From Desmonostoc muscorum LEGE 12446 (GTDB taxonomy: Bacteria; Cyanobacteriota; Cyanobacteriia; Cyanobacteriales; Nostocaceae): DNA of 64,000 nt. Positions 1 to 64,000 of the stretch are shown here, in pieces. The DNA lies in assembly GCF_015207005.2 (NCBI RefSeq), contig NZ_JADEXS020000001.1, forward strand, positions 6,533,001 through 6,597,000. The letters run 5' to 3'. Numbering within the stretch: the first letter of the stretch is position 1; every line of letters starts with the position of its first letter. A model generated the notes under the pieces. That model saw only the letters and a list, made by a program, of their open reading frames with translations. It ran no database searches and had not been told where the DNA came from. Both the position numbers and the translations under genes were made by a program.

Positions 1-595
1 GCCAATTTGTCGTATTGCAAAGTCTTTCGCCATACCAAATTCCAAGGAATAAATCTAACTCAGGAATCCAGAAGCGTCCATTGCTATCTGCTTGCTGCAA
101 AGTATATCTTCCATTTTGCAAGCAGCGTACTTCTAAACTTGGTTCGTAGGGGTCGTAGGTTACGTAGGTTGGAACCTTCAGAATTCGTTCGTAAAAATAG
201 AGCTTACCATAAGGTGGAGTTGAGCGAACTGAGAGTTCTCCACCTTCTGTGTCTGAGAGAAATTCCATTACCACAGCAACAGCAGCGCCTTCGAAGTTCT
301 GGGTATAGCTACGGCGAATTACATCAGCGGCTACAGGGTGTACTTGAGGGACATAAAACCAGTCTGGTGCTTTGACGACGATTTTTTTATTGACTGTGGC
401 TACCAGTCCAAAATTAGAGCCAATTAGCATCTGCGGTTGGATGCGTTCTGCGGTTCCCAAAGCATCGGTAAGCGCCGCAGCAAGAGCGGGTTGTTGAATA
501 TTTTCCACTGGATCGTCGGGTAAAATGAAGTCAGCTGGGAGTGCTTCCCAAGTAACAATTGGTTCTTTTTGGGTGGGTTGAATTTGTAGAACCAT
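1..595 (-). CDS. Uma2 family PD-(D/E)XK nuclease-like protein (3' end outside window)
   Basis: Reading the minus strand from ATG at 595 gives about 198 uninterrupted codons to the window edge. The protein begins MVLQIQPTQKEPIVTWEALP. It contains a Uma2-like core: KAPDWFYVPQV near residue 75, VVMEFLSD near 108 with the family's acidic residue, YFYERILKVPTYVTYDP, and the hallmark WIPELDLFLGIWYGER near the end. The family (DUF820) has a restriction-endonuclease fold and is greatly expanded in filamentous cyanobacteria; the role of most members is unknown. The gene runs away from the HEAT fragment at 656, so the two are divergent. Family assignment is good; nuclease activity is only inferred. Confidence 0.8.
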   Translation of the reverse strand, partial: MVLQIQPTQKEPIVTWEALPADFILPDDPVENIQQPALAAALTDALGTAERIQPQMLIGSNFGLVATVNKKIVVKAPDWFYVPQVHPVAADVIRRSYTQNFEGAAVAVVMEFLSDTEGGELSVRSTPPYGKLYFYERILKVPTYVTYDPYEPSLEVRCLQNGRYTLQQADSNGRFWIPELDLFLGIWYGERLCNTTNW

Positions 596-655
596 AAAAT
601 GACTCCTAATATCAATTTCCAAGTTATCAGTTATTAGGACTGTCTAACATACTCT

Positions 656-1021
656 ATGGCGGTTCCCATTCAGATGCGGTACATTGAAGACCCCGACACC
701 CGCTCGATTCTCAAAGACCGCGCCACTGCTGATAATTCTGGGAATGTGCGAGGTGCAGCCATCCAAGCATTAGCCAAACAGTTCAGAAATCAGTCTGAAT
801 TGTTTGAAATTTACTACAACTGCGCTGTCAATGACTCCTTTAAAGGTAAACATGATCTCCCATTTAACCCCAACCCTCGGCGCATTGCACTAGAGATAAT
901 TATCAAGCAATTTCTTCAGCATCCCCAGACTTTACGACCGTTGCGCGACAAAGCAACGAATGACGCAGATGAAGAAGTGCGGAAATTTGCTCAAGAGAAG
1001 TTGGCAGAATTAGAGAAGTAA
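656..1021 (+). pseudogene. HEAT-repeat C-terminal fragment, 5' end replaced by repeat DNA
   Basis: The 121-codon frame reads as the tail of a HEAT-repeat protein: DPDTRSILKDRATADNSG, VRGAAIQALAKQF, then LRPLRDKATNDADEEVRKFA. These are alternating helices with the Arg/Asp pattern of HEAT repeats, like the C-termini of large cyanobacterial NACHT/HEAT proteins. The first codons (MAVPIQMRY) do not belong to it. The DNA at about 653-677 matches the end of the inverted-repeat element at 21115-21221. The gene therefore looks cut by a mobile repeat that supplied a new start codon. It may be translated as a small protein, but I treat it as a remnant. Confidence 0.6.
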
Positions 1022-1052
1022 AAGAGTTTCAAAAGTATGAACAACACAAAAG

Positions 1053-1087
1053 TTCGTAATTCGTAATTCGTAATTCGTAATTCGTAA
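1053..1087. repeat. Heptanucleotide tandem repeat (TTCGTAA x5)
   Basis: Five exact copies of a 7-bp unit lie directly upstream of the HicB-like gene. Such short tandem heptamers are typical of heterocystous cyanobacteria and probably vary in copy number. Confidence 0.9.
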
Positions 1088-1102
1088 TTATGTTTCAGAA
1101 GA

Positions 1103-1309
1103 ATGAAATATACAATCGTTATTCAGTGGTCTGATGAAGATGAGTGTTTTGTTGTCAGTCTTCCGGAATGGGGAGAGTTTTGTCATACTCACGGCGATAC
1201 TTACGAAGAAGCTCTCAAAAATGCTCAAGAAGTTTTAGAAATGCTGATTGAATCATCGTTGGCAGATGGTCAATCTCTACCAGAGCCAAAAATACTAGAC
1301 CTGCCTTGA
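1103..1309 (+). CDS. HicB-like antitoxin family protein, C-terminus altered by a repeat
   Basis: A 68-residue protein with the HicB/UPF0150 fold: MKYTIVIQWSDEDECFVVSLPE, then GDTYEEALKNAQEVLEMLIES and the tail LPEPK. HicB proteins neutralise HicA mRNA interferases, but no hicA lies next to this gene, so it may be solitary. The last residues (LDLP) and the stop fall in DNA that matches the terminus of the inverted repeat at 27426-27493, so the natural C-terminus has probably been replaced. A second HicB-like tail ending LPEPKTPVKRQKVA lies at 1546-1662. Compare the complete hicBA pair at 47180-47571. Confidence 0.72.
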   Translation: MKYTIVIQWSDEDECFVVSLPEWGEFCHTHGDTYEEALKNAQEVLEMLIESSLADGQSLPEPKILDLP

Positions 1310-1386
1310 AAATAGGGAGTAGGGAATAGGGAGTGGGGAGTAGGCAAAAGAAATTTTCATTGCTTCTTGTGAGTGCAACTTATGGA

Positions 1387-1518
1387 GTGTCTTGCATAAA
1401 TAATTTTTTGTCTCACGCAAAGGCAAGGCAGCGCGTTGGGGGGTTCCCCAACTTGAAGCGACTGCCGCGCAAAAGCGCAAAGAAGAAGGCGAAAAAAAGG
1501 ACTTTTGCAAGAGGTCTA
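1387..1518. repeat. MITE-like element with AGACCTCTTGCA-type ends
   Basis: The left end TGTCTTGCATAAATAATT and the right end GGACTTTTGCAAGAGGTCT are inverted relatives. The same ends bound the elements at 8116 and 44577-44702. The interior holds short inverted segments around GGGGGGTTCCCC. No transposase is encoded. Confidence 0.6.
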
Positions 1519-1545
1519 CTCACTACACAACCACTATGATAAACA

Positions 1546-1662
1546 ATTGTCAAAATTTCTCAAGAACTTTTAAATATATTGAATGAATCATTTTCAGCAG
1601 GTAGGCATGGTGGACTGTTACCAGAGCCGAAAACACCAGTAAAACGACAAAAAGTAGCATAA
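1546..1662 (+). pseudogene. HicB C-terminal remnant
   Basis: An in-frame stretch without its own start reads KISQELLNILNESFSAG...LLPEPKTPVKRQKVA and then a TAA stop. It parallels the gene at 1103 (QEVLEMLIESSLADG...LPEPK). It is most likely the 3' part of a duplicated or disrupted hicB. Too short and startless to be functional. Confidence 0.55.
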
Positions 1663-1943
1663 TTACAAAGAAGCGTAGTTTACCGCCGTAGGCATCGCTC
1701 AACATCTACCAAAGTAATCCTAAGTTATAGTTTGTTGATTTAACTAACAATATTATGCATTAATCTGACTTTTCACAGTCAAAAAGTATCACAGACGACA
1801 AAACTTTTCTCAATCATCGCACCCAAGAAAACTTTTCGAGTTATTTAACACTGATAGAATTGATTTAAAGACTTGTGGAATCTGCTTTTCCTGAACAGAC
1901 TGGACTTGCATAAATTACTATCAACAACTTTCGACTCAACATC

Positions 1944-2348
1944 ATGAAGCGCTTTGCCTCTATTTTTCTCGCAGGCTTGATAGCCTCTGCTTCAGCTTTG
2001 GCTATTTCTCCAAAAGCTGATGCGTCCTCTCTTGCTGAATTAGATAGCTATCATCACAACGATGGTGCTAACTATGAACTTCAGAGTCGTCACTATAGAA
2101 ATGGTGATTATGACCGCGATCGCGACTTTCGCAACATTCGTGACGATTATCGCCGCCATGACCGCGATCGCCGCCGCCATGACCGCGATCATCGTCGCCA
2201 TGACCGCGATCATAATCGCCGCTATGACCGCGATAACGATCGCCGTTATGACCGCGACAATGATCGCCGTTATCGCGATCGCGACTTCCGCAACATTCGT
2301 GACAATCGCCGTCGCTATGAACGCGATCGCGATTGGGGTCGTGGTTAA
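1944..2348 (+). CDS. Secreted Arg/Asp/Tyr-rich low-complexity protein
   Basis: A 134-residue protein. Residues 1-27 form a signal peptide (MKRFASIFLAGLIASASALA, cleavage likely after KADA). From about residue 55 the chain is built from short repeats of DRDRDFRNIRD, RRHDRDH and RRYDRDN type, so it is highly charged and probably disordered. At DNA level the repeats are iterations around CCGCGATCGC, so HIP1-like octamers are written into the coding sequence. No enzymatic motif is present. A cell-wall, polyanion or metal-binding role is possible but not shown. A second open frame over the same repeats (2062-2370) is a shadow. Confidence 0.72.
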   Translation: MKRFASIFLAGLIASASALAISPKADASSLAELDSYHHNDGANYELQSRHYRNGDYDRDRDFRNIRDDYRRHDRDRRRHDRDHRRHDRDHNRRYDRDNDRRYDRDNDRRYRDRDFRNIRDNRRRYERDRDWGRG

Positions 2349-2381
2349 TCCCTCCGCGTTGATTTATTAAATGAATCGGCT

Positions 2382-2409
2382 GTAGGGGCGTACATCTGTA
2401 CGCCCCTAC
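2382..2409. terminator. GC-rich hairpin after the Arg/Asp-rich gene
   Basis: A 13-bp perfect stem (GTAGGGGCGTACA / TGTACGCCCCTAC) with a 2-nt loop lies 34 bp after the stop. A near-identical palindrome occurs at 42816-42843. It is a dispersed repeat that may end transcription; no clear T-run follows. Confidence 0.45.
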
Positions 2410-2441
2410 TCCGTTAATCGACCTGAGAAAACTGGTCTTTC

Positions 2442-2461
2442 AGACGCGATGAATCGCGTCT
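2442..2461. repeat. Palindrome AGACGCGAT-GA-ATCGCGTCT
   Basis: A 9-bp perfect stem located between convergent genes. The same palindrome, with a different centre, is seen near 56050-56070. Dispersed repeat or part of a bidirectional terminator. Confidence 0.5.
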
Positions 2462-2506
2462 CTACATGAATACTTTATTCACCTCTAATCAGCAACCCGA
2501 AAAAAA

Positions 2507-4759
2507 TCAACTAATTTTCACGCTTTCCTCTACCAAACTGGGAACTTTGACTTCTTGTTCAACTCCTAAGTCAAAGTCATACCACTCGTTACGCCATTGC
2601 AAACGAAACTTCAAGCGCGTCCAATGAGGTGGGAGATTCGGACAAGCCACTGGGCCAAATTGAGTCATGCGGATACCACCAAAGCCAAAGACTACTGCTT
2701 GCCAAACTCCTCCAGCACTGGCGGCGTGAATTCCTTCACTGGCGTTGAGCCGGACATCTTCCAAGTCTACCAAGGCCGATCGCATAAAATGTGTATAAGC
2801 TTCGGTTGGTTGATTCAGGTCGCAAGCTAAGATGGCGTGAATGGCTGGGCCAAGTGATGAACCGTGGGTGTGGTCGGTGCGTTGGCTGTAATAGTCCCAG
2901 TTAGTAGCGAGGGTGTTATAGTCATAACGCTCCCGCAGTAAATACAAAAGCATCAACACATCTGGCTGCTTGAGAATCTGTTTTTGGCTTGTGGCTTCAA
3001 TTCCCAACAGACCTTGCAGGGATTTGCTACGCGGTTCGTAATCAGCAAGATTAACGTCTTCTAGCTGGAAAAACCCTTCATATTGCTCAATTAAACCTGT
3101 TTTTGCATCTTCATTCACAAATAAATGCTCTGGGATTTCTGCCCAACGGTGCAAACGTTCTGTAGTTAAGTTGAGTTTTTGCACCAATTGTGCTGAGGTT
3201 TCGGGGTAGGCTTGCTTGAGCCAGTCCCACAGTGCCAAAGCTGACTGTAAGTGCCACTGTACCATGACATTGGTGAAGGCGTTATTATCGACGCGATCGT
3301 GATTTTCATCAGGGCCAATCACATCCAGAATGTCATAACTGTGGCGCTGTTGGTTCCACTGCACGCGACTTTCCCAGAAAACCGCAGTATCTAGGATGAT
3401 TTCGGCGCCGTAATCCCGCATCCACTCATCATCGTTGGTGGTGTGCCAGTAGTGCAAGACTGCATAAGCGATATCTGCGGTAATATGCACTTCAATGTCA
3501 CCGCACCAAATACGGATTAATTCACCGTTGGGAGCTGGCACCCAGCGCGGGGTGACTTCATCGCCAGTACTAGCACTTTCCCAAGCAAACATCGCTCCTT
3601 GATAACCTGCTTCCTGGGCTTTGCGCCTAGCTCCTGGTAAAGTGTGATAGCGGTAGGTGAGCAAGTTCCGGGCTAGGACTGGCTGAGTGTAGGTGAGGAA
3701 GGGAAGAATGAAAATTTCCGTATCCCAAAAGATGTGTCCGCTATAGGCAAAACCGGAGAGGGTTTTGGGAGGGATGCTGACTCGGTTATCGTGACGTGGT
3801 GTGACGGCTAGTAATTGGAAGAGATTATAACGGACACTTAATTGAGCTTGGCGATCGCCTTCAATAATAATGTCACTATCTTGCCACACTTGCTCCCATG
3901 CAGCAATGTGAGCTGCTAATAAAGTAGCATACCTGGGTTCGTTACCTAGCCTTTCTATGGCTGTGGCGATGGGAACTTCTGTCTCCCGTGACGTAAACAC
4001 AGTGACAATCTTTTCCACAGTCACCGTTTTTCCTGGGTAAAACTCAAAGGTGGTTGCCAAAGTGGGAGAACTGGAAGCATTTTCGACGCCCACAGGTATA
4101 GTGTCGTCATCTTCTATCACTAACTTAGCCGCCATCCCCAGTTGAATAGCTGAGTGCAGAGTTTGACTATTTAGCCAGATAATTTGATCTACACCACCTT
4201 GGTTTATCGTTCGCCAATGTCTAACGCCTTGGGTATGTGGTTCGGCATCAAACCCAGCTTCAACGGTAATCTCACCCTCAAAGTCCACCGATGTGATTTG
4301 TGTGCGAATCGCTAAAACATGTTGATCTGCTAAACTAACGAAGCGCTGAAAGTGAAAATCTAAAGTATGACCAGCAGGACTACGCCAGCGCACATCACGG
4401 CTAACTAAACCCAAACGCAAATCAAGCCGACGCTCGTAGTTGAGAATTTCACCACTGTCCATGCTAAAGCTTTCACCAGCTACTTTCACCACCAATGGCA
4501 GCCAGTTAGGACAGTTCACAAGTTCAGTATGAGCAATTCTCACGTCATCATAAACACCATGAATAAGTGTCGCCGGCAAATCCTGGGAATACCCTTCCTC
4601 GAAAGAACCTCGCACTCCTAAATAGCCGTTACCAAGGGTGAAGACAGTTTCTTTGTGATGCAACTGTGTCGGATCAAACTCCGTTTCAATCACGTTCCAG
4701 TCAGTAGTGTCAATCAGTTGCTGATTTTGTTGAGAATTGTGAGTGGATACGTTGAGCAT
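2507..4759 (-). CDS. Glycoside hydrolase family 65 protein (disaccharide phosphorylase type)
   Basis: A 750-residue protein of normal GH65 length. It has the N-terminal beta-sandwich start (FTLGNGYLGVRGSFEEGY near residue 40), a helical linker and an (alpha/alpha)6 barrel. The catalytic-acid region is GPDENHDRVDNNAFTN near residue 480, where family members have GPDE(Y/F)H. The phosphate-binding type loop is HGSSLGPAIHA near 633, which favours inverting phosphorolysis of an alpha-glucoside (trehalose, maltose or kojibiose) over hydrolysis. The substrate cannot be told by eye. The frame extends to a GTG at 4810, but the ATG at 4759 places the start just before the conserved region. No beta-phosphoglucomutase gene is adjacent, unlike many GH65 loci. 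Confidence 0.85.
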   Translation of the reverse strand: MLNVSTHNSQQNQQLIDTTDWNVIETEFDPTQLHHKETVFTLGNGYLGVRGSFEEGYSQDLPATLIHGVYDDVRIAHTELVNCPNWLPLVVKVAGESFSMDSGEILNYERRLDLRLGLVSRDVRWRSPAGHTLDFHFQRFVSLADQHVLAIRTQITSVDFEGEITVEAGFDAEPHTQGVRHWRTINQGGVDQIIWLNSQTLHSAIQLGMAAKLVIEDDDTIPVGVENASSSPTLATTFEFYPGKTVTVEKIVTVFTSRETEVPIATAIERLGNEPRYATLLAAHIAAWEQVWQDSDIIIEGDRQAQLSVRYNLFQLLAVTPRHDNRVSIPPKTLSGFAYSGHIFWDTEIFILPFLTYTQPVLARNLLTYRYHTLPGARRKAQEAGYQGAMFAWESASTGDEVTPRWVPAPNGELIRIWCGDIEVHITADIAYAVLHYWHTTNDDEWMRDYGAEIILDTAVFWESRVQWNQQRHSYDILDVIGPDENHDRVDNNAFTNVMVQWHLQSALALWDWLKQAYPETSAQLVQKLNLTTERLHRWAEIPEHLFVNEDAKTGLIEQYEGFFQLEDVNLADYEPRSKSLQGLLGIEATSQKQILKQPDVLMLLYLLRERYDYNTLATNWDYYSQRTDHTHGSSLGPAIHAILACDLNQPTEAYTHFMRSALVDLEDVRLNASEGIHAASAGGVWQAVVFGFGGIRMTQFGPVACPNLPPHWTRLKFRLQWRNEWYDFDLGVEQEVKVPSLVEESVKIS

Positions 4760-4810
4760 GAGTAATAAAACCTTAGTCTTGGGACTGGCTGTGGACGGGA
4801 TGAAATACAC

Positions 4811-5287
4811 TTAAGAGCAATATCAAATGATTCACTCTTTGCCTCTAGCGTCTACACTTGAATATAAGCTAAACACAAAAAATACAGATTCCTAACAACA
4901 CTAACGTTTCACATTTCATCTGTCTACAGTTAGATTTCCTTGATAATCCAAGTTAAAACTGATAAATCTCAACCAGATACAAATTAATAGAGTTTTTCTT
5001 GAATTTCTTTCATACGGCAGAATAAAGCTGTCAGTCGTCAGACTTGGGAAGTTAAAAGGGCGGTGAGAAACCGCGTCTAGTTGATGACTTTTTGTTCTTT
5101 TATCAGAAGTGGTATATTGGCACTTGAACCCGCCGAGTATAAACTATGGATTGCCCAAAAGAAGCACCAGGTAGGCAGATGATCCAAAATCCTGAATAAA
5201 GTGGGCTAAAAAGCAGAATCCGCTCTGGGTGAGACTAAAGAAGCTGCTGAAGTAGCAAATCGTGCCAAAAGCACCTTTTTAGCAAAC
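4811..5287. other. Intergenic region with a decayed kinase leader
   Basis: No intact gene is seen. From about 5210 the frame of the downstream kinase is open and reads ALGETKEAAEVANRAKSTFL, the usual coiled linker before a HisKA domain. A TAA at about 5203-5207 closes it upstream, so the sensory part of the kinase is missing or broken. Confidence 0.5.
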
Positions 5288-5962
5288 ATGAGTCAAAAAC
5301 TCAAGACTCCTCTAAATTCTATGCTGGCGATCGCCAAAACATTGCAAAATGAAGTATGCGACCTTTTGAGCGAACAACAGCGCCAGTCTCTAAATCATCT
5401 AGAAGATAGCGCTCGGAATCTCTGGGAATTAATCAACGACATCCTCGACCTAGCTGATATTGAATCTAACAAAATGGAACTGCAAGTAGCTTCGACTTCA
5501 ATTCAAGAATTATGTGACTCTAGTCTCAGTTTTGTCAAACATCTGGCATTAGAAAAAAATATCCAGTTAAGTGTACAAGTACCGGAAGAACTCACACCCT
5601 TCCAAGTCGATGAAGAACGCATTCGACAGGCCTTCATTAACCTGTTAAGCAACGCTATCAAATATACTCCAGAGGGAGGCAAAGTTTGGATTGAAATTCA
5701 ACCAAATTCCACAAACCAACATATCTTTTTCAGCATCGTAGATACTGGCATTGGTATTCCCTCCGATGACCTATTCAAATTATTTCAACCTTTAGTCCCA
5801 GATGACAGTTCATACACCCGCCGTTCTGCAAACACAGGTTTAGGATTACTAATGGTGCAAAGAATTGTAGAGTTGCACGGTGGTAGTGTCCATGCTGAAA
5901 GTCAATTAGGCAAAGGCAGTAGATTTACAGTCAAGCTTCCTTGGAGAAAGAGAGCGGAATAG
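5288..5962 (+). pseudogene. Truncated histidine kinase lacking the phospho-acceptor His
   Basis: A 224-residue HisKA plus HATPase_c fragment. The HisKA motif, normally FLANMSHELRTPLN, reads FLANMSQKLKTPLN: the H-box His is Gln and the next Glu is Lys. The ATP-binding domain looks sound: N-box INLLSNAIKYTPEGG near residue 120, G1 DTGIGIP, G2 GLGLLMV. No sensor domain precedes it; the start Met lies inside the H-box, and a linker-like reading frame upstream ends at a stop. It is most likely a decaying kinase. A stable pseudokinase or phosphatase-only protein is the alternative. No response regulator is adjacent. Confidence 0.65.
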
Positions 5963-6586
5963 GAAGTAGTAATGAGACAGACAAGGGAATGTGGGGACGC
6001 AGGGAAAGATTTCGGAACTAAAAAATAGGCTTTTTCAGATTGATGTGAAAAATCCAGGACTTACCCACAGCTAACGGAAAATCGTAGACGCAAAACGGTG
6101 AGGGGGTCGCAGTCTTCTCTACGAAACGCTCCCCGTTGGCAAAAGCCTCTCGTAGAGAAGGCGGTTCCCGTCGTTAGCGTAGCGTTAGCGAGTCTTCGAG
6201 GGTTTTGTGTTAGCGACGTTCGCGTAGCGTCTTTGTTAGGAAAACGAGCGTCACCCCCGAACCCGTTGGCGTAGCCTCTCGTAGAGAAGGGCTTCCCCCA
6301 GAATACCGCAGAGGAATAAGAGTTTCAGAGAGTTGTTGCATCAGTCCTCAAATCTATCCTTATGAGGCCGTGGGGAGCAGAGGAGAATTTGCTATAAGTC
6401 TTTCCCTAGACCTCCGTAGCTCTTAGTATATCGATTTGCAATTCAATAGACCACAGTAGGTTAGGACAGCTCTGGTAACCTACCGTAATTTAATTTTTAA
6501 ACGGTGTATTCCATTTAATTCAAAACCGCTGTAATAAGTGATTACCCTTATTTTATCTGACCTAAGAGGCTTGAGAGCCAAGATGC
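5963..6586. other. Intergenic region filled with dispersed repeats
   Basis: About 620 bp without a credible gene. Around 6105-6300 are several copies of the GCGTAGCCTCTCGTAGAGAAG family of cyanobacterial repeats in both orientations. Near 6533 is AATAAGTGATTACCC, a partial relative of the tandem repeat at 6587. Confidence 0.6.
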
Positions 6587-6644
6587 ACAGAGATTTTAAT
6601 AAGTGATTATCCGGAACAGAGATTTTAATAAGTGATTATCCGGA
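6587..6644. repeat. 29-bp direct repeat, two copies, upstream of histidine decarboxylase
   Basis: Two perfect head-to-tail copies beginning ACAGAGATTTTAATAAGTG and ending ATTATCCGGA. A partial third copy lies at about 6533. They sit about 270 bp before hdc in an AT-rich leader and could be regulator sites or a slipped duplication. Confidence 0.75.
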
Positions 6645-6915
6645 GTTAATATCAATTACGTTTAGATACTTACAGTATTTTTCCATATTCACGTATTATC
6701 AATATTCTGCTAAGTTATATATTCAGATATTTTCGAGCAATCGAAATTTACACTTAGTGAATTCGATTTTGATTATTTTTTGCGTATTTGCACTGAAATT
6801 ATTACCCAGAAAAACCCAATTTATTATCAATATAAAAAAATCATAAAGAAAATGGGTTGATATGTAAAAGTTAGACTAAAACTTCCCTTGAATCACAATT
6901 AAATAAATACAGATT

Positions 6916-8064
6916 ATGTCAGATAGAGTTAATAAAGAGTTGGGGAATTTTTTACAGCAGATAGAACAGCGATCGCACTTTCATGCAGGTTATCCATACA
7001 ATTTAACTTGTGATTACAGTGAGATTATAAAATCTTTCAATTTCATGTTAAATAATGCTGGAGATCCATATGTTGAACCAGATTTTGGTCTGCATTCTCG
7101 TCAATTTGAACAAGAAGTATTGTCTTTTTTTGCCCAACTTTATAAGATTCCAGAAAATAAATTTTGGGGTTATGTTACTGCTGGGGGAACTGAAGGTAAT
7201 TTATATGGAATGTTTTTAGCAAGAGAAATTTATCCAAATGGGATTCTTTACTCATCACAAGACTCTCATTACTCAATTCCCAAAGCCGCTAGACTATTTC
7301 GGATCAAACATCAAGTTGTGGATTCGCAAATTAATGGGGAAATAAGTTATGACCATTTTGAGCAACTAATTAGCCAAAATCGTGATTATCCGGCGATAAT
7401 AAATTTAAATATTGGCACTACTGTTAAAGGTGCGATCGATAACTTAGACAAAGTTTTAGAAATTTTAGATCGTCATCAAATCAAAAATTACTACATTCAT
7501 TGTGATGCTGCACTTTCAGGATTAATATTACCCTTTTTAGATGGCGCTCCTCAAGTGAATTTTCAAAAACCTATAGATAGTGTAGCTATTTCTGCTAAAT
7601 TCATGGGTTCTCCATTGCCTTGTGGTGTAGTTTTAACTAAGAAAAAGTGGGTAGAAAGAGTGGAAACAATGATTGAATATATTGGTTCCAAAGATACAAC
7701 TATTCTCGGTTCTAGAAACGGTCATACTCCTCTGATTCTCTGGTATGCACTGCAAAGTAGAGGTTACAATGGGTTAGCCAGAGAAGCAAAGACCTGTATT
7801 CGGAATGCCCAATATCTTTTTCAACAACTTCAACTCAGAGAATATCCATGTATGCTCAATAATTTCTCTACTACTGTAGTGTTTAAAAAACCTTCTCAAC
7901 GGTTAGTTAAAAAGTGGCAGTTAGCAAGTTTTGAGAATTGGGTACACATTGTAGTCATGCAGAATATTGATAAAGAGAAAATCGATACTTTTATTGATGA
8001 ACTTGTTTTAGAACAGAGGCTATTTGAGCAAGTAAAGGATTTACAGCTACAGGCAGTAAGCTAA
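6916..8064 (+). CDS. hdc: PLP-dependent histidine decarboxylase
   Basis: A 382-residue group II-type decarboxylase that would convert L-histidine to histamine and CO2 in the cytosol. Family features in order: FHAGYPYN near residue 22, TAGGTEGNLYGMFLARE near 93 (PLP phosphate site), SSQDSHYSIPKAARL with the ring-stacking His, IGTTVKGAIDN, HCDAALSG with the PLP-binding Asp, and the Schiff-base Lys at about residue 228 in AISAKFMGSPLPCGVVL. The usual sequence before that Lys is SGHK; here one residue is missing and the Gly-His is replaced by Ala, which may affect activity. It is convergent with a permease/c-di-GMP fusion. Serine decarboxylase of the same fold is a weaker alternative. Confidence 0.85.
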   Translation: MSDRVNKELGNFLQQIEQRSHFHAGYPYNLTCDYSEIIKSFNFMLNNAGDPYVEPDFGLHSRQFEQEVLSFFAQLYKIPENKFWGYVTAGGTEGNLYGMFLAREIYPNGILYSSQDSHYSIPKAARLFRIKHQVVDSQINGEISYDHFEQLISQNRDYPAIINLNIGTTVKGAIDNLDKVLEILDRHQIKNYYIHCDAALSGLILPFLDGAPQVNFQKPIDSVAISAKFMGSPLPCGVVLTKKKWVERVETMIEYIGSKDTTILGSRNGHTPLILWYALQSRGYNGLAREAKTCIRNAQYLFQQLQLREYPCMLNNFSTTVVFKKPSQRLVKKWQLASFENWVHIVVMQNIDKEKIDTFIDELVLEQRLFEQVKDLQLQAVS

Positions 8065-8115
8065 ATTATCGGGCATGGGGCATTGGGCATGGAGTATTGG
8101 TTATTAGTTAAAGAT

Positions 8116-8213
8116 TAGACCTCTTGCAAAAGTCCCCTAACACCCCACCCCCAGCCCCTCCCCGCTCGCGGGGAGGGAAGACTTTGACGTAAGTCAAAGG
8201 CGGGGTGGGGTTC
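8116..8213. repeat. MITE copy abutting the GGDEF-EAL gene end
   Basis: It starts TAGACCTCTTGCAAAAGTCCC and carries the hairpin CCCCTCCCCGCTCGCGGGGAGG and then GTCAAAGGCGGGGTGGGGTTCTT. It is the inverted equivalent of 44577-44702. The second end is degenerate and appears to run into the last codons of the minus-strand gene. Confidence 0.65.
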
Positions 8214-11200
8214 TTAGTTCCTTAACAAGTCTTTGTAACAAAAATTAGCGGCAAGTATTCTTTCTACTTCTGCACTTTGCATAGGTGGTAAGAAAAAATA
8301 TCCTTGTCCATAATCACATTGCAATGCCTTAAGTTGTGCTAATTGTTCTACAGTTTCTATTCCTTCTGCTGTGACAGACATATTCAAATTATGAGCTAAT
8401 GTAACAATCGCTCGAACAATTTCTAAATTTTCTCCTCGACTACCTATATTGTTGACAAAAGAGCGGTCAATCTTAATGGTTTTGATTGGCAGCCGATGCA
8501 GATAATTCAAAGATGAATAGCCAGTACCAAAATCATCCATGTGCAATTCAACATTCAGCGCATTTAGCTGGGAAAGCACAGTAGTAGCTAATTCAAAATT
8601 ATCCATCAACAAGCTTTCAGTAATCTCTAATTTCAAACTACACGGCTCTAGTCCAGTTTGCTGTAAAGTCTGTTTAACTTGTTTAAAGATATCAGGTTGC
8701 GTAATCTGTTTCCCAGAAAAATTGACGCTAATTGTCAAGTTTAGGGAACTAGGAAATTGTTGATGCCATGTGTGCATTTGGTGGCACGCTTGATAAAGTA
8801 CCCATTGGCCGATATTAACAATCATTCCAGTTTCTTCCGCCAAAGGGATAAAATCATGAGGAGAAACAATTCCTCGTTGTGGATGATGCCAGCGTATCAA
8901 TGCTTCAAATCCAATAATTTTGCCAGTTAGCAGTGAAACAATTGGCTGGTAGTAAAGGCGAAATTCTTCTTGCTTGAGCAACAGTGCATGTCGCAGAGCA
9001 GTTTCTAATTCTAAGAGTAAAGATGCACCCTCATGCATCTTTTGGTCAAACACTTCATAACGTGCCTTACCAAGGGCTTTGGCAGAATACATTGCCACAT
9101 CGGCATCGCGTATAATCTGGGCTGCTTGCTGATAATCTGCTTTACTGAAAGCAATGCCAATACTAGCGTTGGTAAACACGCGATGTTCATTCAATTGAAA
9201 TGGTAAAGCTAGCACCTTTTTAATGCGTTCAGCTATGTGTGTAGCCGTGTTAAGATCATCAATTTCCTCAATTAAGATTGTGAACTCATCTCCACCAAAG
9301 CGGGCAACTATATCTCCGGCTCGAATAACTGACTTGAGCCGATGAGAAATTGCAATTAAAAGTTGATTTCCTAGTAAATGTCCAAGACTATCATTCACAA
9401 CTTTAAAGCGGTCTAAGTCTAAGAAAAGTACAGCAAATAGATAATTTTTGTCGTGTTTTGTACGTTCTATTGACTGCTGCACTCGCTGGATAAATAAAGA
9501 TTGATTGGGTAACCCGGTTAGCCCGTCATGAAGGCTATTGTGTAGTAATTTTTCTTGTGCTTCTTGACGCTTGATAATGTCTTGCTGGAGTTGTTGATTA
9601 ACTCGAATAAGTTCAATAGTGCGTTCTAGGACTAGTTGCTCAAGCTGGCAACGGTATTGCACTAATTCTTCCTCTGCTACCTTACGTTGAGTGATGTCAC
9701 GTACAATGACAACATACTCCCGTAGTTGGGGATTAAATCGCCGTGAAACAGTCGATTCAACAATTCGTAGACCTTGGTTGATTTTTAAAGTTTGCTCACT
9801 CCTAATAGACCATTGCTCTGGTTTGCCGTGATAGCACATTAAGAGTTGATTCAAGTTTTGTCCAACCAACTGCTGAACACTTAATTCAAATAATTCTTCA
9901 GCAGCTGCATTGGTTTGACAAATCATCCCGTCTTCATCTAAAACTAAAACAGTATCTGGAACCGTATCGAGAGTAGTGATAAATAGATTTTTTGCTTGTT
10001 TGCGTGCCTCATCAATAGCAACAATTTGTGGTAGAGTTGTCCAGCAGGCGATCGCTACTCCTGTAAAAGAAAGCGTCACTAGCAAAATAGCTAATAAAGA
10101 GTTAGGAGTATTATTAGTCACTTTGCCTAATAAATCGCGGATAAACCAACTACTTGTAGCAGTGATGCAAATTAATGATACTAAGACAATTACTTGTAAT
10201 ACAACAAAGTCTGGGTTGTTTCTACTAGACTTTGCATCGTAACGTTCTTTCCACCATTTTGGATGTAATACCGCTAATCTTAAGCGACTTAGCACTGCAT
10301 CTGCTAGCATCAGAGCAATGGGTAAAAATAATCCTACTAAAAAATCTCTCGAATTCCAAGCTAAACCTCCCACTATCAGAACTACCGCTTCTACAAAGAA
10401 AAAACCAAGTGACCACCAAGGCCATAAAACCTCCGGTTGGCCTCGACACAGCCATAATCCTAAATGTAGTCCCATAATCGACAACAGATAACAAGTACCT
10501 GCTACTGTCACCAGTTGAGATACATTTCCCAAATTCAAACAAAGCAGACTGAGAATAAATGCAACTAGAATCGCAGGTCCAAGAACACCTTGGCGGGAAA
10601 CTACTGTAAATATCTCAGAAAGCTGTCCATCTAAGGCAAGTTGGTATAATATCCGAGGAGAATTACAAACTGCCGTAGCAGAACTTAAAAGACAGGATAC
10701 AGTAATTAGAAGTGTTACTAAAAAAGAGGCATATTTACCCCAAAAAGGTACAGAAGCTGCTAGCAAATTTAGGAAAACATCGTCTCCTATTGCTGGATTT
10801 TGAGCCGAACACGTTAATATCCAAGAACTGCCTAGAAACACCGGAGGAATTAGCCAAGCAGCCACAGTTAAGAACTTCAAAGTTTTATCTGGATTGTGGC
10901 TATCAGCAACAAAAGAAGAAGTGGTTTCACAAGCATAAATTGAATAGCTGGCGAGGAAAAACCACTTTGCCCATTCTTCAAAGCTCAAGCTATGTATATT
11001 AGCTGGAAGTAAGTTAAGAGTAATGCTTGAGAAAGTTAACCAGACTACGCCTTGGATACAAAACAAAAACAGTAGTAAAATTGCTGGGAATACAAAAAAT
11101 AAATGCAGCAGCGCTAAAGCACGGCTACCACTGAATGCAACAATAAAAGGAATCGCTGTAAATACAACTTTTAAAAAAGTTTCTGGACAAGAAATATTTA

Positions 11201-11600
11201 ATGTTTCAAAATTGACTTTAATCAGGTTTGTCAGAATAATTGCGTACAGCGCTGGTGCTGCTGCCCAGCTAAAAAAGTACCCTAAAGCTACGTAACGACC
11301 TAAGCCAGGAAAGTTTTTTAATAGCCTTGTGGTATAGTTCGGTGTTCCTCCTGCGACATCTGGCCAATGTCTACCTAAACTTTGTACCTGCAAATTAAGT
11401 AAAAAGGAGACGATAGTGCCAAACAACCAAACTAAGATAGCTTTAGACCCTAACGCTGCATGAATAATGGGGGCAGTTCCAATCCATCCAACATGACCCG
11501 TCAACCCAAAACCCCAGGTTTCGAGATAACTTAAAGTACGTGGTAAGCGCATTTCCAAATGCTGATTTTTCTCTGCCTGTAGAGAATCGTTACTAGTCAT
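8214..11600 (-). CDS. Amino-acid permease fused to PAS-GGDEF-EAL (c-di-GMP turnover)
   Basis: A 1128-residue fusion. Residues about 20-530 resemble an APC-superfamily amino-acid permease with 12 or more membrane helices (GFGLTGHVGWIGTAPIIHAA at the start). A PAS domain follows (about 535-645, ending in REYVVIVRDITQRK), then a coiled coil and GGDEF at about 690-850. GGDEF has HDGLTGLPN, an intact RFGGDEF and an RxxD inhibitory site (RAGD) five residues before it. EAL lies at about 870-1115 with EALIRW, NFSGKQ, EITES, DDFGTGYSS, KIDRSF and AEGIE, so both catalytic domains look competent. A permease-like sensor could couple substrate binding to c-di-GMP synthesis or breakdown at the membrane. 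It faces hdc, and amine-forming decarboxylases often sit beside APC antiporters, so histidine or histamine is a candidate ligand (inference). The stop lies at the edge of a MITE. Confidence 0.85.
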   Translation of the reverse strand: MTSNDSLQAEKNQHLEMRLPRTLSYLETWGFGLTGHVGWIGTAPIIHAALGSKAILVWLFGTIVSFLLNLQVQSLGRHWPDVAGGTPNYTTRLLKNFPGLGRYVALGYFFSWAAAPALYAIILTNLIKVNFETLNISCPETFLKVVFTAIPFIVAFSGSRALALLHLFFVFPAILLLFLFCIQGVVWLTFSSITLNLLPANIHSLSFEEWAKWFFLASYSIYACETTSSFVADSHNPDKTLKFLTVAAWLIPPVFLGSSWILTCSAQNPAIGDDVFLNLLAASVPFWGKYASFLVTLLITVSCLLSSATAVCNSPRILYQLALDGQLSEIFTVVSRQGVLGPAILVAFILSLLCLNLGNVSQLVTVAGTCYLLSIMGLHLGLWLCRGQPEVLWPWWSLGFFFVEAVVLIVGGLAWNSRDFLVGLFLPIALMLADAVLSRLRLAVLHPKWWKERYDAKSSRNNPDFVVLQVIVLVSLICITATSSWFIRDLLGKVTNNTPNSLLAILLVTLSFTGVAIACWTTLPQIVAIDEARKQAKNLFITTLDTVPDTVLVLDEDGMICQTNAAAEELFELSVQQLVGQNLNQLLMCYHGKPEQWSIRSEQTLKINQGLRIVESTVSRRFNPQLREYVVIVRDITQRKVAEEELVQYRCQLEQLVLERTIELIRVNQQLQQDIIKRQEAQEKLLHNSLHDGLTGLPNQSLFIQRVQQSIERTKHDKNYLFAVLFLDLDRFKVVNDSLGHLLGNQLLIAISHRLKSVIRAGDIVARFGGDEFTILIEEIDDLNTATHIAERIKKVLALPFQLNEHRVFTNASIGIAFSKADYQQAAQIIRDADVAMYSAKALGKARYEVFDQKMHEGASLLLELETALRHALLLKQEEFRLYYQPIVSLLTGKIIGFEALIRWHHPQRGIVSPHDFIPLAEETGMIVNIGQWVLYQACHQMHTWHQQFPSSLNLTISVNFSGKQITQPDIFKQVKQTLQQTGLEPCSLKLEITESLLMDNFELATTVLSQLNALNVELHMDDFGTGYSSLNYLHRLPIKTIKIDRSFVNNIGSRGENLEIVRAIVTLAHNLNMSVTAEGIETVEQLAQLKALQCDYGQGYFFLPPMQSAEVERILAANFCYKDLLRN

Positions 11601-11744
11601 TGTTTCTTAGCTAGATTTACTGGCCTTTTCACTCAATAACTGAATCTTCTTACTTAAAGCTTCAGTATAAGTACTGAATTTAAATAAATCATAGCTGAAT
11701 TATTACCAAGTTGTATTTTTGTACATAATAATCAACATGGTGAA

Positions 11745-11773
11745 ATTCCCTAATTCTTAAAGAATTAGGGAAT
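11745..11773 (-). terminator. Hairpin after the ParA-like gene
   Basis: A 13-bp perfect stem (ATTCCCTAATTCT / AGAATTAGGGAAT) with a 3-nt loop, about 30 bp beyond the stop of the minus-strand gene at 11802. The T-run is poor, so rho-independent action is uncertain. Confidence 0.45.
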
Positions 11774-11801
11774 CTTGTTATTTATGAATGATTAAGTAGG
11801 A

Positions 11802-12686
11802 TTATAGTTTTTGTAACAACTCCTGAGCTAACTGAAAAAACGCTTTTGAACCGGGTGATTGAGGAGCATTTAAAACAGCTGGCATAAAACTATCAACAGC
11901 CTTAGCAACATTAACATCAACTGGTATTTGTACCTTACAAATTTTTTCTACACCGAAATCTTCAACAACGCGGTGCATTACTTGTTTATAGTATCTACCA
12001 GTCAGAAGGTTAGCACTAGACATACTGAAGACAATTCCTAGCATTTTTATATCTATCTTGGTTTCATGTCCATGACTATCTTTTAATTGGGCAATTCGTC
12101 TTTCTAGTAGTTGAATTCCAACTACAGATAAGGGTTCTGGTTTGGCAGGAAGTATGTAGAAATCGCTGGCAGCTAAGGCGCTACGAGTCAATAAATTATA
12201 ACCAGGCGCACAATCGAGAAGGATAAAATCATATTGTTGCCGCACAGGTTTTAAAATGTTATTTATCAAGACTCTTTCAAAGCGATTCCAAATTGTTTCA
12301 AAGTCTTGTTCCCCTAAAGCAGTTGCTTGTTGATGCAGCATTTCTGACACAACAAATTCATCATACAAGTCTATATCTCCCGGTAATAAATCCAATCCAG
12401 GAAGATTGCAAACCTGGGATTGAATGATATCTTGTATTGTCAACTTTGCTTGTGGTTCTGGATTGATAATTTCGTCTATGAGATATCTAAATGTCTTACT
12501 TTGTTTACGACGCTTAGCAAAATCTAAAGGTGACATCAGACTGAGTGTGGCACTAATTTGGCTGTCTAAATCAAGGACAAGTACCCGCTTGCCATGATTT
12601 TTAGCTAAACACGTAGCTAAGTTGACAGTGAGGGTGGTTTTACCAACACCGCCTTTCATATTTGCAGTTGCAATTACATATCCCAT
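11802..12686 (-). CDS. ParA/MinD-type ATPase, orphan
   Basis: A 294-residue Walker ATPase of the ParA family. The deviant P-loop is KGGVGKTT with both signature lysines (residues 11 and 16). The A' motif VLVLDLDSQISATLSL near 35 and the B motif YDFILLDCAPGYN near 150 are present. The start at 12686 has AAAGGA upstream. No ParB gene or parS-like cluster is visible next to it, so it is more likely a positioning ATPase for another cargo, or a chromosomal orphan, than a plasmid partition locus. It is followed by its own hairpin and is co-directional with the permease fusion. Confidence 0.85.
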   Translation of the reverse strand: MGYVIATANMKGGVGKTTLTVNLATCLAKNHGKRVLVLDLDSQISATLSLMSPLDFAKRRKQSKTFRYLIDEIINPEPQAKLTIQDIIQSQVCNLPGLDLLPGDIDLYDEFVVSEMLHQQATALGEQDFETIWNRFERVLINNILKPVRQQYDFILLDCAPGYNLLTRSALAASDFYILPAKPEPLSVVGIQLLERRIAQLKDSHGHETKIDIKMLGIVFSMSSANLLTGRYYKQVMHRVVEDFGVEKICKVQIPVDVNVAKAVDSFMPAVLNAPQSPGSKAFFQLAQELLQKL

Positions 12687-12846
12687 TGATTGAGTCCTTT
12701 GTTAACACATTCCCATGTAGGTAGCGTACACCCCTCTGAATCTATCAAATCTTCCATTAAATTTAATATTTTGGCAAACTCAAAACTGTTTTGAGTTCTG
12801 AGTAAAGAAGTGAAATTATACACTCAGTACTCTCCCTTTTGTCCGT

Positions 12847-13446
12847 TTACCAAAACATTGACTCTGTAAGTTGAGAACCTCCTGCTTGACGCCCTAATAA
12901 AGAGTGAATCACTGCAAATACGATAACCATTGGTACTGAGGTAAAGTGAACGATTCGTAATGCTTGCCAACTACCAAACAGATCCACAATCCAAGGAAAT
13001 TGAGCAGGTTTATACATTCCTATTCCTGTAAATAATGCCAACAGTAAGATTGGAATAATTGCTGTATAGGCAATACGATGCCAAGCATAAATGAGGCGCT
13101 TGGAATTTTGAGTTTTTTGCAATGCTTTGAGGTCGTTAGCCCCTACAAACCTATGTCGCCAGCGTCGGGTAATTAAAACGTAAATTCCATACCACAAAAG
13201 ATTTAATGAAAATAGCCACATTGCTGCAAAATGCCAATGTCTACCTCCTGCAAGCCAACCTCCGAAGGTAAATATTGGTGGAATGTGCAACCCTGTACGT
13301 CCACCAAAAACAGGGTTGGCGTTGTAAATTTGTAATCCACTAGTGAGCATGAGAAACAGGCTAATGATGTTACACCAATGAAATATTTTTGCTCCTATTG
13401 CTTGGGTAGGTAACTTCGGAGTTTTGATGGAAATGTTTGAAGTCAT
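12847..13446 (-). CDS. b-type cytochrome, b561/thiosulfate-reductase-subunit-like
   Basis: A 199-residue integral membrane protein with four hydrophobic helices. His residues suited to ligate two haems occur in KIFHWCN (H23), GRHWHFAAMW (about 69-71), AWHRIAYT (about 122), RIVHFTS and VIHSLLG (about 166-176). The pattern fits membrane cytochrome b subunits that pass electrons between quinol and a soluble oxidoreductase, as in Ni-Fe hydrogenase or molybdopterin enzymes. No partner oxidoreductase is adjacent here, so the redox partner is unknown. Confidence 0.75.
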   Translation of the reverse strand: MTSNISIKTPKLPTQAIGAKIFHWCNIISLFLMLTSGLQIYNANPVFGGRTGLHIPPIFTFGGWLAGGRHWHFAAMWLFSLNLLWYGIYVLITRRWRHRFVGANDLKALQKTQNSKRLIYAWHRIAYTAIIPILLLALFTGIGMYKPAQFPWIVDLFGSWQALRIVHFTSVPMVIVFAVIHSLLGRQAGGSQLTESMFW

Positions 13447-14057
13447 AGATTTTAATTGATAGGATTTATTGTTTATCTAGGAATAAAATACGGAGTAGGA
13501 AGTATACTAATGGCTTGTAGTAGCAATGGAGGCTTTAGGAAGCAACGTGATTTTATGAGGTTGGGGAAAAAGTGCGATCGCTACAATATTGGTTATGGCG
13601 AAGCAGGTCATATTTTAACTTGAAACAGTTGCTTAATGAATATAGAACAGATAGCAAAATACCAGCTATGGAGAGAGACATAGACTTATCTGGTGCTGAA
13701 AGTTGAGTTTCCAGTGGATTGGTAGCGGATTCTTGGAAAGGACAAATTTCACCTTTGTGGCGATCGCCTTAGCTATTTTTGAGAAAAAAACAGCTAAATT
13801 GCGTGCATATACATTCTAAGATGCGTCTAAAAAAACGAAATCCAATCACATAAAATTACCGAAAAACTCAGAAAAATTTGTAAAAAAAATTCTATGATGA
13901 AATCACGTTAAATATCTGAGGATAGAAAAAAAATTATCCAGACTTATTTGTAGCTTTTTGGGAAACGGCTGACTGTTACCCACACACAACAAGCTACATT
14001 CAGTTCCCAAGAATAATGGTGTGAGAAAATTTCCTGCTGAATTAGAGTCAATGAGTA
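13447..14057. other. Intergenic region, no recognisable gene
   Basis: About 610 bp between divergent genes. It contains two HIP1-type sites (GCGATCG) and AT-rich sequence near 13850-13960 that could hold promoters. I see no conserved motif or gene remnant. Confidence 0.5.
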
Positions 14058-16061
14058 ATGACTATAGATGAAGTAGTACTGCTATTAAAAGCTAGTCAAG
14101 CAACCGGTTTAACAACACTCCAAGAAATTGTATTGCGTTCTTCCTGGGAAGGAAAAACCTACACCAACATTGCAGTTGAAGCAGACTATGCTGAGGATCG
14201 CATCAAGAAAGTTGCCGTTGATTTATGGCAAATATTGAGTGATTTTTACAAAGAACCGATAAATGAATCCAACTTGCGCCAGACTCTAGAAAATCATCGT
14301 CTTGGCAAAGCACATCAGCAGTTACTTAGGGAATTTTATCAAGCTGCGGCAGCCATGTCCTTAGAATTTCCTAGTGGTCCAGTATCCCTAAATTCCAGAT
14401 TCTACATTTCTCGCCCGCCAATTGAGGAACTTGCTTACGCAGAAATGGCTCAACCAGGGAGTGTGATCTGCATCAAAGCACCCAAAAAAATGGGGAAAAG
14501 CTCTCTGGTGCTGCGGCTGCTTGCACGCGCTAAAAAACAAGGCTTTCGCACCGTGAGTTTGGACTTTCAACAAGCAGACAAAACAGTATTTGCCAATTTG
14601 GATAAATTTTTGCGCTGGTTTTGTGCCAATGTCAGCCGAGAATTACAGCTAGAACCAAAACTCAATGATTATTGGGATGAAGATATGGGTAGCAAAATTA
14701 GTTGCTCTATCTATTTCCAAAAGTATTTGCTATCTGCGTTGGAAACTTCCCTGGTTTTAGTCTTAAATGAAGCGGATTGGGTGTTTGAGTATCAGGAAAT
14801 TGCTGGAGAATTGCTAACATTAGTGCGATCGTGGCACGAACAAGCTAAAGCAGGAGAAATTTGGCAAAAACTGCGCCTGGTTCTGGTTTATTCAACGGAA
14901 ATTTTTGTTCCCATAAAACTTACTCAATCAGCATTTAATATTGGTTTGCCGATTAAATTACCTGCTTTTACAAAAGAACAAGTGCAAGATTTGGCACAAC
15001 GTCACGGTTTGGATTGGACAGATGGTAAAGATGCTGACAGTTTAATGGCTATGGTGGGGGGACATCCTTATTTGCTGCGATTGGCTTTGTATCATCTTGT
15101 AGGTAAAGGGGGATTACAAGGTAATTTAGCACAGCTATTGCAACAAGCACCCACAGAATCAGGAATTTATCACGAATATTTAAAGCAGTATATATTAGTA
15201 CTCAAGGATGAGCCACAATTAGCAGATGCTTTGTATCAAGTAATTCATGCTACAAATTATGTGAAATTAGAACCAATATTGGCAGATAAATTACAGGGTA
15301 TGGGGCTAATTAATTTACAGGGCGATCGCTGTACTCCTACATGTGAATTATATCGGTTATATTTTATCGAACATCTGAAAAATAATCAGGAATTAAACAA
15401 TAATCATGTTGAGCGTTTGAAACAAGAAAATCAAAAATTGCTTATCCTCTCTAGCTTGGATGAACTAACTCAATTAGTAAATCGCCGCTATTTTCAAACC
15501 TACCTACAAATTGAATGGCAAAGTTGTGTTCGTCAACGTACCCCAATATCACTAATTTTGTGCGATATCGACTATTTCAAAATTTATAATAAAAATTATG
15601 GCATTGCCGCAGGAGATAAGTGTTTACAAGAAATCGCTAATACTATCTGCAACTGCGTAAAATGCTCCCTGGGTAATAGTACTTTCTCATATGCTAATAG
15701 AAGTATGGCTTATCCTACTACTAATTATTTTGCAAATTTACCAAAAGGAGATTTTAGAGATGAAAACAGCGAAGTGTTAGTGGCTCGTTACGGTGGTGAA
15801 GAATTTGCCATTGTTGCGAAAATAGATGTTGCTGCTGCAATGTACGTTGCCGAATATATTCGAGAGCAAGTGAAAGCTTTGGCGATTCAGTGTGAGTATC
15901 CTAGTATTGGTGGTTTACCTGCTGCTGTTTTAACTGTCAGTTTAGGTGTAGCAAGTATTATTCCTAAAGTTGAAACTGAGCCGGCTAATTTAGTTAATGC
16001 TGCTGAAAAAGCACTTAATCAAGCAAAAAGACAAGGACGCGATCGCGTTGTTTTAGGTTAA
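14058..16061 (+). CDS. vMAP-type HTH plus AAA/STAND ATPase fused to a GGDEF diguanylate cyclase
   Basis: A 667-residue fusion. Residues 1-80 form an HTH-like domain (LQEIVLRSSWEGKTYTNIA) typical of cyanobacterial vWA-MoxR-associated proteins. Residues about 120-440 are an AAA-like ATPase with P-loop KAPKKMGKSSLVLRLL near 137 and LVLNEAD as a probable Walker B. The C-terminal part from about 475 is a GGDEF domain: LDELTQLVNRRYF, LILCDIDYFK, active site RYGGEEF. The RxxD inhibitory site is absent (NSEV in its place), and an extra loop of about 40 residues precedes GGEEF. A ligand-activated switch ATPase controlling c-di-GMP production is a reasonable reading. No transmembrane segment is seen. 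Confidence 0.8.
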   Translation: MTIDEVVLLLKASQATGLTTLQEIVLRSSWEGKTYTNIAVEADYAEDRIKKVAVDLWQILSDFYKEPINESNLRQTLENHRLGKAHQQLLREFYQAAAAMSLEFPSGPVSLNSRFYISRPPIEELAYAEMAQPGSVICIKAPKKMGKSSLVLRLLARAKKQGFRTVSLDFQQADKTVFANLDKFLRWFCANVSRELQLEPKLNDYWDEDMGSKISCSIYFQKYLLSALETSLVLVLNEADWVFEYQEIAGELLTLVRSWHEQAKAGEIWQKLRLVLVYSTEIFVPIKLTQSAFNIGLPIKLPAFTKEQVQDLAQRHGLDWTDGKDADSLMAMVGGHPYLLRLALYHLVGKGGLQGNLAQLLQQAPTESGIYHEYLKQYILVLKDEPQLADALYQVIHATNYVKLEPILADKLQGMGLINLQGDRCTPTCELYRLYFIEHLKNNQELNNNHVERLKQENQKLLILSSLDELTQLVNRRYFQTYLQIEWQSCVRQRTPISLILCDIDYFKIYNKNYGIAAGDKCLQEIANTICNCVKCSLGNSTFSYANRSMAYPTTNYFANLPKGDFRDENSEVLVARYGGEEFAIVAKIDVAAAMYVAEYIREQVKALAIQCEYPSIGGLPAAVLTVSLGVASIIPKVETEPANLVNAAEKALNQAKRQGRDRVVLG

Positions 16062-16071
16062 GTTTTTCTAA

Positions 16072-16188
16072 GAAGCTGGAGTAACACATCTAGTTATTTT
16101 TTATCGTCCTGTTAAAAATGGTATTCAAGTTGAGAGAGTATTGAGCGGATATCGAGATTTTGAAGATATTTTTGATGACAGTGAGTAA
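16072..16188 (+). pseudogene. ParE/RelE-type toxin C-terminal remnant
   Basis: A startless frame reads GVTHLVIFYRPVKNGIQVER, then VLSGYRDFEDIFDDSE and a stop. This is the last strand-and-helix part of a ParE-family toxin. The first two thirds are absent; an in-frame stop lies at 16069. No antitoxin is found. Confidence 0.6.
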
Positions 16189-16203
16189 AAATAAAGCGAT
16201 CGC

Positions 16204-16440
16204 TCATGATGTCAGCACCTCATCTAGAATCACAACAGGCAAGTTTGTGGCTGTCCTCAGTTGCTGATCGTTGGTGAGAAACTGAGTACAGCTAGATGTT
16301 GTGGCAGTCGCAATATGAATGGCATCAGGTGTTCTCAAAGAAGGTGTGCTTGCACGTAGGCTTGCTGCTTCACGCAAAATGGTCTGACTTATAGGAATCA
16401 ACTGCATTTGAGGCGATCGCAACCATCTCTCAACTATCAA
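16204..16440 (-). pseudogene. PIN-domain (VapC-like) toxin, N-terminally truncated
   Basis: The 78-codon frame from a TTG contains the second half of a PIN ribonuclease: LRTPDAIHIATATTS with one catalytic Asp, then CTQFLTNDQQLR with another. The first catalytic Asp and about 55 residues are missing, because upstream DNA is replaced by the 21-bp repeat array. No VapB antitoxin is present. Likely inactive. Confidence 0.65.
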
Positions 16441-16475
16441 AGGCGATCGCCTCTCATTTTACACTCTGAACAGGA

Positions 16476-16748
16476 GTGATGTCTTTTACAGGCTACGCCT
16501 ACGCCCTCAAAACACCATCATTCCACCTCAAAACAAGAACATTCTCACTTCAAACAGAAACGTTCTCGTTTGGAACAAGAACATTCTCACTTCAAACAGA
16601 AACGTTCTCGTTTGGAACAAGAACATTTTCACTCCAAACAAGAACGTTCTCGTTTAGAACAAAAACATTCTCATTTGAAACAGAAACGTTCTCACTACAA
16701 ACAGGAATGTTCTCGTTTAGAACGCGAAACTTGCAGATAAAAGCTTGA
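16476..16748 (+). CDS. Heptapeptide-repeat ORF written by a 21-bp array
   Basis: The 90-codon frame encodes repeated heptapeptides of TFSLQTE / TFSFGTR type. The ORF exists because the underlying DNA repeats with a 21-bp (3 x 7) period. There is no signal peptide or known domain, and no convincing ribosome site. It may be a real repetitive peptide or simply an open frame over a DNA array; I favour the latter. Confidence 0.25.
   Translation: MMSFTGYAYALKTPSFHLKTRTFSLQTETFSFGTRTFSLQTETFSFGTRTFSLQTRTFSFRTKTFSFETETFSLQTGMFSFRTRNLQIKA
16499..16729. repeat. 21-bp periodic array centred on GAAC(A/G)TTCTC
   Basis: The segment (A/G)TTCTC recurs at 16541, 16562, 16583, 16604, 16625 (ATTTTC), 16646, 16667, 16688 and 16709, always exactly 21 bp apart, with diverged units on the left. 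AGAACGTTCT within the unit is palindromic. The spacing equals two helical turns, so all sites face the same side of the DNA. Confidence 0.85.
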
Positions 16749-16775
16749 TTGATGAGGTTGGGAACTGGAATTTTG

Positions 16776-19421
16776 CTATTGTGAAGAGAGGCGATCGCGT
16801 AGATATGCTAAATTTTCACGAACACCAATAGTATTGGGATGATTCACCCCTAACCGTCGCTCACAAATATCTAAAGCTTGAATGTAAAGGGGTTCGGCTT
16901 CGCTGTATCTGCCTTGGGACTTGTAGAGTAACGCTAAGTTGTTGAGGCTAGCGGCGACAGATGGATGTTCATCTCCCAGCAGTTGACGCGAAAGTGCCAA
17001 AGCTTGAATGTAAAGGGGTTCGGCTTCGCTGTATCTGCCTTGGGAGTTGTAGAGTTCTGCTAGGTTGTTGAGGCTAGCGGCGACAGATGGATGTTCATCT
17101 CCCAGCAGTTGACGCGAAAGTGCCAAAGCTTGGATGAAAAGGGGTTCGGCTTCGCTGTATCTGCCTTGGGAGTTGTAGAGTCCCGCTAGGTTGTTGAGGC
17201 TAGTGGCGACAGATGGATGTTCATCTCCCAGCAGTTGACGCGAAAGTGCTAAAGCTTGGATGAAAAGGGGTTCGGCTTCGCTGTATCTGCCTTGGGAGTC
17301 GTAGAGTAACGCTAGGTTGTTGAGGCTTTGGGCGACAGATGGATGTTCATCTCCCAGCAGCTTGCGCGTGAGTGCTAAAGCTTGGATGAAAAGGGGTTCG
17401 GCTTCGCTGTATCTGCCTTGGGAGTTGTAGAGTAACGCTAGGTTGTTGAGACTAAGTGCGACAGATGGATGTTCATCTCCCAGCAGCTTGCGCCTAAGTG
17501 CCAAAGCTTGGATAAAAAGGGGTTCGGCTTCGCTGTATCTGCCTTGGGAGTTGTAGAGTAACGCTAGGTTGTTGAGGCTACTGGCGACAGATGGATGTTC
17601 ATCTCCCAGCAGTTGACGCCAAAGTGCCAAAGCTTGGATGAAAAGGGGTTCGGCTTCGCTGTATCTGCCTTGGGAGTTGTAGAGTAACGCTAAGTTGTTG
17701 AGGCTAGTGGCGACAGATAGATGTTCATCTCCCAAGCGCTTTTTAGTGACTTCTAGACATTTTTCATACCAGGGTAAAGCTTGGTTATATAAACCTTGAC
17801 CATCATAAAATCCAGCGTTGCCGATGAAAGGCCAAAATAAATCATCATCGCTGAGGTATTGAATGAGATGATTCGCTACTTCAGCTATATGAGGAATGGC
17901 GCTAGAAACGGCGGTGATTTGCTCAAGAGTGGGCGAGTCAGGAATATATTGGGCAACTGCTACCATTACTCTGCAAAAACTTCGCTTTAATTCTTCTGCT
18001 TGCTGTAAATCTATAAGCTTATATTGAAAAAACTCCCTTAGCAGTGGATGTAGTTGATAAATTCCCTTATCTTTGCGCTGAAGTAAATGCAAATTCAACA
18101 ACTTATCATCTCTAATTTCTTCTAACTCTCCCTCATATTCTTCTGTTACACACTGTTCCACCAACTTCCAAGATATAGGCGCGGCGGCAAATAAACTCAG
18201 CAAACAACCAAGCTGCTTATCGCTGTCTTCTAATTCTTGCCAACTCAACTCAAAGGCTGCTAACACACCTCGTTGTGCTGTCATGTCGGTTTCTGGTTTA
18301 TCAAAGGCGGCTTGTTCTAGTCGCTTGTTCTTCAACCGCCGCAACATTTCTGTGAAAGATAAATCCTGTTTTCGCGCCAAATATCGCCCGACTAATTCCA
18401 AACCCAAAGGCAAATATCCCAACCACTCACACAACTGATTTGCAACAGCTAATTCTTGCTCAATTCGCTGTGGTGTTTCTTTAAAAAATGACTTTAATAG
18501 CTCCAGCGCTTCTTCTGGTTGCAATACATCCAGAGATAATTGCTTAATAGATGCTCCCAAGTATTGGCGCGTGGTAATCAACACTTTAAACCGGGAAGAT
18601 GACGAGGGTAAATAAGGCTTAACCTGCTCATATTCCCTAACATCGTCTAACACTAGCAGCACATCGCCCTCGCGCCAATGCCGCCAGCAGTATTGCACTT
18701 GGGCGAAGACATCCAAACCTTCTGGTAAGTTTAAATCAAGCACAGTTCTGGCAAACTGCACAACTTGAATGCCGACATCACCAGCCTTTGCCAGCAACCA
18801 GCAAATTCCACCCTTGTAAGTTTCGCGGTGATTCCTGGCATATTGTAGGGCAAGTTCTGTTTTACCAACTCCACCCATACCAGCAACAGCAGCTATAGCC
18901 ACCTGTTCATTTTCCTGCAAAAGCTGATGGAGATTTTGCAAATCTTTTTCACGTCCAACAAACTCCACCACTCCACTTAAGGGAATATTTTCGTAAAACG
19001 TCAGCTTGGGTTTAGCTTTTTTTGCCTCAGCACGCTGCACACCGGGTAATTCTTCTCTACGGCGTTGCCATTCTGCATCAAATTTACTTAAGTTCCCCTC
19101 TTTGTCCCCTTTGTCGCACCAAAGCGTCAGCTTAAAATGCCAGTTCTCCGAACCTCGCTTGTGTTCGCGCAAATCTTCCAGAATACCCAAAAACTCAGCA
19201 AGTGCTTTTAGCGCTTCTCGAACTTGTTCTTTATCTAAACCACCAAGTTCTGCCAAAACTCTTAGCTGTGTCCTCACAACTAGTTGCTTTGGTGTTTGCC
19301 AATTAAAGTCAATTTTAAAACGCTCACCGTTATCTATCTCATCATTGGCATAAGCCAACAACCTTTCTAATAGCTGCCTTACCCGCGCCTTGACATCATC
19401 GCCATAGCTAACACGCGTCAT
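16776..19421 (-). CDS. STAND NTPase: NB-ARC core with Kinesin-light-chain TPR array
   Basis: An 881-residue protein. Residues 1-130 form an N-terminal region common to cyanobacterial STAND proteins (ENWHFKLTLWCDKGDKEGNL). NB-ARC follows: VEFVGREKDL, P-loop GMGGVGKTELALQYA near 184, Walker B VLLVLDDV, LITTRQ and GYLPLGLELVG. A winged-helix region ends in QLHPLLREFF. From about residue 558 there are seven nearly identical 42-residue TPRs (LGDEHPSVAxSLNNLA, then SQGRYSEAEPL) and a decayed eighth. STAND proteins assemble when the repeat sensor binds a ligand; bacterial members include phage-sensing defence proteins. No separate effector domain is recognised, so the N-terminal region or the small membrane protein at 19583 may matter. 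Confidence 0.88.
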   Translation of the reverse strand: MTRVSYGDDVKARVRQLLERLLAYANDEIDNGERFKIDFNWQTPKQLVVRTQLRVLAELGGLDKEQVREALKALAEFLGILEDLREHKRGSENWHFKLTLWCDKGDKEGNLSKFDAEWQRRREELPGVQRAEAKKAKPKLTFYENIPLSGVVEFVGREKDLQNLHQLLQENEQVAIAAVAGMGGVGKTELALQYARNHRETYKGGICWLLAKAGDVGIQVVQFARTVLDLNLPEGLDVFAQVQYCWRHWREGDVLLVLDDVREYEQVKPYLPSSSSRFKVLITTRQYLGASIKQLSLDVLQPEEALELLKSFFKETPQRIEQELAVANQLCEWLGYLPLGLELVGRYLARKQDLSFTEMLRRLKNKRLEQAAFDKPETDMTAQRGVLAAFELSWQELEDSDKQLGCLLSLFAAAPISWKLVEQCVTEEYEGELEEIRDDKLLNLHLLQRKDKGIYQLHPLLREFFQYKLIDLQQAEELKRSFCRVMVAVAQYIPDSPTLEQITAVSSAIPHIAEVANHLIQYLSDDDLFWPFIGNAGFYDGQGLYNQALPWYEKCLEVTKKRLGDEHLSVATSLNNLALLYNSQGRYSEAEPLFIQALALWRQLLGDEHPSVASSLNNLALLYNSQGRYSEAEPLFIQALALRRKLLGDEHPSVALSLNNLALLYNSQGRYSEAEPLFIQALALTRKLLGDEHPSVAQSLNNLALLYDSQGRYSEAEPLFIQALALSRQLLGDEHPSVATSLNNLAGLYNSQGRYSEAEPLFIQALALSRQLLGDEHPSVAASLNNLAELYNSQGRYSEAEPLYIQALALSRQLLGDEHPSVAASLNNLALLYKSQGRYSEAEPLYIQALDICERRLGVNHPNTIGVRENLAYLRDRLSSQ
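16860..17745. repeat. Seven 126-bp tandem repeats inside the TPR coding region
   Basis: The marker GACAGAT recurs at 16956, 17082, 17208, 17334, 17460, 17586 and 17712, exactly 126 bp apart. The copies differ at only a few bases, mostly at the same codons, which indicates recent amplification or gene conversion. Confidence 0.92.
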
Positions 19422-19582
19422 CGCTTATCTTTTGCTCAAATTGGGACAAAGTTTCGGGAATCCCCAAACTTAATCTAGCATCCCCAAACTCAAACCTCCG
19501 AGTATTCACCCATTACAGTCAACAGACAACTGCATTTGCTTTCACTGACTACCCCAAATCTACCGTTGCTTCAGTATTCAAG

Positions 19583-19765
19583 GTGAAACCAATGCAGAAG
19601 GCAACGAAATCTATCAATATTAAAAAGCTGGTGACAGTTTTACTATTTGTGATTCCCTTAATTGCAGACTGGTTAATCCCAGGTTCAGGTATTTTCATTG
19701 AAATTACCTTTCTAATTTGGGAATTGCTGGAATCAGAGGAGACAGAGGGGGATGATTTGAACTAA
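19583..19765 (+). CDS. Small single-pass membrane protein
   Basis: A 60-residue frame beginning MKPMQKATKSINIKKL. One strong hydrophobic helix at about 17-47 (VTVLLFVIPLIADWLIPGSG onward) is followed by an acidic tail ESEETEGDDLN. No family is recognised. It is divergent from the STAND gene, starting about 160 bp from that gene's start, so a shared promoter region is possible. The charge asymmetry supports a real membrane peptide, but the ribosome site is weak. Confidence 0.5.
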   Translation: MKPMQKATKSINIKKLVTVLLFVIPLIADWLIPGSGIFIEITFLIWELLESEETEGDDLN

Positions 19766-19810
19766 AAGTGACACTTTACTAGAAAAGGCTTGTAGTTGCG
19801 CTTTAGATAC

Positions 19811-19989
19811 GTAGGGTGCGTTACGCTGTCGCTAACGCACCAAAGCCTTAAGAATCGTGCGTTATGGCTTATATCGTTTCACTTTAATTATGATACAAAT
19901 ACGTTGGTAGGGGCACGGCAATGTTCCCTACGCGAAATCTATATGTATCAGGGTTTTAGTGAAATGGTATTACGCCTAACACACCCTAC
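19811..19989. repeat. Nested inverted-repeat elements
   Basis: Outer ends GTAGGGTGCGTTA and the inverse of GTAGGGTGTGTTA bound about 179 bp. Inside, at about 19875-19965, a second pair of inverted ends (TTTCACT...TGATACA) bounds another element that contains GTAGGGGCACGGCA. One small element appears inserted in another. No coding content. Confidence 0.55.
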
Positions 19990-20057
19990 AAATACTTAAT
20001 TTTGTTCCAAAATAAAACCGGATTCCTATATTTGCTAAAAGATTGCTGAATTCTTCT

Positions 20058-21077
20058 TCAAGAGATCATTCTCTGAAGTTTTTTGCTAGATTTTTTCATA
20101 AAACGATTCATTTGTGACATCACACCAGGAACTTTCAACTCTTTGGGTTTTCGTTCTGGTTCTTTGAGAAATCGATAATATAAAAACTCATCTCTATAAT
20201 CAATATTCACATCTTCTCCTTGACATAAACGAGCAAAGTCAACAGAAGAATAGCTCATATAGTGAATGCGATGAATTGGTTTTAAGCCCTCTTCATTGTA
20301 AAGAACATTATTAATATTCACGAATCGATCTGCATTAGCACAGTTACCTGTTCTATCTTCACCATTCGGACTGAGGGTAAAATTAAATATTCGGGGATCG
20401 CCGTATAAAGTTATATAAACGAATATGCCAGAACTCGACCACCAAGAACCTGGACGAATCCATTCAAATTCACGTTTTTCAATCCATCTTTCTTTGATGA
20501 TATCTAAATCTTCCCCACCGAAAAGCAACCGCTTTGAGCCAAAAAAGCTATCACAATGAATTTTCTGACGCAAATCAGCTTCTGTTAGCTGCGTTACTTT
20601 CTCAAGTACATCAATATTTAATTGTGTTTTTTCTCTGGGTTTAGCATGTTCCCAATCGTTAAATATGAGATCGTAACTATCCAGTTTTTCAAAAACGTCA
20701 TCAATTGGTTTCATGGCTAAACTATCAGCATCATAAAACACAAATTTCTCAAAATCGCCATTAAAAGAAGCAAACTTTCGGTGTACAAAGCCTTTGTACC
20801 ATCCGGGACGATTGACTTTAGAATCATTTGCTCTGGGATGAGCATCCCAAAGCTCATTGATAAAATTATCCCAGCGATGAATTGCTTCCCAATCTTCAAA
20901 AAGCGTGACATTTTTTCTAGACTTGAGTTCCTGCTTAACCAGGTCTAATTGCTGGTTATAAGGAATCACACAAACAGGAATATCTTCTCCAACATTGACC
21001 TCAATGCTGTTTAGTAAAGCAACTAATTGGTCGTATACAGCATCATTGGCCAGCGTATAAATGCCAAATGATTTCAT
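20058..21077 (-). CDS. Glycosyltransferase-like protein of the Npun_R2821/R2822 type
   Basis: A 339-residue soluble protein. It starts MKSFGIYTLANDAVYDQLVA, a GT-A-type Rossmann beginning. A DxD-type motif is in FVFYDADSLAMKPI near residue 118, where a metal and sugar nucleotide would bind. Further conserved blocks are SWWSSSGIFVYITLYGDP and HRIHYMSYSS. The sequence resembles a cyanobacterial family of putative glycosyltransferases named after Nostoc punctiforme loci. Donor and acceptor are unknown. It lies near a family 4 glycosyltransferase (21452) in the opposite orientation, which hints at polysaccharide or glycolipid synthesis. Confidence 0.7.
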   Translation of the reverse strand: MKSFGIYTLANDAVYDQLVALLNSIEVNVGEDIPVCVIPYNQQLDLVKQELKSRKNVTLFEDWEAIHRWDNFINELWDAHPRANDSKVNRPGWYKGFVHRKFASFNGDFEKFVFYDADSLAMKPIDDVFEKLDSYDLIFNDWEHAKPREKTQLNIDVLEKVTQLTEADLRQKIHCDSFFGSKRLLFGGEDLDIIKERWIEKREFEWIRPGSWWSSSGIFVYITLYGDPRIFNFTLSPNGEDRTGNCANADRFVNINNVLYNEEGLKPIHRIHYMSYSSVDFARLCQGEDVNIDYRDEFLYYRFLKEPERKPKELKVPGVMSQMNRFMKKSSKKLQRMIS

Positions 21078-21114
21078 TTTGCTAAATCCTACTTAACTTA
21101 TAGACTGGTTTGTT

Positions 21115-21221
21115 TATAGCGGTTCCCATTCATATGCGGTACAACATTATATCGCAAGGTGTAGGGGCACGGCACTGCCGTGCCCTTACGCGTGTACCTC
21201 ACGTAAACGAGAACCGCTATA
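21115..21221. repeat. 107-bp MITE with TATAGCGGTTC ends
   Basis: Left end TATAGCGGTTCCCATTCATA, right end the inverse of TATAGCGGTTCTC. The centre is the palindrome GGGGCACGGCACTGCCGTGCCC. Relatives are the fragment at 653-677 and the outer element at 59046-59350. Confidence 0.75.
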
Positions 21222-21451
21222 CTCAGCTTTTTCAGTGACAGTTACATATTCGCTTACAGTTGACTGTAAAAACAACAGTTCAAGTGTAACTACACAGTAA
21301 ATTTACCATTGTGGTCTGTAAATAGGTAACTAGCTTGTTGTTGACTTTAATTTATGAAAATTTTACAAATCATATATTAAGGGATACTTATGATGACATA
21401 CAACCACAAATCAGGTCATGGTGTATGTATCACATTTGATGCATTACTTGT

Positions 21452-22666
21452 ATGAACATTTTAATGATATCTTGCACCTTTCCCTACCCACCAACAAGGG
21501 GCGGAACCCAAGTCAGGACATTTAATCTACTTAAGTACTTAAGTCAACGTCATAGTGTTACCCTCGTTACTCAACGAGAACGGGATGTTACCGACGCTGA
21601 ACTAGTAGGATTACGTGATTGTGTGGATCATTTGGTAGTTTTTGATCGCCCGGTAGATTCTGCAACCACAGCCAAAATTTTGAAGAAGATACAGCGCTTT
21701 GGTAAATTTTTGTTACAGGGTACACCGCCAAGCGTATTCAACCGCTATTCAGTGGAGATGCAAACCTGGGTTAACAACTGGGTAGAAGCAGGAAAATGTG
21801 ATGTGATTACCTGCGAACATAGCGTCAATGAAATTTATGTGCAACCACATTTTCAGAAACAGCTAAAAACCATAGTTGATGTTCATAGTTCTGTGTACGC
21901 TACTTGTCGTAAACAATTAGCGATCGGCATTTCTCAGAATGTAATCAGAGACAAAATTAATCTGCCACTTTTGCGTCGTTACGAACAAAATTATTGTGCT
22001 AAATTTTCGGAAATTGTTGTCACAACAGAAGAAGATAAACTTCAAATACAACAATTTAACCCCAATAGCAAAATTACAGTTATCCCTAACGGCGTAGATT
22101 TAGTTTCTTTCCCTTATCGTACCAGCGATCCAGGGGGACATCATTTAATTTTTATTGGTGCAATGGATTACTTGGCGAATGTTGATGCTGTCTGCTTTTT
22201 CAGCAAAGAAGTATTACCAGAAATCCAAAAAACTTATCCTGATACAACTTTCGATATTGTCGGTTCTCATCCTGCACCAGAAGTTTTAGCACTTAATCAA
22301 AAACCAGGAATTAATGTCACTGGACGTGTACCTTCAATGGTAGAATATTTACACAAAGCAACTATCTGCATTGTACCTATGCGGACTGGGTTTGGCATTA
22401 AAAATAAGACTCTAGAAGCAATGGCAGCTGGTGTACCAGTAGTGGGAAGCGATCGCGGTTTAGAAGGATTAGCTGTAGACGGTACTAACGAACCACTGCG
22501 TGCATTACGAGCCAATCAACCTGGGGAGTACGTCAGCGCAATCAGTAAATTATTCGAGAATCCAGAACTGCGATCGCAACTGTCCCAAAATGGCAGACAA
22601 CTAGTAGAAACAGAATTCACTTGGGATATCGCTGGTAAAAGCTATGAACAAGTTTGTCTGGCGTAA
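21452..22666 (+). CDS. Glycosyltransferase family 4 protein
   Basis: A 404-residue GT-B enzyme. The N-terminal domain begins MNILMISCTFPYPPTRGGTQ with the Gly-rich acceptor-side loop. The C-terminal Rossmann domain has IPNGVDLVSFPY near residue 212, HHLIFIGAMDYLANVDA, and the donor-binding GFGIKNKTLEAMAAGVPVVGS near 312-335, including the conserved Glu of the E-x7-E region. It probably transfers a sugar from a nucleotide donor during envelope or exopolysaccharide synthesis. The upstream intergenic region is AT-rich; no neighbour on the same strand is close enough to form an operon. Confidence 0.85.
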   Translation: MNILMISCTFPYPPTRGGTQVRTFNLLKYLSQRHSVTLVTQRERDVTDAELVGLRDCVDHLVVFDRPVDSATTAKILKKIQRFGKFLLQGTPPSVFNRYSVEMQTWVNNWVEAGKCDVITCEHSVNEIYVQPHFQKQLKTIVDVHSSVYATCRKQLAIGISQNVIRDKINLPLLRRYEQNYCAKFSEIVVTTEEDKLQIQQFNPNSKITVIPNGVDLVSFPYRTSDPGGHHLIFIGAMDYLANVDAVCFFSKEVLPEIQKTYPDTTFDIVGSHPAPEVLALNQKPGINVTGRVPSMVEYLHKATICIVPMRTGFGIKNKTLEAMAAGVPVVGSDRGLEGLAVDGTNEPLRALRANQPGEYVSAISKLFENPELRSQLSQNGRQLVETEFTWDIAGKSYEQVCLA

Positions 22667-22716
22667 TTCGTAATTGTTTTGAATTCCAAGTTCTGAATTA
22701 TTAAAACAAATATATG

Positions 22717-22743
22717 TAGAGACGTTGTATTACAACGTCTCTA
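22717..22743. repeat. Perfect palindrome TAGAGACGTTGTA-T-TACAACGTCTCTA
   Basis: A 13-bp stem about 50 bp after the glycosyltransferase stop. This sequence type is a dispersed cyanobacterial palindrome. It could act as a terminator, although no T-run follows. Confidence 0.6.
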
Positions 22744-22939
22744 TACAAATTATTGGTGATGCAAATTATCTTATCTAAACCGTATCGGGTTTTAGTTATA
22801 CCAATTTGAATCATCATTGCGATCGACGGAGTTACCAAAAATCTGCTGAGTAACTCATTCTCTACAAGACGCACTCTCGAACACAATCCAAAATCCAAAA
22901 TCTAAAATCCAAAATGGTATTACCTTGTCAAAATACGAC

Positions 22940-23221
22940 TCAATTATTTTCAAAATCAGCCGCAGTCCTGAACACAAGTATTTTTTTATGCTTACGCTTA
23001 TTCTTATTCTTGAGGGCAGCCAAATAATTATCAACGTAACGAAAAGCAGATGCACAATCGTAAGCAGCAATGGCTATAGCTTGTAAGAAAACCTTCGGGG
23101 GAATTTCAAACCCTAAAAATTTTTCTGTTAAAATTAACAAATCATTATCTGTGGCAGGAAAAGTAATTTCTTGTGCCTCTTCTGAATCATTAAAGATATC
23201 TTCAATTAATGCTCTGGACAT
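22940..23221 (-). CDS. Hypothetical protein, second gene of a two-gene operon
   Basis: A 93-residue protein starting MSRALIEDIFNDSEEAQEIT. The start at 23221 is fixed by the strong Shine-Dalgarno GGGGAGG seven bases upstream; a longer frame to 23251 lacks this. Helical, with a basic C-terminus (KNKNKRKHKK). No known family is recognised. It overlaps the end of the 81-residue gene by 20 bp, so translation may be coupled. Confidence 0.6.
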   Translation of the reverse strand: MSRALIEDIFNDSEEAQEITFPATDNDLLILTEKFLGFEIPPKVFLQAIAIAAYDCASAFRYVDNYLAALKNKNKRKHKKILVFRTAADFENN

Positions 23222-23447
23222 TTTGTACCTCCCCAAAAGCATAGGATGCAAAGCCAGTGATGAAATTTAGCTGCTGATCGCGAGTTCGTAAGTTATCTGG
23301 GAGTTCAGTACCAGGACATCCTATTTCCCGCAAAATTTCTAAACAATAAGCACCGAGTTTAGTATATGGAGCTTGCTCCAATTCTTGAGCTACCTCCAGA
23401 GCCATCTTCAGATTGACTTGAATAACCGTCGTTACAGGGCTGGTCAT
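23202..23447 (-). CDS. Hypothetical protein, first gene of a two-gene operon
   Basis: An 81-residue protein: MTSPVTTVIQVNLKMALEVA and so on, mostly helical, with the block YCLEILREIGCPGTELPDN. No domain is recognised. It overlaps the following gene, whose clear ribosome site lies inside this coding sequence. Together they may form a small functional pair such as a toxin-antitoxin or regulator pair, but nothing in either sequence proves it. Confidence 0.55.
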   Translation of the reverse strand: MTSPVTTVIQVNLKMALEVAQELEQAPYTKLGAYCLEILREIGCPGTELPDNLRTRDQQLNFITGFASYAFGEVQNVQSIN

Positions 23448-23685
23448 AAATAAACCCTAATCAACTGGATGCTCTCAGTTTTGATCAGAAGCAAAAATTA
23501 GGTAACGGTGTTTTTGCGGAATTTATGAAGAGGGGAAATTAAAGTATCAGGACATTTGCGGTAGAACATCCAAATCAGAAAACTGCGATCTTGGTGAAGC
23601 GCGGTTCTCAGTGAATTATAGGATAGTTATGATGTCCGCTGAATTGCCCATAATAGACTCTTTGCTCCAGCCCTCAGAACTTCGC

Positions 23686-25131
23686 TTACTGGGCACTACT
23701 GACAATTTTTTGCTGTTGATAACGCTGTTTAAACTGCTGTTGCTGTATTTTATGATCCACAATTGGTTGAGGATAGCCAGCAGCATGGCGTTCTAAAGGT
23801 GGAATTTTACCAGTAACTAAATATTCTGTATCCACAGACCGTAATTCTGACACCCATTGCCGAATATACTCCCCATCTGCATCGAATTTTTGTGCTTGAC
23901 TGGCTGGGTTGAAAATTCGCACGGGTTTGGGGTCCATCCCGCTAGAAGCACTCCACTGCCAACCGCCATTGTTAGCAGATAAATCACCGTCAATCAGCTT
24001 CTGCATAAAGTATTTTTCTCCTAGTTGGGGATTAATTAGCAAGTCTTTGGTGAGAAAACTAGCGACAATCATCCGACAACGGTTGTGCATCCAGCCGCTT
24101 TCGTTCAACTGGCGCATTGCTGCATCCACAATCGGGTAGCCAGTTCTTCCCTCGCACCAAGCTTGGAAATGTTCTTCGTTAGTTTCCCAAGGAAAGTTTT
24201 TGAAGGTGTTGCGGAAAGCGCCATCAGCCAATTCGGGGAAGTTATACATTGCATGTTGATAAAACTCGCGCCAAGCTAATTCTTGTTGCCATGTGCGGAT
24301 ACCAGCTGTTGCTTCCTCACTGCGGCTGTTTTCTTGTGCTTGTGTTGTGGCTTGCCAAACAGTGCGAATGCCAATTACGCCAAATTTCAAAGCTGCACTC
24401 AGTTGCGATGTTCCGTCAACTGCGGGAAAATTGCGCTGTTCTTGGTATTCAGTAATGGCTTTAGTAGTGAATTCCTCTAGCCGTTCTTGCGCCGCCGCCT
24501 CTCCTGGTGAAAGAATCAATCCTCCATCCCAAATAAATCCTAAATCTTTTGCTGAAGGTAATGCTAATGCTCCTGCAAGTTTGGCAACTTTCTGTTCAGC
24601 TTCCGTTAACCCCTCGGCATTTTGCAGAGTTTCTACTGGTTGACTCTTCGCCTTAGTAATCCAATTTTTCCAAAAGGGAGTATAAACCGTATAAGGCTGA
24701 TTACTACCAGACCGTATTTCTTCTGGGGAATTGAGGATTTGATCCCAGTTTTGGTTGAGAAACTGAATACTTTTTTCTTTGAGGGCATTTAGAATGGTGC
24801 GATCGCGTTCTTGCGAATAAGGTTCCACATCCCAATTCCAAAAAACTGCTTTCGCTGCTAACGCCTCAGCCAAAGCTGGTATTGCTTGCACAGGATCACC
24901 ATGAAGTATTAACAACTCGCTGCCAACTTCGGCATATCGCTGTTGTAATTTCTCCAAACAGCCAATCATATAAGTTACCCTCACCGGAGCAACATCATCT
25001 CGTTCCAGAATATGCGGATCGAGGCAAAACACCCCCACCACCTTCGGACTCTGCCGCCGTGCCGCAGCCAATCCCGTATTATCAGAAATGCGTAAATCAC
25101 GACGATGCCAAAACAGAATTAAGTCAGACAT
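23686..25131 (-). CDS. phrA: Deoxyribodipyrimidine photolyase, class I, 8-HDF type
   Basis: A 481-residue DNA repair enzyme that splits cyclobutane pyrimidine dimers with light. It begins [20 protein letters not shown], as in the Synechococcus (Anacystis) photolyase. FAD-domain blocks are [15 protein letters not shown] near 280, [15 protein letters not shown] [20 protein letters not shown] near 320, the Trp-chain region [19 protein letters not shown] near 380 and [13 protein letters not shown]. The frame extends to an ATG at 25152, but the ATG at 25131 matches the family start. The antenna is probably a deazaflavin, judged only from similarity to the cyanobacterial type. Confidence 0.92.
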
Positions 25132-25199
25132 TCCATACTCAACATAGTTCACCCGTACTAGCTTAGATGCTAACGGTACCTATCAGCATCATTCTGTTG

Positions 25200-25345
25200 A
25201 TAAATTTATTCTGTGAATGGGGGACTGGAGACTGGGGATTAGGAAATAAATATTTAGGAATTCTTTCTCAATACCCAATACCTAATACCCGATACCCAGC
25301 CCCCAATCCCCAATACCCAGTCCCCATGCCCCATTCCCCGGTTTG
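25200..25345. repeat. G-rich then C-rich heptamer-type repeat block
   Basis: GGGGACTGGAGACTGGGGAT at about 25208 and, 60 bp on, degenerate (C)CCCAATA / CCCCAAT units to about 25340. The two halves are roughly complementary and could fold back. Same family as 32160-32407. Confidence 0.65.
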
Positions 25346-25417
25346 TCAATCGGTAATAGTGGCTTTTGAGTTAAAAGTTGAGTATACTCTTGTTAACAGT
25401 TAATTAGTCTTTTTGTC

Positions 25418-25972
25418 ATGGCCAACCTACTACTTGATGACCGTACAATTGAGAGTGATTTAGGCGAAATATCTCGTGAACTTGCCCCTCTTGGCATTGA
25501 ACTTAGACACTACGACCCAGGAACATCGCTCCTTTTCCCAAACCTCCTAGACCAAGAGGTTTTAAGTGAGTCTGAAAGACTTTATATTATAGAACTCCAT
25601 AACAGCGTCTTTGAATTTATCCAGCAAGAAAATGAGGCTCTCTGGTCTGACTTACTGAATCTACATCCAGGTTCCCCCAATCTTCACCACCTAATAGCAA
25701 CCTACAGTCGTTACCATACTCACACTGCCGCTGAACCCCTCTACGTGTTGGCAGGAGAAATGATCTATGGCTTCGTGCGACCTGATGGCAGCCAAATACA
25801 GCTTTTAATTCAGGCACAAGATTATCTCTACATACCCGCTGGTGTTGAGCATTGGTGCAGCCCAAATGCATCGTTGAATTTTAAGGCGGTACGCTATTTT
25901 ACAAATGCGGAAGGATGGGTTCCTAACTATACAGGCACTCATGTGAGTGATTCCCTCAATAAGCCGCTTTAA
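25418..25972 (+). CDS. Acireductone dioxygenase (ARD/MtnD)-like cupin
   Basis: A 184-residue cupin. The metal site reads YHTHTAAEPLYVLAGEM near residue 107, the H-x-H-x4-E pattern of acireductone dioxygenases, and the third His is in GVEHWC near 148. The C-terminal block VRYFTNAEGWVPNYTG matches the family. ARD oxidises the dihydroxyketo intermediate of the methionine salvage pathway using Fe or Ni. Other salvage genes are not next to it. The start has no obvious Shine-Dalgarno sequence. The family is fairly certain; the exact substrate is inferred. Confidence 0.8.
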   Translation: MANLLLDDRTIESDLGEISRELAPLGIELRHYDPGTSLLFPNLLDQEVLSESERLYIIELHNSVFEFIQQENEALWSDLLNLHPGSPNLHHLIATYSRYHTHTAAEPLYVLAGEMIYGFVRPDGSQIQLLIQAQDYLYIPAGVEHWCSPNASLNFKAVRYFTNAEGWVPNYTGTHVSDSLNKPL

Positions 25973-26105
25973 AGCTGATTTATTTTATAGATAATTGTAA
26001 TTTTTATTACTTAAGTTTCTTTTTTTGACATCAATATCCATTGATAAAGTTTGCCACTATCTTTATCAGCAGTGGCAACATAATTGGCGATGGCAAAAAT
26101 GAATT

Positions 26106-26128
26106 CCCGACTTTTTTAAAGAGTCGGG
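26106..26128. terminator. Hairpin between convergent genes
   Basis: CCCGACT / AGTCGGG stem with an A/T loop (CCCGACTTTTTTAAAG start). It lies between the ends of the ARD-like gene and the secreted protein gene, so it could stop transcription from both sides. Confidence 0.5.
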
Positions 26129-26200
26129 ACTCTACGTGTATTAACTTTCTTAACCGTCATTTTATGTTTAAAAGCGATCGCTCTTTAAGACTGATTAATT

Positions 26201-26779
26201 TCATAATGGTGATGCTGGCCCAATCAGCAGTACTTGGGGACCTGTAATGAATGACAAACCCTGAGTAGAACAAGCATCAATATCCGTTGTCGCCAAGGTA
26301 ATGATTCTGGTTACCGATCTTTTTTGGAACACACCATTCTTGACGGTTCCGTAAGAGGTTAGGATAGTTTGGCCGTCAACCACATTGCTCTCAGTCGTGG
26401 TGTATTCTACTAGGCTAGTTTGATTAGTAGGAACCCAATTGTACTGAATTTCATACGTTGGGAAAAACCCGATGTTGTTACAGGAGGTCGGGGCTGTAAA
26501 CGACAGGGTGTAAGTTCCTGATGTAATTCCTTGAGCATTTACGCATCCACCCACAGAACCTCCTATAGTAACGGTAGTATTTTGCACTTGGTTAGTGAGT
26601 GGTGGGTTGTAAACAACTGCCTCTGTCCCCGATGGGCAAATCGTCAAGGGAAGAATCTGGGCCTGAACAATTGATTTAGTTCCAATGAAATCAACACCTA
26701 TGGTTGCAGTCACAATAGCACAGGCAAAGGCTGACAGTTTGCAACCCTTAGCGAAATTACTATTAACTGGAGATATCAT
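26201..26779 (-). CDS. Hypothetical secreted protein
   Basis: A 192-residue protein with an N-terminal signal or anchor segment (CKLSAFACAIVTATIGVDFI, about residues 13-32, cleavage likely near VQA). The mature part is rich in Thr, Ser, Asn and beta-strand patterns, with five to six Cys (ICPSG, GGCVN, TSCNN, DACSTQ) that may form disulfides. No known domain is recognised. AAGGAAGG lies about 11 bases before the start. Probably periplasmic or extracellular. Confidence 0.6.
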   Translation of the reverse strand: MISPVNSNFAKGCKLSAFACAIVTATIGVDFIGTKSIVQAQILPLTICPSGTEAVVYNPPLTNQVQNTTVTIGGSVGGCVNAQGITSGTYTLSFTAPTSCNNIGFFPTYEIQYNWVPTNQTSLVEYTTTESNVVDGQTILTSYGTVKNGVFQKRSVTRIITLATTDIDACSTQGLSFITGPQVLLIGPASPL

Positions 26780-27499
26780 CGAGAAACTTTCCTTCCTTGG
26801 GTAGATGTATAAAAAAAATTACACAATGATTGCAATTTTTAGAAAACCTACTGCTTAGAATACAGTTAATTAGCTGTTAATTTAAATATAATTGCTTGAT
26901 TGAAAATGTTTTTTTGATTAATTATTTGTATAAATAAAAACTTCTATATGAATCTTGTTTCGTGATATGTAGTGCGACTAAAAATAATCTCCGGCTTGGC
27001 ACCCCTATACCCAGTTATAATAAACTTGTATATAGCAATCCGATTTGATTTCTGAATGACTTGTAGAGGTAAGGGACTGGGGATTGGGGACTGGGGACTG
27101 GGAAGGAGCAATAAAGGTGTACTGAGTTTTGTTCAAAAATCAAATATGAGTCCTATAGCAAGGCTTACAGATGTTGTTCTGGTAATGCGATCGCGGCTGA
27201 AACAGCAAGAATCAATCATTGACTCTGGGCTTATTGATATTATTCTCAACTAATCAGATAGCGATCGCCTGTTTTTTTTGATTTTATCTAATGCATTTTT
27301 TATCTATTTTTTAAGAGGGAACAGGGAACGGGCAACAGGGAACAGTTCGATACCCCATAATTAAAATTAGAGGATTTGTTAATGACGGACGTATTTTTTC
27401 AGAGCATAAGTGTCCCGTTAAAAAATAGACCTACCTTGAAAATAGAGACTGGGGACTGGGGACTAGGAAAGAGATATTTTCAAGGCAGGTCTAATGTTT
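26780..27499. other. Intergenic region with G-rich repeats and small frames
   Basis: AT-rich to 27050, then GGGGATTGGGGACTGGGGAC at about 27070. A 35-codon frame at 27146-27253 (MSPIARLTDVVLVMRSRL start) has no recognised family. The small inverted-repeat element at 27426-27493 closes the region. Confidence 0.45.
27426..27493. repeat. 68-bp mini-MITE with TAGACCT(A/G)CCTTGAAAATA ends
   Basis: Inverted ends of about 19 bp (one mismatch) enclose G-rich heptamers. The same terminal sequence occurs once more at 1297-1315, where it supplies the stop codon of the HicB-like gene. Confidence 0.7.
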
Positions 27500-28297
27500 T
27501 TACTCAACTTCCTCACAGCGAATTAACAGCATTTCCATCGCTTCTGCTAGAGAAATCAACTCTGTCCAAGAGGAACCAGTGACTAAATTTTGGGCGTGAG
27601 CTAATCGGTTTCGCAACTGTTCAGCAGACTTGAGAAAGCGTTCGCCAAACCGCTTGGATTTTAGTCCCAGTTGCTCAAGAAGTTCTGGTTGATTTAAAAC
27701 CAACTCTCGCTTATCGCAAAATTGCAGGTAATCTAACAAATCTGTAGCTTCGTTTCTTTCCTGACTTTCTCGCCATAGCCGTCGAGCAACTTCTAAGCGC
27801 TCTTTTTTGAGGACTTGTTGCCAAGAATCTTGGGGATAGTAAAGCCGCACCAGCCGCAGGAGATTCATTTCTAGCAGCGTTACCAAGCCAAATAGTAGCA
27901 TTCGGGCGGGTGCTTTCTGTAAGTCGCCACAGGTAACAATTCCAGTCACTTGATTACAGTCCAGAACAAACAATCGGGGAGTTTGTTGCAAAATTGGTAG
28001 TAACTTCATCAGTGGGGTGGAAATGGCAATTAGTTCTTTGGGATGAAATACCCGTTGATAATCGCTACATTTGCCTTCTTTACCTTGAATCAAACTAGAG
28101 CGTTCTACATAGCCACTAATGGTATCTCCCGTTTCAACGCCGATGACATCAAAATTTTGTGCCTCCATCCAATGCAGCACTTCTGTCACCTGAGCATCGG
28201 CTGGCATAGCTTTGAGGGGTTCTGCTACGTATTCAATGGTGATATTGTTCTCAAACAAGCTCCGCAGGTCTTGAGAACGCGATTTGAGGTGTTTCAT
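27500..28297 (-). CDS. CBS-domain protein with a HEPN-like C-terminal domain
   Basis: A 265-residue protein. Residues about 20-130 form a CBS pair (VLHWMEAQNFDVIGVETGD, then VTGIVTCGDLQK), usually an adenine-nucleotide sensor. The helical remainder ends in LRNRLAHAQNLV near residue 236. This R-N-R-L-A-H motif fits the R-x4-H active site of HEPN ribonucleases or nucleotidyl-modified toxins. The start is taken at ATG 28297 rather than the preceding GTG. A HEPN domain gated by nucleotide binding would be an unusual fusion; both domain calls rest on motif reading only. Confidence 0.65.
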   Translation of the reverse strand: MKHLKSRSQDLRSLFENNITIEYVAEPLKAMPADAQVTEVLHWMEAQNFDVIGVETGDTISGYVERSSLIQGKEGKCSDYQRVFHPKELIAISTPLMKLLPILQQTPRLFVLDCNQVTGIVTCGDLQKAPARMLLFGLVTLLEMNLLRLVRLYYPQDSWQQVLKKERLEVARRLWRESQERNEATDLLDYLQFCDKRELVLNQPELLEQLGLKSKRFGERFLKSAEQLRNRLAHAQNLVTGSSWTELISLAEAMEMLLIRCEEVE

Positions 28298-28613
28298 CAC
28301 CCTTTTATAAACTCACATGAAATAATCCTATGGTACTCGGGCGATCGCTTGCCAAATTAATCCTACAACAGCCAAATCGAAGATTCCACCCAAAAAGCTA
28401 CTTATAGACAAGATATCAAGCCCAATCAACCTACCCATACAAAATAAAAGCGCTGACATTGGCTAAAACGCAGGGCAGTTAGTAAGCATCATTTTTTTAC
28501 CATTTTTGTTGGTATATATGTAATGACGGTTATGCATTATCAAGTAACAAATTATTTTGCATCTACAAAAAATAAATATCTATGTAGTTAAATGTATGAG
28601 ATTAATTGATGAA

Positions 28614-28645
28614 TTTTCCAGGAAAATGCAGAAATTCCTGGAAAA
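28614..28645. promoter_or_regulatory. Inverted repeat TTTTCCAGGAA-N10-TTCCTGGAAAA
   Basis: Two perfect 11-bp arms, each containing CCAGG/CCTGG, lie about 80 bp before the RHH-TOBE gene. The size and symmetry suit a dimeric regulator; a hairpin in RNA is the alternative. Confidence 0.55.
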
Positions 28646-28681
28646 AAAATGTTATTACTAAAACGATACATCGAATTGATA

Positions 28682-28701
28682 CTTGGTAGAATCGTACCAA
28701 G
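28682..28701. promoter_or_regulatory. Candidate operator CTTGGTA-N6-TACCAAG
   Basis: A perfect 7-bp inverted repeat with a 6-bp spacer ends 21 bp before the RHH-TOBE start codon. Ribbon-helix-helix proteins often bind such sites and regulate their own genes, so autoregulation is inferred. Confidence 0.55.
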
Positions 28702-28722
28702 ATAACCAAAATTGATAACATT

Positions 28723-29166
28723 ATGCCAAGAAAAGAACAAGGATGGGTCACATTTCAAACCTCTGAGGACGAGCGGAAGATTCTAGAAGAATTCTGCGAA
28801 CAGTCTCAACGCACCAAGACTGAGATTCTGCGAGAACTCGTGCGTAGTCTCAATCAGCACTCTTCAGCACCAATATCACTACCAACCAAGGAGGAAAAAC
28901 AAGAAGATATCTACACTCAAAAGCCTGAGTTTGAAACTAACATTCCCAAAAAATCATTAAAAGTTAGCTCTCGGAATATTCTTAAAGGTGTCATTAAACG
29001 AGTTGTTTATGGAGCTGTTAATAGTGAAGTGACTATCGAGATTATTCACAAAGTAGAATTAACTTCGATTATCACCAGAGCTTCCGCTGAAGAGTTGGAA
29101 CTAGCTGAGGGAAAAGAAGCTTATGCAGTTATTAAGTCTAATGATATAGTTATTGCCAGAGAATAG
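28723..29166 (+). CDS. Ribbon-helix-helix/TOBE protein, putative molybdate-responsive regulator
   Basis: A 147-residue protein. Residues 1-48 read as a CopG/MetJ-like ribbon-helix-helix (WVTFQTSEDERKILEEFCEQ, then RTKTEILRELVRSL). A Ser/Pro/Lys-rich linker follows. Residues about 80-147 form a Mop/TOBE domain: SSRNILKGVIKRVVYGAVNS, EVTIEI, then ASAEELELAEGKEAYAVIKS, which binds molybdate or tungstate in ModE and ModC. ModE uses a winged helix with TOBE; here the DNA-binding part is RHH, an analogous design. Two inverted repeats in front of the gene are plausible targets. No mod transporter is in the window. Confidence 0.72.
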   Translation: MPRKEQGWVTFQTSEDERKILEEFCEQSQRTKTEILRELVRSLNQHSSAPISLPTKEEKQEDIYTQKPEFETNIPKKSLKVSSRNILKGVIKRVVYGAVNSEVTIEIIHKVELTSIITRASAEELELAEGKEAYAVIKSNDIVIARE

Positions 29167-29983
29167 AAATATGTTAATTTGCTGCGTGACATATTAGGAA
29201 GATGAATTTTATTCATTAACATTTTTGATTTTCAATAAGTGTAATATAAAGAAGGAGTCAGAATTCAGAATTCAGAATTCAGAATACTCTACGCATGTAC
29301 CCTTACAGGGAAGCAAGCTACGCGCAGCGTCCCGTAGGGAAGGGATAGAGTTTTAATCAGGAAGAATGTTTAAATTTCTTTTCGCTCACGAACGCAAGTG
29401 CGTCTCGTAGAGAAGTACGGTTTTAACCTATACTCATCAGCCACTTGTGCAGAATACCCAACTGAATTCTGACTCCTGACTTCTGAGTTCTTCTTGATAA
29501 ATTGAGTATTGAAAACCTTGACTCAAAAGATAGTCATATCTATAGGATTCCTATTTTATTAGATGAGTTATGTGAACTAAAGGGCAGTTTCTAGTATTTA
29601 TAGTCAATGCGATCGCAGATATCAAAGATGAGACTCTGATCGTGTGACTTGATAATTTCTGTGCGTTAGAGCGTCCCCCACTCTTTGCCTCCTCTGAGTA
29701 CGGTAAACCGTATTTGTCCATTAGTTCCCAAAGATTAATTTAATTGTTAAGTTTAGTTACATAGATTAAAAATCGCAGCCAAAGTTGCTGAAAGTGAGAA
29801 TTGATTACTGTTGAGGATGAAGATAAAATGAACGACTTAGCGTAGGTGTAGCCCGTCGGAGACATCGCTAAAATTGGGCAGATACCCCATCTCAGCCTGG
29901 ATTTACGCCAGATAAAAGGGGTCATCGCGCCATAGCTTTGGTCAAGCTTCTCAAATTCCATCAAAAATAAAATTTATTTAATA
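29167..29983. other. Intergenic region with dispersed repeats
   Basis: About 29261-29285 holds AGAATTC heptamers, 29300-29420 carries GCGTAGCCTCTCGTAGAGAAG-type repeats, and 29836-29870 a GTAGCCCGTCGGAGACATCGC repeat. No gene is supported; a 74-codon frame at 29740-29964 looks random. Confidence 0.5.
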
Positions 29984-29998
29984 ATGTTTAACATTGCC

Positions 29999-30211
29999 AT
30001 GAAAGCCACAAATCAGTTAGTGCATTTTTTAGAAAAAGAGTTGGCTATTTCTGGGAAAGCAATTTCCCTGGCCTTGCGACATTGCGAACAGACTCCCAAC
30101 TTCCTAGCAATGACCCTCTGGCAATATGGGCTGATAACACTAGACCAGTTAGCTCAAATTTTTGATTGGCTAGAGGAGACTGGGGATTGGGGCTTGGGGG
30201 CTGGGGAATAG
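29999..30211 (+). CDS. DUF2949 family protein with a repeat-derived C-terminus
   Basis: A 70-residue protein from MKATNQLVHFLEKELAISGK; an ATG at 29984 is an alternative start. The core LALRHCEQTPNFLAMTLWQY and GLITLDQLAQIFDWLE matches the small cyanobacterial DUF2949 family, of unknown function. The last residues (ETGDWGLGAGE) are encoded by G-rich heptamer repeats, so the original stop has been lost to repeat expansion. It lies about 90 bp before ftsH on the same strand. Confidence 0.75.
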   Translation: MKATNQLVHFLEKELAISGKAISLALRHCEQTPNFLAMTLWQYGLITLDQLAQIFDWLEETGDWGLGAGE

Positions 30212-30300
30212 CGACTGGGGAGATCAGGGGAATAAGCAATGACCAACGACCAACGACCAACGACCAACGACTATTTTGACTTTAAGGATTGATAACATCT

Positions 30301-32166
30301 ATGACAATTAAAGAGCAGCCTAAACAACCCCGGTCTCGAATTATTGCCAATGTATTACTGGCAGTATCAGGGCTATTCCTGCTTTTAAATCTGTTTTTAC
30401 CTGGTTTATTTGCTTCTGGTCCTGCTGGGGTTCCCTACAGCTTATTTATTCATCAAGTACAGGAAGGCGAAGTCACCCGTGCTTCCGTCGGTCAAAACCA
30501 GATTCTCTACGAATTAAAAACAGAGAATGGCGAACCAGGACAGGTGTTTGCAACTACACCAATCTTTGATTTGGAATTGCCCAAACTCCTAGAACAGAAA
30601 GGAGTTGAGTTCGCGGCTACACCTCCACCGAAGAATACTTGGTTTACAACCCTCTTGAGTTGGGTAATCCCACCGTTAATTTTTATTGGCATCTGGCAAT
30701 TCTTTATTTCACGTGGTGGTGGCGGCGGTTCTCAAGGTGTCCTCTCTATAGGTAAGAGTAAAGCTAAGGTTTATGTTGAAGGTGAATCAGCTAAAATTAC
30801 CTTCCAAGATGTGGCAGGGGTAGAAGAAGCTAAAACTGAATTAGTGGAAATTGTAGATTTTCTCAAGACTCCGGCACGTTTTACGCAAATTGGTGCGAGG
30901 ATTCCCAAGGGTGTGCTGTTGGTTGGCCCTCCGGGTACTGGTAAGACACTTTTAGCGAAAGCTGTAGCAGGGGAAGCAGGTGTTCCATTCTTCAGTATTT
31001 CTGGTTCGGAGTTTGTGGAACTGTTTGTTGGTGTGGGTTCTTCCAGGGTGCGAGATTTATTTGACCAGGCAAAGAAACAGGCTCCTTGTATTGTATTTAT
31101 TGATGAATTGGATGCCATTGGTAAGTCTCGTAGCAGTAATGGCTTCTACGGTGGTAACGATGAACGGGAACAAACCCTCAATCAGTTACTAACTGAAATG
31201 GATGGGTTTGCGGCTGGGGATGCTACGGTAATCGTCCTTGCAGCTACCAACCGTCCCGAAAGTCTCGATCCTGCATTGCTGCGTCCAGGTCGCTTTGACC
31301 GCCAAGTGTTGGTAGACCGTCCTGATTTATCTGGTCGTGAAGCAATTCTCAAGATTCACGCTCAAAAGGTGAAATTAGGAGATGATGTAGATCTAAAAGC
31401 GATCGCCACTCGTACTCCTGGTTTTGCTGGTGCAGATTTAGCAAACTTAGTAAATGAAGCTGCATTATTAGCAGCGCGAAATCACCGCCAAACCGTTGCT
31501 CAAGAAGACTTTGCTGAAGCCATTGAGCGGGTAGTCGCCGGTTTAGAAAAAAAGAGTCGTGTATTGAGCGATACCGAGAAAAAGATTGTTGCTTACCATG
31601 AAGTCGGTCACGCAATGGTAGGGGCGCTAACGACAGGAAACGGTCGTGTAGAAAAGATTTCCATTATTCCCCGTGGAATGGCTGCTTTAGGCTACACCTT
31701 GCAATTACCCACCGAAGACCGCTTTTTGATGAATGAAGCAGAACTGCGGGGTCAGATTGCAACTTTGTTAGGAGGACGTTCCGCCGAAGAGGTTGTGTTT
31801 GGCAGTATTACAACAGGTGCATCCAACGATTTGCAACGAGCAACTGATTTGGCAGAACGGATGGTGACTACTTATGGTATGAGTAAAGTCTTAGGACCAC
31901 TGGCTTACCAACAAGGACAACAAGCAATGTTCTTGGGTAATGGTGCCCCTAATCCCCGGCGGGCGGTGAGTGAAGATACAGCCAAAGCCATTGATAGTGA
32001 AGTCAAGGAAATCGTGGAAACAGCCCACGAACAAGCCCTAGAGATTCTAAAACAGAATCGAGACTTGCTAGAAGCGATCGCAACTCAACTATTGGAAACA
32101 GAAGTCATTGAAGGTGAAAAACTGCATAATCTGTTAAGCCAAGTTAAACCTGTAGGTAATTGGTAA
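30301..32166 (+). CDS. ftsH: ATP-dependent zinc metalloprotease FtsH
   Basis: A 621-residue membrane AAA protease. Two N-terminal transmembrane segments (about 20-40 and 115-135) flank the lumenal or periplasmic domain. The AAA module has GPPGTGKT near 213, [15 protein letters not shown] and the arginine-finger region [11 protein letters not shown]. The zinc site is YHEVGHAM near 433, with the third ligand expected near the TGASNDL block. It degrades misfolded membrane proteins; in cyanobacteria, paralogues also turn over the photosystem II D1 protein. ATG 30301 is preferred, with AAGGA 12 bases upstream. Cyanobacteria have several ftsH genes, and I cannot assign the paralogue. Confidence 0.95.
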
Positions 32167-32205
32167 AAGGGACTGGGGACTGGGGACTGGGGACAAGGGG
32201 GAATG

Positions 32206-32308
32206 GCGTTGCTGAATCAGAATATGAAATGCCAAAGTTACCTTTCTTTTTATTTGTACCTTTGCACCTTTGTATGAGACAAATTCATATTTTCAGTCAG
32301 CAACGCCA
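32206..32308. repeat. 103-bp MITE with GGCGTTGCTGA ends
   Basis: Left GGCGTTGCTGAATCAGAATA; right, the inverse of GGCGTTGCTGACTGAAAATA. It lies between the FtsH stop and a long heptamer array. No coding content. Confidence 0.7.
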
Positions 32309-32319
32309 GGGGAATAACT

Positions 32320-32407
32320 CCCCAATCCCCAATCCCCAATCCCCAATCCCCAATCCCCAATCCCCAATCCCCAATCCCCAATCCCCAATCCCCAATCCCC
32401 AATCCCC
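32320..32407. repeat. Heptamer array (CCCCAAT) x12
   Basis: Twelve exact head-to-tail copies from 32320 to 32403 plus a partial unit. A complementary G-rich run lies at 32169-32195. This is a likely slippage hotspot between ftsH and the MFS gene. Confidence 0.95.
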
Positions 32408-32416
32408 ATCTCTGCG

Positions 32417-33616
32417 TTAAATCTCTGCGTTACTTGGCGTTTGAGAAATACCATTCACGGCAATGCAAACACCAGCGAGGAAAAATGCCATTGCACCCCC
32501 AACTGCACCGACAAAAGGTGTTATGGTTTGTGGTTGGGGAAATACGACGCCAAACAAACTCATGGCCGCAGCAAACCCACCAAAATACGTGCCAATTCCT
32601 AATCCCGCCCATCTTTGGGGTACTAGTCCTAAAGCAAAAGGAACTGCCCCGTTAACAATTAAACTAAAGCCAGCAACTATTAGCAGAATTATGGGAATTT
32701 GTGCGCCGACAAATACCATTATCAGTAATGAAGGAATGGTTACACAAATACCACAAAGCATTGCTTGACGATTGCCAATTTTGACGGCGAAGATTCCAGC
32801 TGGTATATTGGCGAGAGCGATCGCGATTCCAATCCACACCATTTGCATATCAATATTATCAGTATTAAGTTGGGCTTTGAGGACTTTGCCCAAGACATCC
32901 ATCAAAAATCGGATACCCCACGCTACAGCAGAACCAGTTGCTAAAATCAAAGCCAATTTTTGTAAAGGAAACTCTACTATCTGTGCATTGTGTCGATCAG
33001 CTGGTGTTTCTGGGGGATTAACTAACCGCAACATAGCCACAGCCCCCAACAACACAAAAGAACCGATGGCAAAGGTCAAAACTGGCCCTAAACTAAGAAT
33101 ATACTTATTGGCGATCGGTCTAAAAGCACCAATAAATCCTCCTACTAAAGTGACAGCACTGGCAGCCAATGGTAACTGAGCTGGTGTAGAATACATTCCC
33201 AACAGGCATATAGCAGGAGAGCGAAATATCGTCATTGCTAATGCCCAGGCTACCAGAGTTATTGGCAAGAGCGATCGCAATACCATAGTCGGCGGGATCA
33301 AGCTGACAACACATGGTATGGCAATAAACAAAGCTGATGCCAGAATTACACCTACTGAAATGAAGGGAAATCGAGTCCCTACCCAGCGTCTAGCTTGATC
33401 GGAAAGTCCCCCCATCAATGGTTCCAATACTACACCCAAGGCATTTTCCACCACTAATAAACCAACAGCCAATGAGGCAGGAAAACCAAATTGAGTCAAA
33501 AGTTGGGGCAAGTACGCATTATAAATTAACCAAGTCAGGGTAATTGCCCCCTGCATCGCTGCCAACACCCAAACTTGCACCCATAAGATATTAAAAGAAG
33601 ATTTTGAGGTAGTCAT
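32417..33616 (-). CDS. MFS transporter
   Basis: A 399-residue inner-membrane protein with about 12 hydrophobic helices. The cytoplasmic loop 2-3 motif is [20 protein letters not shown] near residue 75, a pattern close to GPH/sucrose-type or BCD-type carriers. A second hydrophilic loop ([13 protein letters not shown]) lies in the middle. The substrate cannot be predicted. It is co-directional with moeB and the JAMM gene but separated from them by about 140 bp of repeats, so it is probably transcribed separately. Confidence 0.8.
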
Positions 33617-33619
33617 AAG

Positions 33620-33758
33620 CAGAGGGGATGAGGGAGTAGGGAGTGGGGAGTGGGGAGTGGGGAGTGAGGAGTGGGGAGTGAGGAGTTAGGAAATTAACTC
33701 CTTGTCTCCCTCATCTCCCTCATCCTCCTCATCTCCCTCATCCTCCCTCATCTCTTCT
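33620..33758. repeat. Low-complexity GGGAGTG and CTCCCTCAT tracts
   Basis: A GGGGAGT heptamer run (33628-33690) is followed by imperfect CTCCCTCAT/CCTCCTCAT units up to the moeB stop codon. Confidence 0.7.
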
Positions 33759-34931
33759 TTAATACTCCGGAACTGAGGGATCGATTTCCCGACTCCAGGC
33801 GGTAATTCCACCTTTGACGTTCGTCCCGACGATCCCGGCTTCTTTGAGGATACCGAGGGCTTTTGCCGATCGCCCGCCCATCTTACAATGAGCAATTAGG
33901 TGGTGACCGTTTAATATTTCCTTCACCTTGGCAACACCATCACCGTTTTCAATGTCTGGTAAGGGCACCAAAACTGAACCAGGAATCTTCGCAATCTCGT
34001 ATTCATTGGGGTTGCGGACATCAAGTAGTACAAAATCCTTCGCACCACTATCTAGTAATTCCTTCAAATCCTTAACGGTCATTTCTTGAATTTCCATCTG
34101 CTGTTTTGCCTCCTCTGCCTTAGCTTGTGGAATTCCGCAGAATTGTTCGTAGTCTATCAGCTTTTCAATCACTGGACGAATGGGGTTAGGACGCAGTTTC
34201 AACTCCCGGAATTTCATGTCTAAGGCGTTGTATAGCAGTAACCGTCCACTCAAGGTGTTACCTTGTCCGATAATAATTTTGACAGTTTCCGTTGCTTGGA
34301 TGACACCAATAATTCCTGGCAAAATTCCCAACACACCACCTTCTGCACAAGAGGGAACCATTCCTGGTGGTGGTGGTTCTGGGTAAAGGTCACGATAATT
34401 CGGCCCGCCTTCGTAGTTAAATACGGTGGCTTGTCCTTCAAAGCGGAAAATGGAACCGTAGACGTTGGGTTTGTTTAGCAATACGCAAGCATCGTTAACT
34501 AGATACCTGGTGGGGAAGTTATCGGTGCCATCCACCACGATATCGTAAGGTTCAAAAATTTCCAGCGCATTTTCGGAACTCAGGCGAGTTTCGTAGAGAT
34601 CCACCTGACAATAGGGGTTAATCTCATGAATGCGGTTTTTTGCAGATTCAATCTTGGGTTTACCCACCCAGGATGTACCGTGGATTACTTGACGTTGCAA
34701 ATTGGAAGTATCGACAACATCGAAATCAACAATTCCAATGCGTCCAATACCCGCCGCCGCTAGATATAAAAGTAGTGGCGAACCTAGTCCACCTGTACCG
34801 ATACAGAGTACACTAGCAGCTTTCAGGCGCTTCTGTCCTTCCAATCCTACTTCCGGCAAAATCAGGTGTCGGGAGTAGCGTTCGTAATCATCTTTGGTCA
34901 ACTGGATTTCATCCAGATTTGGATTTAACAT
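33759..34931 (-). CDS. moeB: MoeB-type E1-like adenylyltransferase with rhodanese domain
   Basis: A 390-residue protein. The adenylation domain has RYSRHLILPEVGLEGQKRL, the nucleotide loop GTGGLGSPLLLYLAAAGIG near 47, DFDVVDTSNLQRQ and DGTDNFPTRYLVND. The C-terminal rhodanese (about 280-390) ends in the active-site loop HCKMGGRS with the persulfide Cys near 347. It adenylates, and probably sulfurates, the C-terminal Gly-Gly of a MoaD/ThiS/CysO-like carrier for molybdopterin or other sulfur transfer. No zinc-type CxxC pairs are seen. It follows a JAMM protease gene by about 70 bp on the same strand, recalling the MoeZ/CysO/Mec+ cysteine pathway. Confidence 0.9.
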   Translation of the reverse strand: MLNPNLDEIQLTKDDYERYSRHLILPEVGLEGQKRLKAASVLCIGTGGLGSPLLLYLAAAGIGRIGIVDFDVVDTSNLQRQVIHGTSWVGKPKIESAKNRIHEINPYCQVDLYETRLSSENALEIFEPYDIVVDGTDNFPTRYLVNDACVLLNKPNVYGSIFRFEGQATVFNYEGGPNYRDLYPEPPPPGMVPSCAEGGVLGILPGIIGVIQATETVKIIIGQGNTLSGRLLLYNALDMKFRELKLRPNPIRPVIEKLIDYEQFCGIPQAKAEEAKQQMEIQEMTVKDLKELLDSGAKDFVLLDVRNPNEYEIAKIPGSVLVPLPDIENGDGVAKVKEILNGHHLIAHCKMGGRSAKALGILKEAGIVGTNVKGGITAWSREIDPSVPEY

Positions 34932-35002
34932 AGCAGTTGTCTTGTGGAAGAGCGGGAATATTAATCCTATCGAAAAATGATATCTGTCTTGAAATTAACC
35001 CG

Positions 35003-35554
35003 TTAAATTATGTTTTCGATTGTCTCCGCTTGGAACTGATGAGTATCATCAAGACTCCAGCTTCGCAGTTCTGTGGCTTTGCCGTTTTGGACGGAAACTA
35101 TTATATACGAGTATCCTTGCCAAGCGTATAGGCGATCGCATTCTGAAGGTATGGCAGGATGATCTGGGTGGGAGTGAAAAATGCCTATGATGTTCAAAGA
35201 GCGATCGCGTGCTTGTTTTTGTGCTTGTAACATCACTTGGGGTGCGATCGTATATTGTCGCTTTTTACTTTCTGGTGTGCGTAGACGCGTTGGCGAAGCC
35301 TCTCGTTGGCGCAGCCTCTCGCAGAGAAGAGAAGCGGCTTGTCGTGAGACATCGCCGGAAAATTCAGCAGATGCCTCTGTATTCCAGACATTTTCTGTTG
35401 GCATGACCTCTACTGTCGTTTTGCCCTCATTAGCCAGATAACCCAAAATTATACCACAGCATTCCTCTGGGTAGATGTTTTCTGCATGGGTGCGGATAAT
35501 TTGCAAGTGTTGTTCACTAAACTTAATCATATCTGCGTTTGTAATTTTATTCAC
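35003..35554 (-). CDS. JAMM (M67) metallopeptidase, Mec+-like, with a repeat-encoded insert
   Basis: A 183-residue zinc isopeptidase-like protein. The JAMM site is complete: Glu in YPEECCGIILG near residue 31 and HSHPDHPAIPSECD near 130 (H-x-H-x7-S-x2-D). Such enzymes cleave after a carrier's Gly-Gly; in actinobacteria Mec+ releases cysteine from CysO. The neighbour is moeB, which supports a carrier-processing role. Residues about 71-96 (SLLCERLRQREASPTRLRTP) are encoded by a dispersed repeat inserted in frame and absent from the usual fold. The start is GTG 35554; ATG 35530 is possible. Confidence 0.85.
   Translation of the reverse strand: MNKITNADMIKFSEQHLQIIRTHAENIYPEECCGIILGYLANEGKTTVEVMPTENVWNTEASAEFSGDVSRQAASLLCERLRQREASPTRLRTPESKKRQYTIAPQVMLQAQKQARDRSLNIIGIFHSHPDHPAIPSECDRLYAWQGYSYIIVSVQNGKATELRSWSLDDTHQFQAETIENII
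35277..35348. repeat. Dispersed repeat inserted in frame in the JAMM gene
   Basis: GCGTTGGCGAAGCCTCTCGT and GGCGCAGCCTCTCGCAGAGA belong to the family at 6105-6300 and 29300-29420. About 72 bp preserves the reading frame on the minus strand. Confidence 0.7.
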
Positions 35555-36612
35555 CTATAGGAATTTTGGCTTGGGTAAAAGATATTGCTACGTACTAGTT
35601 TGATTTCATGATAGTCAATTACCATACAACCAACATTAATTTTTCTGAGTCCAGGTAATCATTTACGCTGTCTGCCTCCCACCTCATTTTCAAGCTAGAC
35701 GGTAATGTAATAAATCACACAACGAGGTCATGAAAATATTCCTTTCCCCTATTTCCAAAACAGCGATCGCTACAAACTGACTCTTAATATGCTTACAATC
35801 GCGCCTATTACGATCTGATTTCTTCACCTTTTTTACCCAATTCATAGCGCTCTTTTATCTCTCTGAAAAGAGAAAAATAAGATGCCGATCTGGAATCTTT
35901 TTCCAAGCCTCACTTTATCAGTAAAGTCACAAAATCTTTGTTTGGAAAAAGCACCGATAAATCAGATTTTAAATATTCTCTAATGACAAAAATAAAAAAC
36001 AGCTAGTACCCAATACCCAGTCCCTTGTTCCTTAAGTCATTTGTTTGCTAATTTGGGCAAATTATCTACCATCAAAGTATAAATAATACATAAACATCAG
36101 CACATAAATCATACATTTTTCCCCAAATATATAAAGAATATGCAAAGATATGTATTTCAGTGTAGACATTCAAATAAATGTTTAGTATATAAATATTATC
36201 AGGTTATTTGATGTTCTCTATTTTTTTCAGGCTAGAAACGCCATATCAGAGTCAGGTGACAACTGGATTCCTAAATCAAGGATGGTTAAAGAAAACTTCA
36301 AACATCCTATTAATAGGAATGCATAAGCTGACGAACTTCTACAGTAAGTAAGACCTAGATTATCCTAAATAGGTAGATAAACCACGTCTACTTTAAAAAC
36401 CGTAGTTTTTTGTAATGAGTGTAAAGCTCAAAATTACTGCTAAGCCTGAATATTATACTCTCGTTAAAAACTAAAGTTTTTAAAATTGATGGGGTTTAAT
36501 TGCGCTCTTGCAAACTGAATAACATGGCGAATTTTTGGAAAAAATTGCTGTTCCTGAACAGTCACAGATAAGTGTGTCAAAAGCGTCAAATTTCGGCTAG
36601 TTCTTTTTGCTC
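35555..36612. other. Long leader upstream of the first RTX gene
   Basis: No gene is seen. Blocks such as ACACAACGAGGTCATGAAAA (about 35722), TTTCAGGCTAGA (about 36226) and a TAGATTATCCTAAATA-like stretch (about 36356) recur before the second RTX gene (about 38812, 38790 and 39080). The promoter or leader region was therefore duplicated with the gene. Confidence 0.6.
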
Positions 36613-36810
36613 TAAGGGATTTCCAACAAATAAATTATCCAATCTTGTGGGGTGGGCAGCGTTCGACTGAGCGCTCACGCCGAAGTCTTGCCCGCCTTTG
36701 GCTAGGGGCGGGCGAGACAGTCCGAAGTTCTGAGCGCCGGCTTCCGCCGCTCAAGCTTCTCTCCACCCCACAAGAAGTAGTTGAGTATTTTTTTATTTGG
36801 AAGTCCCTAA
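36613..36810. mobile_element. MITE, GGGA(T/C)TTCCAA ends, TAA target duplication
   Basis: TAA at 36613-36615 and 36808-36810 flank about 192 bp with inverted ends GGGATTTCCAAC / GGGACTTCCAAA. The interior has the long inverted repeat CTTGTGGGGTGG / CCACCCCACAAG. Same family as 42477-42611. A partial copy starts at about 44489. Confidence 0.75.
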
Positions 36811-36876
36811 AACAGCATTATCTCCAAATTGAGAACTTCAGTTACTCAACAAATTAATTTACGTAGGTAAAAAATC

Positions 36877-38430
36877 ATGGCAAATATCAATGGTACCAGC
36901 GGTAATGATTACCTCTATGGCACAACGAGCGATGACCTCATTCAAGGCCTATCAGGTAACGATCAAATATATGGCAATGGGGGTAACGACACTCTAGATG
37001 GTGGTTCTGGCAATGATGGACTGTATGCTTCCTATTCTGCTGGAAACAATATCCTCAAGGGCGGAAGTGGGTCTGATGTTTTGGATGTTTCCTATTCCTC
37101 TGGAAATAACACCCTGACTGGGGATGCGGGGGCTGACACTTTTTATATTAGCTACTCTACTGGCAACAATACCGTTTCCGGCGGAGATGGGATTGATATC
37201 TTTTACGCCTATGGAGCTCAAGGTGCAAACACCCTCAGTGGAGGGAATGGCGATGACTCCTTCTATTTGAGCGCCCCGTATACTTTCCCCTCTTCCTTGT
37301 TCAGTCAAACGGTGGATGGAGGAACAGGTAATGATTACTTATACATCGATTACACTTATTCTAGTGTGGGAATTGATACAAATCAGATTACCTACAACTC
37401 TATTGAACGATTAGAGGTCAGAGGTACAGCCTACGATGACAACATTGTGGGGACCAATGGCAACGATGTGCTTTACGGTGGTAATAGTGGCAATGATACC
37501 ATCGCTGGCGGTGCAGGTAACGATACCTTAAATGTTGACTATTCAACAGGCGATAACTCCCTCCAAGGTGGCGCTGGGAACGATAACTTGAGTGCTATCT
37601 CTTCAAATGGTGATAATTTGCTCTCTGGTGGAGATGGCAACGATGTGATCTCCACGTCTGCCTACTACTACTACTACTACGACTACTACTACTATGGCTA
37701 CTACAGCGTAGGGAGTCCCTCCTCAGGCAATAACACGCTCTATGGTGGCGCTGGTAGCGATAACTTGAGTGCCAACTATTCAACAGGTAATAATCTGCTG
37801 GACGGGGGCGATGGCAATGATTCTCTCTCTGTCTCTGGCTACTCTTTCTACGACTACTACTATGGAAGCTATTCCTACTACAATAGCTCAGGCAATAACA
37901 CCCTCTATGGGGGCGCTGGTTATGATTACTTAAGTGCTGAATATTCAACGGGCAATAATCTGCTGGATGGTGGCGATGACAATGATAATCTGTATGCCTA
38001 TGGCGCCTCTGGTGAGAACACCCTCAACGGTGGCAATGGCGATGACTATCTCTATGCTGGGAATGGCAATGATATTCTCATAGGTGGTAACGGTAACGAT
38101 ATCCTTTATGGAGGAAGTGGTACTGATACCTTCGTTTTCAATAGTTTCAATGAAGGAATTGATACTCTTTATGACTTCAATGCCATTGATGAACTGATTC
38201 AGGTATCGGCCACTGGTTTTGGTGGTGGCTTATCAACAGGTGTACTATCCGCTAGTGAGTTTACCATCGGAACATCTGCAAGCACTAGCACTCAGCGATT
38301 TATTTATGACTCCACTACAGGTGGATTGTTCTTTGACCAGGATGGTAGTGCAGGTGCGTTTGCTCAGGTACAATTTGCACAACTATATGCTGGTGTGTCA
38401 TTAACCAACAACAATTTTGTGGTTGTTTAG
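36877..38430 (+). CDS. RTX-type calcium-binding repeat protein, first copy
   Basis: A 517-residue acidic protein without an N-terminal signal peptide. It is built from GGxGxDxLx nonapeptides (GGNGNDILYGGSGTDTFVF) that bind Ca2+ in a beta-roll, usually after type I secretion through a C-terminal signal. Between the rolls are Tyr-rich inserts around residues 262-278 and 325-340, made by TAC triplet runs. The last 100 residues (NEGIDTLYDFNAIDELIQVS to the end NNNFVVV) are almost identical to those of the second copy at 39276. No ABC exporter is adjacent. Extracellular matrix or surface role inferred. Confidence 0.85.
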   Translation: MANINGTSGNDYLYGTTSDDLIQGLSGNDQIYGNGGNDTLDGGSGNDGLYASYSAGNNILKGGSGSDVLDVSYSSGNNTLTGDAGADTFYISYSTGNNTVSGGDGIDIFYAYGAQGANTLSGGNGDDSFYLSAPYTFPSSLFSQTVDGGTGNDYLYIDYTYSSVGIDTNQITYNSIERLEVRGTAYDDNIVGTNGNDVLYGGNSGNDTIAGGAGNDTLNVDYSTGDNSLQGGAGNDNLSAISSNGDNLLSGGDGNDVISTSAYYYYYYDYYYYGYYSVGSPSSGNNTLYGGAGSDNLSANYSTGNNLLDGGDGNDSLSVSGYSFYDYYYGSYSYYNSSGNNTLYGGAGYDYLSAEYSTGNNLLDGGDDNDNLYAYGASGENTLNGGNGDDYLYAGNGNDILIGGNGNDILYGGSGTDTFVFNSFNEGIDTLYDFNAIDELIQVSATGFGGGLSTGVLSASEFTIGTSASTSTQRFIYDSTTGGLFFDQDGSAGAFAQVQFAQLYAGVSLTNNNFVVV

Positions 38431-38482
38431 TCGTAATTACAGTTCTATCACTTAGCCGCAGAGGACAAGAATAAATTTTGAG

Positions 38483-38514
38483 AATGCGAGGTGTTGAAAA
38501 TAGCACCTCGCATT
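38483..38514 (+). terminator. Hairpin after the first RTX gene
   Basis: Perfect 11-bp stem AATGCGAGGTG / CACCTCGCATT with a 10-nt loop, about 50 bp after the stop. It is duplicated after the second RTX gene at 42661-42692, supporting a terminator function. Confidence 0.65.
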
Positions 38515-39275
38515 TGATTGCTGAATACAGTCAGGTTTAGAAACCAAGGCTTACGCATTCCCAAGGTATTTGAAAAATGCTGATAATGTTTAATGAGCGA
38601 TCGCATATTGCCGATTTTATTTTTCGCTGCGCTTAATTTTTATTCAAAAATCTCCAATTATCAGTAAGTTGGCACATACTTATCAGCAAATATTACGAAA
38701 ACTATGCAAAAGTTTTTATTTAAATGTAGACATCTCAGTAAATACTCGGTATTGTATTTTTTGTCGGGTCATTTACATGTTTTTTAGGCTAGACGTTCAT
38801 GCGATCGATTACACAACGAGGGCATGAAAACATTTCTTTCTGATTTCTTTCCAAGTATTGAGTCCCTATTCTCAAAACAGTCAGAATTACGCATTGACAA
38901 ACCAACCAACTTATAAGGTGTGGATTGAGGGCATTGGAGCTTGATTTTTCAACTGTTTTTCAGCAATGCCTGGTGTAAATACTTGCTTAGGCTACTGATG
39001 AAACATGATGTTAATCAGCCTTTTACTAATTGTTTTTGTGAATCCACACCCGTCAGAATTTGTACAGTGCTTAAGACTTAGATAGTCCTAAATACTTGGA
39101 TAAGTAATACTTGCAAGCCAATCAAAGAGGAAATGTTCAGAGAAAATTGATGACTCTCAAGGGGGAATAAAGTATGCCGAAAGTGTCGTCTAGGATCGAA
39201 TTTTCGTGCCTTCAAACAGCACTAACAATTGAAAACTCAAGTTACTGAAAAAATCGATTTAGGTAGGTAAAAGTG
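38515..39275. other. Spacer between RTX copies, duplicated leader
   Basis: The first part (GCTGAATACAGTCAGGTTTA and on) matches DNA after the second copy at about 42700. The second part matches the leader before the first copy. No gene is seen. AGGTAGGT precedes the next start. Confidence 0.6.
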
Positions 39276-42200
39276 ATGGCAAATATCATTGGAACCAACG
39301 GTAACGATACCCTACAGGGTACTTCTGACAACGACACCCTAATTGGTGGCGGTGGTAACGATAAATTTGTTTACAACAGCTTAGGCTACTACGGCACTAA
39401 CGCGATCGCCGATTTCGGTGGAGTAGGTAAAGGAACAAACCCCACAGCAGCAACCATTGGGGAAGCTGACACTCTGGTATTCACTGGTGCTGGATTAACT
39501 GCCCAAAATTTGCTGCTCACTCAGAATGGCACAAATTTGGAAATCACCTTTGAAGGGGACTCTAGTAATGGCAAAGTCGTCCTGGAAAACTTTGCCTTGG
39601 AAAACCTGGATAACCTCAGCAAATCCACTGGAGCCGCTGTAGACTTGGGCAATATTGTGTTTGATGGGCAAACTAGCAGCACCGACAGCTTTGATGTCTT
39701 CAATGCCAACTCCACCCAAAGCACTATCTTCAACAAGAACACAGTCACCTTCCTCAACGACCTCGACAACAATGTTAGTGGCTTTGACAACTCAGATGAT
39801 GTCATCAATGGTCAAGGGGGTGATGACATTATTGACGGTCTAAGTGGCAATGATCTGTTGAGGGGTGGTGCGGGCAATGACCTTTTGAGAGATGGTGCAG
39901 GCAATAATACCCTCAACGGTGGTGCTGGCGATGATACTTTGAATGCTAGTGGTTCAACAGGCGATAATCTTTTGGATGGGGGTGATGGCAATGATTTTCT
40001 AGACATCTCTGGCATATACTTCAATCCCGTGAATTATGACTCTCGCTCATTAGGCAATAACACCCTCAACGGTGGTGCTGGTGATGATACTTTGAATGCT
40101 AGCGGTTCAAGAGGTGATAACCTGCTGTCTGGGGGCGATGGCAATGATTCTCTAGATATCTCTGGCAATTTCGACACTAATGGCGGCCAAGAAAACGCCA
40201 CCGACTCTCGCTCTTTAGGAGATAACACCCTCAAAGGTGGTGCAGGTGATGATACCTTGGATGCTAGTGGTTCAATAGGCGATAACCTCTTAGATGGAGG
40301 CGATGGCAATGATTCTCTAAAACTGACCACGAGTGGCGGCGGAGGATACGTCTACTCTGGCTCAGAAGGCAATAACACCCTCAACGGTGGTGCAGGTGAT
40401 GATTATCTAGACATCTCTGGCTATCTTGATAACTTGCAAGGCGCCTACATCGATTCTCGCTCATATGGCGATAACCTCCTAGATGGGGGCGATGGCAATG
40501 ATACTCTAACAGCCTTTAGCACTCTTGGTAATAATACCCTCAAAGGTGGCGCTGGTGACGATATCTTGACTGCTGGCAATTCACAAGGCAATAATCTGCT
40601 AGTTGGCGGTGATGGCGATGATAGTCTCTACTCCTTCGGTAGCAGGGGTAATGATACCCTCAAAGGTGGCAATGGCAAGGATAAATTTTTTTACAACCAG
40701 TTCTTCAGCAACTACGGGATAAATACTATCACTACGATCGCCGACTTCGGTGGAGTAGGTAAAGGAAAAAAACCCACAGCAACGGTTATTGCTCAAGTGG
40801 ACACTTTGGTATTCACTGGTGATAGCTTAACTGCCCAAAATTTGCTGCTCAACCAGAATGGCAATAATCTGGAAATCACATTTGAAAGTATTGGTGGTCG
40901 CAAACTCATCCTGGAAAACTTTACTCTAGAAAACCTGGATAACCTGAGCAAATCCACAGGAGCCACTGTAGATTTAGGCAATATTCTGTTTAATGGGCAA
41001 ACTAGCACCACCGACAGTTTTGATGTCTTCGATGCCAATTCCACCCGAAGCACTGTATTTAGAAAAAACACAGTCACTTTCCTCAACGACCTATCCAACA
41101 ATGTTAGCGGCTTTGACAATTCAAATGATGTCATCAATGGTCAAGGGGGTGATGACATCATCGACGGCTTAAGTGGCAATGACATTTTGAGGGGTGGTGC
41201 GGGCAATAATACCCTCAACGGTGGTGTTGGTGCTGATACTTTGAATGTTGACTTCCTCTCAAGCAATAATCTGCTTAATGGTGGTGATGGCAATGATTCT
41301 CTAACAGCCTCTGGCGAAAAATACTACAACAGCTACTATCTATATGGCGAATCTGGCTATGACCTCCGCCGTTTAGGGAATAATACCCTCAACGGTGGCG
41401 CTGGTGCTGATACTTTGGATGCTAGGGGTTCATTAGGCGATAACCTCTTAGATGGCGGCGATGGCAATGATTTTCTAGACATCTCTGGCAGTGAAAGTGC
41501 AGAAAGTGGACGTTACATCCCCGACTCCAATTCTAACTCTCGCTCTTTAGGCGATAATACCCTCAACGGTGGTGCTGGCGATGATACTTTGAATGCTAGC
41601 GGTTCATTAGGCGATAACCTCTTAGATGGGGGCGATGGCAATGATTCTCTCTCCATCTCTGGCTATTCGGAAATTGATGAGCGGTCGTTCGGCTTATACT
41701 CCACATCTAACTCTCGTTCATATGGCAATAACACCCTCAACGGTGGTGCAGGTAATGATACCTTGACTGCTAGCGGATCATCAGGCAGTAACCTGCTCTC
41801 TGGGGGCGATGGTAATGATTTTCTCTCCATCTCTGGCTCTTCAGGATTTGACTCCAAGTACGACTACGACTCTCGCTCATATGGCGGTAACATCCTCAAC
41901 GGTGGTGCAGGTGATGATACCTTGATTGCTAGCGGGTCAATAATAGGTGGTAACCTGCTCTCTGGGGGCGATGGCAATGATTTTCTCTCCATCTCTGGCT
42001 ATTCAGAAGGTGGCTATGACGAGAACCTGCTCTCTGGGGGCGATGGCAATGATACTCTGACAGCCTCTGGCGCTAATAATAATAATACCCTCAACGGTGG
42101 TAATGGCGATGATATTCTCATAGGTGGCAATGGTGATGATAGCCTTCATGGAGGAGGTGGTACTGATACCTTTGTTTTCAATAGTTTCAATGAAGGACTT

Positions 42201-42470
42201 GATACTATTGATGACTTCAATGCCATTGATGAACTGATTCAGGTATCAGCCACTGGTTTTGGTGGTGGCTTATCAACAGGTGTATTATCTGCTAGTGAGT
42301 TTACCATTGGAGCATCTGCAACCACTAGCACCCAGCGATTTATTTATGACTCCACTACAGGTGGATTGTTCTTTGACTCTGATGGTAGTGCGGGTGTATT
42401 TGCTCAGGTACAATTTGCACAACTATCTGCTGGTGTGTCATTAACTAACAACAATTTTGTGGTTGTTTAG
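39276..42470 (+). CDS. RTX-type calcium-binding repeat protein, second copy
   Basis: A 1064-residue paralogue of the 36877 gene, about twice as long; the ATG at 39276 matches its start (MANI). It carries many GGxGxDxLx rolls separated by segments such as DISGNFD and SRSLGDNTLNGGAGDDTL. A module of about 150 residues (IADFGGVGKG, DTLVFTG, LENFTLENLDNLSKSTGA, NGQGGDDIIDGLSGND) occurs twice, near residues 40-195 and 485-640, so the gene grew by internal duplication. The last 100 residues are nearly those of the first copy, probably the shared secretion signal. Ca2+-dependent secreted surface or matrix protein (family knowledge). Confidence 0.85.
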   Translation: MANIIGTNGNDTLQGTSDNDTLIGGGGNDKFVYNSLGYYGTNAIADFGGVGKGTNPTAATIGEADTLVFTGAGLTAQNLLLTQNGTNLEITFEGDSSNGKVVLENFALENLDNLSKSTGAAVDLGNIVFDGQTSSTDSFDVFNANSTQSTIFNKNTVTFLNDLDNNVSGFDNSDDVINGQGGDDIIDGLSGNDLLRGGAGNDLLRDGAGNNTLNGGAGDDTLNASGSTGDNLLDGGDGNDFLDISGIYFNPVNYDSRSLGNNTLNGGAGDDTLNASGSRGDNLLSGGDGNDSLDISGNFDTNGGQENATDSRSLGDNTLKGGAGDDTLDASGSIGDNLLDGGDGNDSLKLTTSGGGGYVYSGSEGNNTLNGGAGDDYLDISGYLDNLQGAYIDSRSYGDNLLDGGDGNDTLTAFSTLGNNTLKGGAGDDILTAGNSQGNNLLVGGDGDDSLYSFGSRGNDTLKGGNGKDKFFYNQFFSNYGINTITTIADFGGVGKGKKPTATVIAQVDTLVFTGDSLTAQNLLLNQNGNNLEITFESIGGRKLILENFTLENLDNLSKSTGATVDLGNILFNGQTSTTDSFDVFDANSTRSTVFRKNTVTFLNDLSNNVSGFDNSNDVINGQGGDDIIDGLSGNDILRGGAGNNTLNGGVGADTLNVDFLSSNNLLNGGDGNDSLTASGEKYYNSYYLYGESGYDLRRLGNNTLNGGAGADTLDARGSLGDNLLDGGDGNDFLDISGSESAESGRYIPDSNSNSRSLGDNTLNGGAGDDTLNASGSLGDNLLDGGDGNDSLSISGYSEIDERSFGLYSTSNSRSYGNNTLNGGAGNDTLTASGSSGSNLLSGGDGNDFLSISGSSGFDSKYDYDSRSYGGNILNGGAGDDTLIASGSIIGGNLLSGGDGNDFLSISGYSEGGYDENLLSGGDGNDTLTASGANNNNTLNGGNGDDILIGGNGDDSLHGGGGTDTFVFNSFNEGLDTIDDFNAIDELIQVSATGFGGGLSTGVLSASEFTIGASATTSTQRFIYDSTTGGLFFDSDGSAGVFAQVQFAQLSAGVSLTNNNFVVV

Positions 42471-42473
42471 TCG

Positions 42474-42614
42474 TAAGGGACTTCCAAGAATTAAATTACT
42501 CAATTCCTGCATCCAACACCAGTATCCAATTTCTTCTCCCCCTGCCTCCCCTGCTCCCCCTGCTCCCCCTGCTTACCTAAACGATTGATTATTTTTTTCT
42601 TTGGAAGTCCCTAA
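42474..42614. mobile_element. 135-bp MITE with TAA duplication and matching empty site
   Basis: GGGACTTCCAA at 42477 and TTGGAAGTCCC ending at 42611 are flanked by TAA on both sides. The paralogous site after the first RTX gene (38434-38436) reads TCGTAATTACAG with a single TAA and no element, so the boundaries are exact. Confidence 0.9.
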
Positions 42615-42660
42615 TTACAGTTCCATCACTTAGCCGCAGAGGACAAGAATAAATTTTGAG

Positions 42661-42692
42661 AATGCGAGGTGTTGAAAATAGCACCTCGCATT
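42661..42692 (+). terminator. Hairpin after the second RTX gene
   Basis: Same AATGCGAGGTG / CACCTCGCATT stem as after the first copy. The MITE now separates it from the stop codon by about 190 bp. Confidence 0.6.
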
Positions 42693-42815
42693 TGATTGCT
42701 GAATACAGTCAGGTTTAGAAACCAAGGCTTACGCATTCCCAAGATACGTGAAAAATGCTGATGATATTCACTGTCGCGATCGCCTGCTTGTTTTTGTGCA
42801 ACACATCGATCATCT

Positions 42816-42843
42816 GTAGGGGCGCACAGCTGTGCGCCCCTAC
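42816..42843. repeat. Palindrome GTAGGGGCGCACAG-CTGTGCGCCCCTAC
   Basis: A 14-bp perfect stem, sister of 2382-2409. It lies about 120 bp before the SDR/CIA30 gene. Confidence 0.7.
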
Positions 42844-42964
42844 CCAATGTATTTGTCGCATTGTTTTTTCAAATTGGTATTACATGAGCATGTTTGATAA
42901 ATTCGGCTAAAGGGTTTTGAAATCAACTTTGAGTTACTCTAAAGAAAGTTATGAGGACGCAAAT

Positions 42965-44449
42965 ATGACTGATAAAAATCGTTCTCAATGGGACTTAGGC
43001 AGGTTTATCGAAACCCTGACTTACTTTGAGGTAATTCCTTTCCTTAACTGGGTACAGCAATTAATCCAAGGCCGTCCTCAGGATAATCAAGATAAACCCA
43101 ATGGAGGAAGAAACGTGGGTGTAATATTAGTAGCAGGTGCCACAGGCGGTGTAGGTAAGCGAGTCGTAAAGCGATCGCTTGAACGAGGTTATAAAGTTCG
43201 GGCGCTAGTAAGAGACATTGACAAAGCACGGTCAATTCTTGGTAATGATATTGACTTAGTAGTTGCAGATATCACCAAACCAGAAACTTTAACTCCTGTA
43301 GTTATGGCTAATATCGAAGCTGTAATTTGTTGCACAGCTGTGCGCGTGCAACCAGTAGAGGGAGACACAGCAGATAGAGCAAAATACTATCAAGGTGTGA
43401 AATTTTACCAACCGGAAATTGTCGGCGACACCCCAGAAAATGTGGAATATCAAGGTGTCAAAAACTTAGTCCAAGCCGCAGCAAAATATCTACCCCAAGC
43501 AAATGAAAAACTCATATTTGATTTTACAAAACCATCAGCAGAACTAAAAGATGTTTGGGGGGCGCTGGATGATGTCGTCATGGGTGGTGTAAGTGCCAGT
43601 AATATCCAATTATTAGAAAATGCAGCTTTGTTTGCTGGCAATGTTTCCACTGCGAACTCCGGTGGATTTGCTTCTGTGAGAACTAAGAATTTTGATCCGC
43701 CATTTAATTTATCTGGCTACGAAGGTGTGAAATTGCGCGTCAAAGGTGACGGTCAGCGTTATAAAATCTTCCTACGAACAGATACAACATGGGATGGCAT
43801 TGGGTATAGCTATTCTTTCGATACCGTAGCTAATACCTGGGTAGATATTCACATTCCCTTTAGAGATTTGATTCCTGTATTTCGGGCAAAAATTGTCAAG
43901 GACGCGCCGCCAATTGAGCAGAGTAGAATTTGTTCATTTCAACTAATGTTAAGCAAATTTGAATATGATGGCGCATTAAATCCCCAATTTTCTCCAGGTG
44001 GCTTTGCTTTGCAGTTAGAATCAATTAAAGCTTATGGTGGCGCCAATTTACCCCAATTTATTCTTGTCAGTTCAGCAGGCGTAACTCGTCCAGGACGCCC
44101 CGGTATTAATTTAGATGAAGAACCCCCAGCAGTAAAATTAAATGACCAATTGGGGGGAATTTTAACTTGGAAGTTGAAAGGAGAAGATAGTTTAAGAGCA
44201 AGCGGAATTCCTTATACAATTATTCGACCTTGTGCTTTAACTGAGACAGTAGGAGGTAAGGAATTAATATTTGAACAAGGGGATAATATTAAAGGCAAAA
44301 TCAGCCGTGAGGATGTCGCAGACCTTTGCGTGCAAGTGCTAAAAATAGCAAAAGCATTTAATGTAACGTTTGAGGTAAAAGAGGGAGACAACACTATTAA
44401 CTCTATCGATTGGCAGAGGCTATTTTCTAATTTAGAACAAGATAAATAA
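42965..44449 (+). CDS. Atypical SDR with inserted CIA30 domain, HCF173-like
   Basis: A 494-residue protein. An NmrA-like Rossmann start lies near residue 57 (ILVAGATGGVGKRVVKRSLE). It is interrupted by a CIA30 domain (about 180-370: FDFTKPSAELKDVWGALDDV, then WVDIHIPFRDLIPVFRAK), after which the SDR fold resumes (FILVSSAGVTRP, IPYTIIRPCALTE). Plants have the same arrangement in HCF173, which supports psbA mRNA translation and photosystem II assembly. A related thylakoid-biogenesis role here is inference. ATG 42965 with GAGGA upstream is preferred to the TTG at 42917. Confidence 0.8.
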   Translation: MTDKNRSQWDLGRFIETLTYFEVIPFLNWVQQLIQGRPQDNQDKPNGGRNVGVILVAGATGGVGKRVVKRSLERGYKVRALVRDIDKARSILGNDIDLVVADITKPETLTPVVMANIEAVICCTAVRVQPVEGDTADRAKYYQGVKFYQPEIVGDTPENVEYQGVKNLVQAAAKYLPQANEKLIFDFTKPSAELKDVWGALDDVVMGGVSASNIQLLENAALFAGNVSTANSGGFASVRTKNFDPPFNLSGYEGVKLRVKGDGQRYKIFLRTDTTWDGIGYSYSFDTVANTWVDIHIPFRDLIPVFRAKIVKDAPPIEQSRICSFQLMLSKFEYDGALNPQFSPGGFALQLESIKAYGGANLPQFILVSSAGVTRPGRPGINLDEEPPAVKLNDQLGGILTWKLKGEDSLRASGIPYTIIRPCALTETVGGKELIFEQGDNIKGKISREDVADLCVQVLKIAKAFNVTFEVKEGDNTINSIDWQRLFSNLEQDK

Positions 44450-44576
44450 GGAGTCAGAATTCAGTATTTTTTGTCGGATGGGTAATGCTTAGGGATTTCC
44501 AAATAAAAAAACCTTAAATTTTTCTTGTGGGGTGGCCTAACGTAAAACCCTTGTCAAGAGGTGATATTGAGTTCAT

Positions 44577-44702
44577 TAGACTTCTTGCATAAATCAAAAA
44601 AAAGAACCCCACCCCGCCTTTGACTTACGTCAAAGTCTCCCCTCCCCTTGCCAAGGGGAGGGGCTGGGGGTGGGGTATTAGGGGACTTTTGCAAGAGGTC
44701 TA
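44577..44702. repeat. MITE with TAGAC(T/C)TCTTGCA ends
   Basis: Complete copy: TAGACTTCTTGCATAAATCA at the left and TGCAAGAGGTCTA at the right. The interior has GAACCCCACCCCGCC, the palindrome TTGACTTACGTCAA and the hairpin CCCCTTGCCAAGGGG. Inverse orientation to 8116. Confidence 0.75.
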
Positions 44703-44739
44703 TTCACTTAGCGTTACTCACCGCGTCACCCCACCCTAA

Positions 44740-44762
44740 CCCTCCCCTTGCCAAGGGGAGGG
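44740..44762. repeat. Hairpin CCCTCCCCTTG-C-CAAGGGGAGGG
   Basis: Perfect 11-bp arms with a single-base centre, part of the same repeat family, 18 bp before the next gene's chosen start. Confidence 0.65.
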
Positions 44763-44779
44763 AATAGTTATTGAGAAAA

Positions 44780-45142
44780 ATGCAAGATATTAAGATGAAT
44801 AAAATTAAGATGCTAATACTTGCCGGGATTTTAGTAATGATTATTTGGGGTGGGTTATTCCCAAATACTGCTTCATCGCAGCAAATCGAGTCCCGCGTGA
44901 ACAACTTGGAAGCGGATTTTAATCGTTTTGAGTCGCGGTTAAACCAGATAGAATCTCAACTAAATAAAACCCGCCAGTCTCCATCATCAAGAACAACACT
45001 TACTCCACGACAGTCAACAGGTTCCAGACAGAATTTATCACAGCAAGATCCTATGTTTGATCGGCTTGCAACTTTAGTGATTGAATTGAAACAACAAGTC
45101 AATAAACTAGAGGAACGAGTTTCTAAAATAGAATCACGCTGA
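44780..45142 (+). CDS. Periplasmic coiled-coil hypothetical protein
   Basis: About 120 residues. A signal or anchor segment (KMLILAGILVMIIWGGLFPN) is followed by AASSQQ-type cleavage and a heptad coiled coil (IESRVNNLEADFNRFESRLN). A Ser/Thr/Arg-rich linker then leads to a second coil (LVIELKQQVNKLEERVSKIE). No known family. ATG 44795 is an alternative start. Probably a small periplasmic or membrane-tethered oligomer. Confidence 0.65.
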   Translation: MQDIKMNKIKMLILAGILVMIIWGGLFPNTASSQQIESRVNNLEADFNRFESRLNQIESQLNKTRQSPSSRTTLTPRQSTGSRQNLSQQDPMFDRLATLVIELKQQVNKLEERVSKIESR

Positions 45143-45203
45143 ATATTTCAATTGGGTAAAATAGAAGTCAACTCCAGCCTTAGCGAATTACATTCGCTAA
45201 AGG

Positions 45204-45776
45204 TTAGGAAGATTTTTTGCCATCGGAAACCATTTGCGAGAGAATATACGCTGTAAAATCTAGCAACTGATCCAGCACAAGGCCAATAATACCAATGTAG
45301 AGTATTGCCTCGATTATGGAATCGATGTTACCAGCTTTATAACTATCCCAGAGAAAAAAGCCGAGTCCTTTTGGGCCTATCAACATTTCTGTGGCAATAA
45401 CTGTAAACCAAGCTACCCAAATCCCAACTTTCAGAGCATGAAATATATGAAATATAGCTACTCGAAAGTTCTTATTTTGTCTATGAAAATGTCGCATACC
45501 TATTGCCGTATTAATGATTATTGTCCAAAGAGTTCCAAAAAATATTACGACAATAGCAGCGGCTTCACTTTCTCTAAACACTATTAAACTAATAGGTAGC
45601 AAAGCTATAGGAGGGATACTATGTGGTATCTGGAATATCCGCCTGAATAGCTGATAAATCATGCTATTTATACCGATGAAATATCCGATAAAACTACCCA
45701 ATACTGCGGCTGGAATGTAACCAACAAATAATCGTTGCAGGCTAGCTAAAAATTCTAAAAACATGTTATTTTTCAT
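45204..45776 (-). CDS. ABC transporter permease, NrtB/SsuC type, short
   Basis: A 190-residue membrane protein of the binding-protein-dependent permease family: FLASLQRLFVGYIPAAVLGS, then SIPPIALLPISLIVF, then the cytoplasmic coupling region FRVAIFHIFHALKVGIWVAW where other members have the EAA loop, and ATEMLIGPKGLGFFLWDSY. These features fit nitrate, taurine or aliphatic-sulfonate importers. It is about 60 residues shorter than usual at the N-terminus, and neither ATPase nor binding protein is adjacent. It may be an orphan subunit or a truncated gene. Confidence 0.7.
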   Translation of the reverse strand: MKNNMFLEFLASLQRLFVGYIPAAVLGSFIGYFIGINSMIYQLFRRIFQIPHSIPPIALLPISLIVFRESEAAAIVVIFFGTLWTIIINTAIGMRHFHRQNKNFRVAIFHIFHALKVGIWVAWFTVIATEMLIGPKGLGFFLWDSYKAGNIDSIIEAILYIGIIGLVLDQLLDFTAYILSQMVSDGKKSS

Positions 45777-46255
45777 GCCTCAGTTCTCATTGAGAACATG
45801 TAGGAAATACTGGGGCAACAGCACAAAGCAGCATGTCTGGCGAATCATTTACGACTGTTATAGAAAAGTGATTTTAATTGCACTTCCTCTTTTCCCACTA
45901 CAAGATTTCCTATATCTTCTCCTCCTTGGCAGTTGCTCAAACAAGTTTACGTATTCTGACGATGAGATAGGAGTAGTACAAAGAAAAGGTAAAACTTGGC
46001 TTTCCTAGAATTTATCATCAAAATAAATCCTGATTAGTAAATTCAATACAATTTCTCTAATTAACTTGCTCCTTAACAACCAGAACCCGGACTTCTCTAA
46101 GAAGTGGGGGTTATAAGGCTTGCAATTTTTATAAATTAAATAAGATTACTATAGTTAAACTTGTAATTAGCAATACAGATAATCAATAAAATAAGAAATA
46201 TGAAGGATGAAATGATAATGTTTAACTTTCATCCTGAATGCTGTATAATCTAGGG
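45777..46255. other. Intergenic region with a weak hairpin
   Basis: No gene is supported. AACCCGGACTTCT / AGAAGTGGGGGTT at 46084-46112 form an imperfect hairpin of a common cyanobacterial repeat type. The rest is AT-rich. Confidence 0.5.
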
Positions 46256-46831
46256 CTATTTTCCCATATTTCGCTTCATTTGTTCTAATTCGTCTTGGGT
46301 TTCCCAATGGCGGAACTTTTCTTCTAAGTCGTCAAAACCAGTAGAATAAGTGCTAGTTTGATTCGACCAACCATTGGTTTCCAAGCGCTCCTGGGTTTGG
46401 GCTTTAGCACGGGCTGTCTGTGCTTCGGCGGCTTTGGCTTGTACCTCCTGTCGTCGCTGCTGAATTTTCCGCAGGAGTTCCTGAGATTGGTTAATGCGTT
46501 CTTTCAGCCCTTGCATGTGTCCCCAGCGCTGATTTCCTTCTCGCAACAAAGCTGCTTCTCGTTCACTCGCCGCAGTCACCAAATCTTGTCTACCAGCGTC
46601 TTTTGCTTTTTGAACACGGATGTGCCAACGCTGGATTTCTTGAGCGGTAGACAGAATATCGTCTTGCGATCGCTTCTCTTGTAATTGTAAATCTGCAATC
46701 AGCTTTAATGTATCTTCCTCTTGCTCACGCAGCTGTTCTAGCAGCGCTTCTAACTCCAAATGTGGATTGTTACGCAAGAATTCTTCTAAACGGTTTTCTA
46801 GAAACCGACTCAAATCATCAAATAAACCCAC
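46256..46831 (-). CDS. Cyanobacterial coiled-coil protein, TIGR04376-like
   Basis: A 191-residue soluble protein, almost entirely helical. It starts MGLFDDLSRFLENRLEEFLR, then long heptad segments (LEALLEQLREQEEDTLKLIA, ILSTAQEIQRWHIRVQKAKD), an Ala/Gln-rich coil and a short acidic tail DDLEEKFRHWETQDELEQMK. The layout resembles a conserved cyanobacterial family of unknown function distantly reminiscent of PspA-type coils. No enzymatic residue is visible. Confidence 0.7.
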   Translation of the reverse strand: MGLFDDLSRFLENRLEEFLRNNPHLELEALLEQLREQEEDTLKLIADLQLQEKRSQDDILSTAQEIQRWHIRVQKAKDAGRQDLVTAASEREAALLREGNQRWGHMQGLKERINQSQELLRKIQQRRQEVQAKAAEAQTARAKAQTQERLETNGWSNQTSTYSTGFDDLEEKFRHWETQDELEQMKRNMGK

Positions 46832-47179
46832 TGCCAGAACTCCAGAGGTCGGGTATGTGACTATTTTATTGTAATAATTATTATCCCAGGCGGAATGTAA
46901 ATTTTAATAGTTCACTTCATCAAGTAATTTAAATCGCTGAGATAAAAGTTAAATTCCACAAAAACGCACTAATTTTGTGTCAAAAAAAGCACATTTTTTT
47001 GCGGTTCGAGATGCGAACTTCACAAATCTCAATCATCCTGTGATAAATATAGATGTGGCAATCATCTCGTTCATCGAAATCGCAGTATAGTTTACTTATC
47101 CTCTATGGTTAACATTGGCAATAAAGCCCTTTGTATGATTGAACAAGATACAACATTAGACAGAATTGATGACTGAGAT
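46832..47179. other. Intergenic region upstream of hicBA
   Basis: About 350 bp, AT-rich, between divergent genes. No repeat or operator is obvious to me; the hicB promoter must lie here. Confidence 0.4.
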
Positions 47180-47374
47180 ATGCGATACAAAGTAAAGTTA
47201 AATAAAACAGATGAAGGATTCGCTATCTGGTGTCCTGCTTTACCCGGATGTTGGTCGCAGGGAGAGACAGAAGAGGAAGCTTTAGAAAATATCAAAGATG
47301 CTATTCAAGCCTACCTCGATACTGTTGAGGAATTGACTAAGGATGCAGAATTTCGTTACGTAGAAGTGGGATAA
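47180..47374 (+). CDS. hicB: HicB family antitoxin
   Basis: A 64-residue protein with the HicB fold: MRYKVKLNKTDEGFAIWCPA, LPGCWSQGETEEEALENIKD, ending AEFRYVEVG. It would bind and inactivate the HicA mRNA interferase encoded 2 bp downstream. There is no C-terminal RHH or HTH extension, so operon autoregulation would depend on another factor or on the complex. Gene order is antitoxin first, as in many cyanobacterial hicBA loci. Confidence 0.85.
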   Translation: MRYKVKLNKTDEGFAIWCPALPGCWSQGETEEEALENIKDAIQAYLDTVEELTKDAEFRYVEVG

Positions 47375-47376
47375 TT

Positions 47377-47571
47377 ATGCCCAAACTTGCAGGGATTAAT
47401 CACCTACGAGCTATCAACGCCTTTGAAAAAGCAGGTTTTTCAGTTGTACGACAAGGTAAGCATATTACGATGACCAATGGCGAAAGGATTATCACCATTC
47501 CAAGAGCTAATCCGATTAATGCCTACACAATGGCTGGAATTATAAAAGATGCTGGTTTAACAATTGAATAA
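47377..47571 (+). CDS. hicA: HicA family mRNA interferase toxin
   Basis: A 64-residue dsRBD-like toxin: KLAGINHLRAINAFEKAGFS, then VVRQGKHITMTNGERIITIP with the catalytic His in GKH near residue 29, ending AGIIKDAGLTIE. It starts two bases after the hicB stop, so the genes are cotranscribed and probably coupled. It is intact, in contrast to the toxin remnants at 16 kb. Confidence 0.88.
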   Translation: MPKLAGINHLRAINAFEKAGFSVVRQGKHITMTNGERIITIPRANPINAYTMAGIIKDAGLTIE

Positions 47572-47674
47572 TTTCAGGATTTTTTATAAAAACTGAATCA
47601 GGCGATGATGAGAAGTACTTCGTCTTACATACAGAGTACGCCTCAATTTTATGTTTAAATATGGTAGAACTAAG

Positions 47675-49171
47675 TTAAGATTTAGCAGTTACGACAATTT
47701 CTTTCAAGCTACTGCTAGAGTCAGTTATAGTTTTCAAGCTCTTATTTGATGAGCCATGAGAACTCGTAGTTATTTCTCTCAAAATAAGTTTATTGTTGTC
47801 GATAGATAGATAAATATCTGTTCCTTCAATAACTTTTTTCAAAAATGTTGTCAATTTGGCACCATGCTTTTCTCTTTTTTGGTCAAAATCTGGGATGTCG
47901 TTTCTCAATATTTTGTGAATTTGAGAGATATGAATACCACCTTGTCTCAGCTGACTTACTTGCTCAATATTTTGCTTCAATCTCTGCAAAACTTTGTTAG
48001 TTATCATAAAAATATCATTTGATGGATTATCGCTAGTCACTTCATTAAGTTGAATTTCCTCTATTTTGGTTTGAGGAGCAGGTATAGATATAAAGCGATC
48101 GCAAACAGATTTGAGGATACGATTTATTTGTGCTTCATAAGCACATCCAATTACAGATTTTCCATATTCATGGAGCTTTTTAGCTAAAGCAGCAAATGCA
48201 CCATCACCTGATACAATAACGAAAACTTGCAATGTAGGACGACTCTGGGCTAATTCCATGACATCAATTGCCAGTTGCATATCTGCTGCATTCCGTTTAT
48301 GACTGTAATCAAAAATTTGAACTGCTTCAATTCCGAGTTCTTGAATTTCATTCTTAAGTAGCCTTAATCGACTATCACTCCAGTCAGCATAAGCACATTG
48401 GATAGCAATTTTATTAACTAGTGTAGTTTTTTCTATATTTGTTTGAATTTGTTTCAAAGAAAAATTTAAATTTGGGTTGCTTCTACCCATTGTCAAGTTT
48501 TCAATATCATAAAAAATAGCTGTATTAAACTGCTCAGTATTAGATGAAAAATTCGCCGTAGTAGTCAACTGTTCTAAGCGAATCTGGCGCTGTTTAAACT
48601 CTTGAAACTCAGTTATTAAAGATGTTGAATTGGAAGTACTTGCTTGCTGTTTTAAGTGTGCAATTACTGTACTTAAGTCACTGAATTGTAGCTTTGCGTA
48701 CTGTAATTCCTGCTGTAATTGCTCAGTTACTGTCTTAATTTGAGTCTGAGTTTGGACAGTCTGCTGCTGGAGTTCGCCAAGGGTTTTGGAGAGGATATGT
48801 TGGCGTTGCTGATAAGCTGTGACTAAAGCTTGCTGGACGATATTCGATTCTTTGGGAAAAGCTTCACGGGTGTAAACCTGTAAAATTGCTTCATAACCAG
48901 CGATCGCAATTTCCAAATTACTCCCAGGATTACCTTGCTCAAAGCCTTGAATAATCGTACTTAGTTTGAGAATGACTCCGGCTATATTAATAGCGTTGGC
49001 AGGTTCTTTAGCAAAGCGATCGCTTACCCATTTTCGCAACATTAAAGCCAAATTATCATTTAGTTTGCTTAAGTTATGTTGCAGAATTGGATATAGTTCC
49101 TGGTTTTGATATGTTGCTCTTAATAACTCCATCAGGAAGCTTTGCTCCTGATTACCAGCTTCATTTGGCAT
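47675..49171 (-). CDS. NYN-domain RNase-like protein with C-terminal LOTUS/OST-HTH
   Basis: A 498-residue protein. Residues 1-210 are helical with a coiled coil (TQTQIKTVTEQLQQELQYAK). The NYN (LabA/DUF88) domain at about 218-365 has acidic active-site residues: AIFYDIENL, NAADMQLAIDVMEL and VIVSGDGAFAALAKKLHEYG. A LOTUS-like winged helix follows at about 385-470 (GGIHISQIHKILRNDIPDFD). The NYN fold is PIN-like, so a metal-dependent RNase is expected; LOTUS domains bind RNA or proteins. Cyanobacterial LabA relatives affect circadian output, but many are uncharacterised. Confidence 0.82.
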   Translation of the reverse strand: MPNEAGNQEQSFLMELLRATYQNQELYPILQHNLSKLNDNLALMLRKWVSDRFAKEPANAINIAGVILKLSTIIQGFEQGNPGSNLEIAIAGYEAILQVYTREAFPKESNIVQQALVTAYQQRQHILSKTLGELQQQTVQTQTQIKTVTEQLQQELQYAKLQFSDLSTVIAHLKQQASTSNSTSLITEFQEFKQRQIRLEQLTTTANFSSNTEQFNTAIFYDIENLTMGRSNPNLNFSLKQIQTNIEKTTLVNKIAIQCAYADWSDSRLRLLKNEIQELGIEAVQIFDYSHKRNAADMQLAIDVMELAQSRPTLQVFVIVSGDGAFAALAKKLHEYGKSVIGCAYEAQINRILKSVCDRFISIPAPQTKIEEIQLNEVTSDNPSNDIFMITNKVLQRLKQNIEQVSQLRQGGIHISQIHKILRNDIPDFDQKREKHGAKLTTFLKKVIEGTDIYLSIDNNKLILREITTSSHGSSNKSLKTITDSSSSLKEIVVTAKS

Positions 49172-49242
49172 AGCTAAATCCCTGACAATGCACCTTTTGG
49201 GTTAGTATTCCCAATTTTGTATAGTATCTAACAGAAGAATCC

Positions 49243-49298
49243 AGAATTCAGAATTCAGAATTCAGAATTCAGAAGTCAGAAGTCAGAAGTCAGAAGTC
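49243..49298. repeat. Heptamer array AGAATTC x4 then AGAAGTC x4
   Basis: Eight 7-bp units in register with a one-base switch in the middle. It lies between the NYN and VanY-type genes. Confidence 0.9.
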
Positions 49299-49388
49299 AA
49301 AATCTTCTAAGTCAAGATTAAGAAGATTTTAGTACCTGAATGATTACTCTAAACTCATAACTCTTAATTCCAAATTCCTAACTTTTAC

Positions 49389-50228
49389 TTAAAGTGGCGT
49401 AACCCAATAATTAATACCCCGAACAAGTTTATTTTTCAAACCAAACAAAGCTAATTTATTCTCAGATAAACCTATATAAGTCCAATGTGGAACATCGTTC
49501 TCTACAGTTTGAAACCAACCATTTTTATTTAATGCTTTTCTCTGTTTTTGGCTGGATACACGTAAATCAATCGCTAATCCCCAGAGATGTTGTGAAGTTC
49601 CAGGAGGTGCAACTACACCGAGAATTTTTGTTTCTTTACCCTGTTGAACTCTTGCCAAAGTTTGATTATTCGCGTATTTGTGCCAAAATTTTAAATTCGT
49701 GTCAAAAGTGCGAGTACAATCTCCAGAACCATAACCAGATTTCAGTTGAATTTTTTCTAGATCCCGCGCTTTATTTAAAGCGTCTGCTGCTGATTTTTGT
49801 AAGTAACAGTCTCTAGTTCCATCAACATGACCCATTGTTAGAGTAGCTTGAAAATCTTGGGTTTCTTGTTCATTAGCAAAGATTTCTTTTGGCGGTAATT
49901 TAATTCCTACGTCTGGATTGGCGAAAACTGCACCATAACTCCGTAATAAAATATATTCATAAGTATTCGGCTGAGGAATTACCGATAATTTTCTGGCGAT
50001 CGCAGATAAAAAACGCTGTTGGTCATTTAATGTTTGATCGGGAATAAATGGTTGTGATGTTTCTTTTGAGACACCCGTGCAGGGTAATGAATCAGTACTT
50101 AAACATTCGTTTAATGGTTGAGCAGTTATAGCTAATTTGTGGTGACTAATTTCATTACTAGCTACTAATGTAAAAATCATGAAGATAACAATACTAATAA
50201 ATTTTATCTTTCTGAAAATTTTGTTCAT
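49389..50228 (-). CDS. Secreted VanY/M15-type D-Ala-D-Ala carboxypeptidase-like protein
   Basis: A 279-residue protein with an N-terminal signal or anchor (KFISIVIFMIFTLVASNEIS). The zinc site of the family is visible: SQHLWGLAIDLRVS near residue 212 (S-x-H-x4-G-x-A-x-D) and the distal His in VPHWTYIGL near 247. Four Cys (ECLSTDSLPC, DCYLQK, GDCTRTF) may form disulfides. It probably trims peptidoglycan stem peptides in the periplasm. It ends the minus-strand run that begins with the ATPase/TOPRIM pair, but the 11-bp gap to that pair may be chance. Confidence 0.75.
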   Translation of the reverse strand: MNKIFRKIKFISIVIFMIFTLVASNEISHHKLAITAQPLNECLSTDSLPCTGVSKETSQPFIPDQTLNDQQRFLSAIARKLSVIPQPNTYEYILLRSYGAVFANPDVGIKLPPKEIFANEQETQDFQATLTMGHVDGTRDCYLQKSAADALNKARDLEKIQLKSGYGSGDCTRTFDTNLKFWHKYANNQTLARVQQGKETKILGVVAPPGTSQHLWGLAIDLRVSSQKQRKALNKNGWFQTVENDVPHWTYIGLSENKLALFGLKNKLVRGINYWVTPL

Positions 50229-50239
50229 AAATAGATTAA

Positions 50240-50929
50240 CTAACTAATTAATTTAGGTTTGATTATATTGCAAAAATTTATAAAGCTCTGAAAACTAGGT
50301 AAGTCGTGGTTTCGATCTTGAATCCTTGTCAATAATTGTTCTAGATAATGTTGTTTCTGTACATCACCAGGATTTTTTTTAGAATAATTAATATTTTTGG
50401 CTCTAAACAATTCTTTTAAATAAGCTTCATGAAACTGAGCATGAGTGTTGAATTTATGATATTTACCCATTTGCTCTGGGCAATTAACTGAAATATCATA
50501 ATAACGGGCATAATCTAATAAAGGTTTGCTTTGTGGTTGCCTTGAGTAAATTTTTCTGTTTCCTAAAAACCAAGTTTCAAGACAACGATTTTGTATGATT
50601 AAAACAAGTTGTGTACTTCCCATCTGAATTTTTTCAGCAGTTAAAAAATCATCAATTTCCTGTTGTACACAGCTAACTGTATTTTCTTCTGCATCTAGGC
50701 AGACTACAAAGTAGTCATACTTACCAATTGCATGGATGTCTGCTATGGCATTAGGAAGATGATCGTAAATAATTGAAGGATAACCTTCTCCGCTAAATAG
50801 ATAGTAGTTGTTTTTATTGACTTCATCGTAATTCTGAACTTGTTGTAGTTCTGGTAACAAATATTTTAGCCAAGCTGGATAAACTTTTCTTTCAGTTCTT
50901 TTTCCTTCTACAAGAAAGTATAGATTCAT
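50240..50929 (-). CDS. TOPRIM-like/RloB-DUF4276-type protein, partner of the ATPase
   Basis: A 229-residue protein. It starts MNLYFLVEGKRTERKVYPAW, where VEG-x-TE is the TOPRIM-type Glu motif seen in RloB/DUF4276 proteins. FVVCLDAEEN near residue 90 supplies the acidic pair, and NRCLETWFLGNR near 128 resembles the family's E-T-W block. Its start overlaps the ATPase stop (TGATG), so translation is coupled. ATPase plus TOPRIM-like pairs include AbiL/RloAB and PARIS, where the second protein is a nuclease effector. Toxicity here is inferred, not shown. Confidence 0.72.
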   Translation of the reverse strand: MNLYFLVEGKRTERKVYPAWLKYLLPELQQVQNYDEVNKNNYYLFSGEGYPSIIYDHLPNAIADIHAIGKYDYFVVCLDAEENTVSCVQQEIDDFLTAEKIQMGSTQLVLIIQNRCLETWFLGNRKIYSRQPQSKPLLDYARYYDISVNCPEQMGKYHKFNTHAQFHEAYLKELFRAKNINYSKKNPGDVQKQHYLEQLLTRIQDRNHDLPSFQSFINFCNIIKPKLIS

Positions 50930-52080
50930 CAGACTGCAATTCCTTCCTTGTAAGCATCAAGATTAATCAGTTGCATAAAGGCTTGATGCCTAGATTTACC
51001 AAGATTATAATCTTTGGCATCTCTAACTTTTACTACACCACCTCTACGAGTAACAATTTTCCAATGTTCCATTCCAATTTTATTGATAATATATGGATGA
51101 TGGCTAGTAATTATCAATTGTAAATTTCTTTTTTCCAGCAATAAATCACTTAAAATATCAATACAATTAACTCCTAAACTATTTTCAAATTCATCAATCA
51201 AAATCACAGTTCCTTCGGCAGATAAATAAAGTTCACTAATATGCATTAGTGTTCTAAACATCCCAGAAGATATACGTTTTTGGCTAATCCAATTATTAAC
51301 ACCTTTTTCTTTTATATGAATGAAAGGATAGTCTGCAATCACTTTAGGCAAATCTTCATCTTTATCCGGTTCCATTTTGATATCTTCTATCTGGTCAAAT
51401 ATATCTATAAAACGCTGTTTAATCTCCTGGAAAATTTCTGGATGTTTATTATAAACTAATGCTAATTTTATTTGAATTGGTAAGTTAGTTTCCTGAATTT
51501 GTTCTAGCGATGAATATTTTTCTTCTGATGATTTATTACTAATAATTGAAGAAAATATCATATCATCTACCGATACGGAAACATGATTTTGTCCTCTTGA
51601 TTGGTCGCTATAAATAACTTTGTTAAATCCATATTTAACGGGTGAAATATCTTCTTCTTGACTTAATATTTCAACAGCACTTTGAAAAGGTGAGAGTTTT
51701 GGTAATTTATTACCCTTAAATATTATTTCATTATTGCTTCTTTCTATCAGAGTTGTTCCATTTACAGATAAGTGTTCTCTCTTGATTTTAAATTTATCCT
51801 TTTCAGACTCTTCGTCATCAATGATGAATGCATTAATTTCTTTTGTTTCAAATTCACCAATCCATTTATATTCATAATTATTTGAAGAAAAATTTATATC
51901 CCATTCAACACCATTCAATGAGCCACCTCTAGCTATTTTTCTCAACCTCATAATAGATTGAAGTATTTGGGTTTTACCAACACCTGATATACCAACTAAA
52001 AGATTTAGTTCAGAAAAATGTATCGGTTCAAACTGCCACTCTAGCTCATGGTCATAATAAGTTATCTTGTTGATTTTCAT
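50929..52080 (-). CDS. AAA/ABC-type ATPase of an RloA/OLD-like two-gene system
   Basis: A 383-residue ATPase. Walker A is LLVGISGVGKTQILQS near residue 33. A long insert (about 60-260) separates it from the ABC-like signature KRISSGMFRTLMHISELYLS, Walker B TVILIDEFENSLG near 294 and the switch His in IITSHHPYIINKIG. It has no nuclease domain of its own. The layout matches compact AAA_21 ATPases that act as sensors for a downstream TOPRIM-like effector (AbiL, RloA, PARIS AriA). AT-rich DNA, richer than the neighbouring housekeeping genes, is consistent with horizontal gain. Confidence 0.8.
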   Translation of the reverse strand: MKINKITYYDHELEWQFEPIHFSELNLLVGISGVGKTQILQSIMRLRKIARGGSLNGVEWDINFSSNNYEYKWIGEFETKEINAFIIDDEESEKDKFKIKREHLSVNGTTLIERSNNEIIFKGNKLPKLSPFQSAVEILSQEEDISPVKYGFNKVIYSDQSRGQNHVSVSVDDMIFSSIISNKSSEEKYSSLEQIQETNLPIQIKLALVYNKHPEIFQEIKQRFIDIFDQIEDIKMEPDKDEDLPKVIADYPFIHIKEKGVNNWISQKRISSGMFRTLMHISELYLSAEGTVILIDEFENSLGVNCIDILSDLLLEKRNLQLIITSHHPYIINKIGMEHWKIVTRRGGVVKVRDAKDYNLGKSRHQAFMQLINLDAYKEGIAV

Positions 52081-52342
52081 ATTTATACTTACACAAGATG
52101 AATGAATATAAATTTAATTATAACTTACTTGAAATACATACTATTTAAACTCATCATTTTTTAGTAATTAGCAAATATACAAATCTACTTTTTACCTCAA
52201 TATATATCAAGTCAAAAAATAAAAATATATTATTGTTTGATTGCTAGTTAATTTGATAACTTACTTATCAGAAATATACATCCCTGAAACCACTGGAAAG
52301 GTTAAAATTGAAAAGAACTCTCAATTTGCCTTTCCTGTAAGT

Positions 52343-54265
52343 ATGACCATGCACAATTCCGTTGAATTCCAAGACGCTTTTGATGTGATTGTCGTCGGTG
52401 CAGGTCACTCCGGTTGCGAAGCAGCTCTCGCCTCTGCCCGCCTCGGTTGTCGTACCTTGCTATTGACACTCAATTTGGATAAAATCGCTTGGCAACCTTG
52501 TAACCCCGCAGTGGGTGGCCCGGCGAAATCCCAGTTGACTCACGAGGTCGATGCACTCGGTGGGGAAATTGGGAAAATGGCAGACTGCACCTACTTACAA
52601 AAGCGCATCCTCAACTCTTCACGAGGCCCTGCTGTTTGGGCTTTACGCGCCCAAACTGACAAGCGCGAATATGCAGCGGTGATGAAAAATATTGTCGAAA
52701 ACCAAGAAAACTTGACCATCCGTGAAAGTATGGCAGTAGATTTGGTGTTGGGCGCTAATGATGAAGTCATCGGCGTGGAAACTTATTTTGGTGTGGCGTT
52801 CCAATGCAAAGCCGTCATTTTGACAACTGGCACCTTTTTGGGTGGGAAAATTTGGGTAGGTAATAAATCGATGGCGGCGGGACGGGCTGGGGAATTTGCG
52901 GCTGAGGGATTGACACAAACCCTGAATCGCTTGGGATTTGAAACCGGTAGGCTGAAAACTGGAACCCCAGCCAGGGTAGACAAGCGATCGGTGGATTACA
53001 GTAAAATGCAAATCCAGCCAGGGGATGAAGATGTCCGCTGGTTTAGCTTTGACCCAGATGTGTGGGTGGAACGGGAACAAATGCCTTGCTATATTACCCG
53101 TACAACCACTGAAACTCATCGCTTGATTCAGGAAAATTTACACCTATCGCCGGTTTATGGTGGTTGGGTGGAAGCCAAAGGACCGCGTTATTGTCCGAGT
53201 ATTGAAGATAAGATTGTCCGTTTTGCTGATAAAGAAAGCCATCAAATTTTTATTGAGCCGGAAGGACGAGATATACCAGAACTTTATATTCAAGGATTTT
53301 CCACAGGGTTACCAGAAAATTTGCAACTACAAATGTTGCGGACTCTCCCCGGTTTGGAAAAATGTGTGATGCTGCGTCCGGCTTATGCTGTGGAATATGA
53401 CTATTTACCTGCAACTCAGTGTTATCCGACGCTGATGACTAAAAAGATTGCGGGGCTGTTTTGTGCTGGGCAGATTAACGGCACCACAGGCTACGAAGAA
53501 GCCGCAGCACAAGGTCTTGTGGCGGGAATTAATGCAGCTCGGTTTGTTCGATCGCAGGAGATGATTGTCTTCCCTCGTGAGCAAAGTTACATTGGGACAC
53601 TAATGGATGACTTGTGTACCAAAGACCTGCGGGAACCTTACCGAATGCTTACTAGTAGGTCAGAGTATCGGCTGATTTTGCGTTCTGACAATGCCGACCA
53701 ACGCCTGACACCCTTGGGGCGGGAAATTGGTTTAATTGACGATCGCCGTTGGAATTTATTTACCGAAAAACAAACCCAGATTACCACAGAAAAAGCACGG
53801 CTACATAACACGCGCATCAAAGAACATGATGAAATTGGTATAGCGATCGCATCTCATACCCAACAAGCAATCAAAGGTTCAATTACCTTAAATGACTTAC
53901 TGCGGCGTCCGGGATTCCATTACGTTGACCTCGACAGGTTCGGACTGGGAAACCCCAACCTCAACCGCGCCGAGAAAGAAGGCGCAGAAATTGACATCAA
54001 ATATTCTGGATATCTCGCTAGGCAACAAAATCAAATTGACCAAATCGCCCGCCAAGCCCACCGCCAATTACCTGGGGATTTGGATTACACAAAAATTGAT
54101 ACTCTTTCCAAGGAAGCGCGGGAAAAACTGACTCACGTAAAACCACTCACACTCGGTCAAGCGGCGCGTATAGGTGGTGTAAACCCAGCCGACATTAACG
54201 CTTTATTATTATATCTGGAATTGCGTAAAACCAAGAGCCAGCCAGAGTTTCCAGCGTTAATTTAA
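52343..54265 (+). CDS. mnmG: tRNA uridine-5-carboxymethylaminomethyl modification enzyme MnmG
   Basis: A 640-residue FAD protein that works with MnmE to modify U34 of tRNAs. FAD loop [20 protein letters not shown] near residue 14; [20 protein letters not shown] with the catalytic-type Cys; [31 protein letters not shown]; and [20 protein letters not shown]. The C-terminal helical domain ends normally. The frame extends to a TTG at 52241, but ATG 52343 (or 52349) matches the family start. A normal-length housekeeping gene; no operon partner is visible. Confidence 0.95.
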
Positions 54266-54312
54266 CAAAAACTTCATAAAGGGCGAGTATAGTAGTAAAG
54301 AGGGAGATGGGT

Positions 54313-54444
54313 ATGATAGATGACATAAGTCTTAGTACTGCCATCATTAACAATCCCCAGATTGAAGTTCATTTTAATACCACCCCTCAAGAACTCGTCA
54401 TCATCAGACGGGGGATTGAACATTTGATCGACAATCCTGATTAA
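54313..54444 (+). CDS. Small 43-residue hypothetical protein
   Basis: ATG at 54313 follows AGGGAG at good spacing. The peptide reads MIDDISLSTAIINNPQIEVH and ends RRGIEHLIDNPD. It sits between mnmG and the PilP/GspC-like gene on the same strand, 50 bp before the latter. No family is recognised. The ribosome site and position make it plausible. Confidence 0.5.
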   Translation: MIDDISLSTAIINNPQIEVHFNTTPQELVIIRRGIEHLIDNPD

Positions 54445-54494
54445 AAGGCAGTAGGAGCGGCGTTTCCCTGTCCTAGCAACAACCCAAAACGTCT

Positions 54495-55841
54495 ATGTTA
54501 CAACAAGCCACCACCCGTCTCATAGTTCCGGAACCATCAGAAGACTTAATCGCCAACGAACCTTGGTCGATAGAAATCTATGCTGATGGCCTAATGGATG
54601 AACTCTTTGCGGATATCGACTACATCCTCGATGCTAGCGGTAATCTGGCTTCTCAAACCTTTAGGCAAAGTAGTCAGAAAAGATCCAGCCAGTCCGTTGA
54701 CGGGGTTTCTCCAGTTGTAGCAACTGGCATAGGGAACCCACTGCAAACAGTCGCCATACCGCAGGTTATCTTACCAAACACAGCCAATAATCCGGCACAG
54801 TCAGTTGCTCAAGCTAACCACAAGCAATTGAGTACCGTCGTGTTTGACACCGCCACCGTAAAACCAATTAGTAGAAAGCGTCAGAAAAACAGTTCTGCTT
54901 TGGGCAAACTGCTGATTGTGGGAACAACATTAGGCGTGGCGATCGCTAGTATGGTCTACTTGGTACAGTCTGGCGTTATCCATCTTTTAAATACCAAATT
55001 GCCCGAATCTGCTCTTGTATTGCCCCAGCCCCAATCACAATTGGCGACAAAACCAGAAATTGAGGCAGAATTAGTTGACTACATGCTCAGTGCCCTGATA
55101 GTTATAGATAAGCAAGGCGTAAAAAATCATCAAAACTACGTCAGACCTGGATTTTCCACTCAGGCAAATACTAACCAGATAAGCGTTGCCAACCAGCTAC
55201 CAACTAATAATTTACCACCACTGCCACCTTTAGCAGCTAACAATACAACACCAATTCCTAATCGTTCGGGAAACGTTGTTGAACGCATTTACGTGCCTGT
55301 ACCATCGCCGATGCGCTACGCCCTCCCAGCGATTCCTGGCACTCCCACACTATTACCACAAGTTGCCACTGCATTGCATGGTTCTCAACCTAATGTTGTG
55401 AAAACTGCCTTAAATACTGTGCGACAAGCTGCTAAACCCGCCACTGTCAACATGTTAGCTGCGGCTGTACGCCCAGACATCAAAGCTGTGGCTACCAAAA
55501 CTGCACCCATTACCGTGCAACAAACACCCAAGCCTCTACCTGCATTACCAGTTGTGCCATTACGTGCTGCACTCGCGCCAGAACCAGAACCAACCATCAC
55601 CCAGCATCAAGTGTATATGCCAACTGCGATCGCCGAGACTCCCAGTAGTACCTTAGAAGGACTGCTAGAGTTAGGCAACAAATCTGCCGCTTTGTTTAAA
55701 ATCGATGGCGTGACTCGCCGCATCAATATGGGTGAAACCATTGGTTCTAGTGGTTGGACACTTGTAGATGTCAGTAATGGCGAAGCAGTCATTCGCCGTA
55801 ACGGCGAAGTGCGATCGATTTACGCAGGACAGAAATTGTAA
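54495..55841 (+). CDS. Single-pass membrane protein with PilP/GspC-like C-terminus
   Basis: A 448-residue protein. Cytoplasmic residues 1-138 include an acidic start (LMDELFADIDYILDASGNLA). One transmembrane helix lies at about 140-162 (LGKLLIVGTTLGVAIASMVY). A long Pro/Ala/Thr-rich periplasmic linker follows. The C-terminal 60 residues (LELGNKSAALFKIDGVTRRI, then MGETIGSSGWTLVDVSNGEA and RRNGEVRSIYAGQKL) look like the small beta domain of PilP/GspC, which links inner-membrane pilus or secretion assembly to the secretin. Other pilus genes are absent here, so the link is tentative. Confidence 0.62.
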   Translation: MLQQATTRLIVPEPSEDLIANEPWSIEIYADGLMDELFADIDYILDASGNLASQTFRQSSQKRSSQSVDGVSPVVATGIGNPLQTVAIPQVILPNTANNPAQSVAQANHKQLSTVVFDTATVKPISRKRQKNSSALGKLLIVGTTLGVAIASMVYLVQSGVIHLLNTKLPESALVLPQPQSQLATKPEIEAELVDYMLSALIVIDKQGVKNHQNYVRPGFSTQANTNQISVANQLPTNNLPPLPPLAANNTTPIPNRSGNVVERIYVPVPSPMRYALPAIPGTPTLLPQVATALHGSQPNVVKTALNTVRQAAKPATVNMLAAAVRPDIKAVATKTAPITVQQTPKPLPALPVVPLRAALAPEPEPTITQHQVYMPTAIAETPSSTLEGLLELGNKSAALFKIDGVTRRINMGETIGSSGWTLVDVSNGEAVIRRNGEVRSIYAGQKL

Positions 55842-56082
55842 TAACTTCTAAAAAATAAAGGAGTACAATCTGTTGGAGATTGAGATTCCAAGTGATTGTA
55901 ATATTCTTCTTCAACTATAGTGCAGCCAACTCATACCAATTGGAAAAAGCACTGTACAAATTAATCATGGTATGAATTTACGAAAATAAATAAGTCGTTT
56001 CACACTTTTATTAATCATTGTTTGATGGTAGGGAAAGGATAAAGCAAGAGACGCGATAAATCGCGTCTGCTGCTGAAAATCA

Positions 56083-56214
56083 ATACGGTTCAGTTAAGCA
56101 TTTCTTCCTTCTCTTTGCGTCCTTCTCTGACGAGACGCTACGCGAATGCGTCCTTTGCGGTTCGTTAAAAAAATTGACTTTCACAAAGACTTTTAGCCTT
56201 AACTGAACCGTATT
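56083..56214. repeat. 132-bp MITE with perfect 17-bp ends
   Basis: AATACGGTTCAGTTAAG at the left and its exact inverse CTTAACTGAACCGTATT at the right. The interior carries CGAGACGCTACGCGAATGCG. The rest of the 55842-56365 gap has no gene. Confidence 0.85.
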
Positions 56215-56365
56215 GTGCTGAAAATCCAAAATAGTATCACCTAGAATCAGCCTCTTAGTGGTGGGTTGATTTCAAAATGAATATGATGATCGTGACCAAC
56301 TAAATAGGTACATAGAAGTCGGGTTTCTAAGTCTTCAACCAAATCCGCGAGCATTCTGAATTCAG

Positions 56366-57130
56366 TTAATCTTTTTCTATAACTTTGGCATGTCCCGCAA
56401 AAACAAAATGTTCATCTCGGTTTCCTTTAGTTTTATCAGGCCACTTAACCCAATAATGATTTTCCTCAAAACGGACATCTAAAACTGGATAATTTCCTGG
56501 TTCAATATCGAATAGAGATTCTTTTGGTAGTTCTGCTCCCTGCTCTGTAGAAGGCTTGAGAATAGTTTTTGTTGTAATTTCCAAAACGTATTTCTTATCA
56601 GATATAGGCTGAATGTCATCTGACTCACCAATTAATCCATGTTTAATCGCTTCTGCCATTTTTTCGGCATCAAAGCGATCCATATCTACTTTGGCGTCAC
56701 AAAAGCAGCACTCAATTAAAATAGCTGGCATTTGTGTATTCTTCAGAACAAAAAAACCTGTATTTTTAACTCCTCTATTATAAAAACCAAGTTTAACAAT
56801 TTCTTTGAGAACAGATTGAGCAATGCCTTGTGATACATTACTGATGGCAAAAATTTCTGTGCCATTGGCTTTAGTATTGAATTTATTAAAGTGAATCGAA
56901 ACAAAGACATTAACGTTGTTCGCATTTGCCTTATTAGCTCGTTGTCTGAGAGAATCCGTGACACCGCTAGCGTTAGTAGGAGTGCAATCAATAGCAGTAT
57001 GACCGGCTGCTTTGAGTTTTTGGATTAAATGTGTACCAACAGCTTTAGTTAAAGTATCTTCTTGTTTGATGCCTGTGGCTCCTGTATCGTGAGGAGGGCA
57101 ATTGTGTCCGATATCAATACCAAATTTCAT
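56366..57130 (-). CDS. N-acetylmuramoyl-L-alanine amidase (Amidase_3) without signal peptide
   Basis: A 254-residue zinc amidase. FGIDIGHNCPPHDTGATG (zinc His near 9), IKQEDTLTKAV (zinc Glu), FVSIHFNKFN (zinc His near 78) and ILIECCFCD (catalytic Glu near 139) are all present. The C-terminal 70 residues form a separate beta-rich module (PESLFDIEPGNYPVLDVRF-like), possibly SH3b-like. It starts directly at the enzyme, with AAGGAG nine bases upstream and no export signal, as in endolysins. No phage genes are near, so it may be a lysin-type or holin-independent enzyme. Confidence 0.83.
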   Translation of the reverse strand: MKFGIDIGHNCPPHDTGATGIKQEDTLTKAVGTHLIQKLKAAGHTAIDCTPTNASGVTDSLRQRANKANANNVNVFVSIHFNKFNTKANGTEIFAISNVSQGIAQSVLKEIVKLGFYNRGVKNTGFFVLKNTQMPAILIECCFCDAKVDMDRFDAEKMAEAIKHGLIGESDDIQPISDKKYVLEITTKTILKPSTEQGAELPKESLFDIEPGNYPVLDVRFEENHYWVKWPDKTKGNRDEHFVFAGHAKVIEKD

Positions 57131-57315
57131 AGAGTTAATCTCCTTATAGATTTCGAGCTACGGATTATCTCACTACAGTGTATTAATTATTCAGCGAAAT
57201 GCCATCGCTCTGTCAGTGAAAAAAAGTGAGTAATTACTGTAAAAATTTGTAACGTTCAACATCATCATGTTCTGGAAAACAGAAAAAGGCACTCATCAAG
57301 AATAATTTGAAACTC

Positions 57316-58713
57316 TTATTCCTCTGCGTCCTCTGTAGTTAGATTTTCCGCTACCTCTGGATCAGTTCTGTGGACATTACTTGAAAATGGGACAATGACT
57401 GTAAACGTAGTTCCTACATCGATCGCACTTTTGACAGTAATCTCGCCGCCGTGCAAATCTACAGCTTTTTTGACGATGGACAACCCTAATCCTAGCCCTG
57501 GAATATTACCGGTATTACTAGCACGATGGAAAAGTTCAAAAATGTGTTCCATGTCAGCAGCGGGAATACCAATACCAAAATCTTGAATTTTGAATATGGC
57601 TCCATCGCTGGTAGTACTAACAGAAAACTTAACTGTGCTGCCAATAGGAGAGTATTTTAGAGAATTAGAAAATAAATTATTTAAGATTTGTCGCAGCAGA
57701 TGAGCATCGAACTTAGCTTTAGTGGATTGGGACTCCCAGCTAAAAGCGATCGCATGTTGGGAACTATCGCCCTCTTTTAATTCTTTTAACAGGTACTGGC
57801 AAAATTCTGCTAAATTCAAGGGTCTTGGATTAAAGCCTAACTTACTGATTTCATCCTGACTTAGCACCAATACATCATTTAATAACTGAGTCATATGCAT
57901 CACAGATTTTTGAATGCGACGGAGGTGGGTATTTTGTCGCTCATCACTCCATTGATGGCGATAATGTTCCAGTAATTCCGCAGAAGAATGAATAGCAGCC
58001 AAAGGCGTGCGAAATTCATGGGAAGTGGTGGTAAGCAAACGGGATTTGAGTTCACTGAGTTGTTTTTCTCTGGTGAGAGCTTGTCGCATCGCCTCTTCTG
58101 CCCATTGCAGCTTTGCTTGGGTTCGTTTACTTTCGCTAATGTCCCGCAATAGCCAGCGTAGACCGACTAACTCACCTTGTTGATTACGCATAGCAGCCAC
58201 CTTAACCGCAACGATAATCGGCGTTTTCTCATATGGTCGCAGATTTATTTCCCACTCTTGGGTTTTCCACTCTGGAATTTCGGGGCGATCGCGCAGATGA
58301 GTTAGTTTAAGATGAAAAGGAATCAACTCTTTCTCAACTACAAAAAACTCCAAAAGATCGCCCATCAGAAAACTTTGGGAAATGTTCAACAGGTCACTAG
58401 CAGCCAAATTAGCTTCCTGAATTACTCCTTTTGTATCAGTTACCAAATAAGCATCAGGTACCTCCTCAAAAAGTTCCTGGTAGCGTTGACGTTGTGCTAC
58501 CAAGGCTTGTTGAGCATTGGATAATTCTTCATTCTGTTGCTGTAGGTCTTCATTAGCTGTTTGCAATTCTTCCAAAGCTAAGTAGACTTCATTGAATATT
58601 GCAGCGACGAGTTCAGTATCTTCTTCTGCTTTTTGCTGTTGACTTTCGTTTTGTAAAATGGCCACGCGCTTACGCATATTCTGTATTTGTGGGGCTAAAT
58701 CGTCCAAATTCAC
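57316..58713 (-). CDS. PAS-domain sensor histidine kinase
   Basis: A 465-residue soluble kinase. An N-terminal coiled coil (NEVYLALEELQTANEDLQQQ) is followed by a PAS domain at about 80-200 (LFEEVPDAYLVTDTKGVIQE, ending RWLLRDISESKR). HisKA has an intact phospho-acceptor in TTTSHEFRTPLAAIHSS near residue 233. The ATPase domain has LNNLFSNSLKYSP, DFGIGIP and GLGLGLSIVKKAVDLHGG. The GTG start at 58713 is supported by AGGAG seven bases upstream. No membrane segment and no adjacent response regulator, so the partner is unknown. Confidence 0.88.
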   Translation of the reverse strand: MNLDDLAPQIQNMRKRVAILQNESQQQKAEEDTELVAAIFNEVYLALEELQTANEDLQQQNEELSNAQQALVAQRQRYQELFEEVPDAYLVTDTKGVIQEANLAASDLLNISQSFLMGDLLEFFVVEKELIPFHLKLTHLRDRPEIPEWKTQEWEINLRPYEKTPIIVAVKVAAMRNQQGELVGLRWLLRDISESKRTQAKLQWAEEAMRQALTREKQLSELKSRLLTTTSHEFRTPLAAIHSSAELLEHYRHQWSDERQNTHLRRIQKSVMHMTQLLNDVLVLSQDEISKLGFNPRPLNLAEFCQYLLKELKEGDSSQHAIAFSWESQSTKAKFDAHLLRQILNNLFSNSLKYSPIGSTVKFSVSTTSDGAIFKIQDFGIGIPAADMEHIFELFHRASNTGNIPGLGLGLSIVKKAVDLHGGEITVKSAIDVGTTFTVIVPFSSNVHRTDPEVAENLTTEDAEE

Positions 58714-59045
58714 GCTTTTGCTCCTATTGGATATCTAAAGTTGGGTTTCCTTTCAGATTCCTTACTGGGACGATTTTAGCTTTTGAAATTTATATAGTTA
58801 TTAATTACAGCAGATTTCAAGAAGTGTGAAGTACACTATTTATGTCTCAAAGCTAGGCATAGAGTCTATTCTAAGTTATAATTACCACTCCTTAATTCTC
58901 AATTCTATTTAACCTCAGTTCGGGATCAGCTGAGACATTGATTATATCGTTGGCTGAAACCTCCATTCCTGTGTAGAAATAGCACAGAAAATCGGTTTAA
59001 CCCGAACTGACGTTCATTTACCTGAAATACGCTGTATATGTTTTT
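58714..59045. other. Intergenic region, no recognisable gene
   Basis: AT-rich sequence between the kinase start and the nested repeat. The only notable piece is the pair CAGTTCGGGATCAG / AACCCGAACTGA at about 58917-59010, inverted GTTCGGG arms possibly ending another small element. Confidence 0.4.
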
Positions 59046-59350
59046 TATAGCGTTTCCCCACAAGCGTGAAGTACACCTGTAGGGGCACGGCAGTGCCCAT
59101 AAGTGTCAACTTAACGTGAAATGGGCGGTTAGAAACCTTGGCTACACGAGGCTTTACCCACCGACCTGGGTTTCAAATCCTTAATTTGACCTTAGTCCGC
59201 ACCAGGCAACTTCTCTGCGAGACACTACGCGAACGCCTGTGTAGCCGCGAATTCTATTCGCCAAGGCTTAAGTTGACACCAATGGGCACTGCCATGCCCC
59301 TACACCTTGCCATTATGATGTTGTACTGCATCTACATGGGAACCGCCATA
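59046..59350. mobile_element. Nested MITEs: TATAGCG element split by a GTGTCAACTTAA element
   Basis: The outer ends TATAGCGTTTCCCC (59046) and the inverse of TATGGCGGTTCCC (59350) match the 21115-21221 MITE. Its centre is interrupted at 59103-59279 by a second element with perfect 12-bp ends GTGTCAACTTAA / TTAAGTTGACAC. Confidence 0.8.
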
Positions 59351-59411
59351 GCTTATTAGGAACTATCACCAAAATCGGAGTGTAGGAAAACTTAAAAAGT
59401 AGAGGTAGCTG

Positions 59412-61421
59412 CTAAACTATTACCCATTTCAGCACCTTCGGATCTTTATCATAGCGATAGGTAAAGCCGTCTCTAGTAGTAATAGATTCCCCTTTACTTG
59501 CCTTACTTCTAATAGTAGTAATGGAATAGGATGTTAATGCATTCATTTCCTTGTGAGAAAATCCTTCGACTGTGCTTATTTCTGCTTTAATTAGGGATTT
59601 ATTTTGAGACGAATCATCTATTTTTATTTGAGGATTTATGGGAGGAATAGTGACAATTGCTTTTCGAGTCCGATAATCCTGCACTGTCACAAGTTGCCAA
59701 CTCGAATCTTGTGAAAGTTCCAAAACCCATTGATGATAATCAAACAGGCTTTCCCGATGCCCGACACTGATAAATGTTGTTTTCGTCTCTTGTAACTGTT
59801 GATATAAACTTCCTTCATTTTTCAAATCCAAAGCACTCGTTGCTTCGTCTAATATAGTGAAGCTAGGATGAGTAACTATTAGTCGTGCAAAAGCAAGGCG
59901 TTGTTGTTCTCCCAATGATAATATGTTTTCCCAAGGAACTTCTGTATCGAAGCCATCGACTCGACTTAGCAAGTTTTGCAGATTAACTTGTTGTAGAACC
60001 TCTTTGAGTTCCGCATCGCTAATCTGACGATTAGTATTAGGGTAAAGTAACTGTTCACGCAAAGTTCCCAAAATGATATAAGGACGTTGGGGTAGGAATA
60101 AGACTTCTTCTAAAGGAGGTCGCACTAAACGACCAGTCCCCGCGTTCCACAAACCTGCGATCGCTCTCAATAGAGAACTTTTACCTCGACCACTCGGCCC
60201 AACAATCAATAAACCTTCTCCCGGTTGAACAGACAGTGACAAGTCTTCAACGATTACCTGCTCATAGTTGGGCGTTTGTAAGGTGACATGCTCAAAAGCA
60301 AAATGATTTTCTTCTATTATTTTAATGGTACTAACATTCTCTGGTTGTTTGGTGACTTCTTCTAAGGCATCTGAAAACTCAGCTAAACGCTCAACGTAAC
60401 TCGAAAAATTTCCAGAAGTGCCAAATGCAGTTATTAGTTCTCCCAAAGCAGTAGCAAACATAAAGCTAGCGACACTAGCTTGTCCAACTTGTCCGAAATC
60501 AATTTTACCTTGAATATATAAAGGCGCAAGTATAAATAACATAAAAAGTTCGATAGCAACCTGATATGCTCTGTTAAAAATGTCTCTATTTCTCTCCCAA
60601 TCAATCTTGCGTTTATTATTTTTTATCAGCTTATTAAATCGGCGCTCAATTATATTTAATTCCTGTTTCTCTCCCCGAAAAAAAGCTATCGATTCAGCAT
60701 GATTGCGAACATGAGTTAGGCAGTAATTATAGTCAGCTTTAGATTCAATTTCCGCTTGATTAATACTATTTAATTCTTGATTTAAGTAGACAGCAATGAA
60801 ATTGCCCATAATCGTATAAATAATCAGAGCAATAGCAATCTGTTGGGAAATTGACCAGATAATTATTGCAAAAGTTATCATTTCCAGTACTTTTTCTAGG
60901 AAAGTAGCTGAAAAATTGAGGGCATTACTGGTAATTGGTTCAATTTCTTGGGATAAACGTTGATCTGGGTTATCAACATCAGTTCTAAAATTAATTTTAT
61001 AATAAGCACGATTGCTTAAATATTTATCTAAAATTTGATTATTAAGCCATTGATACCAATCAAGAGCAATTTGTTTTCTAACAAATTTAGAAAATCCTAA
61101 CAAAAGCGTTACCAAGACAAGTCCAGCAGCATAAAATGATATGCTATTAATAAACTTAGAATAATCTTTTTCTTGAAGTATGATATCGACGAGGTAGCGA
61201 TTAAGAAAACTATTAAAAGCAGTGACACCTACAAATCCAATTATTAGTAATATTAGGAGAATCAGCATTCCCCATGCACGAATTACGTCTGAGAATGCTC
61301 TTTCTCCTGGCTTTGTTGGATACCAGTAAGGGCCAGCGATCGCTTTGACATTTTCCCAGAATTGGGTAAAATCTGAAAAAACATTTCTTGAGGGTTGAGC
61401 TTGAACAACTTGGGTTGGCAT
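59412..61421 (-). CDS. ABC exporter (SbmA/BacA-type permease fused to ATPase), NosG-like
   Basis: A 669-residue fused transporter. The membrane part (about 50-350) is of ABC_membrane_2 type: RAWGMLILLILLIIGFVGVT, LDWYQWLNNQILDKYLSNRA, DVDNPDQRLSQEIEPITSNA. The ATPase part has Walker A GPSGRGKSSLLRAI near 405, the signature LSLGEQQRLAFARL and Walker B FTILDEATSALDL. A C-terminal extension of about 90 residues follows. It is downstream of the proC/dehydrogenase/oxygenase run on the same strand, the position held by nosG in the nostopeptolide cluster, so export of a nonribosomal peptide is likely (inference). Confidence 0.83.
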   Translation of the reverse strand: MPTQVVQAQPSRNVFSDFTQFWENVKAIAGPYWYPTKPGERAFSDVIRAWGMLILLILLIIGFVGVTAFNSFLNRYLVDIILQEKDYSKFINSISFYAAGLVLVTLLLGFSKFVRKQIALDWYQWLNNQILDKYLSNRAYYKINFRTDVDNPDQRLSQEIEPITSNALNFSATFLEKVLEMITFAIIIWSISQQIAIALIIYTIMGNFIAVYLNQELNSINQAEIESKADYNYCLTHVRNHAESIAFFRGEKQELNIIERRFNKLIKNNKRKIDWERNRDIFNRAYQVAIELFMLFILAPLYIQGKIDFGQVGQASVASFMFATALGELITAFGTSGNFSSYVERLAEFSDALEEVTKQPENVSTIKIIEENHFAFEHVTLQTPNYEQVIVEDLSLSVQPGEGLLIVGPSGRGKSSLLRAIAGLWNAGTGRLVRPPLEEVLFLPQRPYIILGTLREQLLYPNTNRQISDAELKEVLQQVNLQNLLSRVDGFDTEVPWENILSLGEQQRLAFARLIVTHPSFTILDEATSALDLKNEGSLYQQLQETKTTFISVGHRESLFDYHQWVLELSQDSSWQLVTVQDYRTRKAIVTIPPINPQIKIDDSSQNKSLIKAEISTVEGFSHKEMNALTSYSITTIRSKASKGESITTRDGFTYRYDKDPKVLKWVIV

Positions 61422-61523
61422 CTTTGAGAAATAAATTAAAATCTTTTATCAACTTTAATACTTATTAGTGCTGAATAATCACTAATAAGTACCGAATGAG
61501 TAACCCCACTCAGCGCTAATTTT

Positions 61524-62345
61524 TCAACTCATATTACCTAATTGTTGAGTGCGGCTCAAAGCAGCAAGCACTGCATTAGAGATCACAGTTCGCATACCAC
61601 CTTTTTCTAACTCGTAAAGACCAGCAGCAGTCACTCCCCCAGGACTAGTTACCTTGTTTCGTAAGACTGCTGGATGTTCATGAGTCTGCAACATCAGTTC
61701 TACACTACCACCAATCGTATGCAATGTTAGTTCTTCGGCTTGTGTCCGAGTTAAACCCATATGAACCCCAGCATCAATCATCGCTTCGATGTACAGAAAC
61801 ACAAATCCGGTTCCCGCGCTACTCAACGCCGTTGCCATATCAAGGTAATGTTCATTTTGAGTAGTAAATTCCTTGCCTAATGCTTGTAAAATGACTTGAG
61901 CGTGCGATCGCTGTATTTCTGTCACACTTGACGATGCACTCCACACCGTAGTCCCATGACCAACTTGTACTGCAATATTCGGCATTGTACGAACAACAGC
62001 AGAATGATTCAACCCTTCGCACAGAGATGTAATACTCGCTCCACTCACAATACTAATTACTAAAGCATCAGGTGAAATTTTACCCTTAAGCATAGCCAGA
62101 ACCTCTGCCAAAACCTGCGGTTTCACCGCCAATATCACAATAGACGCGCCTTGCACCGCTTCTATATTGCAGGTTGTAGTACGTACTCCATATTCCCTTT
62201 CTAAATGCAAGCATCGCGCAGAAACTGGATCGCTGACTATAATTAGATCGGGTTTTGGAACAATTTTTGTTGATAACAATCTAGTAACGATTATTTCGCC
62301 CATCGTACCACCGCCGATAAAAGCAATTTGTAAATCTGTGAGCAT
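61524..62345 (-). CDS. nosF: Pyrroline-5-carboxylate reductase family, NosF-like methylproline enzyme
   Basis: A 273-residue reductase. Rossmann start IAFIGGGTMGEIIVTRLLS, VVRTMPNIAVQVGHGTT near 115, and the C-terminal signature KVTSPGGVTAAGLYELEKGG. It would reduce a pyrroline carboxylate with NAD(P)H. Its place just after a NosE-like dehydrogenase argues that the substrate is 3-methyl-pyrroline-carboxylate, giving 4-methylproline, rather than general proline synthesis. GGGAGA precedes the ATG. Housekeeping proC cannot be excluded from sequence alone. Confidence 0.82.
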   Translation of the reverse strand: MLTDLQIAFIGGGTMGEIIVTRLLSTKIVPKPDLIIVSDPVSARCLHLEREYGVRTTTCNIEAVQGASIVILAVKPQVLAEVLAMLKGKISPDALVISIVSGASITSLCEGLNHSAVVRTMPNIAVQVGHGTTVWSASSSVTEIQRSHAQVILQALGKEFTTQNEHYLDMATALSSAGTGFVFLYIEAMIDAGVHMGLTRTQAEELTLHTIGGSVELMLQTHEHPAVLRNKVTSPGGVTAAGLYELEKGGMRTVISNAVLAALSRTQQLGNMS

Positions 62346-62387
62346 ATTTTCTCCCGATTATCTAAGTCATTTGATATATCGTTGGCA

Positions 62388-63494
62388 TTAAGATAAATTG
62401 GGCTGAATCACAGCTTTTAATACAGAGCCTTGCTCTACATCTGCCAGCGCTTGATTAATCTCTTGTAGTGTGTATGAACGGCTAATTATGCTTGACCAAG
62501 CAATATTTTTACTGGGATCACTATGACGTTTTAGTAATTCAATCATTCTGTAAAAATGGCTGAAATCAATTCCCCAAGTTCCGCGAATATCAATATGTTT
62601 TAAATTAATTTCTAGGTGGGGATTGATGAGAATCTCACCCGTGTTTGTGTAATGCCCGACAATAACATAGCGGCCACCATTTCTGGTCATATTCAAGCCT
62701 TCTTTGACAGCAATGGGAATACCTGTGGCTTCAATAGTGACATCAGCACCGTGTCCGTTTGTCAATTCCAAAACTCGCTCAATATGTTGTCGTGGATCAT
62801 CAGCCTTAATTACTAAGGTTTCATCGACACCGAAGGATTTGGCAACTACTAATCGGCTTTCAAATTTATCAATGACAATCACTTTACCCGCACCTGAGAG
62901 CAAAGCTAGAATTGCCACACTCAAACCCACAGGCCCAGAACCCTGAACCACGACAACATCACCAATTTGAATCTGCGCTCGGTCGATAGCGTGTAGTGCA
63001 GTTGGTAAAGCACATCCGCCAGCAATGAATTGCTTTGGTGAGACTTCTTCGGGTAGAGTGAGAACTTTCACCCCTGGTTTGAGGTAAATCAGTTGAGACC
63101 AACCACCTAGTAACCCATCTTTGGCTGAGTAGGTGACACCATAAACTTTGCGTTTTGGACAGCGAGTGGATGCTTTGGCTACTAGACAATACCAGCAGTT
63201 GTAACAGGTTTCGTGGACATCTAAAAAAGTAGCGATCGCTCCAGGCTGAATTAATTTACCATTGACATCACTAACTGATCCACCTGTTTCCACCACACGA
63301 CCAACTGAGAAGTGTCCAGGGATGATGGGATAGGGTACTCCCTCTAAACGCCCATGTAGTAAATGTACATCAGTTCCACAAACCTCAGAATATAAGGTTT
63401 CAAGAATAATTCCACCCTTTTCCAGAATCGGGTCTGGTAATTCTTGGACTTCAACTGGTTGATTAGGTGCAGTCATCACAGCTGCTAAGGGCAT
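62388..63494 (-). CDS. nosE: Zinc-dependent dehydrogenase, NosE-like
   Basis: A 368-residue medium-chain dehydrogenase. Catalytic zinc ligands are expected in SEVCGTDVHLLHG and IIPGHFSVGRV. The structural zinc loop CYNCWYCLVAKASTRC has four Cys. The nucleotide loop is VVVQGSGPVGLSVAILALLS near 180. In nostopeptolide and spumigin pathways NosE oxidises 5-hydroxyleucine to the semialdehyde that cyclises for NosF. The order oxygenase, this gene, reductase and exporter supports that role. GGAAGT lies before the ATG. Confidence 0.85.
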   Translation of the reverse strand: MPLAAVMTAPNQPVEVQELPDPILEKGGIILETLYSEVCGTDVHLLHGRLEGVPYPIIPGHFSVGRVVETGGSVSDVNGKLIQPGAIATFLDVHETCYNCWYCLVAKASTRCPKRKVYGVTYSAKDGLLGGWSQLIYLKPGVKVLTLPEEVSPKQFIAGGCALPTALHAIDRAQIQIGDVVVVQGSGPVGLSVAILALLSGAGKVIVIDKFESRLVVAKSFGVDETLVIKADDPRQHIERVLELTNGHGADVTIEATGIPIAVKEGLNMTRNGGRYVIVGHYTNTGEILINPHLEINLKHIDIRGTWGIDFSHFYRMIELLKRHSDPSKNIAWSSIISRSYTLQEINQALADVEQGSVLKAVIQPNLS

Positions 63495-63553
63495 GAATTA
63501 CTTCCTCACTATATTTACCAAATTGCTTCCTGCTTCTTAGTTATCTATCACAT

Positions 63554-64000
63554 TCAAGACCACAAAATAATTTCACCGTTAGGAAGTAATCCCATCGCAG
63601 AGGTGAAAGTTACACGTTGTCCATCCATCGGTTCAACAGTGTGAAAATTGCGTGTATTGAAAATGAACACATCTCCTACATAAGGTTGGAAGGCGATCAT
63701 GTCTGCATCTGCAATTACTGTATCACCATAGCCGTAGGAATCGAGTTTATATTGGTCATCTCCTGGTTGCCACTGGCGATCGTAAATACGTGTTTTGCCA
63801 TGATTGTTGGGAGAACATTTCAAGTACAAATTCCAGGAAAGTTGATAAATAACTGTACCAATTTCCCATTCCGATTGTTCTAACGGGGCATAATCAATAT
63901 GAAGTTGAGTACCCTGCTCTATTTTTCTGATCAGTCCTGCATAATAACCACCATAGAATGGTTCCGAAGCAATTCGCACAGTCGCGCCTGTACACTCTCG
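63554..64000 (-). CDS. 2-oxoglutarate/Fe(II) oxygenase, LdoA-like leucine hydroxylase (5' end outside window)
   Basis: The frame is open from the window edge to a stop at 63554, giving about 148 C-terminal residues. The iron ligands are visible: H-x-D in QLHIDYAPLEQ and the distal His in NTRNFHTVEPMDGQRVTF, with the Arg that would hold 2-oxoglutarate. YQLSWNLYLKCSPNNHGKTR and RQWQPGDDQY are further blocks. Nostoc punctiforme LdoA hydroxylates leucine at C5, the first step to 4-methylproline, and the neighbours encode the next two steps. The N-terminal half lies beyond the window. Substrate assigned by context. Confidence 0.8.
   Translation of the reverse strand, partial: RECTGATVRIASEPFYGGYYAGLIRKIEQGTQLHIDYAPLEQSEWEIGTVIYQLSWNLYLKCSPNNHGKTRIYDRQWQPGDDQYKLDSYGYGDTVIADADMIAFQPYVGDVFIFNTRNFHTVEPMDGQRVTFTSAMGLLPNGEIILWS

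What the first reader, a model, noticed from the sequence alone, without database searches (positions are those of the whole stretch)
6916..11600. Histidine decarboxylase facing an amino-acid permease fused to PAS-GGDEF-EAL
The permease-like domain with 12 or more helices is fused to apparently active cyclase and phosphodiesterase domains, with GGDEF, EAL and the RxxD feedback site all intact. APC antiporters usually partner amino-acid decarboxylases, and here the APC partner has become a c-di-GMP protein next to hdc. This could be a histidine or histamine transceptor controlling the biofilm or motility messenger.
Basis: partly seen in the sequence, partly recalled or inferred. Interest (0 to 1): 0.85.

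Follow-up and report, generated by a model that had tools for sequence, protein, structure and literature searches.

The report
Decarboxylase paired with permease-like c-di-GMP receptor
In Nostoc and kin, a gene for a serine-type amino-acid decarboxylase sits beside a gene that joins a permease-like membrane part to enzyme domains for making and breaking the messenger c-di-GMP, and a second, separately formed version of the pair suggests that the two proteins work on the same small molecule.

Summary
ORF 8214-11600(-) encodes an APC-fold membrane domain, PAS, GGDEF and EAL; the decarboxylase at 6916-8064(+) faces it. The pairing recurs: in 53 genus genomes the same 47 carry both genes, and 48 of 50 decarboxylase copies lie within 5 kb of the fusion, the other two being contig-end pieces. 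A second, separate pairing joins a 47-48%-identical decarboxylase to APC-PAS-histidine-kinase paralogues; both gene trees reject a single origin (p-AU 8e-6 and 5e-7). In Aliterella the window's decarboxylase clade is paired with an APC-histidine kinase, so the output module changed while the partner was kept.

The histidine/histamine reading is not supported: the 'hdc' has YPY, the serine-decarboxylase specificity motif, where solved bacterial HDC has YPE, and the tree sets them apart. Its clade has also lost the histidine before the PLP lysine.

Best reading: a transporter-derived receptor (transceptor) that senses substrate or product of its partner decarboxylase, perhaps serine or ethanolamine, and sets c-di-GMP. 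Ligand, sensing and direction are inferred, untested. My searches of an open library listed no paper on this family.

The parts
6916..8064 (+). [quoted passage not shown]
   Evidence: NCBIfam PRK02769 525 bits; best solved relatives 8jij/8jik/8jg7, named serine decarboxylase, 389-401 bits; 7erv HDC 314 bits; tree
6991..6999 (+). Y-P-Y substrate-specificity motif (residues 26-28; Tyr28 = AtSerDC Tyr111)
   Evidence: alignments; conserved
7591..7599 (+). S-A-K at the PLP lysine (residues 226-228): the S-G-H-K of relatives with the histidine missing
8214..11600 (-). APC-PAS-GGDEF-EAL fusion, 1128 aa
   Evidence: ORF; Pfam
10236..11555 (-). APC-fold membrane core, residues 16-455
9984..10214 (-). 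two extra long helices (residues 463-492 and 498-539) leading to the PAS domain
   Evidence: secondary structure of the model, (block pLDDT 58-79 here)
9681..9974 (-). PAS domain, residues 543-640
   Evidence: PF00989/PF08448
9066..9533 (-). GGDEF domain, residues 690-845, with GGDEF and RxxD inhibitory-site motif
   Evidence: PF00990 151 bits; motif seen in the translation
8283..8999 (-). EAL domain, residues 868-1106
   Evidence: PF00563 262 bits; motifs seen in the translation

Best explanation
The fusion is a transporter-derived membrane receptor (a transceptor in the loose sense). Its APC-fold domain binds a small amino acid or amine, and the binding state is passed through the last membrane helix and the PAS domain to a GGDEF-EAL pair that raises or lowers c-di-GMP. 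The neighbouring enzyme is a serine-type decarboxylase acting on the same ligand pool: it either consumes the ligand (serine or a similar small amino acid) or makes it (ethanolamine or a similar amine). Receptor and enzyme form a unit that ties the state of one amino acid/amine pair to surface behaviour. Shown by computation: domain make-up, APC fold, intact catalytic motifs, strict co-occurrence in the genus, at least two separate pairings, change of output module. Inferred: that the APC part senses rather than only transports, the ligand, the enzyme's substrate, and the sign of the response.
For: Among 53 genus genomes the same 47 hold window-type fusion and decarboxylase; 48 of 50 decarboxylase rows are within 5 kb of the fusion, the other two are pieces at contig starts. 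In the two named genomes where the genes are apart, a 1128-aa APC frame, 74-78% identical, exists elsewhere. Second pairing: 6 of 8 other decarboxylase rows in the genus lie in tandem with an APC-sensor paralogue, an APC-histidine kinase in L190 (Pfam); Mojavia has the pair convergent. One clade of all linked APC domains is rejected (p-AU 8.2e-6), one clade of the two linked decarboxylase types too (p-AU 4.9e-7). Decarboxylases with a sensor on the fetched stretch were all YPY: 47 of 54 YPY rows, 0 of 24 others (rows are related, stretches of unequal length). Output change: Aliterella (PAS-histidine kinase, followed 8 bp on by a regulator with two receiver domains and DUF4388) against Nostoc (GGDEF-EAL), with one decarboxylase clade. 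dN/dS 0.06-0.21 for the decarboxylase in 13 comparisons and 0.04-0.23 for the fusion's domains in 11. Serine-type motif and tree side.
Against: 39 of 45 other APC-sensor rows in the genus have no decarboxylase near, so the family as a whole does not need one. Within the genus, plain inheritance would also keep neighbours: a ParA-like gene lies beside the fusion in 11 of 13 fetched loci. The genes are convergent in Nostoc, so no shared transcript. The missing histidine could mean an altered or weak enzyme. YPY is consistent with serine but does not prove it, and the window clade is not sister to the plant enzymes. No experiment was done; transport was not excluded.
Confidence: 0.5

Rival explanations
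1. One reading: a true histidine decarboxylase, with the fusion sensing histidine or histamine.
For: NCBIfam and most public names listed call it histidine decarboxylase.
Against: YPY instead of YPE, closer to plant serine/alanine decarboxylases, and split from solved HDC by a 100/99 branch; grouping it with 7ERV alone is rejected (p-AU 4.3e-4). 7ERV is a long branch. Grouping it with the plant enzymes alone is rejected as well (3.2e-4), so it is sister to neither.
Confidence: 0.08
2. The APC part is a working amino acid/amine exchanger of the AdiC/GadC sort that serves the decarboxylase, and the GGDEF-EAL part reads transport flux.
For: APC fold, with AdiC, ApcT and LAT-type carriers among the best matches; CbrA, a transporter-kinase of another family, takes up histidine (PMC13022988, abstract and introduction read).
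Against: TM1 of the family has an almost invariant Trp (38 of 40) where, in my hand alignment with an APC carrier of the same genome, the second Gly of its G-A-G lies; matches to carriers start inside or after TM1 (residues 33 and 40, 60). The TM1 alignment is by hand, so this is weak.
Confidence: 0.2
3. The window's decarboxylase is no longer a normal enzyme but a PLP- or ligand-binding partner protein of the receptor: the loss of the phosphate-binding histidine coincides with the pairing.
For: All 43 loci that are 71-99% identical and cover the site lack the residue, and the nearest unpaired relative, Gloeocapsa (69%), has it, in a genome (a MAG) with no APC-sensor match; AtSerDC His313 binds the PLP phosphate (PMC11407765).
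Against: The proton-donor tyrosine and the other tested active-site positions are invariant in 44 of 44 rows, unlike a dead enzyme; the second pairing keeps the histidine.
Confidence: 0.15
4. The neighbourhood is passive: the two genes were inherited side by side without a shared function.
For: Within the genus linkage could be simple inheritance; a ParA-like gene also stays beside the fusion in 11 of 13 fetched loci.
Against: Two separate pairings, four gene arrangements, absence of both genes in 6 of 53 genomes, co-presence kept after separation in two genomes.
Confidence: 0.07

Closest known systems
CbrA of Pseudomonas (SLC5-STAC-PAS-histidine kinase transceptor)
   Same: Transporter-fold N-terminus, PAS and signalling output in one chain; amino-acid ligand; link to metabolism
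   Different: Another transporter family (SLC5, not APC); kinase rather than GGDEF-EAL output; STAC domain; no paired decarboxylase known to me. Read: abstract and introduction of PMC13022988
Amt-type ammonium sensor kinase of 'Ca. Kuenenia'
   Same: Transporter fold turned sensor and fused to an output
   Different: Ammonium, Amt fold, histidine kinase. Seen only in a search listing with the start of the abstract (PMC5764959)
Plant serine/alanine decarboxylases (AtSerDC, CsAlaDC)
   Same: Closest solved relatives of the decarboxylase; YPY as in AtSerDC; same catalytic residues
   Different: 46-48% identity; histidine before the PLP lysine missing in the window protein; not sister clades
Bacterial PLP histidine decarboxylase (Photobacterium phosphoreum 7ERV)
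   Same: Same superfamily, 43% identity; family name used in annotation
   Different: YPE specificity motif; on the other side of a 100/99 branch
APC exchangers paired with decarboxylases (AdiC, GadC; recalled)
   Same: APC fold plus an amino-acid decarboxylase
   Different: There the APC protein is a plain carrier; here it is fused to a signalling output
GGDEF-EAL phosphodiesterases such as DibA and DosP
   Same: Output half; NCBIfam hits over residues 662-1117
   Different: The equivalog models shown (25 of 37 families listed) score below their cut-offs

Membership tests
PLP histidine decarboxylase (PRK02769) | NCBIfam score above the curated cut-off | tested here: met
   525 against 305 bits
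PLP histidine decarboxylase (solved enzyme 7ERV) | same residue as 7ERV at the specificity position (YPE) | tested here: not met
   Tyr in the window protein, Glu in 7ERV
PLP histidine decarboxylase (solved enzyme 7ERV) | groups with 7ERV in a tree | tested here: not met
   split 100/99; held together alone p-AU 4.3e-4; 7ERV is a long branch
PLP histidine decarboxylase | makes histamine | not testable with these tools
   needs an enzyme assay
Serine decarboxylase, plant type | Tyr at the YPX position | tested here: met
Serine decarboxylase, plant type | PLP lysine, catalytic tyrosine, PLP-stacking His, Asp, Ala and other residues named in PMC11407765 | tested here: met
   window protein; 44 of 44 rows; the lysine is part of the pattern by which those rows were chosen
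Serine decarboxylase, plant type | His before the PLP lysine, binding the phosphate | tested here: not met
   gap in the window protein
Serine decarboxylase, plant type | clade with the plant enzymes | tested here: not met
   window clade plus plant enzymes alone rejected, p-AU 3.2e-4; both lie on the same side of the deep split
Serine decarboxylase, plant type | C-terminal zinc finger | tested here: inconclusive
   the match covers chain residues 33-388 of 421; the last part has no aligned counterpart
Serine decarboxylase | makes ethanolamine from serine | not testable with these tools
   needs an enzyme assay
APC superfamily | APC fold and Pfam match | tested here: met
APC superfamily amino-acid carriers | glycine motif in TM1 (recalled) | tested here: inconclusive
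   not seen; Trp39 in 38 of 40; hand alignment only; hhalign did not reach TM1
SLC5-STAC histidine kinases (CbrA) | SLC5 membrane domain | tested here: not met
   Pfam and fold matches are APC
SLC5-STAC histidine kinases (CbrA) | STAC domain after the membrane part | tested here: inconclusive
   no Pfam match between residues 411 and 539; that part was not folded alone
Bifunctional diguanylate cyclase / phosphodiesterase | GGDEF, RxxD and EAL catalytic motifs | tested here: met
Bifunctional diguanylate cyclase / phosphodiesterase | activity | not testable with these tools
   needs an enzyme assay

The most novel reading that the evidence does not exclude
Cyanobacteria hold a modular family of APC-derived receptors whose output (histidine kinase, GGDEF, GGDEF-EAL) is readily exchanged and which has at least twice, separately, recruited a serine-type decarboxylase as a dedicated partner; in the Nostoc line the partner has changed its PLP site and acts as part of the receptor system, reporting serine/ethanolamine state to c-di-GMP rather than serving bulk metabolism.
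Probability: 0.25. Interest if true: 0.8.

Novelty: new variant of a known kind. Interest (0 to 1): 0.62.

Why it matters
The papers I read call bacterial receptors made from transporters rare, and what activates them is unclear. Here genome context names candidate ligands (substrate and product of one enzyme) for a c-di-GMP receptor, in a genus with motile and symbiotic stages. It also questions a database name: 'histidine decarboxylase' beside this fusion in Nostoc is probably a serine-type enzyme.

Tried and rejected
Considered and rejected: a histidine/histamine sensor (motif and tree); chance neighbourhood; a sequencing artefact as cause of the missing histidine (13 of 13 window-type copies and 43 of 43 loci that are 71-99% identical and cover the site lack it); a broken fusion (one open frame, low dN/dS).

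Led nowhere: no solved relative of the APC domain by single sequence up to E 1, only a weak profile match to LysP 9eyd (E 3.3e-5); hhalign of the APC profile with the two other AA_permease_2 proteins of the genome gave no usable alignment; no Rfam family at gathering score in the window; promoter-like sites no more than in shuffles (17 against a mean of 16.1). Neighbours of 37 APC sensors (34 of them unlinked): of the 74 adjacent genes listed I gave 61 to Pfam (decarboxylases, APC neighbours and four small ORFs left out); 84 families, the commonest a receiver domain in 9 of 61, no common enzyme. Comparison of linked and unlinked APC domains found few differing positions (218 Ser, 283 Ser, 365 Thr in the window clade), partly shared with the second linked group; not conclusive. 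The weak NCBIfam hits of the APC domain (best 32 bits, TMAO permease, cut-off 690) name no substrate.

Literature: ten searches of an open PMC library; I saw titles and starts of abstracts, and where many papers matched only the top of the list (20 of 357, 20 of 233, 12 of 39). None listed describes an APC-GGDEF-EAL or APC-kinase protein. Word searches inside three papers: PMC13075795 (0 hits for permease or transporter), PMC11109136 (12 of 24 passages shown) and PMC1183210 (12 of 21 passages shown, the one with 'permease' not among them). Subscription papers are not in that library.

Full report

2. The decarboxylase is not well called hdc. NCBIfam names it histidine decarboxylase, but the best solved relatives are 8jij/8jik (401 bits) and 8jg7 (389 bits), all named serine decarboxylase, ahead of Photobacterium histidine decarboxylase 7ERV (314 bits). 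8jij has YPF and is, by motif and numbering, probably the tea alanine enzyme; 8jg7 has YPY. PMC11407765 (outline and abstract, sections 6, 8 and 11 read) shows that the third residue of a Y-P-X motif sets specificity: Tyr for serine, Phe for alanine. The window protein has YPY, 7ERV has YPE. In a 40-row tree the window clade lies on the plant-enzyme side of a branch with support 100/99, and 7ERV, a long branch, on the other. It is sister to neither: holding it with the plant enzymes alone or with 7ERV alone is rejected (p-AU 3.2e-4 and 4.3e-4). Serine as substrate is an inference.

3. An odd active site. The S-G-H-K at the PLP lysine of relatives reads S-A-K here (7591-7599). The residue lost matches AtSerDC His313, which binds the PLP phosphate. 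It is lost, with Ala or Gly before the lysine, in 13 of 13 window-type copies and in all 43 loci that are 71-99% identical and cover the site (L199 is cut before it). In 44 rows chosen by that pattern (43 loci plus the window) the other 16 positions checked are invariant, the catalytic tyrosine among them, and so is the lysine, which is part of the pattern. dN/dS of the gene is 0.06-0.21 over 13 comparisons, the most distant with saturated dS. So the protein is under constraint and probably still a PLP enzyme, with a changed phosphate site.

4. The pairing is real. In 53 genomes of the genus, 47 have the window-type fusion (two of them only in contig-end pieces) and the same 47 have the window-type decarboxylase; 6 have neither (positions). 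Of 50 window-type decarboxylase rows 48 lie within 5 kb of the fusion's permease part; the other two are pieces at contig starts. One extra fusion copy (G017:C88) has no decarboxylase. In an even sample of 319 genomes of the phylum, five of them of the genus, the decarboxylase is found in 7 and the APC sensor in 30, so joint presence is not due to both being common. Among named genomes 41 of 43 His-less decarboxylases have an APC sensor on the fetched stretch; in 39 of them it has GGDEF/EAL matches and lies convergent, in two it is a kinase type and divergent. The two exceptions (Nostoc spongiaeforme FACHB-130, Nostoc sp. CHAB 5844) hold a 1128-aa APC frame elsewhere in the genome. As a control, a ParA-like gene also stays beside the fusion in 11 of 13 fetched genus loci, so within the genus plain inheritance is part of the picture; the argument for function rests on point 5 and on joint absence.

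5. It arose more than once and changes its output. In a non-redundant set of 43 APC sensors from the fetched loci 36 show kinase motifs, 6 GGDEF plus EAL and 1 neither; one search also lists forms with GGDEF alone and one with kinase plus receiver domains. The window's own genome has a kinase paralogue, 48% identical, at G000:C1:6254402-6256357, with no decarboxylase beside it (L090). In six places in the genus a 47-48%-identical decarboxylase lies in tandem with an APC-sensor paralogue. Where fetched (L110-L112, L190-L193) it lies directly upstream; those examined have intact S-G-H-K and YPY, and L190 is an APC-PAS-histidine kinase by Pfam. In Mojavia the two are convergent (L196). The linked APC domains are not one clade (p-AU 8.2e-6, quick tree), nor are the two linked decarboxylase types (p-AU 4.9e-7, careful tree). 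In Aliterella atlantica, and in a contig binned as Tatlockia but close to it, the His-less decarboxylase is divergent from an APC sensor with two PAS matches and kinase domains (in the second contig the kinase is split over two frames), followed by a regulator that in Aliterella has two receiver domains and DUF4388; the two regulators are 76% identical. DUF4388 with receiver domains recalls PatA-like regulators (recalled, not tested). So within one decarboxylase clade the output differs between kinase and GGDEF-EAL while the enzyme stayed. Every sensor-linked decarboxylase had YPY: 47 of 54 YPY rows, 0 of 24 others. These rows are related and the stretches of unequal length, so this is a pattern, not a test.

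6. How it probably works. The recurrent partner suggests that the APC domain binds the enzyme's substrate or product. The TM1 glycine motif of amino-acid carriers (recalled) is not readable in this family; an almost invariant Trp (38 of 40) lies there in a hand alignment with another APC protein of the same genome. This hints at a receptor more than a carrier, but is weak. The signal would pass through helix 498-539 to PAS and on to GGDEF-EAL. Which of the two catalytic activities prevails, and whether the ligand raises or lowers c-di-GMP, cannot be told. In cyanobacteria c-di-GMP acts on motility, biofilm and cell fate (titles and starts of abstracts only).

7. Against this reading. 39 of 45 other APC-sensor rows in the genus have no decarboxylase nearby, so most of the family senses without it. 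Two of 8 other decarboxylase rows in the genus are unlinked as well. The genes are convergent in Nostoc. The grouping of window-type and Aliterella-type linked APC domains has only 64% support, so it is open whether that pairing is one gain, with a loss in G352 (contig length as given for Synechocystis sp. PCC 7509), or two. A Gloeocapsa decarboxylase of the sister branch exists in a genome without any APC-sensor match, and Dendronalium has a YPY decarboxylase away from its sensor, so the enzyme family also lives alone. No function was measured.

8. Place among known things. It works like CbrA-type transceptors but from another transporter family, with another output and with a paired enzyme. 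My searches listed no description of it (see Tried and rejected for their limits). I rate it a new variant of a known kind.

Noticed in passing
G000:C1:6254402-6256357 (L002:658-3480 -), outside the window: The window's own genome has an APC-PAS-histidine kinase paralogue, 48% identical to the fusion over 656 residues, without a decarboxylase neighbour.
   Followed up: partly
L095:6459-9265 and L096:6336-9145 (G015, G020): The second APC sensor is split into two frames with stops in two genomes, apparently broken copies.
   Followed up: no
   Followed up: partly
   Followed up: no
L130:5264-6832, L131:5248-6825: Regulator with two receiver domains and DUF4388 (Pfam shown for L130) directly after the Aliterella-type APC-kinase, 76% identical between the two loci: probable cognate response regulator.
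   Followed up: partly
L131 (record titled MAG: Tatlockia sp.): The stretch encodes proteins close to Aliterella ones, so the contig is probably cyanobacterial and misbinned.
   Followed up: no
L156:11274-12041, L161:11396-12157, L162:11330-12091: In some Nostoc a short-chain dehydrogenase gene (Pfam shown for L156) follows the decarboxylase, between it and the fusion or where the fusion is absent; Aliterella has a different one (29-31% identical) 29 bp downstream.
   Followed up: partly
window 5288-5962 (+): A lone 224-aa HisKA-HATPase piece of a histidine kinase upstream of the decarboxylase; among the 13 genus fusion loci only L098 shows a close copy (89%).
   Followed up: no
window 14058-16061 (+): AAA_35 domain fused to a GGDEF domain, another c-di-GMP-type protein near by.
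   Followed up: no
window 16776-19421 (-): Protein with EAD4, NB-ARC and TPR matches, of the NLR-like kind.
   Followed up: no
P0215: A related decarboxylase with S-A-Y-K and YPL: a different change at the histidine before the PLP lysine.
   Followed up: no
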